A stretch of DNA of 56,195 nucleotides from a candidate division TA06 bacterium SM23_40. Its GTDB lineage: Bacteria > LJUI01 > SM1-40. Below are positions 1 to 56,195 of the stretch, piece after piece. The position numbers were made by a program, and so were the translations under genes. Location of the stretch: the NCBI GenBank assembly GCA_001303705.1, contig LJUI01000003.1:1-56195 (forward strand), written 5' to 3'. The notes below the pieces were generated by a model, which saw only the letters and a list, made by a program, of their open reading frames with translations, was not told where the DNA came from and did no database searches. Each line of letters opens with the position of its first letter. Positions within the stretch are counted from its first letter, which is position 1.

Positions 1-35
1 CGTGTGTACGGGAATGGACTATGTCGACGAAAGAA

Positions 36-2045
36 TCACCACGCGGCACGAATCGTACTGCCGCTCATCGCCCAGTCCAACGTCTCGGGCCCGAGACCAA
101 CGCCCCCCATGCCGAGGACGGACGGCGTCACGTCGAACGTGAAGTACTCCTCGTTCCACACCGTATCGGTCTCTCGATCTCCGATCTTGAGGATGTAGAC
201 ATACCGCCCGACGGGAGCACCACCCGGTATCTCCTGCGTCAGATGGACAGTCTTGCTGGCACTCGGACCGATCGTAATGCTGTCGAAGGACATCACCGGA
301 TTCCTGGCGTACTCGTTGCCATTGGGAAGCCCGACGTCGAACCAGACATCGAAGGTCTGGGCCTGAGGCGTCTCATTCTGAGCCGATATCGTGAATCCGA
401 GTGTGCCACTCTGCGGCACAACCGCCTCATCGGCCTCAAACTGGGAGACGTCGATCGGGCTCGCCGTTACACCGACCGTAAACCCTCCGGTCTGGTCGAC
501 GAGAGCGCCATTACAGCTGTTGTAGATGTACTCGATCACCGTCACATACCCAATTGTCCCTGGCTCTTCATCCGGCGGCGAGGTGACGTGGAGGGTGGGG
601 GTGATGACCCCCTCGGGAGCCATCTGGAACCGCGCCGGATGCTCCGGCACATCGATCGAGGCCTCCCATCCTTCGGGAAGCTCTGACCGGTCAACCTCCA
701 CAGAAACCATGCCTTCGGTGCACATGCTATTGCCCACCAGGAACTCCTGCTCCCACTGACCGCGTCCTCCGGTGTCTTTTGTCGTTACCCAGTAGTTCCG
801 CGCGGCGACATTGTTGTCAGACCATGGCCAGCACGAGAAATGCTTGTCCAGGTTCGTCGCCGTATCGAGATAGACGACAAGACACCAGTGGCCGGACGGG
901 GGGTTCCAGGTGACCGGGCCGGCTATCTTCGAACCATTGGCCGCCACATTCGTCACCGTCGTCGAGCCGAACCAGGTGACGCAGGTGTCGTTGCAGGTCT
1001 GGAGGTGGATATCGGGGTCCTTGGTATATCCGAATGTCGCAGTCACCTGCGCGGCGGCAACCGTACCTCGATTCCTGACCTCACAGTACACCTTGTTGTT
1101 GTAGTTGGCGTACGCGCTCTTGCCCCTGTTCGTCCCGGTAGAGTCACCAACCCAGATGTCGGGACTCGACCAGGGCCACGGACAGAGACTGCATGCGGGA
1201 GGATTCCAGGAGGGCTCCGCCCCCGTGTCCGCGGTGCAGTCCTTGAGCCAGACGTCTGGCTTGGGCAGCGACGGTCCGAAGCTGCGGAGCACCCCGTTGT
1301 AGTATCCCGGGTCCCACCACATCTCTGTAGCGGGCCACACACCATGGTAAAGCTCCTCGAGCCCGTCGTAGTGCATCACGTACAGCCAGCACCCGAACTC
1401 CTCACCTACAGAGGTATTGAGATCTTCGAGATCATCCCCCCAGGGGATGCCGATCTCGCACTGGAGCTGGCCGCTCTCGCCCGTGCAGATGTCCGCTCTC
1501 ACGTTCTGGATCTCTTCCACCTGCCCTTGGACGCCGCCCTCGTACATCGGAGCACGGTAGACCTGGACGCCGCTGGTGAAGAAACTGATCCAGTACACAC
1601 CCTCGGAGTCATCGCCCATCGGAGGAAACTGTCCATCTCCGTTGTCGTCGATGTACAGCCCGACCTGGTCGTAGTCACCGGGTTCTAGATCGTTCAGATT
1701 GTCGAAGGCGAAGTAGATAAAGTGATCATCGTACTTCACCCACATGGTAACCGACCAGGGAGGCGCCCACGTGCCGAAGATGTGCTCTGTGTTCGAGACA
1801 TCCTGGTCGAGAGCCTCATCCCAGAGGTCGGTCGGACAGATCCGCCCGTCAAACAGCAAGGGCGTGCGGCCCTCGGGCGGCTCGATCGATTCACGCATAG
1901 CCGGATTCCCCGGCGCATATACTTCGAGTGCCTTACCGGCGCCGGGAGGAAGAAACGCCGGATGCACCGATGCCTGACACAGGGCAGAAAGACCGCCCAC
2001 CAGGCACAGGGCCAAGGTCAGTGCCACTAGTCTATTCCGTCTCAC
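36..2045 (-). CDS. secreted multidomain protein (CBM9/DOMON-like, CARDB-like, C-terminal beta module)
   Basis: The product is about 669 aa and secreted. The frame is open to 2219, but I choose GTG at 2045: GGAAGGAGAT lies 5 nt upstream (2051-2060), and the product then begins with a textbook signal peptide (Arg-rich start, Leu/Ala core, cleavage after CQA near residue 25). Residues about 60-240 resemble a CBM9/DOMON-type sugar- or heme-binding beta sandwich, with an acidic turn DDNGDGQF. Residues about 265-415 are Cys- and Trp-rich and CARDB-like. Residues about 540-640 match the C-terminal module of the selenoprotein at 3376-5280 (shared GTLGFT, QTF and IPG.AP.G.YVY patterns). No catalytic motif was recognised. 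An extracellular binding or surface role is inferred. No convincing promoter was found upstream. Confidence 0.8.
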   Translation of the reverse strand: MRRNRLVALTLALCLVGGLSALCQASVHPAFLPPGAGKALEVYAPGNPAMRESIEPPEGRTPLLFDGRICPTDLWDEALDQDVSNTEHIFGTWAPPWSVTMWVKYDDHFIYFAFDNLNDLEPGDYDQVGLYIDDNGDGQFPPMGDDSEGVYWISFFTSGVQVYRAPMYEGGVQGQVEEIQNVRADICTGESGQLQCEIGIPWGDDLEDLNTSVGEEFGCWLYVMHYDGLEELYHGVWPATEMWWDPGYYNGVLRSFGPSLPKPDVWLKDCTADTGAEPSWNPPACSLCPWPWSSPDIWVGDSTGTNRGKSAYANYNNKVYCEVRNRGTVAAAQVTATFGYTKDPDIHLQTCNDTCVTWFGSTTVTNVAANGSKIAGPVTWNPPSGHWCLVVYLDTATNLDKHFSCWPWSDNNVAARNYWVTTKDTGGRGQWEQEFLVGNSMCTEGMVSVEVDRSELPEGWEASIDVPEHPARFQMAPEGVITPTLHVTSPPDEEPGTIGYVTVIEYIYNSCNGALVDQTGGFTVGVTASPIDVSQFEADEAVVPQSGTLGFTISAQNETPQAQTFDVWFDVGLPNGNEYARNPVMSFDSITIGPSASKTVHLTQEIPGGAPVGRYVYILKIGDRETDTVWNEEYFTFDVTPSVLGMGGVGLGPETLDWAMSGSTIRAAW

Positions 2046-2537
2046 GTTCGATCTCCTTCCTGTTACGGTTCTCATTCTCTGTTTCTCATCGTCACCGGAT
2101 TTCTCTCGGACTCTCCATTGCATTGCTTCTCCCCGGCAGGGTCCCGGGCCGATCTTTCCGAAATGCTCAGAGCCCTGCCTCATATCTCTCCATAGCAAGC
2201 GGGATGCCAGACAAGCCACGGCCCGACCCCGATGAATCTAAGTCTCGGTTTCAGAGGGGATTGGACGGGAGAGCGAGGATCCGTCCGGACAGAGATGGCG
2301 AGACGAAACGCGATCACACCAGTCACGAAAAGAGCACGACATTGTCAATATCTTATTCTGTATCAGTACCATACGCGGGCGCGACCAGCACCTTCGCAGT
2401 GCGACCGGCGCAGTCGCATATACACATTCGCTCGACCCCAGCCACATCCTTCCCAACCGTCTCCCGTATAACTCCCTGTTTATCAATTAGATGCGGCGGC
2501 CGTCCGGACGTGGATGGAACTCCTCAGAACAATATGC
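2046..2537. other. intergenic region, no gene seen
   Basis: This is a divergent gap between the secreted protein gene (minus) and the VanZ-like gene (plus). The open frames crossing it lack a ribosome site and recognisable composition. It is AT-richer around 2335-2400, where a minus-strand TTGACA (2343-2348) occurs without a good -10 element. Nothing else could be supported. Confidence 0.4.
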
Positions 2538-2567
2538 TTGACACCATAGTGTAATCTGTGATATCCT
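2538..2567 (+). promoter_or_regulatory. sigma70-type promoter of the VanZ-like gene
   Basis: TTGACA at 2538-2543 is followed by an 18-bp spacer and TATCCT at 2562-2567. The predicted start near 2574 would put two hairpins in a leader of about 170 nt. A 12-bp inverted repeat, ACACCATAGTGT (2541-2552), lies across the -35/spacer and could be an operator. Confidence 0.5.
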
Positions 2568-2576
2568 CGTATACGC

Positions 2577-2658
2577 GAGAGGCTCGACGCAGCGAATACG
2601 GAGCCTCTCCTGATAATCCCACGGGGTCGGCGTTCCATACTCGCTGATCTGTGGGATT
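2577..2658 (+). other. two consecutive hairpins in the 5' leader
   Basis: Hairpin 1 has a perfect 9-bp stem: GAGAGGCTC (2577-2585) with GAGCCTCTC (2601-2609). Hairpin 2 pairs AATCCCAC (2615-2622) with GTGGGATT (2651-2658). Both lie between the predicted transcription start and the VanZ-like start codon. No known riboswitch was recognised. Confidence 0.45.
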
Positions 2659-2742
2659 TCACGTATGTGGAGGGATCAGATGCGGTCGGCCCCGGGCCTG
2701 CAAACGGTCAGGGTATCAACGAAGAGAGGGTGGACCAGACAG

Positions 2743-3195
2743 ATGAGGGTGTGGAAGAAGGACGCGAGGGCAGTCTTAAGCGTGCTGACAGCGCTGCTGC
2801 TTCTTGCTCAGCCAGTCGTGGGGTTCGAATTCAGCGACCCTCGTGATGACAGCTGGACTGAGGTAGACAAGATAGCACACTTTGTCTTATTCGCCTCCGC
2901 CAGCGCCATCGGGTACGGCCTGGAGAGGACGATGACCCCCGAGACCCGCTACTCCGATGGGGAGATCGCCGCGCTTATCGCCGCAGAGACCCTGGCCTGT
3001 GCGCTTGCCATAGAGCTCGTGCAGGGAATGTTCGCTCGAGACGGGGACGGCTTTTCCTGGAAGGACATGACCGTCAACGTCGTGGCAATCGGGGCAGGAT
3101 TGGCCCTGGCAAAACCGTTGGCGAAGTACAATCCAGACTTCCTCGGAGGGGCGCCGTTCGAAAGAGAGCTGCGAGGACAGGATCACGATCCGTGA
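2743..3195 (+). CDS. VanZ/DUF2279-like membrane protein
   Basis: The product is about 150 aa. ATG 2743 gives a signal-like hydrophobic N terminus (residues about 9-27); the frame is open further upstream to 2665. The pattern typical of VanZ-like proteins is present: DK..HF in the first core helix, E..Q (ELVQG) in the next, then D...N...G (KDMTVNVVAIG) before the last helix, giving three to four membrane segments. The cellular role of this family is poorly defined, so none is assigned here. The gene stands alone, with its own promoter and a hairpin terminator downstream, between two secreted-protein genes on the other strand. Confidence 0.7.
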   Translation: MRVWKKDARAVLSVLTALLLLAQPVVGFEFSDPRDDSWTEVDKIAHFVLFASASAIGYGLERTMTPETRYSDGEIAALIAAETLACALAIELVQGMFARDGDGFSWKDMTVNVVAIGAGLALAKPLAKYNPDFLGGAPFERELRGQDHDP

Positions 3196-3274
3196 TCGCA
3201 ATAGAGCGGGGACGCCAGACAGCTGACCCATGATGGCCGTCGTCGAGCCTACGAGGGCCAATCTCGAGAATGAG

Positions 3275-3314
3275 CGACAGGGCAAGCTCTCACGAAACTG
3301 AGCTCGCCCTGTCG
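3275..3314. terminator. hairpin between convergent genes
   Basis: CGACAGGGC (3275-3283) pairs perfectly with GCCCTGTCG (3306-3314), and an inner AGCTC/GAGCT stem extends it. It sits between the stop of the VanZ-like gene (3195) and the stop of the selenoprotein gene (3376), so it could serve both strands. The following tract CCCTTTCCCTC is only moderately T-rich. Confidence 0.6.
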
Positions 3315-3375
3315 CCCTTTCCCTCTACTCGTTCGGCAGGCCGCCACTATGGAAGGACGGCCTCCCGGCACATCT

Positions 3376-5280
3376 CTACGGCACTACAGTGAAGACGAAC
3401 CTCTGTCTATCAATCACCTTATCCGGCGGCCGGCCTATCGTGACCTCGTACACATAGTCGCCGAGCGGCGCCGCACCAGGGATCTGATGAGTCATGTGCC
3501 GCTCCACGGTTCCCTGCGGCCCCACTGTCACCCGCTCGGGACCAACAAGCGGATTGCCCGCGAAATAGACACCACCCGGCAACGAAACCTCGCTGATGCC
3601 GTAGAAGGTCTGGCTCTGGTCGAGGTTGCTGGCGAGAGTGGCCGTAAATCCGAGCGTCCCTCCCCGTGGAACCGTTGTCGCGTCCGGAACGAGATCGAGA
3701 GCGATTGTCGGCCACGTGATCACAACATCATCAACATACCAGCCCTCATCGATGACCCCCGAGTCGCTATCCATCCGGAATCGCACGCGCACCGCCACGC
3801 TCCCGAATGCCGACAGGTCATAGATGTGGGCGGCGAATCCATCACTGTACCCATTGACGGAGCCTATCTTCGTCCAGCTGGAATCCGGCCCGTCAGCTAC
3901 CTCGATATACCCGTAGTCGTACCCGCTTTCGAGGGCGTACCACTGCCAGACATGGAGCTCGCCCCCCGAGGGCACGGTGACGAGCGGACTCACGAGTGAG
4001 GCATCCATATTGTTGAGATACTGCCAGTTCATCTGGTTTCCGCAGTACCAGCTCGTGTTCGGCGTGTGGACACGGTGGTCAGTCTGATCCCAGTAGTCGA
4101 GCATCCCGCCATGCGTCCATCCGCCAACGCCGCCCTCCATGTTATCGAACAATCCCGCCGTGTTATCGACCGTCACCCAGAACGAATCGGCGACTGCGTA
4201 CTCCTCTCCGCTGATATCCAGGTCCAGCATCGCCGAGTGCGGCTGGGGCGTGCCAGCAGCTACCTGAAGCACATACGGATTCAACGACGGAACCGTCATG
4301 TAGGGTTCGATATCTCCGAAGTCCGCGCTGTCCGTGGGGATGCTGATGTAAGGATCACCCGTCGAAAGGATCGCCGCGACCGAGTGCGCGGCGGCGTTCC
4401 CGGTGTTCTTGAGCGACACGGTGAGACCCACAATTTCACCCGGCTCCGCTATTCCGTTCCCGTTTCCACCGGGCCCGTCGTCGACCGATCGGCCCACAAA
4501 CTCCAACCGCGGTATCGGATTGATCCACGCCATCCCGGTCTGAAGAACTTCTCGATTCCCATCCATAAGCGTTGGATCGCTCTGCACGAATACGACCACC
4601 GCACACCAGTGATCGTCCCAAGTGTGCGCGATCGTGAACGGCTGTGATAAGTTGAGGGTGTCACCCTGTGCGATCGTGATCGGCTCTCCCGTCGCATCCG
4701 GGATCATATCCCGCATTACCTGATTGTGTATCTTCTCACCGTTAGGAGCATTGAATGGTATCTCCGACTCAGTGATGACCCACCGGACACGAAGATCGCC
4801 ATGGGTGATCGGTTGAGTGGCAACGATCTGAGCGTAGACAGTGCCTGCCATGCTCAGACTGTCGTACTCTACTGTGACCTCGATCGACAGCGGGCTTTCC
4901 TCCTCCGCCCGCACAGTAACAAGCGAATCCCATTCAGCAGGAGCGCCATTGCCGTCAACGATGCCGTCAATCCACAGATACGGAACGTAGTTGAAGACGT
5001 AGTAGTTCTTCCGGGCGGTGTTCTCGGGAATGTTGGCCTGATAGAAAGGGTCGCCCGAGCTCGGCCACCAGACGTGATACCTGATCACGGTGAGTTGCTC
5101 GTGACGTGCCTCGGCGATTTCGTCCAGCGTACCGCTGGCGCCTGCACACCCTCCTCACCCGGTATTGGTGAACATCTCGGCCAACACCATCCGCTGTGTC
5201 GCGTCCGCCGGCGCCACGGAGGCCAACAGGCAGGCCGCAAGGACCGCCAGCACTGCACAGGCCGGTCCAATCTCTCTCAT
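3376..5280 (-). CDS. Omp28/thioredoxin-like secreted selenoprotein (in-frame TGA = Sec42)
   Basis: The product is 634 aa if TGA 5157-5155 is read as selenocysteine. ATG 5280 has GGGAGGG 8 nt upstream and opens a clear signal peptide (cleavage near ADA, residue 27). Then comes EMFTNTG-U-GGC: Sec42 and Cys45 form UxxC at the position of the CxxC of Omp28-type thioredoxin folds. The same frame continues with family-typical sequence (IRYHVWWP, DPFY.AN, YYVFNYVP, WIDG). Later parts are a CARDB-like domain after NGNGIAEPGE (about 265-370), a jelly-roll region (about 380-525) and a C-terminal module shared with the protein at 36-2045. A bacterial-SECIS-like hairpin begins 16 nt after the TGA. Reading only from GTG 5088 would remove the signal peptide and redox motif, so that shorter frame is very unlikely to be the gene. 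Substrate unknown; an extracytoplasmic thiol/disulfide or peroxide function is inferred. Confidence 0.85.
5124..5157 (-). promoter_or_regulatory. UGA plus bacterial SECIS-like hairpin
   Basis: Counting the U of UGA (5157) as 1, CCAGC (20-24) pairs with GCTGG (30-34), leaving the apical loop GGUAC with G26-U27; a G-C pair can close it further. E. coli fdhF has its critical G23-U24 at almost the same distance. In plus coordinates the hairpin is 5124-5138. Confidence 0.75.
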
Positions 5281-5426
5281 CGGCTGTACCCTCCCATCTC
5301 TGTTCCTGTTCTCTTCAGTGCTCACCTACAGTAGAGCCACTTCTCACTCGATGTCGACTGGCGGGAGCACCGCCTCCAGATTGCTCTTCCTTCCACCGAC
5401 ATCGAGGCTCCTCCCGGAAGGCGCCC

Positions 5427-5456
5427 ATTCTATCACAAACGGGGGAGCAGAGTCAA
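5427..5456 (-). promoter_or_regulatory. sigma70-type promoter of the Omp28-like selenoprotein
   Basis: On the minus strand, TTGACT (5456-5451), 18 bp, TAGAAT (5432-5427). The predicted start near 5420 gives a leader of about 140 nt. The rest of the gap to 5638 shows no gene. Confidence 0.65.
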
Positions 5457-5638
5457 GAGAGTAGGCCCCTTCTCGGTCATCCCCTACGCCCCCGAAGGGT
5501 AAAGCGATCCTCAAAAGCAAATAGGGCCTTCCGACATCTTCCGACGCCGCGATGGCCCAGCTTTCGTTCTACCCATGCTAACAGAGTGCCGGCCCGCGGA
5601 ATCAGGCGCTCTCAGAACGGAGGTCGCCCTGGAGCAGT

Positions 5639-6433
5639 CTAGCCCTGTCCCGTCCGATCGCGCACCGACAGCCCTTCCCAGATATTGAGGAGAAAAGCGA
5701 TGTTCCCGACGAGGTACCGTCTCCACAGATTACGTGGATCGCTGAAAAGCCGGAAAACCCATTCCAGCCCGAGATCGACGAGCAGCGCCGGACGACGCCA
5801 GCCTCCAGTACTCAGATAAGCAAAGACACCGCCGACACACCAGACCACAGGGGAATCCATCCGCGGGGAATTCGCTGCCACCCACTTCTCCTGGTATGGC
5901 ACCCCGAGACCTACGAGGACGATATCCGCACGGGAACGGGCGATCAGATCAGCGACGTTCTCTCCCTCTTCAGGGGAGAAGAATCCGTGGTGGGTTCCCT
6001 TCACCTCGAGCCCGGGGATTTCCTCAGTGAGTATTTGCGCAGCCGCTTCTGCAACGCCGGGCTCACTCCCGAGGAGGAAAAGACTTACCCTCTCTGCAGC
6101 AAAGCGACGACAGAAATCGACCAGAGACGCCGTAGCCGTTACTCTGGCCGGCAACGCAACTCCGGCCAACCTGGCCCCCCATACAACACCGACCCCGTCG
6201 GCATAGACGAGGTCGGCCTCTCGCAGAATTCGTCTGTATTCGCTATCGCGCCACGCTAGCCGCATACAGTGGGCATTCACGTACATAACCTGATGGTGGT
6301 TCCCATCTCTGACGTACCCCATAAGCCGCCGATAGAGATCCTCGGTCGCAATGGCATCCACCTCCACTCCGAGAAAGTCTACTCTTTTGTTCCTCGTCTC
6401 GCTGTCCTCCTCGAAGCCTTGGTGTATGAGCAT
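5639..6433 (-). CDS. WecG/TagA/CpsF-family glycosyltransferase
   Basis: The product is 264 aa, usual for GT26 enzymes, which transfer N-acetylmannosamine(-uronate) or similar sugars onto lipid-linked precursors of teichoic acid, enterobacterial common antigen or exopolysaccharide. Family features in order are DFLGVEVDA at the start, YVNAHCMRLA, ADLVYADGVGVVW (catalytic Asp region), LFLLGSEPGVA, VGLGVPYQEKW and the GGVFAYLSTG segment, then a basic C terminus (RLFSDPRNLWRRY) thought to aid membrane contact. It is the last gene of a four-gene operon, 18 nt after the radical SAM gene. Confidence 0.93.
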   Translation of the reverse strand: MLIHQGFEEDSETRNKRVDFLGVEVDAIATEDLYRRLMGYVRDGNHHQVMYVNAHCMRLAWRDSEYRRILREADLVYADGVGVVWGARLAGVALPARVTATASLVDFCRRFAAERVSLFLLGSEPGVAEAAAQILTEEIPGLEVKGTHHGFFSPEEGENVADLIARSRADIVLVGLGVPYQEKWVAANSPRMDSPVVWCVGGVFAYLSTGGWRRPALLVDLGLEWVFRLFSDPRNLWRRYLVGNIAFLLNIWEGLSVRDRTGQG

Positions 6434-6451
6434 GAGACGCCCGCATGCGCG

Positions 6452-7987
6452 TCAGTCTGTATCCTCTCCGTGTCTCGCGAAATCGAGCAGGTGGCCGATG
6501 ACGGCCTTCGTTCCGCGAGCCACATAAGACAGATCTTCCACGCTTCTGATGCTCGTCAGGTGCCGCCACACGAACCTGGGCGCGAAGAAGCTCTGATAGA
6601 TCCCACCGCACATCTTCATCACTTCATCGGGTTCCATATCAGGAGTTTTCAACACAGGCTCTGACATGTCGTAGCGACTGTATTCCATCGGGTCGAATCG
6701 AAACCAGCCGTTCTCGATGGCCTGCTGATGGAGGGGAGTTCCTGGATAAGGGACGACGACAGTCGACTGGAGCATCTCGGCATGACCGCGGCTCATCAGT
6801 CGTCTCGCCAGTGCCAACGTGCGCTCGGCATCCTGCCTCGTTTCCCAGGGATAGCCCACCATTATCGTCAGATGAATGTCGATCCCTGCCTCACTCAGGA
6901 ACTTGCTCTCTTCTTCGATCTGCTGCACAGTGACGTTCTTGTCGATCCGGTCGAGCGTGGCCTGATTCCCGGACTCCAGTCCCATCTTCAGTTTCCGGAA
7001 TCCCGCCCGTCCCATCAACTTCACGAGATCAGGCTTGAGGTAGCCGTAGCGCATGTTGGCAGAAAAAAGAATCTCTTTGTCGAGACCGCGCTCGATCATC
7101 CCCTCACAGAACTTCTTGAGCCACCCCCCTGCGGGAAACGTGCCGGTATCATCGAATACCTCACGCGCTCCGTACTCTCGGATGAGCATCTCGATCTCGT
7201 CGAGGAGACTCTCGGGCGTACGCGTGCGGAAGCGGGGATAGAGTGTCGTCCACGAACAGAACGAGCACCGTGCCCAGGGGCAGTCTCGACCTACCATAGT
7301 ATAGAGAAACGGCTCGCGCTTCTTCCATTTCTCTCCATAGAGATGCGATTTGGTCAGCCTTCTATCGATGAATGGCAGTTGATTCAGATCATAGGTGAGC
7401 TCGAAGCGACCTGTGTCCTTGATCTCGCCATCCCCTCGATACCAGAGACCCTTGGGGAGCTCCTCCCCGTCGCGAATGTGCTTCGCAACCGCCACCACGC
7501 AGAGGTCGAAGTCCCCACCGGTGATGATGTAGTCGACCTTGCACTGTTCCATTGATTCACGCGGCAGCGCCGTAACGTGGTCGCCCACCAGGACCACTCT
7601 GCACGTTGGCTGCCGCTCTTTGAGTTGGTCGATGATCTTCCAGTGCTGCTCTACGACGGGGGTCTTCGTCTCGAGGACGATCAAGCCGGGCTTCTCGGCG
7701 TCCACATATGAAAAGAATTGATCTATCGTCCATCCCTCGGCTATGCAATCGTTCCACAATACATCGAAGCCTTCCTGCTGCAGCAGGGTCGCCGCCATCG
7801 CAGGGACGAGAGGGTATATGAACGACGGCACATGAAACCACTGGAATTGCCGGTTCTGGCCGAGCGTGGCGATTCCCTTCCCTTTGAGCGGGGGGTACCC
7901 GATCAGGACTCTAATCGCACTCACCCCCCTCTGAAGTCGAGGATTTGCCGGAGAGGGGTCCCGGCACCCTCTCTGTAACCGTCTCAT
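6452..7987 (-). CDS. B12-binding-type radical SAM protein
   Basis: The product is about 511 aa. Residues about 25-165 form a Rossmann-like cobalamin-binding-type domain (RVLIGYPPLKG start). The radical SAM domain carries C236-x4-C241-x2-C244 (DCPWARCSFC); the CX4CX2C spacing is one longer than the standard CX3CX2C. ATG 7987 has GGGGAAGG about 10 nt upstream, but homology-like sequence begins only near GTG 7924, so the first 21 residues may not be translated. Members methylate or rearrange unactivated carbons; no substrate can be assigned. It sits between DUF362-ferredoxin and WecG genes with 18-nt gaps, suggesting modification of a lipid or glycan, with electrons perhaps from the neighbouring ferredoxin-like protein. 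Confidence 0.9.
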   Translation of the reverse strand: MRRLQRGCRDPSPANPRLQRGVSAIRVLIGYPPLKGKGIATLGQNRQFQWFHVPSFIYPLVPAMAATLLQQEGFDVLWNDCIAEGWTIDQFFSYVDAEKPGLIVLETKTPVVEQHWKIIDQLKERQPTCRVVLVGDHVTALPRESMEQCKVDYIITGGDFDLCVVAVAKHIRDGEELPKGLWYRGDGEIKDTGRFELTYDLNQLPFIDRRLTKSHLYGEKWKKREPFLYTMVGRDCPWARCSFCSWTTLYPRFRTRTPESLLDEIEMLIREYGAREVFDDTGTFPAGGWLKKFCEGMIERGLDKEILFSANMRYGYLKPDLVKLMGRAGFRKLKMGLESGNQATLDRIDKNVTVQQIEEESKFLSEAGIDIHLTIMVGYPWETRQDAERTLALARRLMSRGHAEMLQSTVVVPYPGTPLHQQAIENGWFRFDPMEYSRYDMSEPVLKTPDMEPDEVMKMCGGIYQSFFAPRFVWRHLTSIRSVEDLSYVARGTKAVIGHLLDFARHGEDTD

Positions 7988-8005
7988 TCATGCTCTGCCT
8001 TCCCC

Positions 8006-9241
8006 TCATAGAGAGCGAATCATCGCTCCATATCGATCGATCTGGCGCTCGAGAAAGCCGAGTTCTCCTTCCAGGTGGATCGCCTCGCTCGGACACACAA
8101 AGTAGCAGTACAGACACCCGATGCACTCGACCCCGGAGAGGGCGCCCTCACATGTGGGATCGAGTCCGACGGGACAGATCTCCCGGCAGCGACCGCTCCC
8201 CTCACATCGGCCTGCGTCGAACCTGAGCGTCACACTGGCATCTCGCTCGTCGTAGATATCCTGGATCAGCCCCGCTTTGTATAGCAGGTTCATCGCGATC
8301 CGCGTGGAATGTATCGGGCGAAGTAGATCCTTCGGTCTGTTGAAGACCGGGTGCGACAGAACCTCTGCGAGTCGGGTCTTCGGAGGTGGTTTCTCCAGCA
8401 GCCAGCCCCTCGGTATATCCGCCAGGGCCTCCACATCTCCACTTCCTAAATAACCCTTCTCCAGAGATCGCGCAAGAAACCTCACCTGCTGCGGTTCGTA
8501 CCCCACCAGGTGCGACACGACAAGATCCACTGCGAGCGCATCCGTCCCCGCGAGAATCGCGTCGAGTCGCTTCGGGGTACCATCTCCCGGGCCATTCCCC
8601 TCCATCGCCACGAGCCCGTCCACTATGTGGAGGTGCGGCTTCACGAGCTCGTACAGGCGAACAAGGTTGCCCGTCAGATCCCGATGGAGCGCCTTCTTAG
8701 AAGCCCGACCGACGAGACAGCCGACCATATTCTTGACCGCACAACTCATATCAGCATCGGAATGCATTTTGATCTTGGGTAGACTGATGCACAGATCGGC
8801 ATCAGAGCATATCTCGGCTATCAGTGCGGGATGGCCATCGGCGAAGGTGATCTGGCGACCCGGAGCGCGGTTCAGGTCGAGCGTTCTCGCGCCGAACCGT
8901 GCCGCGAGGCGGTCGATCCGGAGCCGCCCGATGACGTCGATCCCCCGCCGCAACACCCCGACATTGCAGCCGTCAGCTATGACAATATTACTATAGCCTC
9001 GCTCGACGAGCGAAGTAAGCACTGCCGCCATGAGCCGGAGATCGGTCGAGTTACCCATGAGAGAGTTGAGGTCGCTATTGAGATTAGGCTTGATAAGAAT
9101 CAATGCCTCACGGGAATCGGGAAGGAGTGTACTGTGAGCGGCCAGCATTCGGTCCACAGCTTCCCACAACTCCCGCCGTGTGGGAGTCCTGAAGACCGAG
9201 ACCTCGCCTTTTTCCAGAGTGTACGTGTGGGACCCCATCAT
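8006..9241 (-). CDS. DUF362 protein with C-terminal ferredoxin domain
   Basis: The product is 411 aa. Residues about 40-280 are a DUF362 domain (ALILIKPNLN, IVIADG, ISLPKIKMHSD, AVKNMVGC, HIVDGLVAMEGNGP). The last 70 residues hold two Cys clusters, CEGSGRCREICP and CIGCLYCYFVCP, expected to bind two iron-sulfur clusters (the first has a spacing variant). The biochemical function of DUF362 proteins is not settled; such fusions are seen in anaerobes and may deliver electrons. It lies 22 nt after the GT4 gene and 18 nt before the radical SAM gene, so it is probably the redox partner in this operon. Confidence 0.9.
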   Translation of the reverse strand: MMGSHTYTLEKGEVSVFRTPTRRELWEAVDRMLAAHSTLLPDSREALILIKPNLNSDLNSLMGNSTDLRLMAAVLTSLVERGYSNIVIADGCNVGVLRRGIDVIGRLRIDRLAARFGARTLDLNRAPGRQITFADGHPALIAEICSDADLCISLPKIKMHSDADMSCAVKNMVGCLVGRASKKALHRDLTGNLVRLYELVKPHLHIVDGLVAMEGNGPGDGTPKRLDAILAGTDALAVDLVVSHLVGYEPQQVRFLARSLEKGYLGSGDVEALADIPRGWLLEKPPPKTRLAEVLSHPVFNRPKDLLRPIHSTRIAMNLLYKAGLIQDIYDERDASVTLRFDAGRCEGSGRCREICPVGLDPTCEGALSGVECIGCLYCYFVCPSEAIHLEGELGFLERQIDRYGAMIRSL

Positions 9242-9263
9242 GTCACTCTCCAGGGGAACAGGA

Positions 9264-10457
9264 CTACCCCCGGTTTCCCCGGCGTCTCAGCGCCATCCGA
9301 TAGACGTTCTGCAGGCCTTCGTAGTGGAACTGGGCTGCGTACCTGGTCTCTGCCACGTCTCTGGCGTTGCGTCCCATCGCCTTCCGCTGACCTGGGTCGG
9401 CGGCAAGGCGCGCCATCTTCTCGGCAAGCTCCTCGACATTCCCCGGCTCGAAGAGATAACCGGTGCTACCATCTTCGACGACCTCCGCAAGGGCTCCCAC
9501 GCGGGAGGCGATCACCGGCTTCCCCAGAGCGTAGGTTTCAATCACGCTTAATCCAAATGTCTCGTAGAATTCAGAGGGTGCAACCACAAACATGGCTCCG
9601 CCCAACAGTTCTTTCACCCGGTCTCCGGGGACCTGTCCGCAGAATTCGACATTTCTGGCCCCATGTCTGGAGGCAAGCTCAGTCAAGGATCCTTTCAGAG
9701 GGCCATCCCCCACCAGGATGAAGCGAATATCCGGTACCAAGCTCGCTGCTCTGATGAGCGTCCCCACACCCTTGGTCTCGGCAAGCCTCCCGACATAGGC
9801 AACGTATCCATCGCTCACGTCGCTCACCGATCGATGCACTTCCAGATCCGTGAAGTGCGGGACTACACAGATCCGTTCTGGCGGTACGCCCCAGGAGACG
9901 AGCTTGCGGAGAAGGAATCTACTCGGTGTGATGAAGACATCGATCTGCTTCAGAAACAGATCGGATAGATCGCTTATGTAGCAGATAATCGCATGGAGCA
10001 GGCTCTCATCAATGCGATCATTGACACACCTGAGCGATACCGCGTGATAGTAATGCCCGCCACAGCAGCGTTCGCAGATCTTACCACGGACAAAGAGATC
10101 TCTCCCCGGGCACCGCAGGTGAAAGTCATGGACCGTCATTACCGTGGGAAGATCTAGCCTGCGTAATTCGTCCAACACCGAGAGAGAGAGAAGTGGAAAG
10201 AGGTTGTGCAGATGAACAACGTCTGGTTGCCAGGTGTCGACAAGGCGGGCAATCGTCTGCTTCGAACCGCTGGAGTAGATAGCTTGTAGGAAATATTTCG
10301 ACCGTGACATGAGGCCCGTCGGCCGGATCTCCTTGCTGTCGACATAGAACGGCCGGACGTCGTGACCTCTCGATCGGAGCAGCCGAATCTGATCGCGGCA
10401 GTACCGCTCTTGGCCGCCTTCCAGGCGCAATCGATTGTGAGAGACAAGTATCTTCGT
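9264..10457 (-). CDS. GT4-family glycosyltransferase, apparent ACG start
   Basis: The product is about 397 aa. It has a GT-B fold: N-terminal acceptor domain (KILVSHNRLRLEGGQERYC, DVVHLHNLFPLLS), C-terminal nucleotide-sugar domain (YVGRLAETKGV, LVGDGP, E-x7-E site with SEFYETFGLSVIE). Nearest ATG/GTG/TTG start is TTG 10430, which would lose the conserved KILVSHNR strand. Reading upstream in frame gives ACG 10457 with AGGTGA 6 nt before it (10469-10464) and a stop at 10466. ACG differs from ATG by one base, so this is a rare start codon, a recent mutation or a sequence error. First gene of the glycan operon; a terminator-like hairpin directly precedes the ribosome site. Confidence 0.88.
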   Translation of the reverse strand, partial: TKILVSHNRLRLEGGQERYCRDQIRLLRSRGHDVRPFYVDSKEIRPTGLMSRSKYFLQAIYSSGSKQTIARLVDTWQPDVVHLHNLFPLLSLSVLDELRRLDLPTVMTVHDFHLRCPGRDLFVRGKICERCCGGHYYHAVSLRCVNDRIDESLLHAIICYISDLSDLFLKQIDVFITPSRFLLRKLVSWGVPPERICVVPHFTDLEVHRSVSDVSDGYVAYVGRLAETKGVGTLIRAASLVPDIRFILVGDGPLKGSLTELASRHGARNVEFCGQVPGDRVKELLGGAMFVVAPSEFYETFGLSVIETYALGKPVIASRVGALAEVVEDGSTGYLFEPGNVEELAEKMARLAADPGQRKAMGRNARDVAETRYAAQFHYEGLQNVYRMALRRRGNRG

Positions 10458-10817
10458 CTTCGATCACCTAACTAGAAAGAGGCTGTGAGAGAGCAGACCC
10501 TCACAGCCTCGACTCACTGGTCAGCCTCGGTGAATAGCAAGAAGATCATCATGCTGACCGTTGTCATGAGCGGCTGGCTCGAGTCGTCCTCTCGGCATGT
10601 CCTGGACCCACCGTCCTCGACTGCCCTCGAGCCCCCCTCTAATACACCTCTCCCCCCGAACACACTCAAGACAACAGTGCGATGGGATATACCCATCGGC
10701 GCTGTCCGAGCCTCTACGTCGCCATGAACAACCCCCGAGATCGGGAGATCGCTCTCATGGCTCGGATGGTGGGCACGGCCAGCGGCCCGAACCTACCCGT
10801 ACACGTATCCTGGATAG
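10458..10817 (-). other. long leader region upstream of the glycan operon
   Basis: A promoter at 10818-10846 would transcribe about 350 nt before the GT4 start. The stretch contains a 60-codon frame (10514-10696) ending with a hydrophobic segment, without a ribosome site, and a terminator-like hairpin directly after it. It may be a separate short transcript or a regulated leader. Upstream at 10847-11037 there is only an imperfect direct repeat (GCAAAATGGGA / GCAAAATAGGA near 10850-10884) and no gene. Confidence 0.4.
10471..10510 (-). terminator. rho-independent-type terminator or attenuator
   Basis: A perfect 11-bp stem GAGGCTGTGAG (10479-10489) / CTCACAGCCTC (10500-10510) with a 10-nt loop. 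On the minus strand it is followed by TTTCTAGTT. It ends just before the ribosome site of the GT4 gene. Confidence 0.65.
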
Positions 10818-10846
10818 ATACTACGCGCCTGCCACTGGTTTGTCAA
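10818..10846 (-). promoter_or_regulatory. sigma70-type promoter
   Basis: On the minus strand, TTGACA (10846-10841), 17 bp, TAGTAT (10823-10818). It reads toward the GT4 operon. Confidence 0.6.
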
Positions 10847-11037
10847 GGGCAAAATGGGACAGATATCAAGGCAAAATAGGAGAGAAGGGCTGCACCTCAA
10901 CACTCGGGACTCCTGGCGGCCGATAGCAGCCGGCCACGACGTCCACTGATGCACTGAGCTGACGCCCCCGCAGAGCTGGAATAGTCTTATGCCTACTCGG
11001 CACCTGTCAGACGCTAGTCTCCTAGGTACGGCCTCTT

Positions 11038-12618
11038 TCAGCTATCCAGAATTCTGTCAGCTTCTTCCTTATCGCAGTCCATCACGTGCGGAATGCCGCT
11101 CACAGCTTCTGCCTCACGGGTGAGCGAGGCGATGTCCGTCCGGTCAAGGTATCCCAACGAGAACTTTCTCGCCCCGCACATCAGCTGTCTCAGGCCCTGT
11201 TCGAGTCGCCTCATGTAGGTGTAGAGCCCGATCGCCCCCGAAGGGATCCTGTCGAAATCTTTGCCGAATCTGCGCCTCAGTTCCGGCGCCGTGACGAATA
11301 TCTCCTCTCTCGTCCTGCCGAACCGTTCCACATAGACGGGGACTTGGGCATTGTCGATTGCCTTGCCGATATTCTTACCCACCATGCATGCAGCCAGTGG
11401 ACCGCGCGCCATACCTATCAGCTTGGTGTAGGGAGCACCCAGGGCCAGGCCCTTGAAGAGGTGGTCCTCCAGTATGAATCCGCCGGCGAACGCCACATCT
11501 GGAACATACTTGCCCTTCTTGGCAAGCCTGTCCACATACTGATAGGTGAGGGACCAGAGTTCAACTCCGGGAACACCCCATTCGCACATCATCCGCCACG
11601 GGCTCATACCCGTCCCGCCCCCTGCGCCATCGACCGTCAGCAGGTCGATCTTAGCCTCGGAGGCACACTTCACCGCAAGAGCGAGATCGCGCGGCCTGTA
11701 CGCACCCGTCTTGAGCGTGACATACCTCGCTCCAGCCTTCCGCAACTCCTCCGCTCTCTTGAAGAACGCTTCCTGATTTACCATACCAATTCTCGAGTGG
11801 CGCTCGAATTCGTGGAAGACGTGACGCTCGAACGCCTCGATCACACTCTCGTTGTACGGATCGGGCAGAACGACATATCCTCTGTCTTTTAGCATCTGGG
11901 CGCGCTTCAGATCCTTGATCTTCACCTCGCCGCCGATGTCCTTCGCGCCCTGACCCCATTTCAGCTCCACCACCTGAACGCCCAGCTTCTCGATCGCATA
12001 TTCCTGCACGCCGAGCCTCGTGTCCTCGACATTTGCCTGCAGGACAACGGCCCCGTACCCATCTTGCTGCCAGTCGGTGTACAGCCTCACGCGCTGCTCG
12101 AGCTGTGGCGACCGCACCACTCTCCCATTCTTGAGCTCCGTCTCCGGATCCATCCCGCAGATATTCTCGCCGATCGTGAGGATAATCCCGGAGAGCGCTG
12201 CGCCCGCTGCCAGTCCTTCCCAGTTATTCTTGGCTATCAGTGTGGAGCCGAGCCCGGGAACGACCATCGGCAGCCGGACCTTGATCCCCTGATCGTGGCC
12301 GATCGTCTGCTCCAGGCTCACGTTAGGAAAGATCGCCTTATCGGGATCGGCCTCCGTTCCATAGGCCCCAACACAGGAGCCGAGGATGGTAAAATGGGAC
12401 AAATCCACCGGATACTGCTTCTCACTCGCGGCAGTTATGATACCGAAAGGCTGAGGATAAATGGCCTCAACGCCCCGGTATGCAGACTTGCCGATCTCAC
12501 ACATCCCGATGCATCCATCCACACACGTGACACACATGCCGCTTATTGGGACAATGGAATCTTCTGTCCTGTTCTTCGTCAACGTCGCGGCTGTCGCGTT
12601 CGTCCTCGTCAGACTCAC
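11038..12618 (-). CDS. FMN-binding glutamate-synthase-domain protein
   Basis: The product is 526 aa from GTG 12618, with GGAGG 6 nt upstream. A Cys cluster C29-x2-C32-x3-C36-x3-C40 opens the protein and could hold an Fe-S cluster. The remainder is the FMN-binding alpha/beta barrel of glutamate synthase (PMVVPGLGST, KWGQGAKDIGGEVK, DGAGGGTGMSP). The amidotransferase and GXGXG domains of full-size GltB are absent, as in short archaeal-type proteins. It is the last gene behind NuoE-, NuoF- and NuoG'-like genes and divergent from glutamate dehydrogenase, so it may couple NAD(P)H and ferredoxin to a glutamate-type or other flavin reaction. True substrate unknown. Confidence 0.88.
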   Translation of the reverse strand: MSLTRTNATAATLTKNRTEDSIVPISGMCVTCVDGCIGMCEIGKSAYRGVEAIYPQPFGIITAASEKQYPVDLSHFTILGSCVGAYGTEADPDKAIFPNVSLEQTIGHDQGIKVRLPMVVPGLGSTLIAKNNWEGLAAGAALSGIILTIGENICGMDPETELKNGRVVRSPQLEQRVRLYTDWQQDGYGAVVLQANVEDTRLGVQEYAIEKLGVQVVELKWGQGAKDIGGEVKIKDLKRAQMLKDRGYVVLPDPYNESVIEAFERHVFHEFERHSRIGMVNQEAFFKRAEELRKAGARYVTLKTGAYRPRDLALAVKCASEAKIDLLTVDGAGGGTGMSPWRMMCEWGVPGVELWSLTYQYVDRLAKKGKYVPDVAFAGGFILEDHLFKGLALGAPYTKLIGMARGPLAACMVGKNIGKAIDNAQVPVYVERFGRTREEIFVTAPELRRRFGKDFDRIPSGAIGLYTYMRRLEQGLRQLMCGARKFSLGYLDRTDIASLTREAEAVSGIPHVMDCDKEEADRILDS

Positions 12619-12729
12619 TGCAATCCTCCTTCCCTTACGGGACCACCGATGGTTCTCCCGTCTCGATTACGCTATCGATCGCATACCTCTCCTTGATCCA
12701 TGCCCTTAGAATCACTGCTACAGAATCCC

Positions 12730-13419
12730 CTACTTCTCGGCTCCCTCCTTCACACATGTTCCACAGTCACCCGTAAGCCCCATCCAGCAGGCATAGTTGT
12801 CGTGGACCTCCAGGCAGGTAGGCTGAGTTGAGCTCTCGCATCTCCCGCACAGCACCTCCTCCGGCTGTGCGCCCTCGCACCTCAGCGTACACGCCGGGCA
12901 GATATACATGCAGCCTCCACATCGTCGGCACTCCTCGGAACTCTTGTCAAAGGGGGTGCTGATCCGCAACTTGTTGCCTCGGTCGACGAATCCCAGCGCC
13001 TTCGCCATCATCTGCTCTTCACACATCCGGACGCAGAGACCGCAGTAGATACAATTCTCCCACTTCGGCTTGAACCGTACTTCCTGCACTCCCATTTGCG
13101 CCGCGAGATCCTGTAATCTCTTCGAGGTGGGGCACTGCGCAATCAGAAGCTCCAGTATCAGCTTCCGCGCCTCCACAACGCGCTTTGTAGCCGTCCGCAC
13201 TACAAGCCCCTCTTCGACAGGGTATGTGCATGCAGTCACCAGTTTGGTTCTTTCTCCCTGTCCTATCTCGACCGTGCACAGGCGGCAGCCGCCCCAGGGC
13301 GACAACCCCTCCACATAGCAGAGAGTGGGGATCTCCAGCCCGAGGAACCGAGCAGTCTCCAATACTGTCCAGCCCTCTGGCGCATCGATTTCGATTCCGT
13401 CGATGGTGATTCGCGACAT
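12730..13419 (-). CDS. NuoG/HoxU-like [2Fe-2S] and [4Fe-4S] protein with Cys-rich tail
   Basis: The product is 229 aa. An N-terminal [2Fe-2S] ferredoxin fold (CYVEGLSPWGGCRLC, later TACTYP) is followed by two [4Fe-4S] motifs, CIYCGLCVRMC and CRRCGGCMYIC. This corresponds to the N-terminal third of NuoG or to HoxU/HndD-type small subunits, without a catalytic hydrogenase or molybdopterin domain. The last 50 residues carry about seven more cysteines (CGRC, TC, AC, DCGTC), which is unusual and could hold another metal site. It starts 9 nt after the NuoF-like stop. It probably passes electrons between the NuoF-like flavoprotein and the glutamate-synthase-domain protein. Confidence 0.9.
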   Translation of the reverse strand: MSRITIDGIEIDAPEGWTVLETARFLGLEIPTLCYVEGLSPWGGCRLCTVEIGQGERTKLVTACTYPVEEGLVVRTATKRVVEARKLILELLIAQCPTSKRLQDLAAQMGVQEVRFKPKWENCIYCGLCVRMCEEQMMAKALGFVDRGNKLRISTPFDKSSEECRRCGGCMYICPACTLRCEGAQPEEVLCGRCESSTQPTCLEVHDNYACWMGLTGDCGTCVKEGAEK

Positions 13420-13428
13420 CCTCTCCTC

Positions 13429-15264
13429 CTATGATATGATAACCGCATCATACTTGCAGAGATCGTGGCATATTCCGCACTTAATACACTTCTCCTGAAT
13501 TATCGTGTGCAACTTCTTCGGTTCCCCCAGGATCGCCTCCTGTGGGCAGTTCTTCTTACACAGTACGCAACCGGTGCACGCTTCCTCGTCGATAGTGTAC
13601 TGAATCAGTGCCTTGCATACTCCAGCAGGACACTTCTTGTCCCTTATATGGGCCATATACTCATCTCTGAAGTACTCAATCGTCGACAGCACCGGATTGG
13701 CGGCAGTCTGGCCGAGCCCGCAGAGCGAGGTATCCTTCACCGTTTCACCCAACTGCTCGAGGAGATCGAGATCCTCTTCGCTCCCTCTGCCTTCCACTAT
13801 GTCGGTGAGTATCTCATACATCCTCTGCGTTCCTTCTCTGCAGGTAACACACTTACCACAGGATTCATCCTGCAAGAAGTGGGTGAAGTACCTCGCGACA
13901 TCAACCATGCACGTATTCTCATCCATTACGATCATGCCACCCGAACCCATGATCGACCCCGCCTCGGTCAGCGACTCATAGTCAACCGGCAGGCCAAACA
14001 GCTCGGCGGGGATGCATCCTCCGGAGGGACCACCTGTCTGAACCGCCTTGACGCTTTTGCCGCCCGGTGCGCCTCCCCCCACGTCGAAGATAACTTCGCG
14101 GAGCGTAATCCCCATGGGGACCTCAACGAGCCCCGTATTCGCTATCTTTCCCACGAGAGAGAATATCTTCGTGCCCTTACTCGTCTTTGTGCCGATGCCG
14201 GAGAACCAGTCTGCTCCCTTCTCGAGTATCTCCGGGACATTCGCCCACGTCTCGACGTTGTTTATGTTCGTAGGTCTGCCAAAGAGCCCCCGCTGCGCAG
14301 GGAACGGCGGCCTCTGTCTCGGCGTTCCACGCAGGCCCTCGATAGAATAGATGAGCGCAGTCTCCTCGCCGCAGACAAACGCACCAGCCCCTCTCGCCAC
14401 CTTGATGTCGAAGCTGAAACCTGAACCGAGTATGCTCTCGCCCAGCAACCCGAGCCCCTCTGCCTGCTCGAGCGCCAGCATGATATGCTTTACGGCCAAC
14501 GGATACTCATTACGAACGTAGATCCAGCCTTCGTTGGCGCCGATCGCATACGCGCCGAGAATCATCCCCTCGATAACCGAATGGGGATTGCTCTCCAGGA
14601 TGCTCCTGTCCATATATGCCCCGGGGTCACCTTCGTCGGCATTGCAGATTATGTATTTGACCGGCCCTGGCTGCTGTCGTGTCACCTCCCACTTCTTGCC
14701 GGTCGAGAAGCCGGCGCCTCCTCTCCCGCGGAGTCCGGAACGTTTGATCTCCTCTACGACCTCTTCGGGCTCCATCTCGAATATCTTGCCTAGCATGCGA
14801 TAGCCGCCCACTGCGATATAGTCATCTATCCGGGTGGGATCTATCAGGGGATTGTCCCCCATGATCGCGCGCACCTGGCTCCTGTAGAAGGGGATCTCAC
14901 ACAGGTGAACGAATCGATCGCCGTTCTCCGACACCACGAGGTTGTCGACGATCTCCTCCTTCAGCACGGACTCTACCACCCTTGAAGCATCGTCGGGCTT
15001 GAGGTGCTGGTAGAAGATTTCACCCGGATAGATTATGACGTTCGGCTCTGCGTTGCAGAACCCGTGACAACCGGTCACCCGCAGGGATATCCTATCCTCG
15101 TGTCCCCCGATCGCTTCCTCAAAAGCCTGCACGATATCGAGCGAACCCCGGGCCTGGCCGCAGGTCGCGGAGGATATCGATATGACCGCCCTGTCAGGAT
15201 CCCGATCCTTCACTATCTCCTTCCGCAACCGCTCAAGGTCATTAATCGATCGCAGGTTAGCCAT
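13429..15264 (-). CDS. NuoF/HndC-like NAD(P)H-binding flavoprotein
   Basis: The product is 611 aa, long because it has extra domains at both ends, as in HndC/HydB. The N-terminal thioredoxin-like [2Fe-2S] domain (TCGQARGS, GCHGFC) is followed by the NADH- and FMN-binding core (GRGGAGFSTGKKW, CNADEGDPGAYMDRS, GANEGWIYVRNEYP), an SLBB region, the [4Fe-4S] site ESCGKCVTCREGTQRM with a later Cys, then a 2[4Fe-4S] ferredoxin tail (CTGCVLCKKNCP, CIKCGICHDLC). It oxidises or reduces NAD(P)H and feeds Fe-S chains. Its ATG shares one base with the stop of the NuoE-like gene. This subunit type occurs in electron-bifurcating complexes; bifurcation here is only inference. Confidence 0.93.
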   Translation of the reverse strand: MANLRSINDLERLRKEIVKDRDPDRAVISISSATCGQARGSLDIVQAFEEAIGGHEDRISLRVTGCHGFCNAEPNVIIYPGEIFYQHLKPDDASRVVESVLKEEIVDNLVVSENGDRFVHLCEIPFYRSQVRAIMGDNPLIDPTRIDDYIAVGGYRMLGKIFEMEPEEVVEEIKRSGLRGRGGAGFSTGKKWEVTRQQPGPVKYIICNADEGDPGAYMDRSILESNPHSVIEGMILGAYAIGANEGWIYVRNEYPLAVKHIMLALEQAEGLGLLGESILGSGFSFDIKVARGAGAFVCGEETALIYSIEGLRGTPRQRPPFPAQRGLFGRPTNINNVETWANVPEILEKGADWFSGIGTKTSKGTKIFSLVGKIANTGLVEVPMGITLREVIFDVGGGAPGGKSVKAVQTGGPSGGCIPAELFGLPVDYESLTEAGSIMGSGGMIVMDENTCMVDVARYFTHFLQDESCGKCVTCREGTQRMYEILTDIVEGRGSEEDLDLLEQLGETVKDTSLCGLGQTAANPVLSTIEYFRDEYMAHIRDKKCPAGVCKALIQYTIDEEACTGCVLCKKNCPQEAILGEPKKLHTIIQEKCIKCGICHDLCKYDAVIIS

Positions 15265-15743
15265 TACACTCTCTCCGCCTTCTGGATCTTCCTTACCAGA
15301 TTCACGGCCCCCTGCGCCGTCATCTCACCGTGGTACTCGCCGTCGACAACGACGATCGGCCCTATGGCGCAGCAACCGAGGCAATTGACAGTCTCTAGAG
15401 TAAACTCGAGGTCGGGCGTCGTCTCGCCAGCCTCGATCTCGAGTTCTCTCGCCAGTGCCTCAACTATTCTCGCTCCGCCACGGACATGACAGGCAGTACC
15501 CAGGCAGACCGTGACGATGTGCTCCCCTTTCGGCGCGAGACTGAATGAACGATAGAACGTAGCAACTCCATAGACGTCTCTGAGCGGAATGTCGAGTCTG
15601 GCAGCGACCTCCTGGAGTGCCGCCTCGGGGAGATAGTTGTAGTGCTCCTGAATATCCTGTAAAACCGCAATGAGGAATTCTCCCTGTCTCTCGATACTCT
15701 CTTCCACGACCATCGAGGCTTCCGCAACCGCTACTTCTGTCAT
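15264..15743 (-). CDS. NuoE/HndA-like [2Fe-2S] protein
   Basis: The product is 159 aa, normal for NuoE. The thioredoxin-like [2Fe-2S] fold shows the four ligands as CLGTAC (C-x4-C) and NCLGCC. The N-terminal helical part (LIAVLQDIQEHYNYLPEAAL, then VYGVATFY) is typical. It pairs with the NuoF-like protein as an electron entry unit. It is the first gene of the four-gene operon, behind a promoter at 15946-15974 that overlaps a palindrome; the leader is about 195 nt. Confidence 0.94.
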   Translation of the reverse strand: MTEVAVAEASMVVEESIERQGEFLIAVLQDIQEHYNYLPEAALQEVAARLDIPLRDVYGVATFYRSFSLAPKGEHIVTVCLGTACHVRGGARIVEALARELEIEAGETTPDLEFTLETVNCLGCCAIGPIVVVDGEYHGEMTAQGAVNLVRKIQKAERV

Positions 15744-15939
15744 CGATACCTCCGTCTCCTGCTCAATTGTTACTCCCGCGATTCATCGGGACAATGGAGA
15801 GGTGGATCGGTGACCCACCCCCCTCTCACCCCTGCTACTGGCTGGTGTCTCGGGACCGACCCCGCGGATCATCCAGGTGACGAAACCGCCAAGCAAGGAG
15901 GAATCACCGGACATCGCCAGGAATCGGCGACCACAGACT

Positions 15940-15974
15940 ATGTGAAAGATATCACGTAGTTATCCGGATGGCAA
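15940..15974 (-). promoter_or_regulatory. promoter of the NuoEFG'-glutamate-synthase operon with overlapping Rex-like palindrome
   Basis: Minus strand: TTGCCA (15974-15969), 17 bp, TATCTT (15951-15946). The -10 lies inside an imperfect palindrome, ATGTGAAAGATATCACGT on the plus strand (15940-15957), flanked by ACTA/TAGT. It matches 10 of the 14 fixed positions of the Rex operator TTGTGAAnnnnTTCACAA. Confidence 0.5.
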
Positions 15975-16139
15975 GAAGAATTTCTTCCGTCTGCAGGAAC
16001 ACATTCACCTGCCGATAGTTCCCGATGTCTCGCCTAGCCGTCAGTTTTGCGGTCCGACACCCGGCCCCGGCCCGATCGCCCGGTGATGCGAGTCCGGGCC
16101 TGGGCCCGGATACTGCACCCCCCACTGCCCTGAACGTGC
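15975..16139. other. divergent intergenic region, no gene seen
   Basis: Between the two divergent promoters I see no credible gene. An open frame at 16025-16438 covers this area but would overlap the glutamate dehydrogenase promoter and start. Confidence 0.35.
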
Positions 16140-16169
16140 TTGACAATATGAACAGGGACGTTGTATCAC
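16140..16169 (+). promoter_or_regulatory. possible promoter of the glutamate dehydrogenase gene
   Basis: TTGACA (16140-16145), 18 bp, TATCAC (16164-16169). The -10 element is imperfect. The leader to the start codon would be about 240 nt, and nothing else was recognised in 16170-16415. Confidence 0.4.
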
Positions 16170-16415
16170 TGTGTACAGGCGGCGAAGCCGTCAGGATATC
16201 GGCGGACCTGCCACCGCTCCAGATCAATCGTTCCGAGACCGACATATTCGCCGGCGATGCTCAGGTCCACCGGCTCCCGAGCCACCGTCCAGCTGCTCAT
16301 TCAGTGGCTCTTGACGCCGGTCTCCACAGGCATCGCGTCGTATGGGCGATCATGCAACCGGGCGAGCATGCCAAAACAGCCGGGCAACAGGCTGCTCTAC
16401 TGAGGAGCGACTCAC

Positions 16416-17660
16416 ATGCCGCAGACGTCAATAGGTGATATGACCAGACAGCAGCTCAATCGCGCTGCGCAGACCGCCGACCTTGATCCCGATTTCCTCG
16501 CCATAATCGCCCACCCCAAGCGCGTCCTCAGGGTTTCTGTGCCCATTGAGATGGACGACGGCACAGTGCAGGTCTTCACGGGCTACCGCTGCCACTACAA
16601 CGCCCTTCGAGGACCTGTCAAGGGTGGGGTCAGATTCCATCCCGACGTCACGGAGGACGAGGTCATAGCGCTCGCAGCCTGGATGACATGGAAATGTTCC
16701 CTGATCGACCTGCCATACGGTGGAGCAAAGGGTGGCATAGCCTGCGACCCCGACGCGCTGTCGGAGCGCGAGCTGCGACATCTTACACGGCGATACACCA
16801 CAGAGATCATGCCGATCCTCGGCCCCGACATAGACATCCCTGCTCCCGACGTCTACACCAATGCTCGCAACATGGCATGGATCATGGATACCTACAGCAT
16901 GCTGACCGGCCATACCGAACCGGGCGTGGTCACCGGGAAGCCGGAAATACTCGGGGGGTCCCTCGGACGCAAGGAGGCCACGGGCAGGGGCGCGGCGATT
17001 ATCGCCCGGGAGCTGGTACAGGCCCTCAAGCTCGACATGAAGGACGTGACCGTAGCAATTCAGGGATTCGGCAACGTGGGCTCCTATGCAGCCTGCACAC
17101 TCGCCGGGATGGGAGCCAGGGTCGTGGCCGTGTCAGACAAGACTGGAGCCATCACTGACGAGAATGGATTCCCCGTCGAGGACCTCTGTGCCCACGTCGA
17201 GGAATCTGGCACGATCGACGGCTTCCCGGGCGCCCGTCTTCCCGGAGAAGAGTTATTCAGCCTTGACGTCGACCTGCTGGTGCCGGCAGCTCTGGAATGC
17301 CAGATCCACAAAAACAACGCTCCCCACGTGAGAGCGAAAATGATCGTGGAGGGCGCCAACGGGCCCATCACCCCCGAGGCCGATCATATTCTGGAAGAGA
17401 AGGGCACTATCGTCGTGCCGGACATCCTCGCCAATGCCGGCGGGGTCATCGTGAGCTATTTCGAGTGGGTGCAGGCAAGACAGGGAATGGCCTGGCCACT
17501 GGAGGATATCCGGGCCAGAATGGAAGGCCGGCTGAAGACCACATTCTGGGAGGTCTGGGACGAGGCGGCCACCTGCAAGACCTGCCTCCGCATGGCGGCC
17601 TACATTCTCGCCCTCAAGCGCATCGAACAGACCTACATGTTCAGAGGTCTCTTCCCCTAG
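16416..17660 (+). CDS. gdhA: glutamate dehydrogenase (Glu/Leu/Phe/Val dehydrogenase family)
   Basis: The product is 414 aa, normal for hexameric bacterial/archaeal GDH. It interconverts glutamate with 2-oxoglutarate and ammonia using NAD(P). Visible motifs: GPVKGGVRFHPDV, the catalytic-Lys loop LPYGGAKGGI, DIPAPDVYTN, the dinucleotide fold AIQGFGNVGSYAA, and the substrate-pocket segment ILANAGGVIVSYFEW. Start ATG 16416 has GAGGAG about 9 nt upstream. It is divergent from the operon containing a glutamate-synthase-domain protein, so the two are probably linked in nitrogen or redox metabolism. Cofactor preference cannot be set from sequence alone. Confidence 0.96.
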   Translation: MPQTSIGDMTRQQLNRAAQTADLDPDFLAIIAHPKRVLRVSVPIEMDDGTVQVFTGYRCHYNALRGPVKGGVRFHPDVTEDEVIALAAWMTWKCSLIDLPYGGAKGGIACDPDALSERELRHLTRRYTTEIMPILGPDIDIPAPDVYTNARNMAWIMDTYSMLTGHTEPGVVTGKPEILGGSLGRKEATGRGAAIIARELVQALKLDMKDVTVAIQGFGNVGSYAACTLAGMGARVVAVSDKTGAITDENGFPVEDLCAHVEESGTIDGFPGARLPGEELFSLDVDLLVPAALECQIHKNNAPHVRAKMIVEGANGPITPEADHILEEKGTIVVPDILANAGGVIVSYFEWVQARQGMAWPLEDIRARMEGRLKTTFWEVWDEAATCKTCLRMAAYILALKRIEQTYMFRGLFP

Positions 17661-17869
17661 ACTGCTAGAGATTCACCTCGCCGTCGATGTGGAGCGCCCG
17701 GCCGGCCTCCCTTCCAGCCGAAGGGCTCAACCCACTCGTCGCCCCGCTCCCACACGCAGAGAGACGACACAACCGCTCGGGCCGAGGTCGCAGCGCCGAG
17801 CACTATGAAATCTACAACTCTGGAGGCACTCAGGAACTTCGTCGGCATGACTCCTCGAGCCACCGACAT
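17657..17869 (-). CDS. doubtful 70-codon frame coupled to resB
   Basis: ATG 17869 shares one base with the resB stop (TAATG), as in translational coupling, and the frame fills the gap to the end of the glutamate dehydrogenase gene, overlapping its last 4 nt. The translation has a short hydrophobic stretch (VVDFIVLGAATSA) and a basic tail, and matches no family I know. It may be chance. Confidence 0.2.
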   Translation of the reverse strand: MSVARGVMPTKFLSASRVVDFIVLGAATSARAVVSSLCVWERGDEWVEPFGWKGGRPGAPHRRRGESLAV

Positions 17870-19224
17870 TATGAGAGCGTTCCCGCGATGCGCCCGATCT
17901 CCTCGTCGAGATAGGCTGCAAGGCCGGAGACCTTCCCTCCCACATAGACCTTCTTCGCTTCCCTATCGTGCAAGAATGTGAGCTTATAACTGGGGAGGAA
18001 GACGCGCACTCCCATGCCGAGCATAAAAGTGATGAACGCGAACCAGAGGAGCGGAATGCCTGGATCACGGCGCCAATTGAGGCCGCTCGCCTCCCTCACC
18101 TCCGTCAGCGTAAACGTCAGACCCAGCGCCGAGAGGGGTTCATCCTGCACCAGCGTCCCCAGCTTCTCCCTCCCCATCGGCGCATCCTCCTTGTACACAT
18201 AGAGCGTGGTATTGGGCACGATCGGTTCGGGCTCATCGCCCTTATCGAACAGCGTTCCCACGTAGATCGTCCTCACCATGAACTCCTCGATACGCCCCGG
18301 TACCCTGAATTTCTCGTACGCACTTCCGCTCACAACCGACGGAACGGGGGTCGCCCCAGCCTGGAGGGCCCCGGCGCCCTGCCCCGACTCCATCGTATCA
18401 TCCACAGATACCTGAAGCTTGAAGTCCTGGCGGAAATCGTACTGGTACACCGTGATCCCGGCATAGCGGAGAGGCGTATTCACCTCGATCGTCTCTCTGG
18501 TCTTCTCCTCTCCGCCTTCGTACACGACCAAGCTGCTCTTCCAGTCCCTGGGGAAGTAACTCTCGTTGAACCAGGTCTGCTCGGTGATGAACTCCTTCAG
18601 TTCCAGCTCGAAACTATCGCCCTCGGCGGTCCCTCGGGCGAACTGCCCTTTGGGCAGAGAGCGACGCTCTCCAGGATAGAGATAGAAGTCCCCCATCTGG
18701 ACATAGCGAGCGGTCAACACGAACCCGATCACGAACAGGAAGAGTGCAAGATGGTAGAGGATCGACACCAGCCGGGAGGGGAGGCCACGCTGGGCGACGA
18801 CGATATCACTGCCGCCCTCAGAAAAGGAAGTGGTCCGGAAGCCACGCCTTGCCAGAAAATCACACAGCCTCTGCATGCTGTCATCTGTGACATCGAGTAC
18901 GCGGCGGGCTCCCATGCGCAGGATATCCGGCGATGCCACCGCCCGCCGACGCAGTGTTGTGAATCCGTCGATCGTGCAGAGCAAGAGCTGGAGAAAGGTA
19001 ACGAAGCCGAGGAAGAGGAACCATGGAGTATGGAAGATGTCCATCAGTCCCCATGCGTACAGCCGCGCGAACTTACCGAAGCCCCAGGAGGCGATATAGT
19101 CCTCTTCTGATCCTCCCAGCGGCAGCTGGGGGACGATTGTGCCGACCAGCATTACGATCGCCAGGAGAGCCAGGAGAAATAGTGAGATCTTCGTCGAGAT
19201 GAATGCACGATAGAACTGTCTCAT
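17869..19224 (-). CDS. resB: ResB-like cytochrome c biogenesis protein
   Basis: The product is 451 aa. Membrane segments lie near residues 10-32, 60-80, 155-175 and about 405-425, with a large extracytoplasmic domain between the third and fourth (KEFITEQTWFNESYFPRDW, PLRYAGITVYQYDF), the usual ResB/Ccs1 plan. With CcsA/ResC it forms system II, which exports heme and attaches it to CxxCH apocytochromes outside the membrane. It follows ccsA by 71 nt. This implies that the organism makes c-type cytochromes although no apocytochrome is in the window. Confidence 0.92.
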   Translation of the reverse strand: MRQFYRAFISTKISLFLLALLAIVMLVGTIVPQLPLGGSEEDYIASWGFGKFARLYAWGLMDIFHTPWFLFLGFVTFLQLLLCTIDGFTTLRRRAVASPDILRMGARRVLDVTDDSMQRLCDFLARRGFRTTSFSEGGSDIVVAQRGLPSRLVSILYHLALFLFVIGFVLTARYVQMGDFYLYPGERRSLPKGQFARGTAEGDSFELELKEFITEQTWFNESYFPRDWKSSLVVYEGGEEKTRETIEVNTPLRYAGITVYQYDFRQDFKLQVSVDDTMESGQGAGALQAGATPVPSVVSGSAYEKFRVPGRIEEFMVRTIYVGTLFDKGDEPEPIVPNTTLYVYKEDAPMGREKLGTLVQDEPLSALGLTFTLTEVREASGLNWRRDPGIPLLWFAFITFMLGMGVRVFLPSYKLTFLHDREAKKVYVGGKVSGLAAYLDEEIGRIAGTLS

Positions 19225-19295
19225 GGTATCTCCATCATGTCAGAATTGCACCGATCTCTCTTCGACACCCACTCCAGACTTCAGGGATATCCACT

Positions 19296-20147
19296 CTATA
19301 CAGCATAGAGGTGGAGGCTCTGGAGGCCGAGCAACTTGGCCAGCCAGTTCACACCCACGAACGTAAAGATCATACAGATGAAACCCAGAATATTGAGCGC
19401 CGACGCCCGCCCGCCGGACCATCGCGGCGTCACCTTGGCGTGGAGATAGATGGCGTAGACGGTCCACGTGATGAGTGACCACGTCTCCTTCGGATCCCAT
19501 GCCCAGTACCGTCCCCAGGCAGTCTCAGCCCAGGCAGCGCCCGAAAAGATCCCAAATGTGAGTAGCGGAAAGCCGAACAGTATGAGATTGTATGCCATGC
19601 GGTGGAACACGATCACGGAATCCCGATCGAGACCATATGCTAAACCTCTCCCCCTCCTCACCTGGCGCGCGGCTACAAGGTAGCTCACTTCGACAGCAAA
19701 TGCGACGACGAAGATCGCATACGAAGCAAATGCGACGGAGACGTGCCAGAAGAACCAGACGCTCTGGAGCGCGGGGTACAACGGCTTGACGCCATGCGGA
19801 AGCGTGTTGGCATAGATGCAGGCAGCAGTGGCAACAGCTGTGACGATGACTCCTGTCACCCTGATCTTCCGTCGCCACTCCGCGAATAGATATGCGAGAA
19901 CGCTCGTCCAGGCGAACCAGGAGAGGCTCTCGTAGAGAGTCTGGAAGGGTGGCCGTTGTGCCTCGGCATAGCGCAGAACGATGACGGCCGTATGTGCCAC
20001 CAGGCAGAGGACGAGGACAGACGTGGCCGCCCTCCCGGTCAGCCGCCTGGGTACAATCAGATAGATAAGATACAGAAGACAGGAGAGCCCATATCCGAAT
20101 AAGAGCAGATCGAAGATGCGGGTTTCAACGACCGATAGTGCACTCAC
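19296..20147 (-). CDS. ccsA: CcsA/ResC-type cytochrome c heme-handling protein
   Basis: The product is 283 aa with about eight membrane helices. The heme-binding WWD-type loop is WGRYWAWDPKETW; histidines in LYANTLPHG-like and HVSVAF segments are the expected heme ligands. It works with ResB in system II cytochrome c maturation. GTG 20147 is chosen because AAGGAGG lies 7 nt upstream. It follows the retropepsin-like gene by about 150 nt and probably shares its promoter at 21116-21144. Confidence 0.92.
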   Translation of the reverse strand: MSALSVVETRIFDLLLFGYGLSCLLYLIYLIVPRRLTGRAATSVLVLCLVAHTAVIVLRYAEAQRPPFQTLYESLSWFAWTSVLAYLFAEWRRKIRVTGVIVTAVATAACIYANTLPHGVKPLYPALQSVWFFWHVSVAFASYAIFVVAFAVEVSYLVAARQVRRGRGLAYGLDRDSVIVFHRMAYNLILFGFPLLTFGIFSGAAWAETAWGRYWAWDPKETWSLITWTVYAIYLHAKVTPRWSGGRASALNILGFICMIFTFVGVNWLAKLLGLQSLHLYAV

Positions 20148-20301
20148 GTTCGTTCCTCCTTCGCGGTCAGCAGACTCTCCGCCATCCCTCTCTGCTGCTG
20201 CTCACCAGATGTATCGGCCCCGCTGGGCCGGCTCCCGAAGTGCTTCCTCTGGCGAATCGACGTCATCACGGCCGGGGAAGGGGACAGGAGACCGATCTTC
20301 A

Positions 20302-20745
20302 TCAGATGTCCAGCGCCTCGTCTGTCAGCGCAACCAGCTCCCGACGCTTGTCCACCACCAGTGCCATTTTATTGATTACATCCCGACCCAGGAGGCTCGG
20401 TATCTGATTCTTGATTTCGTCAGGCAGGTCGGCCTGACGGCTTATGAAGATACGGTCGAGTCGCTCCTCATATCTCCGGTGTTCTTCGGAGAAGAAGCTG
20501 AGGATGGCATCTTCGACGTAGTACGTATCGGCGAAGCCGCCGATCCCGAGCATCCCTTCCTCCATCCTGGCGATAGACTCGAATTCTACGCCGAGCTTCA
20601 GCGCATCCCTCTCACTGATAATCGTGCGAAGCACACCAGTATCAACGACAAATGAAACGGCTCGTCTCACCCGCGTCTCCGGGAGTTCAACCATCACGTC
20701 GAGACATGCCGAGCCGTCCCAGTGGAAATATCCCTTGATCTTCAC
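20302..20745 (-). CDS. retropepsin-like aspartic protease-fold protein
   Basis: The product is 147 aa. The pattern FVVDTG near residue 35 followed by TII matches the D-T/S-G active site of clan AA (retropepsin/gag-pol-like) proteases; GIGG (flap region) and LGRDVI near residue 120 also fit. Single-domain proteins of this kind act as dimers. GTG 20745 overlaps the upstream DUF5678-like gene by 4 nt (GTGA). The two-gene arrangement is reminiscent of a regulatory or toxin-antitoxin-like pair; target unknown. Confidence 0.75.
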   Translation of the reverse strand: MKIKGYFHWDGSACLDVMVELPETRVRRAVSFVVDTGVLRTIISERDALKLGVEFESIARMEEGMLGIGGFADTYYVEDAILSFFSEEHRRYEERLDRIFISRQADLPDEIKNQIPSLLGRDVINKMALVVDKRRELVALTDEALDI

Positions 20746-21026
20746 AAGCTGATGATCATCCTTTCTTTCCCGATGAACTCCGTGGCAATGAATCTCGACT
20801 CTTCGCCAAAAAGCTCATCGAGCTGCCTGGTGAGCTCCACTATGTCTGTATGATGACACACCACCTCCCCATCGAGTACGGCCACGAAGCTATTGAGGTA
20901 CTGAGTCTTCAACTCATGATACTGCCTCGCGATCCACTCAGAATCCTGACGAAGGCGAAGCATCTTCTTGCATTCTATTTCCTCGCCACGCGGCCCGCTC
21001 TCTCCACGTTCGCTGGAAGCGTTCAT
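20742..21026 (-). CDS. DUF5678-like small protein
   Basis: The product is 94 aa from ATG 21026, with AAAGGAGG 6-7 nt upstream; the frame is open to 21083 but that start lacks a ribosome site. The pattern resembles DUF5678: an aromatic/charged start (WIARQYHELKTQYLNSFVAVLDGEVV), then a His-rich turn CHHTD and a helix ELTRQLDELFG. Function is unknown. It is translationally coupled to the protease-fold gene and begins the operon that continues into ccsA-resB. Confidence 0.7.
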   Translation of the reverse strand: MNASSERGESGPRGEEIECKKMLRLRQDSEWIARQYHELKTQYLNSFVAVLDGEVVCHHTDIVELTRQLDELFGEESRFIATEFIGKERMIISL

Positions 21027-21115
21027 CGCGCGCCTCCTTTCACTCCTGGAACAGAATGCCCCACCACGTCTGATTGCCGCCACACTGCCCCGACTCAGGG
21101 CACCAAATCTCCCCC

Positions 21116-21144
21116 TTTGTAACCCCTTTCACCCCTCCTGTCAA
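21116..21144 (-). promoter_or_regulatory. sigma70-type promoter of the DUF5678/protease/ccsA/resB operon
   Basis: Minus strand: TTGACA (21144-21139), 17 bp, TACAAA (21121-21116). The predicted start near 21110 gives an 85-nt leader. Confidence 0.6.
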
Positions 21145-21234
21145 GCTTCAATCTCCTGCCGCATAGTCTCACCCCGCCCGCCATCTCCACAGATCGCCAG
21201 TGCGCATATTCACGTGCCGGCACCGGGCTATCTC

Positions 21235-21957
21235 CTAATCAGGTCCCGGCGGAGGACGGCCCGCCACTCTCGCCACCCAGATGCTCACTTCGTATAGTAT
21301 GAGAAGCGGGATGCCCAGGGCCGCCATCGTGACGACATCGGGCGGGGTGAGCATTGCTGCCATGAGGGCGATAGCCACTACGGCCGCCCGCCTCTTCTCC
21401 CGGAGTCCGTCGGCTGTCACGATCCCCAATTTGCTCAGGAAGAGTACGATGACGGGGAGCTCGAACACGACACCGAAGCCGATCGATAACTGGAGGACGA
21501 ACGACAAATACCGGTCAACGCTGATCAGCTCCTCCAACGACTCGGCACCGAACCGGAGAAAGAAGCGAACCGCCAGCGGGAGGATACCGAACAGCGCGAA
21601 TCCTACACCGACGACGAACAGGAGCGTGGCGCTCACCACGGCAGGGAGGGCGTACCCACGCTCGCGCTTGCTCAGGGCCGGCACGACGAATGCCCAGGCC
21701 TGGTATAGAATGACCGGAGTGCTGGCGGCTACCCCGACTGCGATGGCAACCTTGAGCCGCGCCAGAAACGCTCCGGTAACGGTGAAGAAGTACAGCGCTC
21801 CAACCGGGCGGGCGAGGATCCTGATCAGATAGGGAGAGAGGAACCAGCCGACAATGGCGAATACGGCAACGGAGATGAGGCAGACAATGATCCTCCACCT
21901 CAACTCCTCGAGATGGTCGAGAAGGGGCATCACCTTCTCGTCTCGTTCCTCATCCAT
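21235..21957 (-). CDS. tatC: Sec-independent protein translocase TatC
   Basis: The product is 240 aa, normal length. It shows the N-terminal HLEELRWR with the conserved Glu, six predicted membrane helices, the FxVTGAFLARLK-like loop, and the conserved FELPVIV segment before helix 5. TatC is the signal-peptide receptor of the twin-arginine pathway that exports folded, often cofactor-bound proteins. No tatA is nearby. It follows rnfA by 34 nt and is probably co-transcribed with the rnf genes. Confidence 0.95.
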   Translation of the reverse strand: MDEERDEKVMPLLDHLEELRWRIIVCLISVAVFAIVGWFLSPYLIRILARPVGALYFFTVTGAFLARLKVAIAVGVAASTPVILYQAWAFVVPALSKRERGYALPAVVSATLLFVVGVGFALFGILPLAVRFFLRFGAESLEELISVDRYLSFVLQLSIGFGVVFELPVIVLFLSKLGIVTADGLREKRRAAVVAIALMAAMLTPPDVVTMAALGIPLLILYEVSIWVARVAGRPPPGPD

Positions 21958-21991
21958 CGATCCGGCGCCCCTTCACATGCTGCACGCTATT

Positions 21992-22573
21992 CTACATCTT
22001 GATCAACCCGGTGAAGCCGAGAAACGCAATAGATAACAGGCTGGCGGTAATCAGGGCGATCGGCACGCCTCTCAGGGACTTCGGGACATCAGCGAACTCG
22101 AGCCGCTCGCGAATCCCGGACATGATCAACAGCGCCAGCGTGAATCCGATCCCCGCCCCCAGTCCGAAGATAACGCTCTTCAGGAAATTGTAGGACTTCA
22201 TCACATTGAGCAACGCCAGCCCCAGGATGGCACAGTTAGTTGTGATCAGGGGGAGGTAGATCCCCAATGCCTTGTACAGGGCGGGAACAGTCTTCCGCAA
22301 CACGGTCTCCACGAACTGGACAAGCGAAGCGATGACGAGGATGAAGGCCACAATCTGGAGAAATCCCAGATTGAGGGGAACGAGGACGTAGTTGTACAGC
22401 AGGATAGTGCCTACTGAGGCGAGCGTCATCACGAAGATCACCGCCATGCCCATCCCAAACGCCGTTTCAACTTTCTTCGAGACACCGAGAAACGGGCAGA
22501 TGCCGAGGAATCTGGCAAGTACGAAGTTGTTGACGAGTACAGCGGCGACGAAGATGACGAACAATTCTCCCAT
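21992..22573 (-). CDS. rnfA: Rnf electron transport complex subunit A
   Basis: The product is 193 aa with six membrane helices, the normal size. Conserved segments include NNFVLARFLGICPFLGVS near the start and LGLALLNV, with Cys residues in helices 1 and 4 (GICPF, NCAILG) that bind the intramembrane Fe-S cluster shared with RnfE. Rnf couples ferredoxin oxidation by NAD to Na+ or H+ export. It starts 2 nt after the rnfE stop. In many bacteria rnfB follows directly; here tatC does. Confidence 0.95.
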   Translation of the reverse strand: MGELFVIFVAAVLVNNFVLARFLGICPFLGVSKKVETAFGMGMAVIFVMTLASVGTILLYNYVLVPLNLGFLQIVAFILVIASLVQFVETVLRKTVPALYKALGIYLPLITTNCAILGLALLNVMKSYNFLKSVIFGLGAGIGFTLALLIMSGIRERLEFADVPKSLRGVPIALITASLLSIAFLGFTGLIKM

Positions 22574-22575
22574 TG

Positions 22576-23172
22576 CTATGACCCTTCGACTCCGGTGAGT
22601 TTGTTCATTGCCCCCAGGAGCAATCCCAGAGCGAGGAACGCCCCGGGCGGCAGGAGCATAATGATGGCCGGCTCATAGGCTGCGGTGACTACGGAGACGC
22701 CGAAGATAGTCCCGTTTCCCAGCATCTCGCGGATCCCCCCGAGCACGACGAGAGCGAGTGTGAACCCGATCCCCATGCCGAGGCCGTCGAGAATCGAGGC
22801 GAGGACGGGATTGCGCGATGCGTACGCCTCTGCCCTGCCGAGAATGATGCAGTTGACTACAATGAGCGGCACGAACAGGCCGAGCACCTTGTGCATCTCG
22901 TGAGCAAACGCGTTCATCACGAGATCGATGACGGTGACGAATGAGGCTATGACGACGATGAAGATCGGTATGCGCACAGCGGGGGGGATAGCCTTCCGAA
23001 ATACAGCGATGACGAAATTCGAGCAGACGAGCACGAACGTTGCCGCCAACCCCATGGCTACGCCGTTTGCCGCAGCGGTCGTGACGGCAAGTGCGGGACA
23101 CATGCCGAGCACTAGGCGCAGCAGCGGGTTCCTCGAGACAATTCCCTTGTTGAACTCATGCCACAAGCTCAT
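22576..23172 (-). CDS. rnfE: Rnf electron transport complex subunit E
   Basis: The product is 198 aa, six membrane helices, homologous in plan to RnfA. Typical sequence: an N-terminal KGIVSRNPLLRLVLGMCPALAV and NCIILGRAEAYA. The two conserved cysteines (GMCP, NCI) are the Fe-S ligands facing those of RnfA. Its ATG overlaps the rnfG stop by 4 nt, showing translational coupling. Confidence 0.95.
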   Translation of the reverse strand: MSLWHEFNKGIVSRNPLLRLVLGMCPALAVTTAAANGVAMGLAATFVLVCSNFVIAVFRKAIPPAVRIPIFIVVIASFVTVIDLVMNAFAHEMHKVLGLFVPLIVVNCIILGRAEAYASRNPVLASILDGLGMGIGFTLALVVLGGIREMLGNGTIFGVSVVTAAYEPAIIMLLPPGAFLALGLLLGAMNKLTGVEGS

Positions 23173-23858
23173 CGATCCTCCCCCCTCACAGGGATCGGCT
23201 CCTGCCCGGCATCGGGCCCCGTGCCCGGCTCGGTCCCCGTTGATGCCGGACTCGGTCCCTCCCGGGCCTCCTCGAGAATCCGACCACGATATTCGCTGAA
23301 GATCTTCAACCCCCAGCTCACGCCGGCGGCCACACCGCGCGGCGAGATGGTGGCGCCGGTGAGTGCGTCGATATCCCCTCCATCATTGATCACGGCCAGG
23401 TTACCTGCGACGAGCCTGGAGTTTTCCAGCGACTTACCCTTGAACCGGACAGTGAAAGATGATTTTTCGATGTTGGCGCCGAGCCCCGGTGTCTCCAGAT
23501 GCTCGAGTATCTGGATGCCGCTGATCACGCCCTGGAGATCAACGCCGAGCATGACGGTAATGAACCCGCCGTATCCTTCACCCTTCACTGCAAAGGCCAC
23601 GCCGGTCGGTTCTTCACCGCGCTCGCCCACATAGACGGTAACCGTCTCCGGCACCTCCTCCCCGGGAGGGATGACAGGCATGTGCAGAGCCTCCCCGACC
23701 GGATCGTTATCGAACGGAGGCAGTGTTTCCTCGACTGCCCTCAATACCTCGAGCCGTCTCTGCTCCGCGATCGGCGCTTCCGTGACCGCGTTGACGAGCG
23801 CGAGACCGAACGCAGCGGCAAAGCAGGCGACTGCGAGCGAAATAATCAACCGTCCCAT
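23169..23858 (-). CDS. rnfG: Rnf electron transport complex subunit G (covalent FMN)
   Basis: The product is 229 aa. One N-terminal membrane anchor (residues about 4-24) is followed by an FMN-binding domain with GYGG, LETPGLGANI and the attachment motif LTGATISP, where FMN is bound through phosphoester to the second Thr of TGAT. It moves electrons across the membrane in the Rnf complex. The last 40 residues are Pro/Gly/Glu-rich and not conserved. It lies between rnfD (116-nt gap) and rnfE (4-nt overlap). Confidence 0.95.
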   Translation of the reverse strand: MGRLIISLAVACFAAAFGLALVNAVTEAPIAEQRRLEVLRAVEETLPPFDNDPVGEALHMPVIPPGEEVPETVTVYVGERGEEPTGVAFAVKGEGYGGFITVMLGVDLQGVISGIQILEHLETPGLGANIEKSSFTVRFKGKSLENSRLVAGNLAVINDGGDIDALTGATISPRGVAAGVSWGLKIFSEYRGRILEEAREGPSPASTGTEPGTGPDAGQEPIPVRGEDR

Positions 23859-23974
23859 CTACCACTCCTTCGAATCTCTGTTGCCAACCGGCCGCCCAGC
23901 TCTCTCACACAAGTCCCTCAACTCCGGGCCCACCCCGCGTGGCTGCCGCACGGCCACCTCCCGATCATCCCCCA

Positions 23975-25042
23975 CTATTGCGACGCTTTCATCAGCGTCC
24001 GCTCGCCCAGCTTCTTGGGGCGTGTCCAGCGATCGAGGAGCGGGGTCGCCGCGTTCATCAACAGAATAGAATAGGAGACGCCCTCTGGATATCCTCCCAC
24101 AAGCCGGATGAGCATCGTCAATACCCCACAGCCAACTCCGAATATGATCCGACCGTTCGGTGTCACCGGCGAGGTCACCATATCGGTGGCCATGAAGATC
24201 GCCCCCAACAGGAGCCCCCCGGACATGGCGTGGAAGAGCACATTCCCGCTGAACAGGCCCTCCGTCCCTCCCGCCACCCAGGCCAGAACGAGGACCGTGC
24301 CCACGTATGATACAGGAATGCGCCACTCTATGATCCGCTTGTAGAAGAGCCAGAGGGCTCCCAGAAGGAGCAGCACTGCGCTTGTCTCCCCGATACATCC
24401 GCCAACATTCCCCCAGAAGAGATTGACGAGTGTGCCCCTCGACCCGAGTGCGGCGAGCGCGACTCTCGCCTCTTCCACCTGCCCGGCGAGAGCGTTGGGG
24501 TCGCTGAGTACCTGTTTCGACATCTTGAACAGATTGAGCGGCGTGGCAGTCGTCACTGCATCGAGCCCGAGATCCTGCGCGATGCCGGACATCACCCCCC
24601 GTGATGGCGCCGCCCAGTCTGCCGTCATGTGGACAGGCCAGGAGGCCATCAACAGTGCTCTCCCGGCCAGTGCCGGATTGATAACGTTGTACCCGAGTCC
24701 ACCGAAGAGTTGCTTGACAATCGCGATCGCGAAGAAGGAACCGACCACGGGGAGCCATAGCGGAGTCTTGCCGGGCAGATTGAACGCCAGAAGGATCCCG
24801 GTGACGACGGCACTGCCATCAGCAATGGTAATCGGTTTCCGCCGGAGCCACTGCACCAGAGCCTCAGTCGCCACTGCCGTAGCGACGCTTATGAGCGTGA
24901 GCCAGAGAGCTCTCACCCCGAAGAAGAAGATCGCACCGACAAGGGCGGGCATGAGCGCGACGACGACCTGGAACATGATAGTCTGGACATCCTGGTCGGT
25001 GCGCACATGAGGCGATGTCGATACGATGAGTCTCGCTTCCAT
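23975..25042 (-). CDS. rnfD: Rnf electron transport complex subunit D
   Basis: The product is 355 aa, a multi-helix membrane protein of the NqrB/RnfD family. Typical parts are SPHVRTDQDVQTIM at the N terminus, LPVVGSFFAIAIVKQLFGGLGYNVINPAL (given here as its key elements: KQLFGG, NVFNPA-like), GETSAVLLLLG, MATDMVTSPVTP, GGYPEGVSYSILLMN. It binds flavins (covalent FMN and riboflavin in the family) and forms part of the ion channel. It lies between rnfC and rnfG. Confidence 0.95.
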   Translation of the reverse strand: MEARLIVSTSPHVRTDQDVQTIMFQVVVALMPALVGAIFFFGVRALWLTLISVATAVATEALVQWLRRKPITIADGSAVVTGILLAFNLPGKTPLWLPVVGSFFAIAIVKQLFGGLGYNVINPALAGRALLMASWPVHMTADWAAPSRGVMSGIAQDLGLDAVTTATPLNLFKMSKQVLSDPNALAGQVEEARVALAALGSRGTLVNLFWGNVGGCIGETSAVLLLLGALWLFYKRIIEWRIPVSYVGTVLVLAWVAGGTEGLFSGNVLFHAMSGGLLLGAIFMATDMVTSPVTPNGRIIFGVGCGVLTMLIRLVGGYPEGVSYSILLMNAATPLLDRWTRPKKLGERTLMKASQ

Positions 25043-25165
25043 AGTCAGCGGCCGTCCTCCGTGCGATCTTCCATACCTCTCTCGTCCGCAGTCGCACCAC
25101 AGATCCAGCTAACGCATCGAAGTCTCTTCCCGGCACCCACGTCTGTTTGATGGAGGACACCGCCT

Positions 25166-26494
25166 CTAGGAGGCCGCGCTCTTCTTCCTCCGTTCCATCA
25201 CCAGCGCTTTGCCATACTTGAAGAACCCGACGAGCCGTCGCCGCGCCGGGCAGACGAACGCGCAACAGCCGCATTCAATGCAGTCCATCAGCCCCCAATC
25301 AGTCGCCTCGTCGAGCAATCCGTACTCTACGTAGTCCTGGATCGTGCACGGCACCAGGCGCATGGGGCAGGTATCGACACAGCGGGCACACCGTATGCAC
25401 GGCTCAGGATCCGGGACGACGGCCTCTTCCTCCGTGAGCACAAGGATGCCGCTCGTTCCCTTTATCACCGGCACCTCATCGGTGAATTGAGCAAGACCCA
25501 TCATCGGCCCTCCGACGATGAGCTTCCCTACTTCCCCACGATATCCTCCGCACGCCTCGATCAGTTGCGCCACCGGAGTACCGATCCTCACCATGAGGTT
25601 CTTCGGTTCGGCGACCGCTGATCCGGTCACAGTGGCGACACGCCTTGTCAGAGGTCGCCCCTCAGTGACGGCCTCATATATCGCCAGAGCCGTCCCGACA
25701 TTCTGTACGAGCGTCCCCACATGAAACGGCAGGCCGCCGCATGGAACTTCACGCCTCAGAAGGGCCTTGATCAGCTGTTTCTCGGCCCCCTGAGGATAGC
25801 GCTCCGGCATCTCTGCCACCCGAAACCCGTTCCCGCCCGCGACGAGTTTCTCCATCAATGCAATGGCATCGGGCTTATTCTCCTCGATGGCGATGAACCC
25901 CTGACGAGCGTCGAGGACCTTCATGATAATCTTCCCGCCCTGTACGATCTCCTCCGCGTGTTCGAGCATGAGGCGATGATCGGCAGTAAGGTATGGTTCG
26001 CACTCCGCGCCGTTGAGGATAACAGTGTCCACCGGGTAGTCCTTAGGGGGAGAGAGCTTGAAGAACGTGGGGAACGCAGCTCCCCCCAGACCCACTATCC
26101 CCGCCTCCTTAATCGCCCCGATCATCTCCTCCCGGGTCTGCTCCGCGGCCGGCTTCAGGACGGCCTTCTCCTCTTCCTCGTCGCTTCCATCGTTGGCGAT
26201 GACGACCGAGAGGATATTCGCCCCGAGCGGATGAGGTCGCGGCTCGATCTTCTTCACTTCGCCGGCGATCGAGGAGTGCGTGGGCACCGAAATCGCGCCC
26301 GCAGCCTCGCCGATCTTCGTCCCCACCCTGACACGATCCCCCACCTTCACGATCGGCTCAGACGGCGCCCCGGTGTGCTGATGGAGGGGAATGACGGCCT
26401 CCTCCGGCGCCGCGAGTTCCTCGATTGCCTTGCCTGAACTCAGGTCCTTATGGTAATGAGGATGTGTCCCCCCGGGAAATCCTCGTCTCCACAT
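25166..26494 (-). CDS. rnfC: Rnf electron transport complex subunit C
   Basis: The product is 442 aa, normal for RnfC. It shows the N-terminal FPGGTHPHYHKDLSS segment, a barrel-sandwich domain (VKVGDRVRVGTKIGEA), the NADH/FMN-binding core (GLGGAAFPT, LNGAECEPYL.AD), an SLBB domain and two [4Fe-4S] motifs (CIRCARCVDTCP, CIECGCCAFVCP). It is the NAD(H)-reacting, membrane-peripheral subunit. First rnf gene, 56 nt after nrdR and probably under the promoter at 27049-27078. Confidence 0.96.
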   Translation of the reverse strand: MWRRGFPGGTHPHYHKDLSSGKAIEELAAPEEAVIPLHQHTGAPSEPIVKVGDRVRVGTKIGEAAGAISVPTHSSIAGEVKKIEPRPHPLGANILSVVIANDGSDEEEEKAVLKPAAEQTREEMIGAIKEAGIVGLGGAAFPTFFKLSPPKDYPVDTVILNGAECEPYLTADHRLMLEHAEEIVQGGKIIMKVLDARQGFIAIEENKPDAIALMEKLVAGGNGFRVAEMPERYPQGAEKQLIKALLRREVPCGGLPFHVGTLVQNVGTALAIYEAVTEGRPLTRRVATVTGSAVAEPKNLMVRIGTPVAQLIEACGGYRGEVGKLIVGGPMMGLAQFTDEVPVIKGTSGILVLTEEEAVVPDPEPCIRCARCVDTCPMRLVPCTIQDYVEYGLLDEATDWGLMDCIECGCCAFVCPARRRLVGFFKYGKALVMERRKKSAAS

Positions 26495-26550
26495 CGATCA
26501 GTGACCTCCTGACGCCTGGACCCCCCGACTCATCGATATCGATCGATGCT

Positions 26551-27006
26551 TCACTCCTTGCCCAACAGCCCTTTCAGCTCCTCCATGAACTCGCTTGTAT
26601 CACGAAACTTCCGATAGACAGAGGCGAACCGCACATAGGAGACCTCATCGACGCGGCGGAGGCGTTCCATCACCTTCTCCCCAATCTCGAGAGAAGTCAC
26701 CTCGCTCACCGAAGGGTTGGACAGCTCGGCCTCTATTTCATTCACCATCGCTTCGATGTCATCCATCGAAACTGGCCGCTTGCGACAGGCCGTCACTATC
26801 CCCGCGAGAAGCTTCTCGCGGTCAAACGGCTCCCGGCGGCCATCTCGCTTAACGACCATCAGCGGCGATCGCTCGATGTATTCGTAGGTCGTGAATCGCT
26901 GGTGACAACCGAGACACTCCCGTCTCCTCCGCACTGCCCTCCCCTCCTGGCAGGAGCGGGAGTCGATGACGCGATCCTCCTCGAATCCGCAAAATGGACA
27001 CTTCAT
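26551..27006 (-). CDS. nrdR: transcriptional repressor NrdR
   Basis: The product is 151 aa, exactly the family size. An N-terminal zinc ribbon ([13 protein letters not shown], then [13 protein letters not shown]) is followed by an ATP-cone domain ([16 protein letters not shown]). NrdR senses ATP/dATP and represses ribonucleotide reductase genes through paired NrdR boxes. No nrd gene and no NrdR box were seen in the window. It heads the rnf-tatC gene run, which is an unusual neighbour set. Confidence 0.97.
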
Positions 27007-27048
27007 TGGGCTTGCCCTGGGAAAAAGTAGGACGGTACTGGAGCACGG

Positions 27049-27078
27049 ATACTACCCCAGCCGCTCTCGCGCTGTCAA
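27049..27078 (-). promoter_or_regulatory. sigma70-type promoter of nrdR-rnf-tatC
   Basis: Minus strand: TTGACA (27078-27073), 18 bp, TAGTAT (27054-27049). The predicted start near 27042 gives a leader of about 36 nt before nrdR. Confidence 0.65.
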
Positions 27079-27242
27079 CCCAATAATCCCGCGATCCCGG
27101 AATGTACCCCGAAGAACGCACTCCTCTCGTGCAGATATGACGTCACAGACCCCGCACAGCACGAAACCCCCGGGAGATGCGCCCCACTCAGCAGGGGCGG
27201 CAGCCCCCTCAGGACTTGCCGTCTGCGATGAGGAAATCTCGA

Positions 27243-27263
27243 TTGCGCGGACAGTCCGCGCAA
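27243..27263. other. perfect short palindrome hairpin in the nrdR-DUF1015 gap
   Basis: TTGCGCGGA (27243-27251), loop CAG, TCCGCGCAA (27255-27263). It lies about 95 nt downstream of the DUF1015 stop with no T-tract, so it is a hairpin or operator rather than a clear terminator. The rest of the 27079-27356 gap shows no credible gene. Confidence 0.5.
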
Positions 27264-27356
27264 CGGCGGGGAGGACCAACATCAACAGAAAGCTCCGGAC
27301 CCTGAGTCGACAGAGTGCCGCCGTCGATGAGATTCGGTTAACCGACGTGCCGCCTC

Positions 27357-28682
27357 TTATTCGACGAGATAGATCCGGCAAGCCACAAGGCCCGTGAGCA
27401 CCTTCGGATAGAAGTAGGTCGACTTTTGAGGCATTCGCTCTCGGTTGATTGCTATCGCCTTCACTTCCCCGATCCGCGTGGCGTTCATGAGGAATGATAA
27501 CTGGTACTTGCGGCTATCGACTTCCGCGATCGCTTCAGCATCGTCTCTCGTATACTTGATGTGCTCCTCGACTTTCTCCGGGGTGACGCCCATAACGCGA
27601 TCGAGGACAAGCGTATGCAGGATGGCGACATCGAGTCGACGCCACTCTCTGGAGCGGTCAGCCACGCCGAAACTGTCGGCATAGCTCTCGTCCCGCAGCC
27701 CGAATAGGTGATAGGTGCCCCCGCCTGTGTACAGGCCGAATACGTGCCCGTCCGCCCCTCTCGACTCCAGCTCCCGGATGAACGCTGCCACTGCTCCCTC
27801 ACCCTTGCCACCTGCGAACGGCTCGACCCAGAAGTGCTCCTGGAGCTCGCTGAGAAACGTATCCCGGTCGAAATCCTCGAGCCCGTACACAAACCGATGC
27901 GTAGGGAAGATCGAGAGTCCCTCATCATCCATGTTGACGAACGTCATCATCACATTCTCGAAGCTCTCCGCCCCCTCACACTTCATCCCCTGTGCACGCA
28001 TCTCATTCCGGTATGTGAGAGCCGTCTCATAGCGGTGATGCCCGTCGGCTATGAACAGAGGCTGGCCGGCCATTCCTTCTGTCACTCTGCCGATAACGTC
28101 CTCGTCTTCTATCCGCCACATCTTCTGGCGGACACCGTCATCGAACACGAAATCGGCCAGCGGAGAAGTTTCTGCAGCCGCGCTCCCGAGGAGACCGTTT
28201 ATCACCTTTTTCGGATCGGAATAGAGGACGAAGATCTGGCCGAAGAATGCCTGCGTCGCTCGCATCAGATTGAGGCGATCCTGTTTCGGCTTTGCCAGCG
28301 TCTTCTCATGTGGCACGACCCCCTCGCCCAGCTCCTCGATCCGGGTCATGGCGACAAACCCGCGCCTCACCTTTGTGCCTCCGCGGACCTTATACTCCTG
28401 ATCCCAGAGATAGAGCCCCGGCCGCCCGTCCTCGACGAGCACGCCCTCGGCGAGCCACCGAGTGAAGTATTCGCCCGCCCGCTGGTACTTGTTGCGTTTC
28501 TCATCGTCGCCCGACTCATCCTTGCCCCGAATGATGCGCACGATATTGTCCTCGCTCCTGCCATAGAATCGCTCCTGATCCTGGGGCGAGATGACATCGT
28601 ACGGCGGAGTGACGAGCAGCCTCGGATCTCCTACCTTGCTGACGTCATAGCGAATCCCGCGAAATGGAAAGATCTTCGCCAT
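27357..28682 (-). CDS. DUF1015 family protein
   Basis: The product is 441 aa, normal for DUF1015. Conserved patterns: PFRGIRYD at the start, TPPYDVISPQDQERFY, the ADGHHRYETAL motif mid-protein and YFYPKVLTGLV at the end. ATG 28682 has GAGGTAGGAT upstream. The family is widespread in anaerobes, commonly next to serA and the class V aminotransferase gene as here, suggesting a link to serine metabolism, but its activity is not known to me. It is the last gene of the run that begins at the Rex-type promoter. Confidence 0.93.
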   Translation of the reverse strand: MAKIFPFRGIRYDVSKVGDPRLLVTPPYDVISPQDQERFYGRSEDNIVRIIRGKDESGDDEKRNKYQRAGEYFTRWLAEGVLVEDGRPGLYLWDQEYKVRGGTKVRRGFVAMTRIEELGEGVVPHEKTLAKPKQDRLNLMRATQAFFGQIFVLYSDPKKVINGLLGSAAAETSPLADFVFDDGVRQKMWRIEDEDVIGRVTEGMAGQPLFIADGHHRYETALTYRNEMRAQGMKCEGAESFENVMMTFVNMDDEGLSIFPTHRFVYGLEDFDRDTFLSELQEHFWVEPFAGGKGEGAVAAFIRELESRGADGHVFGLYTGGGTYHLFGLRDESYADSFGVADRSREWRRLDVAILHTLVLDRVMGVTPEKVEEHIKYTRDDAEAIAEVDSRKYQLSFLMNATRIGEVKAIAINRERMPQKSTYFYPKVLTGLVACRIYLVE

Positions 28683-28750
28683 CGAATCCTACCTCATACT
28701 CTATATGTTCAACAGACGAGCCGCAAAGCCGCCCCGGATGCCTGTCAGAC

Positions 28751-29674
28751 CTATGCCCGCTGAACGCCCAGCCCCTCGAGGACGCGATCGACAACCTCTA
28801 TCCCCACTCGATACTGACCTTCGATAGTGGCAGCACCAATGTGGGGGGTGCCGATCACCTGATCGAGACCCATGAGCTTGTGCTCACCCGGCGGTTCGGT
28901 CTCGAACACATCGAGCGCGGCTCCCGCCACCTGATCCCCCACGATAGCGTCGTACAGCGCGTTCTCGTCGATCGTCCCTCCCCGGGCACAATTGATGATC
29001 CGCACCCCCTTCTTCATCTTCGCGAACTCGCGCTGGCCCAGGAGATGCGTCGTCTCCTCGGTCTTGGGGAGGTGGAGGCTGATGAAATCGGACTTCTCCA
29101 GCAGCTCGTCGAGGGGCACGAGCTTCACCTGCACGTCGCCAAGGTCTGCCTGGGTGATGTAGGGATCGTACCCCAGCACGGTCATGCCGAGCGCTGCCGC
29201 CCGCTTCGCGAGCTCGCGGCCGATCCGTCCGGTCCCGATAATGCCGAGCGTCTTGTTGTACAGCTCTACTCCCTTCAGGGCCTTCTTCTCCCACTTCCCC
29301 GCCTTGAGGCCTGCGGTCCCCTTCGGGATCTGGCGAGACAGGGCAAACATGTGTGCCAGGGCAAGCTCGGCTACCGAAATCGAGCTCGCTGCCGGCGTGT
29401 TGACAACCTTGATCCCTGCCTTCTCGGCCGCCTTGACATCGATATTGTCGAGGCCGATGCCCGCGCGCCCGATCACCTTCAGGTTCTTCCCGGCCGCGAC
29501 GACATCACCGGTCACTTTAGTGGCACTCCGCACAACAATCGCGTCGTACTCCCCGATGGCGCCGACCAATTCCTCGGGAGTCATCTCCGTCTTCACGTCT
29601 ACCGCGACTCCCTGTGCGGCCTTCAGGCGTTCGAGCGCCTCCGGGGCCAGTGGGTCAGAAACGAGTATCTTCAT
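28751..29674 (-). CDS. serA: D-3-phosphoglycerate dehydrogenase (short form)
   Basis: The product is 307 aa, lacking the C-terminal ACT/ASB domains of long SerA, so it is probably not allosterically inhibited by serine. Start ATG 29674 has GGAGGTGA about 7 nt upstream; the frame is open to 29761. D-2-hydroxyacid dehydrogenase motifs: IVVRSATKVT, GRAGIGLDNID, the NAD fold GIIGTGRIGRELAKRA, and the catalytic Arg, Glu and His in INCARGGTID, DVFETEPP and TPHIGAAT. It oxidises 3-phosphoglycerate, first step to serine. The upstream aminotransferase gene supplies the second step. Confidence 0.95.
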   Translation of the reverse strand: MKILVSDPLAPEALERLKAAQGVAVDVKTEMTPEELVGAIGEYDAIVVRSATKVTGDVVAAGKNLKVIGRAGIGLDNIDVKAAEKAGIKVVNTPAASSISVAELALAHMFALSRQIPKGTAGLKAGKWEKKALKGVELYNKTLGIIGTGRIGRELAKRAAALGMTVLGYDPYITQADLGDVQVKLVPLDELLEKSDFISLHLPKTEETTHLLGQREFAKMKKGVRIINCARGGTIDENALYDAIVGDQVAGAALDVFETEPPGEHKLMGLDQVIGTPHIGAATIEGQYRVGIEVVDRVLEGLGVQRA

Positions 29675-29730
29675 CTCAATTTCACCTCCGCATGCCGCTG
29701 CACTACAGCGATCCTGGTGGGACCTGTCGG

Positions 29731-30801
29731 CTAGCTCAGCCCGAGTATCTCGTCGATCCACCCGAGGAGTTCATTCAACTCATCCAGGGTCGTATCGCCC
29801 ATATGAGCGATGCGAAATGCCTTCTCTTTGGTCTTTCCGTAGCCGTTCGAAATCACTGCTCCCCGCTTCGCCAGCTCCTCATTGAGCCCAGCTACGCTGA
29901 TCTCGCGGGTGTTGACATAGGTCGTCAGGGTCACCGACTCATACCCGGGCTGCGCGTACAGGGCGAAATGCTTCTTCCCCCAGTCGCGTGCGACCTTCGC
30001 CATCTGCCCGTGACGCGCGAACCGCTGCTCCAACCCTTCTCTGAACATGTCGTCCATCTGCTTGTTGAGGGCGAACAGGTGAGGGATCGAGGGAGTTGTC
30101 GGCGTTTGGACCTTGTCCCAGTACTTGCGGAAGACAAGGAAGTCGAAATAGTACCCTCGATGCGGCACCTTCTTCGCCTTCTCGAGAGCGCGATCCGACA
30201 CGGAGAAGACCGCGAGCCCGGGCGGCAGGGCGAATGCTTTCTGAAGCCCGGCGAGGCACACATCGAGACCCCACCCGTCAACATCGATCTTCACTCCTGC
30301 CATCGAACTCACCGCATCGACCGCGAGCAGCACATCGGGGTACTTCTCTTTCATCATCTGGGCGACTTCCCGAATCGGGTTCATCACCCCGGTCGATGTC
30401 TCGTTGTGGACGATGATCACCGTTTCGTGGCCGCCCTTCTTCAGTTTCTCATCGACCATCTCGGGCAGGATCGCCCTTCCCCACTCGACCTCAAGGCGGT
30501 CTGTCTCCTTCCCGTTCGCCTCCGCGATCTCCGCCCAGCGCTCGCTGAACGCACCGCAGTAGCACGCCAGCACTTTCTTCTCGACAAGGTTTCTCACCAC
30601 GCCCTCCATCACACCAGTAGATGACGAGGTGGACATAAAGACGTGGTCCTTTGTGTACAAAAGCTTCTGTACCTTCGGCGTCACCTCGCCGAGCAGCTGG
30701 GAGAACTCCTTTGACCGATGGCCGATCATCGGCGTTCCCATGTGCTTGAGCATCTCCGGCCGCACCTCTGTCGGACCGGGAATGAAGAGCTTCTTGTGCA
30801 T
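29731..30801 (-). CDS. class V aminotransferase (serine-pyruvate/phosphoserine type)
   Basis: The product is 356 aa. It belongs to the PLP fold-type I class V group: FIPGPTEVRPEML start, STSSSTGVMEGVVRNL, HNETSTGVMNPI, the PLP aspartate in AVDAVSSMAGV, and the Schiff-base Lys in GLQKAFALPPG. Family members are alanine-glyoxylate or serine-pyruvate aminotransferases; in several organisms this form, not SerC, makes phosphoserine. Being 56 nt upstream of serA supports the latter use. No serB is in the window. Confidence 0.93.
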   Translation of the reverse strand: MHKKLFIPGPTEVRPEMLKHMGTPMIGHRSKEFSQLLGEVTPKVQKLLYTKDHVFMSTSSSTGVMEGVVRNLVEKKVLACYCGAFSERWAEIAEANGKETDRLEVEWGRAILPEMVDEKLKKGGHETVIIVHNETSTGVMNPIREVAQMMKEKYPDVLLAVDAVSSMAGVKIDVDGWGLDVCLAGLQKAFALPPGLAVFSVSDRALEKAKKVPHRGYYFDFLVFRKYWDKVQTPTTPSIPHLFALNKQMDDMFREGLEQRFARHGQMAKVARDWGKKHFALYAQPGYESVTLTTYVNTREISVAGLNEELAKRGAVISNGYGKTKEKAFRIAHMGDTTLDELNELLGWIDEILGLS

Positions 30802-30878
30802 CTCGTCTCCCCCTTAGTCTCTGGTCTCTGAGCCCTTCCAGACTGAAATTGAACGATCCTCGCCGACGCCCCGGGCTC

Positions 30879-31334
30879 CTACCCGCGGCACCGCGATTCT
30901 GCCTCGAACTGACTGATCTTCTCGATACGTCTCTGATGGCGCCCACCGTCGAAGGAAGTGGACAACCACTCCTTCACCATCATTACTGCCTGGTCGTGGT
31001 CGGTGAAGTCGGCCGCCAGCACGAGAACGTTGGCATCGTTATGTTGGCGTGACAGCCGGGCGATCTTCATATCGAGACAGAGCGCAGCCCGGATTCCTGC
31101 GACCTTGTTGGCGGCGATGCTGTGGCCGATCCCACTGGCGCAGATGAGCACGCCGCGCTCATGTTCACCCTTCTGAACAGATTCTGCAACTGCAAACGCA
31201 CTATCCGGATAGTCACACGACTCCTCGCTCTCCGTACCAAAGTCGGTGACCGGAATCCCTTCCTCCCGGAGGGCGCGGATTACTTTCTCCTTGAGGCTGT
31301 ACCCACGGTGATCCGCTCCGATGGCTATCCTCAT
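30879..31334 (-). CDS. rpiB: ribose-5-phosphate isomerase B
   Basis: The product is 151 aa, normal size. RpiB/LacB features: IAIGADHRGYSLKE at the N terminus, DFGTESEESCDYPD, the catalytic-Cys loop ICASGIGHSIAANKVAGIRAAL, and HNDANVLVL. It interconverts ribose-5-phosphate and ribulose-5-phosphate in the non-oxidative pentose phosphate pathway. It lies between ilvE and the class V aminotransferase gene in the same run. Confidence 0.96.
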   Translation of the reverse strand: MRIAIGADHRGYSLKEKVIRALREEGIPVTDFGTESEESCDYPDSAFAVAESVQKGEHERGVLICASGIGHSIAANKVAGIRAALCLDMKIARLSRQHNDANVLVLAADFTDHDQAVMMVKEWLSTSFDGGRHQRRIEKISQFEAESRCRG

Positions 31335-31388
31335 CGCTCTCTCGCTCCCTGGCTTCAGAGAACGTGCTCGCTTGCCGACCGCAGACTC

Positions 31389-32303
31389 CTACACATACGT
31401 CAGCCAGCCGTACTTATCTCTCCGCTGACCGGACGCCACACCGAAATACTGCTTCTGCAGTTGTGCTGTCACCGGTCCCCGCTTCCCCGTGGCGATTGCG
31501 ATCTTGTCGATGGAGCGGATCGGTGTGATCTCGGCCGCGCTCCCCGTGAAGAAGACCTCCTCTGCCATGTATAGCCATTCTCGGGGGATGAGGTGCTGTC
31601 TCACCTCGATTTTGTTGTCGCGGGCCAACCTGATCACCGAATCGCGCGTGATCCCCGGCAGGATGGACGCGCCGAGTGGCGGAGTGTACAGCTCCCCCTT
31701 CCACAGAATAAACAGGTTCTCGCCACTGCCTTCGGAGACATAGCCGGCGACATCGAGCGCGATCCCCTCGACGAAGCCATAGAGGAGGGCCTCCATCTTG
31801 ATCAGCTGCGAGTTCATATAGTTGGCACCCGTCTTGGCCATTGCCGGGAATGTGTTGGGCGCCATGCGCTGCCACGACGAGACCATCACATCTACGCCTT
31901 GCTCCACCGCCTCCGGGCCCAGGTACTGCCCCCATTCCCACACGGCAACCGCCACGTCGACCGGACAGTTGAACGGACTCACCCCCATCTCCCCATATCC
32001 CCGATAGACCAGCGGGCGGATGTAGCACGACTTCAGCCGGTTCCTCCGTATCGTCTCGAGGATCGCCTCATTGATCTCCTCGGGAGTATGGGGGATGTCC
32101 ATGCGGTAGATCCTGGCCGAATGGAATAACCGCTGGGTGTGGTCCTCTAACCTGAACACAGCCGGGCCCTTTTTCGTCTTGTAGCAACGCATACCCTCGA
32201 ATACGCTCGACCCGTAATGTAGCCCGTGCGTCAGCACGTGCACCTGAGCCTCGTCCCAGGGCACGAATTCCCCGTTCATCCAGATGACCTTCGCCTTCTT
32301 CAT
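31389..32303 (-). CDS. ilvE: branched-chain amino acid aminotransferase
   Basis: The product is 304 aa. Start ATG 32303 has GAGGAGGAC 6 nt upstream; the frame is open to 32360. Class IV PLP features: [25 protein letters not shown] (key: [14 protein letters not shown]), [11 protein letters not shown] around the PLP Lys, the Glu of [11 protein letters not shown] and the phosphate-binding [11 protein letters not shown]. It performs the last step of Leu/Ile/Val synthesis or the first step of their breakdown. In this operon of acyl-CoA genes, degradation of branched-chain amino acids is plausible. Confidence 0.95.
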
Positions 32304-32419
32304 AGACGTCCTCCTCCTCGCTGTCGGCTTCGGCCGGCAGAGACCTCGCGGTCTCCCCACAGCTGCTCGCGGCGTGAGAGCGGCGGCATCGATCCCGCTG
32401 CAGCCAGAGCCGCATCACC

Positions 32420-33274
32420 TCACGCTGAGTAATCGTAGAATCCGCTCGCGGTCTTTCGCCCGAGACGCCCTGCCGCGACCATCTTCCTCAGCAGCGGACA
32501 GGGACGGTATTTCGAGTCACTGTACCCGGAATAAAGGACTTCCATGATGTGGAGGCAGACGTCGAGCCCGATGAGATCGGCCAGCGCCAGAGGACCCATG
32601 GGGTGATTCATGCCCAACTTCATGACAGTATCGATCGCCTCCCGATCGGCCACCCCCTCCATGAGGCAATAGATCGCCTCATTGATCATGGGCATCAGCA
32701 CCCGATTCGAGACGAAGCCGGGGTAGTCCTGCACCTCGACCGGCGTCTTCCCGACACGCGTGGCGAGTGCCTCCACCGCCTGGTAAGTCACGTCGCTCGT
32801 CGCCAGACCGCGTATGATCTCGACGAGCTTCATGACCGGCACGGGATTCATGAAATGCATGCCGATGACTTTGTCCGCGCGGCCGGTCGCCGCCGCGATA
32901 TCGGTGATCGAGATCGATGATGTGTTCGTCGCCAGTATGACCTCTTTGCCTGCCAGGCCATCGAGTTCAGCGAATATCTTCCGCTTCAGATCGCGATCCT
33001 CGATCACCGCCTCGATCACGAACTGAGTTTCCTTCACGGCCGAGAGGGACGTTGCCGTGCTCACGCGCCTCAGGGCCTCCGTACTCTGCTGCTCTGTTAT
33101 AGCTTCTTTCTTCACGAGCCTGGCCAGGCTCTTCTCCATCGTCTTCCGCGCGCGATCGAGCACCTCATCGCTCACATCGATAAGGGTGACATCTATTCCA
33201 GAGGCCGCACAGACCTGGGCAATCCCGCTGCCCATCGTCCCGGCGCCGACGATTCCGACACGTGAGATCTCCAT
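32420..33274 (-). CDS. 3-hydroxybutyryl-CoA dehydrogenase
   Basis: The product is 284 aa, the usual single-function size. ATG 33274 has GGAGGGG 7 nt upstream. The NAD fold VGIVGAGTMGSGIAQVCA opens the protein, followed by the catalytic His/Glu region GMHFMNPVPVMKLVEII and the dimerising C-terminal domain (DYPGFVSNRVLMPMINEAI, LGMNHPMGPLALADLIGLD). It interconverts acetoacetyl-CoA and 3-hydroxybutyryl-CoA with NAD(H). Immediately after the thiolase gene, as in butyrate or acetoacetyl-CoA pathways; control by Rex would fit its NADH dependence. Confidence 0.96.
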   Translation of the reverse strand: MEISRVGIVGAGTMGSGIAQVCAASGIDVTLIDVSDEVLDRARKTMEKSLARLVKKEAITEQQSTEALRRVSTATSLSAVKETQFVIEAVIEDRDLKRKIFAELDGLAGKEVILATNTSSISITDIAAATGRADKVIGMHFMNPVPVMKLVEIIRGLATSDVTYQAVEALATRVGKTPVEVQDYPGFVSNRVLMPMINEAIYCLMEGVADREAIDTVMKLGMNHPMGPLALADLIGLDVCLHIMEVLYSGYSDSKYRPCPLLRKMVAAGRLGRKTASGFYDYSA

Positions 33275-33325
33275 CAACACTCCCCTCCGAATCGTGGTGA
33301 TCGAAAACCCGTGGCGACACGGCCC

Positions 33326-34519
33326 CTACACCATCTCCACCGACATGGCCACGGCGTGCCCTCCGCCCAGACAGAGAACCGCAAGGCCCTTCTTCTTCTT
33401 CCTATCCTTGAGTGCGTAGAGCAACGTGACGAGCACTCTCGCTCCTGACGCCCCTATCGGGTGGCCGAGGGCCACTGCCCCGCCGTGTATGTTGACACGA
33501 TCCCAATCCCACCCCAGCTCCTTCCCGTCGGCGAGCGCCTGAGCGCTGAATGCCTCGTTGAGTTCGATGAGATCGTAGTCGCCGATCGACGCACCCGTCT
33601 TCTCCATCAGCTTGCGCACCGCATAGATCGGGGCATAGAAGAGCATCTTCGGTTCGGTACCGGCGACGGCATATCCCGTTATGGTCGCCATCGGCGCGAT
33701 CTTCCTGCGATCGGCCTCCTCCCGCGACATGACCACAACCGCCGCTGCGCCATCGTTGAGTCCGGGCGCATTGCCCGCGGTGACGGTCCCGTCTTTCTTG
33801 AACGCGGGTCGGAGCTTGGCGAGCTTCTCGATAGAAATGTCCTCGCGTGGACGCTCGTCGGTATCAAAGATGATCGGATCGCCCTTCCGCTGCGGTACCT
33901 CGACAGGGACGATCTCCTGTTTGAACTTCCCCCCGGCTATGGCCGCCAGCGCTTTCTTGTGGCTATTGTAGGCATACTCGTCCTGTTCTTCCCGCGTGAT
34001 CTTCGAGCGCTCCGCGGTGAACTCGGCGGACATGCCCATGTGCTTGTCCTCGAATGCGCACCAGAGCCCATCGTGAATCACCCCGTCGACGAGCTCGGCA
34101 TTCCCCATGCGCAGGCCGGTTCTGGCCTTAGGGAGGTAATAGGGAACCTGGCTCATGCTCTCCAGTCCCCCGGCGACGACGATCTCCGCATCCCCGAGAG
34201 CGATCGCCTGGGCCCCGAGCATGACTGCCTTCAGACCCGAGCCACACACCTTGTTGATCGTCATCACAGCAATCTCCGCAGGGATCCCGCCGGCAATCGC
34301 CGCCTGCCGTGCCGGTGCCTGCCCGATGCCTCCGCTTACGACGTTCCCCATGATCACTTCATCGACCTCGCCGGCCTCGATGCCGGCACGGCGGACCGTC
34401 TCCTCGATGACCTTCGCCCCAAGCTGGGGCGCCGTCAGCGGAGCGAGCGTCCCGAGAAACTCTCCCACAGCCGTCCGCACGCCTGACACCAGAACGACCT
34501 CGCGCCTATCGACCGACAT
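33326..34519 (-). CDS. acetyl-CoA acetyltransferase (thiolase)
   Basis: The product is 397 aa. ATG 34519 is chosen for AAAGGAG 7 nt upstream; the open frame reaches 34585. All thiolase active-site parts are present: nucleophilic Cys in [38 protein letters not shown]-like [18 protein letters not shown], His in [14 protein letters not shown] and the second Cys in [12 protein letters not shown]. It condenses two acetyl-CoA or cleaves 3-ketoacyl-CoA. Second gene of the Rex-type operon. Confidence 0.97.
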
Positions 34520-34599
34520 TGTGTGCTCCTTTCTACTTCGTTTCCTCTCTTTCGTCCGTCTCCTCTCTCTCGCCCGTCTCATCACTCCAGATCTGGCAC

Positions 34600-35454
34600 C
34601 TAGACCTCCTGCTCCAGCGTGAACCTCCCTTCAGTCTCTCTCAGGTAGCCAGCTCTCACCTTCGTATCGTGCGCCGGGATCACAAGCCATCCCTCACCGA
34701 TGGCATGTCGATAGATGTTCCGCTTCGCCTCCAGTGTCTCCAGGGGACGTACGTCGAATGCCGTAGCGTAGGCGAGCGGAGTATGATGTACCGTGGGAAG
34801 AATATCTGAACAGATTACCGCGGTCTGGCCCTTCGACACGACCAACACAACTTGATGGCCGCCACTATGGCCGCCTGTGAACTGAGTTCGAACTCCTACT
34901 GCGACCTCCGTTTCTCCATCGACGAGCTCGACCAGATCATGCCCGGCGAGGGGCATGAAGTCATCTTCGAAGTACGCCGTGCGCGTCTTCTCGTTCGGGT
35001 TGCGGGCATACTCCCACTCCTGTCTCTGCACGATATGCCGTGCGTTGGGGAATGACGGCACTACTTCGCCTTCCTCTTCGACCCGTGTACATGCTCCTGC
35101 GTGATCGAAGTGGAGGTGGGTAAGAACTACCGTCCCGATCTCTGTCCGATCGATCCCCAACTCCGCCAGACACTGGTCGAGGACGAGCGATCTATCGAGA
35201 TTGTAAATCTTCCTCGTCTTCTCGTCATACTTGTCACCGATTCCGGGGTCAACGAGGATCCACCCGCCTTCAGTGTCGATGAGCACGGGATTGATCGCGA
35301 GCTCCATACGATTGCGCTCATCCGCCGGACAGACCTTACTCCATAGTACCTTCGGAACAGCGCCGAAGATCGAGCCTGCATCCACCCAGAAACTGCCATC
35401 GCGCACGAAGTAGATGCTGAAATCTCCCAGGTGAAGGTGTTGGACTCTCGCCAT
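34600..35454 (-). CDS. MBL-fold metallo-hydrolase
   Basis: The product is 284 aa. Metal ligands are visible: THLHFDHAG (HxHxDH), a later His in GGHSGGH, the bridging Asp in ICSDILPT and the final His in PAHD. The N terminus (LHLGDFSIYFVRDGSF) and VLIDTEGGWILVDPG resemble lactonase/quorum-quenching-type or general hydrolase members, so the substrate stays open. It is the first gene after the Rex-type promoter; leader about 110 nt. A role in thioester or lactone hydrolysis within this acyl-CoA operon is a guess. Confidence 0.9.
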   Translation of the reverse strand: MARVQHLHLGDFSIYFVRDGSFWVDAGSIFGAVPKVLWSKVCPADERNRMELAINPVLIDTEGGWILVDPGIGDKYDEKTRKIYNLDRSLVLDQCLAELGIDRTEIGTVVLTHLHFDHAGACTRVEEEGEVVPSFPNARHIVQRQEWEYARNPNEKTRTAYFEDDFMPLAGHDLVELVDGETEVAVGVRTQFTGGHSGGHQVVLVVSKGQTAVICSDILPTVHHTPLAYATAFDVRPLETLEAKRNIYRHAIGEGWLVIPAHDTKVRAGYLRETEGRFTLEQEV

Positions 35455-35551
35455 CACTCTCCCACTCTTCTTCCCGCGCCGGCCGGAACCGGCGCAGAAA
35501 TCCCTGTCGCACGCCCATTCTCTGTAAGTCGTCCGGGCGGTGATGGAATCC

Positions 35552-35569
35552 TTGTGAAAAAGTTCACAA
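35552..35569. promoter_or_regulatory. Rex-type operator (perfect palindrome)
   Basis: TTGTGAA-AAAG-TTCACAA matches all 14 fixed positions of the Rex consensus TTGTGAAnnnnTTCACAA. It lies just downstream of the -10 (35575-35580), over the expected transcription start on the minus strand, where a bound repressor would block RNA polymerase. Rex releases DNA when NADH is high. No rex gene is in the window. Confidence 0.75.
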
Positions 35570-35574
35570 AGTTG

Positions 35575-35603
35575 ATGTTATCTTCTCTCCCGGCTGGCGT
35601 CAA
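35575..35603 (-). promoter_or_regulatory. sigma70-type promoter of the MBL-thiolase-HBDH operon
   Basis: Minus strand: TTGACG (35603-35598), 17 bp, TAACAT (35580-35575), followed directly by the Rex-type operator. Confidence 0.7.
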
Positions 35604-35699
35604 GCCAAATCGTCAGGCGGTGCAGGCAGTTTGCCCGGGAAGCACCGACGTGGGGTATGGATCGGGGGGTGCGGATCGGGAGAACGTCAGACCACACGC

Positions 35700-36833
35700 T
35701 CAGCGAAGAAGCTCGCGAGCAATCACCAAGCGCTGGATCTCACTCGTCCCCTCGCCGATCTCGGTCAACTTGGCATCCCTGAAATAGCGCTCTACTGGAT
35801 AGTCCTTCATGTACCCGTACCCACCATGTATCTGGATCGCGTCAGTCGTCGCCTTCATTGCCACCCGCGACGCAAACAGCTTCGCCATCGCCGATTCAGT
35901 GATGAACGGCTGGCCCGCGTCCTCCAGCGTCGCTCCATGGTAGATGAGCTGCCGCGCCGCCTCGATCTCGGTGGCCATATCAGCAAGCATGAACTGGATC
36001 GCCTGAATCTCCCCGATCGGCTTGCCGAATTGGACGCGTTCCTTAGAGTAGGCGATGCTCGCGTCGAGCGCGCCCTGAGCGATACCCAGGGCCATGGCAG
36101 CGATCGAAATCCTGCCCCCGTCGAGGATAGTGAGAAACTGCTTATATCCCTCGCCCTCATTGCCCAGGAGGTTCTCCCTCGGCAGACGACAGTCCTCGAA
36201 GATGAGTTCTGAGGTGACCGAGCCCCGCAGCCCCATCTTCTTCTCTTTCTTGCCCGGGCTGAACCCAGGAGTCCCCTTTTCGACGATGAACGAGCTGATG
36301 CCCCGCTTCCCCTTACTCTTGTCGGTAACAGCGGTAATGACAGTCATCTCGGCAATCGAGCCGCTCGTTACGAATGTCTTCCTTCCGTTGATTACCCATT
36401 CGTCGCCATCCAGCACAGCTCTGGTCTTCGTCGCCCCCGCGTCGCTTCCCGCCTCGGGCTCGGTCAACCCGAACGCTCCGAGCCATTCGCCTTTGGCCAG
36501 CGGGACGAGATACTTCTGCTTCTGCTCCTCGGTCCCGAAGAGATGGATTGAATTCGCCCCCAGCGAGACATGAGCGGCGAGCGTGATTCCGGTCGAGCCG
36601 CAGACGCGTGATACCTCCTCTACGGCAATTGTATAAGAGAGTGCGTCGAGCCCGGCCCCGCCGTACTTCTCCGGAAACGGAATGCCCATGATGCCCAACT
36701 CACCCATCTGTTTCACAACATCCCATGAGAATTCCTCTTTCTCATCGATCTCGGCAGCTCGCGGGGCAACCACCCGCAGCGCGAACTCGCGGATCCACTC
36801 CCTGAACTCCTGATGCTCCTGGCTGAGTATCAA
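35700..36833 (-). CDS. acyl-CoA dehydrogenase
   Basis: The product is 377 aa, the normal size for short/branched-chain acyl-CoA dehydrogenases. TTG 36833 is the start, with AAGGAGG 7 nt upstream. Motifs: [13 protein letters not shown] (FAD site), [29 protein letters not shown]-like helix, [22 protein letters not shown] and [15 protein letters not shown]. It introduces the alpha-beta double bond in acyl-CoA, passing electrons to an electron-transfer flavoprotein, whose genes are not in the window. It ends the mutA-epimerase-DUF4190 gene run. Confidence 0.95.
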
Positions 36834-36851
36834 TCGAATTCCTCCTTCATC

Positions 36852-36926
36852 TGTGCCACACCTGCTCTATGCCACACCTGTCGCGCGCCACGGCTGCCAC
36901 ACGCCACACCTGCCGCACGCCACAAC
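36852..36926. repeat. degenerate short tandem repeat
   Basis: GCCACACCTG and close variants (GCCACACGCC, GCCACGGCTG) recur four to six times with roughly 18-nt steps in the gap between the acyl-CoA dehydrogenase and DUF4190-like genes. Confidence 0.5.
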
Positions 36927-36932
36927 TATCTA

Positions 36933-37715
36933 TTAGGGACCGCCAGACAGCACATAGACCAACGGCACCCCATCCGCTCCACCCCCAATGACCATGTACC
37001 GATCTCGGTCGCTATATATGACGATTCCCCCCGCCTCAATCGCGCTCTCCGCGTACCTCTCGGGAGGAGGCCATCGCTCGAACTGAATGCAACGGTCCGA
37101 CCCGATCTCTCCTGTGAATGGATTGGCAAGATCGTTGGCCAGCAACAGAGCGAACCGCTCGCCACGGCCATCGGGGTCCTGCCATCCCATGGGACACATA
37201 CCGCCCGTCCACAGCCTGAATTCCTCAATCGCAACCTGGACAGCTTTCATATTGGCGCGCACCAGGGCCTCCTTGTGCGCCCTGATGTCGCGCAGGTACC
37301 CCGGGAGGGCAACGAATCCGACCACGATCGCGAGGACCGTGAGCGACGTGCCAAATGCGCCCAGGACGACGCCTGCAGTCGCGAGTCCCGCGCCGCGGAC
37401 ATCTTCACCCCGTGCGCGAATCCTGTTCCTGGCCACGATGCCGAGCACGAGGGCGACTATGCCGACGAATGGCACGAGGGTTGCAGTCCCGCAGACATAC
37501 GACGCTACCGCAAGGCCGGCAACAGGGCGCCTCCTCCTGGCGGGCGGGCGCTCCTCCGCCTGCTCCTCTACTGGAATGGAATCCTCCTGTCCCCCGCCCC
37601 CGGACTCTCCGACATCGTCAGAGGCCACTTCGACCCCGGGCCCGGCCGCATCGCCCTCCGTCAGTTCCCCTGACTCCACAGGGCCCTCCGGCTCTATCCG
37701 ATCGTCTGATCCCAT
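36933..37715 (-). CDS. DUF4190-like membrane protein with pseudopilin-like C terminus
   Basis: The product is 260 aa. ATG 37715 has GGAGG 5 nt upstream. Residues 1-60 are acidic and disordered. Residues about 65-145 hold two membrane helices with the DUF4190 look (AVASYVCGTATLVPFVGIVALVLGIVA given by its key parts: SYVCG, LVLGIVARNRIR). After the second helix come ANMKAVQVAIEEF and a Gly-rich beta region (NPFTGE, GGIVIYSDRDRY), resembling type II secretion pseudopilins. It has no obvious link to the methylmalonyl-CoA genes around it. Function unknown. Confidence 0.8.
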   Translation of the reverse strand: MGSDDRIEPEGPVESGELTEGDAAGPGVEVASDDVGESGGGGQEDSIPVEEQAEERPPARRRRPVAGLAVASYVCGTATLVPFVGIVALVLGIVARNRIRARGEDVRGAGLATAGVVLGAFGTSLTVLAIVVGFVALPGYLRDIRAHKEALVRANMKAVQVAIEEFRLWTGGMCPMGWQDPDGRGERFALLLANDLANPFTGEIGSDRCIQFERWPPPERYAESAIEAGGIVIYSDRDRYMVIGGGADGVPLVYVLSGGP

Positions 37716-37757
37716 CAGACCCTCCGAATCGATCTCACTGCCCGCGCAGAGATACGC

Positions 37758-38171
37758 CTAGCCCGTTCTACTCTTCCCCGGCATCTCGGCAAGCTCGACA
37801 AGAACGCCGAACGTCGCCCGCGGTGAGAGAAAACAGACTGTCTTTCCCTCAGCGCCAGGCTGTGGTCCCTCAATACACCGGTACCCACGGACCTCGAACT
37901 CGGCGAGTCGATCCACCAGCCGGTCCACCTCAAAGCAGATGTGGTGCACCCCTTCGCCGCGCTTCTCCAGGAACCGCCCGATCGTGCCCTTACCGCCCAG
38001 AGCCGCGAGAAGCTCGATCTTGGTATCGCCGATCCTGAACAAGGCGACCTCGACCGAGAGGTCTGTGAGAACCTCACGTCCCAACAACTCCAGCCCCAGC
38101 GTCTCGCCGTAGAAGGCGATAGCCGCCTCGATATCCCGTACGGCAACTCCGATGTGTTCAATGCGTTTCAC
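37758..38171 (-). CDS. mce: methylmalonyl-CoA epimerase
   Basis: The product is 137 aa. GTG 38171 preceded by GGGGGAGG gives the typical start KRIEHIGVAV; the frame is open to 38192. VOC-fold repeats carry the metal ligands: His in EHIGVAV, His/Glu in GVHHICFEV and Glu near the C terminus (VLVELAE). It converts (S)- to (R)-methylmalonyl-CoA for the mutase encoded 38 nt upstream. Together they serve propionate/succinate interconversion. Confidence 0.95.
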   Translation of the reverse strand: MKRIEHIGVAVRDIEAAIAFYGETLGLELLGREVLTDLSVEVALFRIGDTKIELLAALGGKGTIGRFLEKRGEGVHHICFEVDRLVDRLAEFEVRGYRCIEGPQPGAEGKTVCFLSPRATFGVLVELAEMPGKSRTG

Positions 38172-38209
38172 ACAACCTCCCCCGCTGGACATTTACTCGC
38201 CGCCGTTTC

Positions 38210-39838
38210 TCACTCCTCGTAGATTCCGAACACCTGACGCAGCACATCGGTCATCTCGCCGAGCGTACAATACGCGTCGGCCGCCGCCACAAGAGACGGC
38301 ATCACATTCTCATCGCTCTCAGCAGCCTTCCGCAACGCGTCAAGGGTGCGATCCGCCAGTACATTGTCCCGCGTCCGCCTCAGTTCTTCCAGCTCCCGAA
38401 TCCGATGTGCGCGCACCTCAGGATCGACGCGCAGGAGGGCAATGTCTACTTTTTCCTCCGTCTCGAAGGCATTCAGACCGACGACGGTACGACGACCCTC
38501 CTCGATCTCCTGCTGCCTAGTATAGGCGCTCTCCTCGATCTCCTGTCGGAAGTACCCGCTCTCCACACACGCGACCGCTCCCCCCAGGCGCTCGACTTCC
38601 TCGAGGTAGCGCCCCGCCCTACCCTCGATCTCGTTGGTCAGCACCTCGATCGTGTACGATCCGGCCAACGGATCGACCGTCCGGGCCACTCCGCTCTCAT
38701 AGGCAATGATCTGCTGTGTCCTGAGCGCTATCGTTGCCGCTTTCTCCGTGGGAAGGCAGAGCGCCTCATCGAATGAGTTAGTATGAAGAGATTGCGTTCC
38801 CCCGAGCACCGCACTCAATGCCTGCAGGGCGACTCGCACGATGTTGTTTTCCGGCTGCGCAGCCGTGAGGGTCGAGCCAGCCGTCTGCGTGTGAAACCGG
38901 AGCATCTGAGCTCGTTCTTCCGTCGCACCAAACCTGTCGCGCATGATCGTGGCCCACAGACGGCGCGCCGCTCTGAACTTCGCAATCTCCTCGAAGAAGT
39001 CACTGTGGGCGTTGAAGAAGAACGAGACCCGCTCGCCGAACTCATCGACGTCGAGCCCACGAGCAATCGCCCCCTCCACATACGCGATCGCATTAGCCAA
39101 GGTGAATGCTACTTCCTGTACGGCAGTCGCACCCGCCTCGCGCATATGATACCCGCTTATGGAAATCGTATTCCATCTCGGAAGATAGTCGCGGCAGTAG
39201 GCGAAGATGTCCGTCACCAGACTCATCGAGGGAACGATCGGGAATATGTAGTTGCCCCGTGCTACGTATTCCTTGAGAATGTCGTTCTGGACCGTCCCCC
39301 GCAACGAGGCAACGGGCACACCCTGGCGCCTCGCCAGGGCGACATACATCGCCAGAATCGGAGCTGCCGTCGCATTGATTGTCATGGAGGTGCTCACGCC
39401 ATCCAGCGGTATCTCCTCAAAGAGCACTTCCATGTCGCGCAGCGAACTAACGGCCACACCGGTCCTACCTACCTCACCCGCTGCCATCTGGTGATCGGAG
39501 TCATACCCCAGCTGTGTAGGTAGGTCGAAAGCGACTGACAGACCGGTTTGGCCGTGGCTCAACAGGTAACGGTAGCGCCGGTTTGTCTCCTCAGCAGTGC
39601 CGAACCCCGCGTACTGGCGCATCGTCCAGAGCCGGCCGCGGTACATATCACCATAGATGCCTCGAACGAAGGGAAAGGCGCCGGGCTTCCCGAGATCGCG
39701 AGAGGCATCGAACCCGGCAAGATCATCCGGACCGTAGCAGGGCTCGACTGGGATGCCGGACGCCGTCTCATTCGTCACTGAATCTTTTCTTTTTCCGCGA
39801 GCCTTCCGGGGACTCGCCTCTTGCTTCTCGGATCCCAC
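38210..39838 (-). CDS. mutA: methylmalonyl-CoA mutase catalytic (large alpha) subunit
   Basis: The product is 542 aa. It has the substrate-binding TIM barrel and typical segments: FPFVRGIYGDMYRGR-like N terminus (key: PFVRGIY, WTMRQYAGFGTAEETN), LSVAFDLPTQLGYDSDH, STSMTINATAAP, NTISISGYHMREAGA and THTNSFDEAL-like LHTNSFDEALCLP. The C-terminal cobalamin domain with DxHxxG is absent, so a separate small B12-binding subunit must exist elsewhere. GTG 39838 has GGAGG 7 nt upstream. It rearranges (R)-methylmalonyl-CoA to succinyl-CoA. First gene behind the promoter at 40064-40092. Confidence 0.95.
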   Translation of the reverse strand: MGSEKQEASPRKARGKRKDSVTNETASGIPVEPCYGPDDLAGFDASRDLGKPGAFPFVRGIYGDMYRGRLWTMRQYAGFGTAEETNRRYRYLLSHGQTGLSVAFDLPTQLGYDSDHQMAAGEVGRTGVAVSSLRDMEVLFEEIPLDGVSTSMTINATAAPILAMYVALARRQGVPVASLRGTVQNDILKEYVARGNYIFPIVPSMSLVTDIFAYCRDYLPRWNTISISGYHMREAGATAVQEVAFTLANAIAYVEGAIARGLDVDEFGERVSFFFNAHSDFFEEIAKFRAARRLWATIMRDRFGATEERAQMLRFHTQTAGSTLTAAQPENNIVRVALQALSAVLGGTQSLHTNSFDEALCLPTEKAATIALRTQQIIAYESGVARTVDPLAGSYTIEVLTNEIEGRAGRYLEEVERLGGAVACVESGYFRQEIEESAYTRQQEIEEGRRTVVGLNAFETEEKVDIALLRVDPEVRAHRIRELEELRRTRDNVLADRTLDALRKAAESDENVMPSLVAAADAYCTLGEMTDVLRQVFGIYEE

Positions 39839-40063
39839 CTCGTCTCCTCCCTCCTTGCAGGCAGCTCTAACACGTCTCGCTCCGCCGTCGAAAGCAGCGG
39901 ACCGCAGACCTCGTCATTGGACAAGCCACCGCCCCATTGAGAGCCAGCGGACCGCCAGGACGCAGCCGCCGGTACGTCGCGCACTGGCTCCGCGCCGCGG
40001 TTCGGCCTCCCACCTCTGGCAGTACGAGACGAGAAGACAAGTACGACGTAGACAACGACGGGA

Positions 40064-40092
40064 AGTATAGTGTGGTTACGAGGGTTTGACAA
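40064..40092 (-). promoter_or_regulatory. sigma70-type promoter of mutA-mce operon
   Basis: Minus strand: TTGTCA (40092-40087), 17 bp, TATACT (40069-40064). The leader of about 220 nt (39839-40057) has no recognisable cobalamin riboswitch box and no gene. Confidence 0.65.
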
Positions 40093-40107
40093 GGAGAAAG
40101 TTAGCCA

Positions 40108-41433
40108 TTACGCCCTCACGACCCTTGCCACGCACTCGATATGATAGGTCTGCGGGAACATGTCAATCGGCTGGACAGCTTCTGTTCGGTACCCCGCCTC
40201 TGCGAGCCTGCCCAGATCGCGGGCCAGCGTGACTGGCTCGCATGAGACGTAGACGATCCGGCGTGGCCGGAGCGCCGCAATCGCACGCAGCGCCCCGGGA
40301 TCGCACCCTTTCCGCGGAGGATCGAGGACAATCACATCGCACCGGTCGAACCGCCCGAGCGCAGAGCCCGCATCTCCGAGATGGAAGCTGATGTTAGTGG
40401 CCCCGTTGAGGCGGACGTTCTTTCTCGCATCCTTCACCGCACTCGCCATATTCTCGACCCCCTCCACCCGGCGCGCCCGCTCCGCCATGAACAGCGAAAG
40501 CGTGCCGACACCGGCGTACACATCGATGACACGCTCGGTGCCGGTGAGCGCTGCCGCATCCACTGCCTCTCGACAGAGCACCTCGGTCTGCGTCGGATTC
40601 ACCTGAAAGAAGGACGACGAGGAAAGCCGATAAACGAACGGGCGAATGCGCTCGCTCACCCACGCCCGCCCAGATAGTGTCTTGTACTCAGGGCCGAGTA
40701 TCAGATTTGTCCTCTGTTTGTTCACATTCTGAACGATACTCACGAGCTCCGGTACATCCTCCCGGAGCTGACGCGCGAGCGCGACCATGGCGCGACGCGT
40801 CCTGCTCACGATCGTGAGCTGCGCCTGGGGCCAGGAGAAACTTGCCCTGATGACAAGATGTCTCACGATTCCCCGGTGGGTCGCCTCATCATAGATCGGT
40901 ATGTGGCGTCGCTCCAGCCGTCGCCTGGCGGCCTTCATCACCCCGTCCACCAGAGGATGCTGAATCGGGCAGGAGTCGATGTCAATCACCTCGTGCGACC
41001 CGCGGCGATAGTATCCCGCCGTAACCCTCGCACCCTTTGTACTTACAGGATGCTGGCCCTTGTTTCGGTATCGCCAGGGATCCTTCATCCCCATGACAGG
41101 GTGAACCGGTACATCCTCGAGGCCCCCGATTCTCGCCAGCGCCTCCTTAACGAGTTCCTGCTTCCAGCGGAGCTGCGCCCCGTATTCCAGCATCTGCCAC
41201 TGGCACCCACCACACTGCCCGAAGACGGGACAGGGAGACGCAACCCGCTCACCAGACGGCTCCAGTACATCAGCTACTGTGCCCTTTGCGTATCGGCGGT
41301 GACGCTCCCGGAGCTTCACCTTCACCCGTTCCCCCGGCACACCGCCCGCCACGAAGACTACGAGCTCGCCACACCGCCCGACCGCATCTCCCCCCTGGGC
41401 GAAGCGATGGAGACGAGCCTCGAGTTCCTCCAT
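40108..41433 (-). CDS. 23S rRNA (uracil-5-)-methyltransferase, RlmD/TrmA family
   Basis: The product is 441 aa from ATG 41433 (GAGGTG 6 nt upstream). A TRAM RNA-binding domain (residues about 5-60) is followed by the [4Fe-4S] cluster Cys of CPVFGQCGGCQWQ and a later DSCPIQ, then the SAM methyltransferase domain: DVYAGVGTLSLFMA, VIVLDPPRKGCDPG and the catalytic Cys in VYVSCEPVTLARD. It methylates a specific uracil in rRNA; RlmD and RlmCD-type targets cannot be separated by eye. Convergent with nothing; it follows the nth-like gene's opposite end by 36 nt and may be independently transcribed. Confidence 0.93.
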   Translation of the reverse strand: MEELEARLHRFAQGGDAVGRCGELVVFVAGGVPGERVKVKLRERHRRYAKGTVADVLEPSGERVASPCPVFGQCGGCQWQMLEYGAQLRWKQELVKEALARIGGLEDVPVHPVMGMKDPWRYRNKGQHPVSTKGARVTAGYYRRGSHEVIDIDSCPIQHPLVDGVMKAARRRLERRHIPIYDEATHRGIVRHLVIRASFSWPQAQLTIVSRTRRAMVALARQLREDVPELVSIVQNVNKQRTNLILGPEYKTLSGRAWVSERIRPFVYRLSSSSFFQVNPTQTEVLCREAVDAAALTGTERVIDVYAGVGTLSLFMAERARRVEGVENMASAVKDARKNVRLNGATNISFHLGDAGSALGRFDRCDVIVLDPPRKGCDPGALRAIAALRPRRIVYVSCEPVTLARDLGRLAEAGYRTEAVQPIDMFPQTYHIECVARVVRA

Positions 41434-41469
41434 GTGCCTCACCTCAATGATTACTTGTGAAACAGCCGA

Positions 41470-42123
41470 TCACAAATTCCGGGGACAGACTGAACTCAGG
41501 ACGCACTGCTCACACCGCGGCTCACGCGCCAGACAGACTGTTCGCCCGTGGTCGACCAGAAGAACGTGAAAGGCGAATGCCCGCTCACGAGGCACTATCT
41601 GACGTAGAAGGCAGTACGCCTCGTCCCTCGACACGTTCCCATCGATCATGCCGAGGCGCCGCGACACGCGGAAGACATGCGTATCCACAGGAATGACGTG
41701 CCGCCCGAGCGCGAACAGGAGCACGCAGGCCGCCGTCTTGAGGCCGACGCCGGGGAACTTCGTCAGGTATTCGAGAGCTTCCTCATCGGAGAGGTCCCGC
41801 AGGAAGTCCAGGCCGACTTCGCCCCGCTCACGGTAGATCGCCCCGAGGATCGATTTAATCCTCGGGGCCTTTATGTCCGCGAGCCCGCCGCTCCGGATGG
41901 CCCGCGCGATCGTCGCCACCCGCGCCCGCCTGACGTCATCCCAGGAGGAGAAGGTCTTTCGCAACTCGTCGTATGCTCTCCCGCTGTTCACATCGCTCGT
42001 GTTCTGCGAGAGAATTGTCCCGATGAGGACCCCAACAGGATCACCCCGCGACCTCCATCTGCGCCGACCATATGCTCCTTCCAGAGCGTCGACTACCCGG
42101 ACCGCAAATCCACTTTCGCTCAT
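41470..42123 (-). CDS. endonuclease III-family DNA glycosylase
   Basis: The product is 217 aa, close to endonuclease III. It has LIGTILSQNTSD, the helix-hairpin-helix FPGVGLKTAACVLLFALG with catalytic Lys, and the catalytic Asp in VDTHVFRVSRRLG. The C-terminal [4Fe-4S] loop is CLAREPRCEQCVLSSVC (C-x7-C-x2-C-x5-C, slightly longer than the classical first spacing of six). It removes oxidised pyrimidines or mismatched bases and may cut the abasic site. It lies between the MBL exonuclease-like and methyltransferase genes, on the same strand. Confidence 0.93.
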   Translation of the reverse strand: MSESGFAVRVVDALEGAYGRRRWRSRGDPVGVLIGTILSQNTSDVNSGRAYDELRKTFSSWDDVRRARVATIARAIRSGGLADIKAPRIKSILGAIYRERGEVGLDFLRDLSDEEALEYLTKFPGVGLKTAACVLLFALGRHVIPVDTHVFRVSRRLGMIDGNVSRDEAYCLLRQIVPRERAFAFHVLLVDHGRTVCLAREPRCEQCVLSSVCPRNL

Positions 42124-42212
42124 CGCCTAACGCAGATCACACGAATCCCGTATGCACTCCCGATGCATGCCTGCGCACCGCCGGGGAGCGCCGCTATCTC
42201 AGGACAATGCCA

Positions 42213-43172
42213 CTACAGATCGAGCCGGAGTTGCTGGTGGGATACAACATGCTCAGCCTGAAAGCCTTCGGAGCGCAGGATGCCGGCGAACTCCTTCGGC
42301 CCGTGCGTAGTGTAGATCATCGAAGGCTTCGCCCGCTTCACATATTCGAGCAGATCGTAGAAATCGGCATGGTCGGAGAAAGCGATCGCCTCGTCCACGG
42401 CCGACATGAACTCAGATCGGCCGTCGATAGCCCACCCGGTGAGGAAGACGGTCCGCAGCCTCCGGATCGGCTTCAGTCGATCCCGAACCCGGCCGAACGG
42501 AGTCGAAATCACCACCTGGCCGCGCACCCCATCATCGGTCAGCAGTGCGTACGGCCCGAACTCAACGCCGAACTGCTCATATATCCGGGCGATGTCATAG
42601 ACGGACCGATCGACGGCGAGTTCATACCCATAGTCACCGATGATCTTCATCGCCTCCTGAGCCTTGCCCAGGGAATAGGCGAAGACGACAGGGGTGACGC
42701 CACGCCTGAGATTCCCCCGGACGAATCCTTCCAGCCGGTCACAGATCTCGTCGCGCGTGGGAAAGCGGTAACGGGGATGCCCATACGTGCATTCCATGAT
42801 CAGGAGGTCGCACTGCTTGATCTCGATCGGTTCGGCCGTCTCGCTCTGGCGCAGCTTGAAATCACCAGTATAGACAGTGCGCGTGCGCCCCTCGATCAGT
42901 ATCTGCGACGATCCGAGCACATGACCCGCGGAAAAGAGAGTCACTGCGACCTCACCCACCCCAAGCCGCTCATTGAACGCAACAGTGACTGCCTCGACAC
43001 GCCCCCGCCGATGTCGGTACAACTCTACAGTCGGCGCCGTGGCAAGTATCTTCTTGTGCTTGGCTGCATGATCGAGATGGCTATGGGAGATGAAGCAGAA
43101 GTCTTTCCTCCGGCGGGAGTCGAGCCAGAGATCCGTTCCCTTCACTCTGAGATCGCGGGCAATCTCAACCAA
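42213..43172 (-). CDS. MBL-fold exonuclease-like protein (beta-CASP/Snm1-type)
   Basis: The product is about 319 aa. Metallo-beta-lactamase motifs: FISHSHLDHA (HxHxDH), FSAGHVLGSSQI, YTGDFKL and the later His in FSDHADFYDLLEYV and TTHG. The order fits the family of DNA-ligase-associated or RNA 3'-processing exonucleases. The frame is open to TTG 43259, but those extra 29 codons are almost wholly the first copy of a direct repeat and lack a ribosome site; TTG 43172 with GGGGGT upstream is preferred. Substrate (DNA or RNA) is unknown. Confidence 0.88.
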   Translation of the reverse strand: MVEIARDLRVKGTDLWLDSRRRKDFCFISHSHLDHAAKHKKILATAPTVELYRHRRGRVEAVTVAFNERLGVGEVAVTLFSAGHVLGSSQILIEGRTRTVYTGDFKLRQSETAEPIEIKQCDLLIMECTYGHPRYRFPTRDEICDRLEGFVRGNLRRGVTPVVFAYSLGKAQEAMKIIGDYGYELAVDRSVYDIARIYEQFGVEFGPYALLTDDGVRGQVVISTPFGRVRDRLKPIRRLRTVFLTGWAIDGRSEFMSAVDEAIAFSDHADFYDLLEYVKRAKPSMIYTTHGPKEFAGILRSEGFQAEHVVSHQQLRLDL

Positions 43173-43178
43173 AATCCA

Positions 43179-43356
43179 CCCCCGGGGACGTTGGTAGGTT
43201 CTGTAGGCTACCGGGGACGCACCTAGGTTTTGAAGGTTATTCGCATCCTCCAGGCGCAAAACATCAGCAGACGCGCCCCCGGGGACGTTCGTAGGTTCAG
43301 TAGGTTACCGGAGACGTACCCAGGTTTTGAAGGTCATTCGCATCCCCCCAGTGCAA
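43179..43356. repeat. two-copy direct repeat, 97-bp period
   Basis: Copies at 43179-43259 and 43276-43356 are about 85% identical by eye. Each starts CCCCCGGGGACGTT, has GTAGGTT..GTAGG.TACCGG, then GACG.ACC.AGGTTTTGAAGG and ends ATTCGCATCC. The GTCCCCGG core on the minus strand resembles REP-type elements spread by RAYT transposases, but that link is inference. Confidence 0.7.
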
Positions 43357-43469
43357 CGCGCCAAGAGCGGCACCCAGCGGACAACTATGTCTCGCGCGGC
43401 CTGGAATAGAAAACGGCATCCACCCACACGAGCAGACGCATATACAGCCCGACACCCTCACCGCCTGAC

Positions 43470-43736
43470 TCAACGTTCCCCCTCTTCTTCCTCCTCCTCC
43501 TTCTGTTCCACCTTTCTCTTGTATCCGTCGAGGCTATGGGTGAGGCATCCGATAAGTTCACTCGCCACCCTGATGATCTGATTATCATCGAACTGGTGGC
43601 GTCTCAGCTCCCTGTAGAACGCTCTGGCGATGCTTTCTGCAATCCGCGCTGGATGCGTGCTCGCCGTCTCAAGATTCAGGTCGAGTACGAGCCTCGGGCC
43701 GCCGGCCTCTGAGGATGGACGTGTTTCATCCCCCAT
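43470..43736 (-). CDS. small hypothetical protein
   Basis: The product is 88 aa from ATG 43736, with GGAGGG 4 nt upstream. The open frame extends to 43952, but a strong promoter at 43795-43823 places the transcript start near 43788, downstream of the earlier start codons. An Asp/Asn-rich strand (LVLDLNLE) is followed by a long amphipathic helical region (IAESIARAFYRELRRH, IIRVASELIGCL) and an extremely acidic Glu run before the final GER. I do not recognise the family. Divergent from the GNAT operon. Confidence 0.6.
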   Translation of the reverse strand: MGDETRPSSEAGGPRLVLDLNLETASTHPARIAESIARAFYRELRRHQFDDNQIIRVASELIGCLTHSLDGYKRKVEQKEEEEEEGER

Positions 43737-43794
43737 GGATCCCTCCATCAATAGAATCTGAACTCTCTCCACGCATCCAATGATCGCCGCTGTC

Positions 43795-43823
43795 ACTATA
43801 CTCCACCGCCGTTCCAGCGTCAA
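43795..43823 (-). promoter_or_regulatory. sigma70-type promoter of the small hypothetical gene
   Basis: Minus strand: TTGACG (43823-43818), 17 bp, TATAGT (43800-43795). It fixes the start of the gene to ATG 43736. Confidence 0.65.
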
Positions 43824-43836
43824 GGAGAACTTTGAC

Positions 43837-43865
43837 TTGACCATGCACACCTCACCGCCTAGAAT
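43837..43865 (+). promoter_or_regulatory. sigma70-type promoter of the GNAT gene pair
   Basis: TTGACC (43837-43842), 17 bp, TAGAAT (43860-43865). It is back-to-back with the minus-strand promoter, the -35 elements 13 bp apart, so the two could share an operator. Confidence 0.6.
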
Positions 43866-44006
43866 CGTCCTCCGGGAATCTACGAGAGGCTCTTGCAGAA
43901 CATGCTGGGGTTCTGGTCGGGTACACGAGAAGTTCCGTCGGTGCCCTCGCAACTCTCGATGCAGAATAACCGGATACCGCAGCCACCTCAGGAGCGAGCA
44001 TCAGCT

Positions 44007-44564
44007 GTGTTCAAGGACATGTACATCGAAACAGAACGGCTCGTAATACGCCCATTCACAATGGATGATCTCCATGACCTGCATGCGATCGTGAGCCAGG
44101 ACGAAGTCATGGAGTATCTCCCAGATGATCCAATGACCTTGGCAGAGACCGAGAGAACTCTCTCCTGGATCATCGACTCCTACGACAGGAACCGGCCGCG
44201 GAAAATCATTAAGTATACCGTGGCCGTGATCCTCAAAGAAAGCGGCGAACTCATCGGTTGGTGCGGGCTCGGGCCGCTCGACTTCGATCCATCCCAGATC
44301 GAGCTATACTACGGACTGAGAAAGCAGTCTTGGGGAGGAGGAGTCGCAACGGAAGCGGCCCGGGCGTTGGCAGAATATGGTTTCCATACTGTCAGTCTGG
44401 ACAGAATCGTCGGAGTGGTACCGCCTGCGAACGTTGCATCAAAACGGGTGCTAGAGAAGATCGGGATGATCTATAGGATGCGAGTCGCCGGCCTGCCGCC
44501 CGACCACAGCGCGTACGAAGGTCTTCTCTACTTCTCATTGACCGCCGAACAGATCGACAGGTGA
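44007..44564 (+). CDS. GNAT-family N-acetyltransferase (RimJ/RimL type)
   Basis: The product is about 185 aa. GTG 44007 lies 8 nt after AGGAGCGAG; ATG 44019 (MYIETERLVIRPF) is the alternative. The fold is complete: ETERLVIRPFTMDDL, IGWCGLGPL, ELYYGLRKQSWGGGVATEAARAL with the acetyl-CoA loop Q/R-x-x-G-x-G/A, and VPPANVASKRVLEKIGM. Such enzymes acetylate ribosomal-protein N termini, antibiotics or small amines. It is followed by another GNAT gene after 4 nt. Confidence 0.92.
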   Translation: MFKDMYIETERLVIRPFTMDDLHDLHAIVSQDEVMEYLPDDPMTLAETERTLSWIIDSYDRNRPRKIIKYTVAVILKESGELIGWCGLGPLDFDPSQIELYYGLRKQSWGGGVATEAARALAEYGFHTVSLDRIVGVVPPANVASKRVLEKIGMIYRMRVAGLPPDHSAYEGLLYFSLTAEQIDR

Positions 44565-44568
44565 AGTA

Positions 44569-45600
44569 GTGGGCCGCGAGTCATCGAGGAACGAACGTCA
44601 AAACGATGTCATTGAACTGCACGAGGCACCGGCCATTCCTGGACTCCGATTTCGCCGCTTTCGCGGCGAAATCGACTATCCCGCTATGGCCGCAGTTTTC
44701 AATGGATGCAAGGAAGTCGACGAACTCGAGCATACGGAATCGGCAGATGAGATCGCCATCACCTACCGGCATCTCGTGAACAGCGATCCCTATCTAGATA
44801 TGATCTTCGCGGAGATGCCAGGGGCCGTCATCGGCTACGGCCGCGTCTGGTGGGAACAGAAGACGGACGGTTCGAGAAGCTACTGCCAGTTTGCTCTTCT
44901 CCTGCCGGAGTGGCGGAAACGGGGTATCCGCCGCGCCATGCTACGCCATAATGAACAGCGGCTCCGACAGATCGCGGCGACCCACCCCACCGATAGCCCT
45001 CAGTTCCTCGACGCCTGGGCCGGGCAGGCTGAGTCTGACTGGGAATCTCTCCTGCTCGAGACAGGGTACAAGCCGATTCGGTACTCTTTTCAGATGGTAC
45101 GCCCCGCTCTGGAGGATATCCCGGACCTGTCCATTCCTGAGGGCCTGAAGATCCGACCCACCCGGCCGGACGATTACCGAGCGATCTGGAACGCCGCACG
45201 TGAGGCCTTCCAGAACCACTGGGGCGCCTCCGAGTGGCGCGAAGAGACATTCCAGCAGTGGCAAGAGCAACCCACATTCAATCCGAAACTGTGGCAGGTG
45301 GCGTGGGATGGAGATGAAGTGGCCGGAATGGTCCTGAACTTTATCAACGAGAGGGAGAACGAGGAATATAAGCGCAAGCGAGGGTATACGGAGACGATCT
45401 GCGTGCGCCGGCCATGGCGACGGCAAGGGCTTGCCCGCGCTCTTCTCGCCCGAAGCTTGAGAGTCCTCAAAGAGGAGGGAATGACCGAGGCCGCGTTGAG
45501 TGTGGACGCGGAAAACATCAGCGGAGCAGTCCGGCTATATGAAGGCTTAGGGTATGAGGTTGTGAAGCGTTATACGAGGTACCGCAAGTCACTCGATTGA
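44569..45600 (+). CDS. two-domain GNAT-family acetyltransferase
   Basis: The product is 343 aa with two GNAT domains. The N-terminal one (residues about 25-170) has a weak cofactor loop (LPEWRKRGIRRAML). The C-terminal one (about 190-340) has the full pattern CVRRPWRRQGLARALLARSL followed by LSVDAENISGAVRLYEGLGYEV. GTG 44569 begins 4 nt after the previous stop, so translation is probably coupled. Tandem GNAT proteins of this type resemble mycothiol-synthase-like enzymes, but the substrate is open. Confidence 0.9.
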   Translation: MGRESSRNERQNDVIELHEAPAIPGLRFRRFRGEIDYPAMAAVFNGCKEVDELEHTESADEIAITYRHLVNSDPYLDMIFAEMPGAVIGYGRVWWEQKTDGSRSYCQFALLLPEWRKRGIRRAMLRHNEQRLRQIAATHPTDSPQFLDAWAGQAESDWESLLLETGYKPIRYSFQMVRPALEDIPDLSIPEGLKIRPTRPDDYRAIWNAAREAFQNHWGASEWREETFQQWQEQPTFNPKLWQVAWDGDEVAGMVLNFINERENEEYKRKRGYTETICVRRPWRRQGLARALLARSLRVLKEEGMTEAALSVDAENISGAVRLYEGLGYEVVKRYTRYRKSLD

Positions 45601-45770
45601 CGTCCGCAGCTCCGCGCCTTCGATCATGCGGAAGGCCCTCGCCGTTGCATCTGCGCAACTCATGGACAGTGTTTCTCGCTTCACCGACATGGAAGTGCCT
45701 GCGCGGCACCTCTCACGGAGCCAGCAACTCTGAGGACAGCCGCCGCTACCGCCTTCACCATCCCTGATCC

Positions 45771-45864
45771 GTCCTGACCGTCTCGGGACATCCTCACCGT
45801 CTCGCGACGCCCTCGCCGTCCGGAGACACCCTCACGGCCCTGGGATGCCCAGACCGGCCTTGGG
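45771..45864. repeat. degenerate tandem repeat, about 19-bp unit, five copies
   Basis: Units such as CATCCTCACCGTCTCGCGA and CACCCTCACGGCCCTGGGA follow each other between the GNAT and AlkD-like genes. The rest of this 288-nt gap shows no gene. Confidence 0.55.
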
Positions 45865-45888
45865 GCCCCCGCGCGCTGGAGGCAGTAG

Positions 45889-46623
45889 ATGCCGCGCCAC
45901 ATCGATCGACAGACCGGCACCTCGGTGCGAGAGATCCGGAAAAGACTGCGGGTCCTCCGAGACAGAGAGAAGGCAAAGATCCTCAAGCGTTTCTTCAAGA
46001 CAGGTCCAGGCGAGTATGGCGAGGACGACGTCTTCCTGGGGATCAAGGTCCCCCAGCTCAGGCGGCTGGCGAAGGAGTATGCCGGCATACCGCTCAAGGA
46101 GATCGAGCGACTGCTCCGCTCTCCCATCCACGAGGAGAGGCTACTTGCACTCTTGCTACTCGTCCGCACCTATGCGGAAGCTGCCGAGCCCGGGAAAGAG
46201 AAGATCTACAGACTGTATCTCAGGAACACTCGCTCCATAAACAACTGGGATCTGGTCGATACATCAGCAGAGCATATCGTCGGTGCCTTTCTGATGGACA
46301 AGAACAAGAGACCGCTATACGATCTCGCGAAGTCGAGCGATCTCTGGGAACGCCGGATCTCCATAATGTCCACATTCCACTTCATCAAGCACGGAGAGTT
46401 CTCTCACACGCTCACGATTGCCGGGATATTGCTCTCAGATGAACAAGACCTGATCCACAAGGCTGTGGGCTGGATGCTCCGTGAGGTCGGCAAGCGCCAT
46501 CTGGCAACGGAAGAGAAATTCCTCGACAAGCACTATCGCATGATGCCGCGCACTATGCTACGGTACGCGATCGAGCGATTCCCGGAGCGCAAGAGGCAGC
46601 GCTATCTCAAGGGGCTTATCTGA
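45889..46623 (+). CDS. AlkD-like DNA alkylation repair protein
   Basis: The product is 244 aa, the AlkD size, all helical (HEAT-like repeats). ATG 45889 has GGAGG 6 nt upstream. Family signatures: FFKTGPGEYGEDDVFLGIKVPQLR (key: GPGEYG, GIKVPQLR), NNWDLVDTSAEHI, LWERRISIMSTFHFIKHG and the AVGWMLREVGKR helix with RTMLRYAIE. AlkD enzymes excise positively charged 3- and 7-alkylpurines without base flipping. Stands alone within the accessory stretch. Confidence 0.95.
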   Translation: MPRHIDRQTGTSVREIRKRLRVLRDREKAKILKRFFKTGPGEYGEDDVFLGIKVPQLRRLAKEYAGIPLKEIERLLRSPIHEERLLALLLLVRTYAEAAEPGKEKIYRLYLRNTRSINNWDLVDTSAEHIVGAFLMDKNKRPLYDLAKSSDLWERRISIMSTFHFIKHGEFSHTLTIAGILLSDEQDLIHKAVGWMLREVGKRHLATEEKFLDKHYRMMPRTMLRYAIERFPERKRQRYLKGLI

Positions 46624-46686
46624 TCTCAGCCCAGAGAAGGTCAGGCTCCTCGGCGGGAGCTGGTCGCGTGCTGCGGAGGAGCCCCC

Positions 46687-46812
46687 GCACCGCGCTGGGG
46701 CCTCATGCCGCGCCGGCGTCGCGTGCCGCGGCGGCATCGCATGCCGTGCCCGGGTCGCATGCCGCGCCCGGGTCGCATGCCGCGCTGGGGTAGCGTACGG
46801 CGGCCGGGCCGC
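46687..46812 (+). repeat. 18-bp tandem repeat, seven copies
   Basis: Units ATGCCGCGCCCGGGTCGC and variants run without gaps from 46687 to 46812 (start points every 18 bp). Because the unit is a multiple of three, it makes a long open frame of MPRPGR-like hexapeptides joined to the GNAT gene, but no ribosome site supports translation. Confidence 0.75.
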
Positions 46813-46914
46813 ACTCCTGTGCCACGAGCCGTACGTGGCACGGTCCTCTACCGAGACCACACGACATGTGTGTTGACATCACGCCATCCATCCGGCGCCA
46901 ATGAGGTCACAGCG

Positions 46915-47508
46915 ATGCCACGCGACAAATGCAACCTCGGAGATCTGGAATTCCATCCGTTGACACCCGACCGATGGCCTGACTTCGAAACGCTCTTTGG
47001 AAAACGAGGCGCCTGCGGGGGCTGCTGGTGCATGTGGTGGAGAACTACGCGCTCCCGATTCGAGCAGCAGAAAGGTGAGGGCAATCGGACCGCAATGAGA
47101 GCCATAGTCGATTCAGGCGAGGTACCCGGCATTATCGCCTATACTCAGGGTGTGCCGATCGGATGGTGTTCCGTTGCCCCTCGCGATAGCTTTCCGGCCC
47201 TGGACCGCTCCCGAATTCTGAAATGTATCGACGAGACACCGGTATGGTCCCTCGTCTGCTTCTTCATCAAGAAGGACTATCGTAACAGAGGACTGAGCCT
47301 CCGGCTGATCGAAGCGGCCATCGAGTACGTCAGAAAGAAAGGCGGCAAGGTACTGGAAGCCTATCCTGTCGAGCCCAAAAAGCCGCGCACGGCTCCCGCC
47401 TTTGCCTGGACCGGACTCGCTTCCGCCTTCCGGAAGACGGGTTTTGTCGAATGCATCCGCCGGTCGGAAACCAGACCTATCATGAGATACTCCATCCCCG
47501 AAGACTGA
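46915..47508 (+). CDS. GNAT-family N-acetyltransferase with Cys-rich N terminus
   Basis: The product is 197 aa from ATG 46915 (GAGGT 8 nt upstream). The open frame extends to 46705 through the tandem repeat. A Cys/Trp motif GACGGCWCMWWR (residues about 31-42) is characteristic of one GNAT subgroup. The acetyl-CoA-binding part is CFFIKKDYRNRGLSLRLIEAAI, then FAWTGLASAFRKTGF. Substrate unknown. Confidence 0.9.
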   Translation: MPRDKCNLGDLEFHPLTPDRWPDFETLFGKRGACGGCWCMWWRTTRSRFEQQKGEGNRTAMRAIVDSGEVPGIIAYTQGVPIGWCSVAPRDSFPALDRSRILKCIDETPVWSLVCFFIKKDYRNRGLSLRLIEAAIEYVRKKGGKVLEAYPVEPKKPRTAPAFAWTGLASAFRKTGFVECIRRSETRPIMRYSIPED

Positions 47509-47601
47509 GGATTCATCGGCACGCAGCTGGCATCCCGAAGCATCTGCTCCATTGAGGTCATCTGACGCTGCACGCCCAAACCCACAGGTGATCTGAAACC
47601 T

Positions 47602-48294
47602 ATGGAACGACGCGGCCTTGTCATCTTCGATCTCGATGGGACCCTCTTCCGCACAGAGACAGTCACCGTCCCCGCCGTCGAACAGACCTTCCGCCACCTC
47701 GGCCTTCCCGTTCCCTCCCGTGAGGAAATCTGCTCCTTCTTCGGCAGACCGGTCAGTGCGTTCCATGCCTGGCTCCGATCTCTCGCTCCGCGACACGACC
47801 AGGATGCGGCCGTAGCCGCTGTCGACCACCTCGAACTGGAGTTGATTCCACAGACCGGAGAACTCTATCCTCACGTGCAACAGGTCCTCACTACACTCCG
47901 TGCCTCTGTCGAGCAGATGGCTCTCTGCACCAACGGGTCCTGGGAGTATGTCTGGCGAGTCGTTGCAGCCCACGACCTCAAGCGATTCTTCGACGCCATC
48001 AGGTGCCGACAATCGGATCGCGACACCAAACCCCTCATGATCCGCGAGTTGCTCAGCCAGCTCAAGGGCCGGCCCGCCGTGGTCGTGGGCGACCGGCACG
48101 ACGATATCGAGGCTGCCCATGAGAACGGGATCCGGGCGATCGCCGCAACGTACGGATACGGATCGCCGGAGGAGCTGGAACAGGCTGATGCCGCTGCCAT
48201 CGCACCCTCCGACATCTCTCGGCTGGTGGCCCGCTGGACCGCGCCCGATGCGGGCGAGAGCTCTGAGGCCGCGGGCCCTGAAACCGCGGACTGA
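47602..48294 (+). CDS. HAD-superfamily hydrolase (phosphoglycolate phosphatase-like)
   Basis: The product is 230 aa. All four HAD motifs are visible: FDLDGTLF (nucleophile Asp), ALCTNGS, the Lys in DTKPLM and the acidic GDRHDDIEAA. A small helical cap sits between motifs 1 and 2, typical of subfamily I. The C-terminal tail after about residue 205 is low-complexity and not conserved. It dephosphorylates small molecules; the substrate cannot be predicted. Confidence 0.93.
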   Translation: MERRGLVIFDLDGTLFRTETVTVPAVEQTFRHLGLPVPSREEICSFFGRPVSAFHAWLRSLAPRHDQDAAVAAVDHLELELIPQTGELYPHVQQVLTTLRASVEQMALCTNGSWEYVWRVVAAHDLKRFFDAIRCRQSDRDTKPLMIRELLSQLKGRPAVVVGDRHDDIEAAHENGIRAIAATYGYGSPEELEQADAAAIAPSDISRLVARWTAPDAGESSEAAGPETAD

Positions 48295-48305
48295 GCGGCC
48301 CATGG

Positions 48306-48328
48306 CCCGCAGGTGAATTCCCTGCGGG
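48306..48328 (+). terminator. hairpin after the HAD gene
   Basis: CCCGCAGG (48306-48313), 7-nt loop, CCTGCGGG (48321-48328), starting 12 nt after the stop. No T-tract follows, so its termination strength is uncertain. Confidence 0.4.
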
Positions 48329-48359
48329 TGAATTCCCCCCTGAAGCGTCCCCCAGGAAC

Positions 48360-48387
48360 TTGCATCAACCGCGCGATGTTGTACATA
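48360..48387 (+). promoter_or_regulatory. weak candidate promoter of the beta-helix selenoprotein
   Basis: TTGCAT (48360-48365), 16 bp, TACATA (48382-48387). Match and spacing are only fair. Confidence 0.3.
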
Positions 48388-48492
48388 GTCGTGCAGTATC
48401 TGCCTCGCTGAGCGAGGAACCGGAACATGCTGCCAGTCAAACGGTCGAGAATCACCATCGCAATTTCAACTTCTCTCCTGAGGTACACCCCT

Positions 48493-49242
48493 ATGTCCAC
48501 ACGCATGTCAGCTGTAGCCGCAGCATCTGTTCTCCTTGTGGTCGCCTGCGGCACAGCTACCGCCTATCTGCTACAGAATGTGTACGACTCGGCAGGCCCT
48601 GGTGAGGGATACGACAAACTCGTCATCCTCGACCCGGCGCAATTCTACAGCGGCAGCCTCATCGTCGAGCCGGGCACGAGCTGCGTGCTACACGGAAGCG
48701 GTGCCATCATCAGCCTGGGGACCGCCGACAGCATTCTGGCCTCCGGCCCTTCCACGCTTCTCGATATGGACCACTGTGTGGTCATCGGCGGAACATACGG
48801 TGTCCATTACGGCGACCAGGCACAGGGGTCTGTGGTCCACAACACCTTCTTCGGCAATAAAGTCGGAATCGCCATCTGGGACGGCACAGCAGTTACCGCA
48901 AAGAACAACATCATCGCCGACGCAGCTGAGTATGGCATCGCCAAGGTCTCGGAAGTCACCCCTTATATCGCCTACAATGACGTCTGGTCATACGGCATGT
49001 GGCCATATGCCGAACTGTGCTGGTCGTGAGCGCCATTCTGGAGAGAGTTCTCTCCTTTACCTGGCACCGGTGAAATCGATCTCGACCCGCTGTTCGTCGA
49101 CCCCGCCGCCTGGGACTTCCACCTCCAGCCAGGCTCACCCTGCATCGGAGCGGGAGAGGGTGGAACAACGATGGGGGCCTATGATGCCACGACCCCGGTA
49201 CGGACGATGACCTGGGGGAAACTGAAGGCACTCTATCGATAG
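48493..49242 (+). CDS. secreted parallel beta-helix selenoprotein (in-frame TGA = Sec179)
   Basis: The product is 249 aa if TGA 49027-49029 is read as selenocysteine. ATG 48493 has GAGGT 8 nt upstream and opens a signal peptide (cleavage near ATA, residue 24). The middle shows right-handed parallel beta-helix rungs (VVIGGTYGVHYG, NTFFGNKVGIAIWDG, KNNIIADAAEYGIAKV, AYNDVW). Then comes ELCWS-U, a CxxU motif, and in the same frame APFWREF, PGTGEIDLDPLFVDPAAW and LQPGSPCIGAG, the standard end of this family, stopping at TAG 49240. A hairpin with GU in its loop begins 10 nt after the TGA. Stopping at TGA would cut off the conserved end. A nonsense mutation is the main alternative. Confidence 0.78.
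49027..49055 (+). promoter_or_regulatory. UGA plus bacterial SECIS-like hairpin
   Basis: GGAGAG (49040-49045), loop AGTT, CTCTCC (49050-49055): a perfect 6-bp stem. With the U of UGA as 1, the loop G-U is at 21-22, close to G23-U24 of E. coli fdhF. Confidence 0.6.
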
Positions 49243-49323
49243 GAGAGTGCCAACTCTGACATCCCAACCTGAAGGGTCCATTCTGCCGGCCCTCCAGATC
49301 CCTCCTCTAGTTCTGCACACAGA

Positions 49324-49367
49324 GCCCCGCGGCCCCACACCCCCTGTTTCGTGAGGAATCGCGGGGC
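49324..49367. terminator. GC-rich hairpin between convergent genes
   Basis: GCCCCGCG (49324-49331) pairs with CGCGGGGC (49360-49367) across a 28-nt loop, between the selenoprotein stop (49242) and the radical SAM stop (49635). No clear T-tract. The 49368-49479 part shows nothing recognisable. Confidence 0.4.
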
Positions 49368-49479
49368 CCTCCTATACGGGGATGGCCTCGCTCGCCCAGC
49401 CTCCCGCCATTCCGAGCACGCCCCTCCAGCTGTCACCATCAATGAGCGCGAATCGAGCCCATGGACTATCGGAATCCCG

Positions 49480-49560
49480 GCCGCTCAACCGCGGGTTGAG
49501 GTCAATCGACCGTGGGGCGTGGGCCATCAACCGGGGATGTCGCCCATCAGCCACGCGACA
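49480..49560. repeat. degenerate repeat, about 20-bp steps
   Basis: TCAACCG/TCAATCG/CATCAACCG/CATCAGCCA recur about every 20 nt. Similarity is loose, so this is a weak call. Confidence 0.3.
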
Positions 49561-49634
49561 CACTCCTTGGCTTGTGGTGCCGAGACCTATCAATCGGGAT
49601 ATCGGATCCAAGGCAGGATAACAAGAGGAGGGAT

Positions 49635-50546
49635 TCAGAAGCCACGGTGGAGGCCGGCGCGCTCCGCCATGCGGCGTGCATCATCGTATTCCTGCATAGT
49701 GAGGCGCCGACTGATAAGGGGAAACTCGCGGGCACGATAGCAGGGTCGATACTGCTCCATGATGTTGACGTATGTCTTCTTCGACAGCCGATCAGCGATG
49801 AACTCAACAACCTGCTGCGTACTCGCCACCTCATTCGGCATTACAAGATGCCTTACCAGCAATCCCCGCTCCGCAATGCCGGAGACGATCTCCAGATCGC
49901 CCACCTGACGATGCATCTCCTGGAGTGCGGCACGCATGACCTCCGGGTAATCGGGTGCGTTCGAATAACGTTCCGCGATCTCGGGATCCCAGTACTTGGC
50001 GTCGGGCATGTAGATGTCGATCACCCCGTCGAGGATGGCGAGTGTCTCCAGCGATTCGTATCCGCCGCAGTTGTAGACGAGGGGGAGGGAGAGCCCGTCG
50101 CCCGCGGCGATGAGGAGCGCCTCGAGTATCTGGGGCACGACGTGGGTGGGCGTCACAAAGTTGATATTATGACAGCCCAGACTCTGGAGGTCGAGCATCC
50201 CCTTGGCAAGGGAACGGGCATCGATCGGCATGCCCTCGCCCAGGTGGCTGATGGTGTAGTTCTGGCAGAAGAGACAGCCGAGGCTGCACCCGGTGAAGAA
50301 GATCGTGCCCGAACCGCCATGTCCGACGAGCGGCGGCTCCTCCCCGAAGTGCGGCCCGATGCTGGAGATGACCGCCTCCTTCCCTCCCCCACAGAACGTG
50401 CCCTGCTCACCCTCCAGTCGCCTCGCCTCGCACACGCGCGGACAGAGCCGACACGGATTCATCAGCTCCTTGGCCCGCTCGAGACGCCTCGCAAGCTCCC
50501 CGCTCGCCACCAGCTCCTGATAGCCGCGCCTTCTCTTCTCCGGCAT
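49635..50546 (-). CDS. PflA-like radical SAM protein
   Basis: The product is 303 aa. An N-terminal Cys cluster (NPCRLCPRVCEARR, later GTFCGGG) precedes the radical SAM motif C-x3-C-x2-C in TGCSLGCLFCQNYTIS. Later segments (NINFVTPTHVVPQILEAL, PLVYNCGGYES, DIYMPDAKYW, RHLVMPNE) are typical of the pyruvate-formate-lyase-activating-enzyme-like subgroup related to AmmeMemoRadiSam proteins. These generate 5'-deoxyadenosyl radicals; the target is not known. Start ATG 50546 follows GTG by one codon. Last gene downstream of the ABC exporter genes, gap 60 nt. Confidence 0.92.
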   Translation of the reverse strand: MPEKRRRGYQELVASGELARRLERAKELMNPCRLCPRVCEARRLEGEQGTFCGGGKEAVISSIGPHFGEEPPLVGHGGSGTIFFTGCSLGCLFCQNYTISHLGEGMPIDARSLAKGMLDLQSLGCHNINFVTPTHVVPQILEALLIAAGDGLSLPLVYNCGGYESLETLAILDGVIDIYMPDAKYWDPEIAERYSNAPDYPEVMRAALQEMHRQVGDLEIVSGIAERGLLVRHLVMPNEVASTQQVVEFIADRLSKKTYVNIMEQYRPCYRAREFPLISRRLTMQEYDDARRMAERAGLHRGF

Positions 50547-50606
50547 CACGAGCCCCCTGAATCAGATCCGCCTCACTCAGCACTCTCCTCCGCAGACTCT
50601 CCAACC

Positions 50607-51434
50607 TTACACTCGCACGATCACGAGATTCCCGGACTCATACCGTCGCAGCCCCCAGAGAAAGACGAATCGCGCGAATAGCCCCAGACCGACTGCGAAC
50701 GCTGTGAGCCCGAGAATGAACCACCAATTAGCCCCTTTCAGGATCATTACCGGCACGTACCCGATGAATGCAGCCGGAATGAGCGTGAACAACAGAAACC
50801 GGACCGGACCACTGAAGATAGGAAACGGATAGGTGGCAAAGCTGAGTAGTGCATTGAGCATCTGCATCGACAGGTTCTCGGAACTGCCCATGAAGAACGC
50901 AAGCGAATTGACGAGCACGAACCAACTCACGATAACGGATCCGGCCAGGATACAGACCAAGAAGAAAAGTGCCACACCGCCGAGAGTCAGCGTACCGGCG
51001 AACACGAATAGGATGAGACCGAAGAGCAGATCACCCAGGGCGGAGATGTTGAGTCTCGCCACGAGCACACTCAGAAGCACATCCCGCGGCAGGCCGAGGA
51101 AGAAGTCGAGGCCTCCTTCGGCAATGATCTTCGACAGCCGGAGTGCATTCCCGAAGATGCCAGTAGCGATCCCGTAGGCGACGGTCAACACCGCCCAGAG
51201 CATTATGACATCAGAAAACTCCCATCCCTTCACCACTTTGAACCGGGCGAAGAAGACAAACCAGAAGAAGATCCAGATCGCATCGTTCAACATCATCCCT
51301 ACAATCTGGGAGATGAAGCTTGCCCGGTATTCCATCGCCGCCTGGAGATTGAGTGCGAGGTGGGCGACGACAAACCTCGCATTCGACCAGACTCTCCCAT
51401 ACCACCGTCTACTCATAGCACCCTCATCCCCCAT
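50607..51434 (-). CDS. ABC-2-type transporter permease (second subunit)
   Basis: The product is 275 aa with six predicted membrane helices. It matches the ABC-2-family pattern usually encoded as paired permeases with an ATPase (MEYRASFISQIVGMMLNDAIWIFFW by its key parts: EYRASF, NDAIWI). It ends with a basic tail (LRRYESGNLVIV). It overlaps the preceding permease gene by 11 nt. Such exporters move drugs, lipids or lipoprotein-like substrates; substrate unknown. Confidence 0.9.
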   Translation of the reverse strand: MGDEGAMSRRWYGRVWSNARFVVAHLALNLQAAMEYRASFISQIVGMMLNDAIWIFFWFVFFARFKVVKGWEFSDVIMLWAVLTVAYGIATGIFGNALRLSKIIAEGGLDFFLGLPRDVLLSVLVARLNISALGDLLFGLILFVFAGTLTLGGVALFFLVCILAGSVIVSWFVLVNSLAFFMGSSENLSMQMLNALLSFATYPFPIFSGPVRFLLFTLIPAAFIGYVPVMILKGANWWFILGLTAFAVGLGLFARFVFLWGLRRYESGNLVIVRV

Positions 51435-52260
51435 GGATGGAGACCCGCTTCGCCCCGAACCAGAAGACGATATGAGCGACCGCCAGCAACATCACACCCC
51501 ACACAACCTGCCTCACCATCAGCCCCACAAACCCGTCCAGCGAGAAATCGACCAGCAGCCTCGCCGGCCCGTACACGACGAGATTGAACGGCAGGGCCCG
51601 CGAAATCCTCTGTAACAGGGGCGGAAAGATCTCGAGCGGAACGAGCATCCCTCCAATAGTGAAGAGCATCTTCTCGTATATCCAGAAGAAGGCGGTCGTA
51701 TCTTCGACCCAGAAGGCGAGAAGGCCGATCGCCATGCTGAGAAAGAAGTCGATCGTGATGGCTGCGAGAACCGCGAGCGCGACCGCGGGGAGCGAAACGA
51801 GAGAGGCATCCATAGGCCCCACCATGGCGCTCGCGATCAGCCCCCCCACTGCGAGATTGACGGGGAAGCGCACGGCCGTCTCTCCCAGAAATCGAAAGTA
51901 GTGAAACAGGATGTAGCTGTACGGCTTCCCCAGAGCATATGCGATCGCTCCGGACTTCACATCGTCGCTGATCTCGAGTATCTTCCGCGGGCGCGAGAGG
52001 ATGATCGATTCGGTCAGCACCAGATACCAGATCATCCTGCGCAAGGTGAGCCCCGCCACCATCGTGCTTCCCGTCGTCCCGTAAGTCGTCCTCCACAGCT
52101 GCACAAAGATGAAGATAACGACCACAAGGAACAGGGCCCGGAAGACTACGTCATACAGATAGACTAAGCTGCTCTGCAGGCTGACCCGCATGATCTCGTA
52201 GTACTTCCTCATGATGCTCGCAAGGGGTCTCGTAGCGGAAGCCCTGCTGTCCCGCGTCAC
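51424..52260 (-). CDS. ABC-2-type transporter permease (first subunit)
   Basis: The product is 278 aa with about six membrane helices. Typical start KYYEIMRVSLQSSLVYLYD and, midway, IGLLAFWVEDTTAFFWIYEK, then LPFNLVVYGPARLLVDF. It would form a heterodimer with the next gene product. GTG 52260 overlaps the ATPase stop by 4 nt, showing coupling. Confidence 0.9.
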   Translation of the reverse strand: MTRDSRASATRPLASIMRKYYEIMRVSLQSSLVYLYDVVFRALFLVVVIFIFVQLWRTTYGTTGSTMVAGLTLRRMIWYLVLTESIILSRPRKILEISDDVKSGAIAYALGKPYSYILFHYFRFLGETAVRFPVNLAVGGLIASAMVGPMDASLVSLPAVALAVLAAITIDFFLSMAIGLLAFWVEDTTAFFWIYEKMLFTIGGMLVPLEIFPPLLQRISRALPFNLVVYGPARLLVDFSLDGFVGLMVRQVVWGVMLLAVAHIVFWFGAKRVSIHGG

Positions 52261-53258
52261 TCTCTCTCCTCCCGACGATCATTGCCCCGGGCATAGATAA
52301 GAGCGATGATCTCCTCCAAGGGTGGGTCCGAAATGGTGATATCCGCAACCTTCAGCCTGGCCACGATCTCCTCGATCACATGATCGATGGAGCGACGAGA
52401 TGTGTCGACCTCGAGTTTCATACCATAGCCCTTCTGCTTGAGCACCTCGACCCCCTCGAGCTCGACTGCATCCGGTATCGTCTCGAGCTTGAGGTCGATC
52501 ACTTTCGTCCTCAGGTAGCGGCGACGCAGATAGCTCACCTCGTTGTCGAGGATCACTTCTCCACGATCGATCACGATGACACGCCGGCACAGCTCCTTTA
52601 TGTCGCCCGCGTCGTGAGAAGTGAGAAATATGGTGAGCGACTCCTCCTTCCGTAATAGAGAGATGAGATCTCGAATCCTCTGCTTGGCCACAACATCGAG
52701 TCCCACGGTCGGTTCGTCGAGGAAGAGTACTTTCGGCCCGTGCAGGAGGGAGGCAATAATCTCACACCGCATCCGCTGCCCCAGAGATAGCTTCCTCACC
52801 GGCGTCTTGAGGAGGTCCTCCACCCTGAACAGCTCGACGAGTCGATCGCGCCTCCTTCGGTAGGCCCGCCTATCGATCTCGTAAATGTGGGAGAGGAGAT
52901 CGAACGTGTCCAGCGGCGGCAGATGGTACCAGAGCTGCGACTTCTGCCCGAAGACAGACCCGATCTCAAACGCCAGGCGCTGACGTTCCTGCCAGGGGAC
53001 AAAGCCCAGCACGGAGGCCTCTCCAGAGGTGGGGTGGAGTATGCCCGTCAACATTTTGATCGTCGTCGACTTCCCCGCACCATTCGGCCCGATGAAGGCC
53101 AGAGCCTCGCCCTGAGAGACCGAGAACCCGATGTCCTTTACCGCGCAGACTTCGTGGATCTCGGGCCGGATGACCGAACGGATGCTTGCCCACACGCCCG
53201 ACTGCTTGCGCTTGAACCGGAACCGCTTGTTCAGATCATGCACCTCGATTACATTCAT
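52257..53258 (-). CDS. ABC transporter ATP-binding protein
   Basis: The product is 333 aa. Walker A GPNGAGKSTTIKML, Q-loop GQKSQLW, signature LSLGQRMRCE, Walker B KVLFLDEPTVGLD and switch His in LTSHD are all intact. The C-terminal 90 residues are an accessory domain common in ABC-2 exporters (VIDLKLETIPDAVELEGVEV by its key part). It energises the two permeases encoded directly downstream. Confidence 0.96.
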   Translation of the reverse strand: MNVIEVHDLNKRFRFKRKQSGVWASIRSVIRPEIHEVCAVKDIGFSVSQGEALAFIGPNGAGKSTTIKMLTGILHPTSGEASVLGFVPWQERQRLAFEIGSVFGQKSQLWYHLPPLDTFDLLSHIYEIDRRAYRRRRDRLVELFRVEDLLKTPVRKLSLGQRMRCEIIASLLHGPKVLFLDEPTVGLDVVAKQRIRDLISLLRKEESLTIFLTSHDAGDIKELCRRVIVIDRGEVILDNEVSYLRRRYLRTKVIDLKLETIPDAVELEGVEVLKQKGYGMKLEVDTSRRSIDHVIEEIVARLKVADITISDPPLEEIIALIYARGNDRREERE

Positions 53259-53414
53259 CGTATCATCGATCCAGTCCGTTGAGGTTCAGGCCGATCTCTC
53301 TCCTCCTCTTACTGCGGGGTCGACTCCCCTCGCAGCCCACCCTATCAGTCCAGCAGGTCAGCGCCAAATCCGAAATGGTAATCCAATACATCCGCCCAAC
53401 GTACCCTTTGCCGT

Positions 53415-54275
53415 CTACGTGACGCGCAACGGAAATCCTTTTCCCACGACCTCGTGCACATTACTGATCACAACAAATGCATCGGGATCGATCTCGCGGA
53501 CGAGTTCGCGCAACCTCGGCACCTGCCTGCGGTGGATCACGCTGAAGAGCACCTCCCGTTTCTCTCCCGTCATCACAGACCTGCTCTGCAACGAAGTCAC
53601 ACCTCGCTCCATACGATCCGTGATCGCATCAGCGATCTCGCCCGGCTTCAGCGACATAATGTACGCCGCCTTGGCATAATCCCAGCCTTCGAGCAGCACG
53701 TCGATCGCCCGCGACGAGAGGTAGACTGCAACGAGCGCGTACAGCGCGAGCTCAGCTGAATGAAAGGCAACGCCTGCGGTCGCGATGACGATGGCGTCCG
53801 CACCGAGAATGGCCATGCCTGTGCTGATCTGTGTCCGCCGATGAATCACCCGCCCGATGATGTCGGTGCCGGCCGTCGAACCGCGCCCGCGGAATACGAG
53901 CCCGAGGCCCACGCCGAGGATGATACCTCCGTACAGACAGGCGAGGAGCGTATTTTCCGTCACTCCCTCCAGGCCGATGAGGAGCGACAGCCCATCGGTC
54001 ATCAACGCCAGCAGTACCGTGGCGATGACGGTCCTCACCCCGAATTGTTTCCCCAGCTCCTTCACCCCGAGGAGAAAGATCGGCACATTGAGCACCAACA
54101 TCGTGATTCCCACCGGTACTCCGATCTGGTAATGGAGGATGATCGACAGCCCACCGACTCCTCCCGGAGCGATCCTGCTGGGAATGAGAAAGAGAACGTA
54201 GGCAACGGACATACAGAACGCGCCCACGACGAGCATTCCATACTCACGGACGAATTTTGGCCATTTCCTATCCAT
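53415..54275 (-). CDS. YitT family membrane protein (DUF161/DUF2179)
   Basis: The product is 286 aa from ATG 54275 (GGGAGAGAT 5 nt upstream). Five to six membrane helices in two similar halves (FLIPSRIAPGGVGGLSIIL, GVGLGLVFRGRGSTAGTDIIGR given by key parts: GGVGGLS, GSTAGTDII) are followed by a C-terminal DUF2179 domain (RGVTSLQSRSVMTGEKREVL by key part TGEKREVL; VREIDPDAFVVISNVHEVVGKGF). The function of YitT proteins is unknown. It lies between a cysS terminator and the ABC genes. Confidence 0.93.
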   Translation of the reverse strand: MDRKWPKFVREYGMLVVGAFCMSVAYVLFLIPSRIAPGGVGGLSIILHYQIGVPVGITMLVLNVPIFLLGVKELGKQFGVRTVIATVLLALMTDGLSLLIGLEGVTENTLLACLYGGIILGVGLGLVFRGRGSTAGTDIIGRVIHRRTQISTGMAILGADAIVIATAGVAFHSAELALYALVAVYLSSRAIDVLLEGWDYAKAAYIMSLKPGEIADAITDRMERGVTSLQSRSVMTGEKREVLFSVIHRRQVPRLRELVREIDPDAFVVISNVHEVVGKGFPLRVT

Positions 54276-54310
54276 CGCGATCTCTCCCGCACATCCTGCA
54301 TACAGGTTGC

Positions 54311-54343
54311 AAAAACGGCCACGGGGCTCCTCCACCCGTGGCC
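54311..54343 (-). terminator. rho-independent terminator of cysS
   Basis: Perfect 9-bp stem GGCCACGGG (54317-54325) / CCCGTGGCC (54335-54343). On the minus strand it is followed by GTTTTTG (T-run 54315-54311). Confidence 0.85.
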
Positions 54344-54415
54344 TGACTGTGGCTCATGCTATACGGCGTTACCCCCAACCTCTCGCGCCACACGGCAACG
54401 GGTACATGCATTTCA

Positions 54416-55843
54416 TCAGCGTGACGAGCATGGCTTTACCTTCGTACCTTCCGGAGTATCCTCGAGTAGAAGACCGCGCTCAAGCAGTTCCGCGCGGATG
54501 CGATCCGCTGTCGCGTAATCCTTCCGCCTTCTCGCCTCGTCCCGTTCCCGGATCATCCGCTCGACCTCCTCGTCAACGACGACCTCCGGAGCCTCCATCT
54601 TCTCGAATCCGAACGCGAGCACCTCGTCCATCGCCAGCAGTGTGGCATACCGGTCCGCGCCAGAGAGGTTCTCATCGCGCACGACCCCCCACATCGCCGC
54701 GAGAGCCCGCGGCGTGTTGAGGTCATCTTCCAGGGCATCTCTGAACGCAGCATAGTGGGATTCGGAAACCGATCCGGCCCCGCCCGAGCCCTTCAGTTCG
54801 ACGACCCGGTTCTTCAATCGCTCATATGCGTTCGCGGCCCCATCGAGAGCCCGCCACGTGAAGGTTAGGGGCGAACGGTAATGCGCATTCAAGCAGAAAT
54901 AGCGGTAGACGAGAGGGTCGTACCCCCGGTCGATTAGCAGATCGAGGGTAATGAAGTTCTCGCCGGATTTCGCCATCTTGACCGACTCCGACTCCTCACG
55001 TTCGTCCTCTTCGCCGGTCGGGAGCACGAGCCACGCCCCATGCATCCACCAGTTGACCCACGTCTTCCCCGTCAGCGCCTCGACCTCGGCGATCTCGTTC
55101 GTATGGTGCACCGGGATATGATCGATCCCTCCGCAGTGGATGTCGAAATGATCGCCGAGATACTTCACGGACATGGCGGCGCACTCGATATGCCAGCCCG
55201 GGAAGCCGACTCCCCACGGGCTCTCCCATTCCATCTGGCGCTTTTGTCCCCCGGGCGACAACTTCCAGAGAGCGAAATCAGTGATGTTTCTCTTTCCGGG
55301 GACTGTCTCAATGCGTGCTCCAGCCTCCAACCCCTCGACATCGAGTCTGGCGAGCTTTCCATAGTCCTTGAGCCTGGATGTATCAAAGTACACCCCATCG
55401 TCGATTGTGTAGGTAAATCCGCGCTCCTCCAGGCCCCTCACCAGTTCGATCTGTTCCTCGATGTGCTCAGTGGCTTTGCACCAGATGTCCGGCTCGAGGA
55501 GCGAAAGGCGAGCCATGTCTTTCCTGAACGCCTCAAAATAGAAGTCAGCCAGCTCCCAGGCGCTCCTCCCCTCGCGCTGCGATCCCACCTCCATCTTGTC
55601 CTCGCCCGTATCGGCATCGGAGACGAGATGGCCGACATCGGTCACGTTCATCACGTGCTTTACCTCATATCCGTCCAGAGCGAGAACACGCCGCAGCACA
55701 TCCTCGAAGACATAGGTCCGGAGGTTTCCGATGTGCGCGTAGTTATAGACAGTGAGGCCGCAGGCGTACAGCCCCACCTTTCCTTCCTCGATCGGACGGA
55801 ACTGATCGACGCTCCGCGTCATTGTATTATAGAGTCGTAACAT
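54416..55843 (-). CDS. cysS: cysteinyl-tRNA synthetase
   Basis: The product is 475 aa, normal length. Class I motifs: [13 protein letters not shown] (HIGH-type), zinc ligands including Cys in [38 protein letters not shown], and the KMSKS-type loop KMAKSGENF. It charges tRNA-Cys. The C-terminal region ends [19 protein letters not shown], as in other bacteria. Own promoter at 55922-55951, own terminator at 54311-54343, so it is monocistronic. Confidence 0.98.
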
Positions 55844-55921
55844 TGAAGACCAGATCCTTCCGGCGGATCCACCTCGTCGCGCTCATCCCTGGACTGGCTC
55901 ACGTGTAAACCACAGGAGCAG

Positions 55922-55951
55922 ATGCTACCGTACCGGATGGGGGAGACTCAA
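55922..55951 (-). promoter_or_regulatory. sigma70-type promoter of cysS
   Basis: Minus strand: TTGAGT (55951-55946), 18 bp, TAGCAT (55927-55922). It lies downstream of the terminator at 55973-55996, so cysS is transcribed separately from the gene beyond the window. Confidence 0.6.
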
Positions 55952-55972
55952 GGAAAAACAGCCCTCCCGGCG

Positions 55973-55996
55973 AAAAAACCCCCGAAACCACGGGGG
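55973..55996 (-). terminator. rho-independent terminator
   Basis: CCCCCG (55979-55984), loop of 6, CGGGGG (55991-55996), followed on the minus strand by TTTTTT (55978-55973). It ends transcription entering from beyond 56195 or from the 56 kb interval. Confidence 0.85.
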
Positions 55997-56116
55997 TCGC
56001 CACCGGGCAGAGGAGGTGCAGATAGGCAGATAGGTGATTGTTGCGTCTCAGCACTGCTCGACCTGACCGCGGAGCCACAGACCCGTGGGAGGAGGCATCA
56101 CGGAGAACGAGAAAGA

Positions 56117-56143
56117 CCCCCGACGGCCGTAACCGCCGGGGGG
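56117..56143 (-). terminator. second hairpin terminator upstream
   Basis: CCCCCG (56117-56122) pairs with CGGGGG (56137-56142), with an inner GC-rich stem. On the minus strand it is followed by TCTTTCTCG. Together with 55973-55996 it forms a tandem pair about 120 nt apart; the interval has no credible gene. Confidence 0.6.
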
Positions 56144-56195
56144 AAGTCTGCTGCTCGGGACCTCTTCGATTCGATCGGCGCTACGGGATCGGGAT

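Follow-up and report, generated by a model that had tools for sequence, protein, structure and literature searches.

On its minus strand, contig LJUI01000003.1 of candidate division TA06 bacterium SM23_40 (assembly GCA_001303705.1) carries an Omp28-type gene at 5280-3376 whose in-frame TGA at residue 42 is, as comparison of sequences indicates, almost certainly a selenocysteine codon; positions are those of the window, the whole 56,195-nucleotide stretch analysed (contig positions 1 to 56,195, forward strand). The explanation that, taken whole, we hold with great confidence is an exported UxxC selenoprotein of thioredoxin fold, decoded through SelB and a bSECIS element and likely acting as an oxidoreductase.

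Reading frame and translation signals

The reading frame starts with an ATG at 5280 and contains a single in-frame TGA, at 5157-5155, beyond which 592 sense codons lead to the stop TAG at 3378-3376. With the TGA read as selenocysteine the gene encodes 634 residues, and in a Pfam search the protein scored 47.1 bits against PF11551 (Omp28), above the gathering cut-off of 34.9. The original prediction had placed the TGA in the motif TNTG-U-GGC, in a frame open for almost 600 codons past it and preceded by a ribosome site and a signal peptide. Coordinates, motif and the length of the open frame were all borne out, and the two upstream elements were found in frame as the ribosome-binding site GGGAGGG (5295-5289), 8 nt before the ATG, and a predicted signal peptide of residues 1-28 (5280-5197), which forms a hydrophobic N-terminal helix in both sequence and model. 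Residue 42 is the first position of the UxxC motif, in which the putative resolving Cys45 is encoded at 5148-5146. The motif lies in the Omp28 unit, residues 29-252 (5196-4525), a thioredoxin fold plus a beta-sandwich according to AlphaFold2 and Foldseek, and this unit is followed by a MAM-like beta-sandwich domain (PF20773, residues 424-522, 4011-3715; E 6.3e-7, 29.5 bits, cut-off 26.9).

Upstream of the gene, the minus-strand neighbours at 5639-12618 encode a WecG-type glycosyltransferase, a B12-binding radical SAM protein, a DUF362 ferredoxin protein, a group 1 glycosyltransferase and a glutamate-synthase-like protein; this part of the window is possibly a surface polysaccharide region.

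The hairpin and the active-site column

A hairpin with a GU loop had been predicted 16 nt after the TGA. We found its stem, CCAGCG-GUA-CGCUGG (5138-5124), to begin at exactly this distance, with the loop starting after 22 nt and a weaker extension that pairs as far as 5149-5106. The published bSECIS model asks for a loop of 3-9 nt with G in its first two positions, a stem of 4-16 bp, a distance of 16-37 nt from the UGA and an MFE at or below -7.5 kcal/mol (PMC13188914), and the hairpin, with its loop GUA, 6 bp, 22 nt and -7.9 kcal/mol, agrees with it on every count. The paralogues on contigs C58 and C38 of the same genome have the hairpin likewise at 22 nt, with compensatory pairs. A second group of hairpins, with six members drawn from four genomes, carries its AGUU loop at a constant distance of 34 nt, and in this group all 36 of 36 pair cells are formed while three pairs are altered on both sides. 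When related sequences are counted as independent, 33/36 TGA members versus 19/78 Cys members have a suitably spaced hairpin whose first two loop bases include a G, and 16/36 versus 4/78 have one stronger than 95% of its synonymous recodings. The gene's own hairpin is marginal against such recodings (0.052-0.076), the surrounding 76-nt stretch has an ordinary fold (z = -0.37), and Rfam gave no match above gathering scores in the window. The evidence for the element thus appears to lie in position, loop and covariation rather than in a global fold.

To collect homologues we looked for the Omp28 domain in 145 whole genomes, the relatives among them sharing no more than the taxonomic domain with the source organism, and in named genome contigs. 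For the latter the query was a 10-row alignment; a 41-row version was too diverse for searching, and the single protein used as query gave no match among the named contigs. In the alignment of 47 whole-genome matches the TGA column held 22 U, 23 C, 1 M and 1 N; a Cys followed three residues later in 46. Addition of 76 named loci brought the alignment to 123, a few of the named ones (L077, L080, L082, L119) duplicating whole-genome matches, and the column to 38 U, 80 C and 5 other, with the second Cys of the motif kept in 119. The expectation that the TGA stands in place of the first Cys of an Omp28-type CxxC, which was to be checked by alignment with Cys-containing homologues, was therefore upheld: the TGA aligns with Cys, and 118/123 homologues have either Cys or Sec there. 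Only in two places of the whole alignment does a TGA fall outside the active-site column, once as a UxxC displaced by two residues (genome G134) and once far downstream (G006). The displaced motif, GCGUAAC, at locus L066 (G134:C176), has another Cys before it. Among 41 sequences E35, C/U42, R90 and P100 are invariant.

The source genome itself holds Sec paralogues on C124, C58, C38 and C19 together with Cys paralogues on C121 and C5. On a quick tree of 112 rows, with duplicates, fragments and the trait column left out, parsimony required a minimum of 21 changes between Sec and not-Sec, a figure that is rough because many forks of the tree are weak; well-supported pairs, C34/C63 of genome G030 for example, display a Sec/Cys swap directly. 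Sec and Cys thus seem to have been exchanged repeatedly within the Omp28-type family. One further locus, L055 (G104:C186:34495-44257), contains five tandem Omp28 genes, of Sec and Cys type and one with Asn at this position. Cys-type homologues also occur at L097, L103, L105, L106, L108, L110, L111 and L113, on contigs labelled Thermoplasmata, Methanomassiliicoccales and other archaea.

Selenocysteine machinery, fold and competing explanations

The source assembly (2.88 Mb, about 90% complete) encodes a tRNA-Sec with anticodon UCA (77.7 bits) as well as SelB (391.9 bits), SelA (557.9 bits) and SelD (374.4 bits), each above its cut-off. All four genes that the original prediction proposed to look for, selA, selB, selC and selD, are therefore present, among them selB and selC, whose absence would speak against a selenoprotein. 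SelD is itself of the Sec type, with its own in-frame TGA. Contig C5 has SelA and SelB side by side; on C58 (L048, G000:C58, 183-2551) the tRNA-Sec, the Sec-type selD and an Omp28-U gene stand in a row; downstream of this trio lies an ORF with a T9SS/FlgD-like NYPNPF C-terminal domain. In another genome (L158, G103:C1:9116-10870) the gene directly after selD is an Omp28 gene of the Cys type whose signal looks lipobox-like, and the two possibly form one operon. Of the genomes whose Omp28 match bears a TGA, 16/16 had SelA above cut-off, versus 50/129 of the others (Fisher 1e-6); the TGA was confirmed in the active-site column by alignment for 13 of the 16 and, for the remaining three (G001, G025, G120), lies inside the NF045500-search match, its column unconfirmed. 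The SelA match of G103, which belongs to these 13, contains stop codons of its own (2 TGA and 1 TAG). Reassignment of the genetic code was considered and rejected, because TGA terminates ordinary genes in the source genome.

An AlphaFold2 model of residues 1-255 (mean pLDDT 92.5) predicted, with high confidence, a thioredoxin fold in which the UxxC motif opens the first core helix, followed by a beta-sandwich; in our reading P100 would occupy the cis-proline place of thioredoxins. Whereas a PDB sequence search with the protein returned insignificant thioredoxin matches only, Foldseek gave as top PDB match HBP35 (5y1a; E 1.3e-14, TM 0.75), followed by DUF1223 and Omp28. HBP35 has measured thioredoxin activity, reducing insulin via C48/C51, and its C-terminal domain serves transport (PMC2907840). 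Given the fold, the motif and the match to an insulin-reducing protein, we infer a secreted thiol/selenol-disulfide oxidoreductase as the most likely role.

Taken together, we propose that the bSECIS hairpin, its loop beginning 22 nt downstream of the UGA, would direct SelB with Sec-tRNA-Sec (UCA) to decode codon 42, as sequence and covariation suggest. The signal peptide would lead to export of a protein in which a thioredoxin domain is joined to a beta-sandwich. At its UxxC site, predicted to face the conserved Pro100, Sec42 would attack and Cys45 would resolve. The protein would most likely act, as in the case of HBP35, as a thiol/selenol-disulfide oxidoreductase in what we infer to be its location, the periplasm or the cell surface, and its sorting or anchoring is probably the task of the lineage-specific C-terminal domain.

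Two explanations dispense with selenium altogether, and we consider both very improbable. If the TGA were a true stop, owing to a sequencing error or to decay of the gene, a shortened protein would begin at the GTG at 5088, and translation with Table 11 does yield a 570-aa ORF from that point. Such a start would, however, cost the signal peptide, the ribosome site and the first thioredoxin strand. It would also fail to account for 592 codons without a further stop, for a hairpin that is present and covarying, and for a TGA that recurs in the same active-site column at 38 loci spread over many lineages, as well as in four paralogues within the source genome. Alternatively, the UGA might be read through with some other residue inserted, perhaps Trp or Cys from a near-cognate tRNA, a process that generally needs no SECIS; against this hardly credible reading stand the complete Sec machinery, the occurrence of SelA in every genome with a TGA-bearing Omp28, and the normal use of TGA as a stop elsewhere in the source genome. 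Decoding of the UGA at 5157-5155 as selenocysteine is, on these sequence comparisons, very well supported.

A different question is what the selenoprotein would do. Instead of general disulfide exchange it could serve selenium metabolism, for example by reducing oxidised selenium compounds in the envelope to feed SelD. Such a function is suggested by three Omp28-family genes, from two genomes, that have selD or selA no more than 1 kb away (the Sec gene on C58 and the Cys gene on C5 of the source genome G000, and the Cys gene on C1 of G103), where 0.12 were expected (Poisson p = 2e-4, the 1 kb having been chosen post hoc), and by a TA06 MAG with a Sec copy upstream of selA. Yet these are a handful of cases, Cys forms account for two of the three nearby genes, and most Omp28 copies, including the gene at 5280-3376, are located away from sel genes; we regard this function as unlikely, and disulfide exchange remains our preferred reading.

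Known relatives and wider occurrence

The original prediction knew of no earlier description of an Omp28-like selenoprotein, and on this point alone it did not hold, though the score of the present protein lies far below the cut-off of the known family. GOS_C, an Omp28-related UxxC selenoprotein, was reported with 74 Sec sequences in a 2008 ocean survey (PMC2398784). A review lists NF045500 as GOS_C, UxxC (PMC13188914), and the NCBIfam name of NF045500 is Omp28-related selenoprotein; in the collection of papers that we searched, none names Omp28 together with selenoproteins. The two families have in common a UxxC in a thioredoxin-like fold, relatedness to Omp28 and Sec with Cys homologues. Region 30-267 of NF045500 aligns with residues 21-252 here, and the model is weakly matched by 38/41 members of the present family. 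They differ in that our protein adds the MAM-like and C-terminal domains and scores 38.9 bits against a curated cut-off of 200, a gap that argues for a separate branch; none of the 145 genomes searched gave a match above that cut-off. By sequence, the protein belongs to the same superfamily as NF045500 but falls outside the curated equivalog, and it appears as a well-supported addition to the Omp28-related selenoproteins known since 2008.

Among structural relatives, the Omp28 lipoproteins of Bacteroidota (PF11551; PDB 2r2c) share the same beta-sandwich, together with the score above gathering, whereas our protein has Sec for Cys, other C-terminal domains and no lipobox seen in its signal peptide. 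HBP35 of Porphyromonas gingivalis resembles it in fold, N-terminal thioredoxin motif, export and possession of a C-terminal domain, but has Cys instead of Sec, 15% identity and a different C-terminal domain, and is itself a hemin-binding T9SS cargo. DUF1223 (PF06764; PDB 2axo) has the same overall fold, at a score of 30.4, just under the Pfam cut-off of 30.7.

The C-terminal domain of about 105 aa (3702-3379) gave no match in a Pfam search, and the last 108 residues find 95 matching places in the source genome, with a copy also at 123-434 of the window, on the minus strand. In 38/38 inspected copies the domain stops 0-5 residues short of the stop codon, and it may act as a sorting or anchoring signal for an undescribed pathway of export or anchoring. 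That exported Omp28-type UxxC proteins form a large, Sec/Cys-switching envelope redox class tied to selenium metabolism and displayed via an undescribed secretion route marked by this domain is a speculative extension, which we think doubtful.

Use of selenium in Omp28-type proteins would be much wider than the curated family. Forms with an in-frame TGA occur in at least 13 whole genomes, including the source, and also in named MAGs of Zixibacteria, Gemmatimonadota, Marinimicrobia, TA06, Acidobacteria and Planctomycetes; standard annotation would shorten them. Because Sec and Cys copies are found together in one genome, the advantage of Sec over Cys may be tested there.
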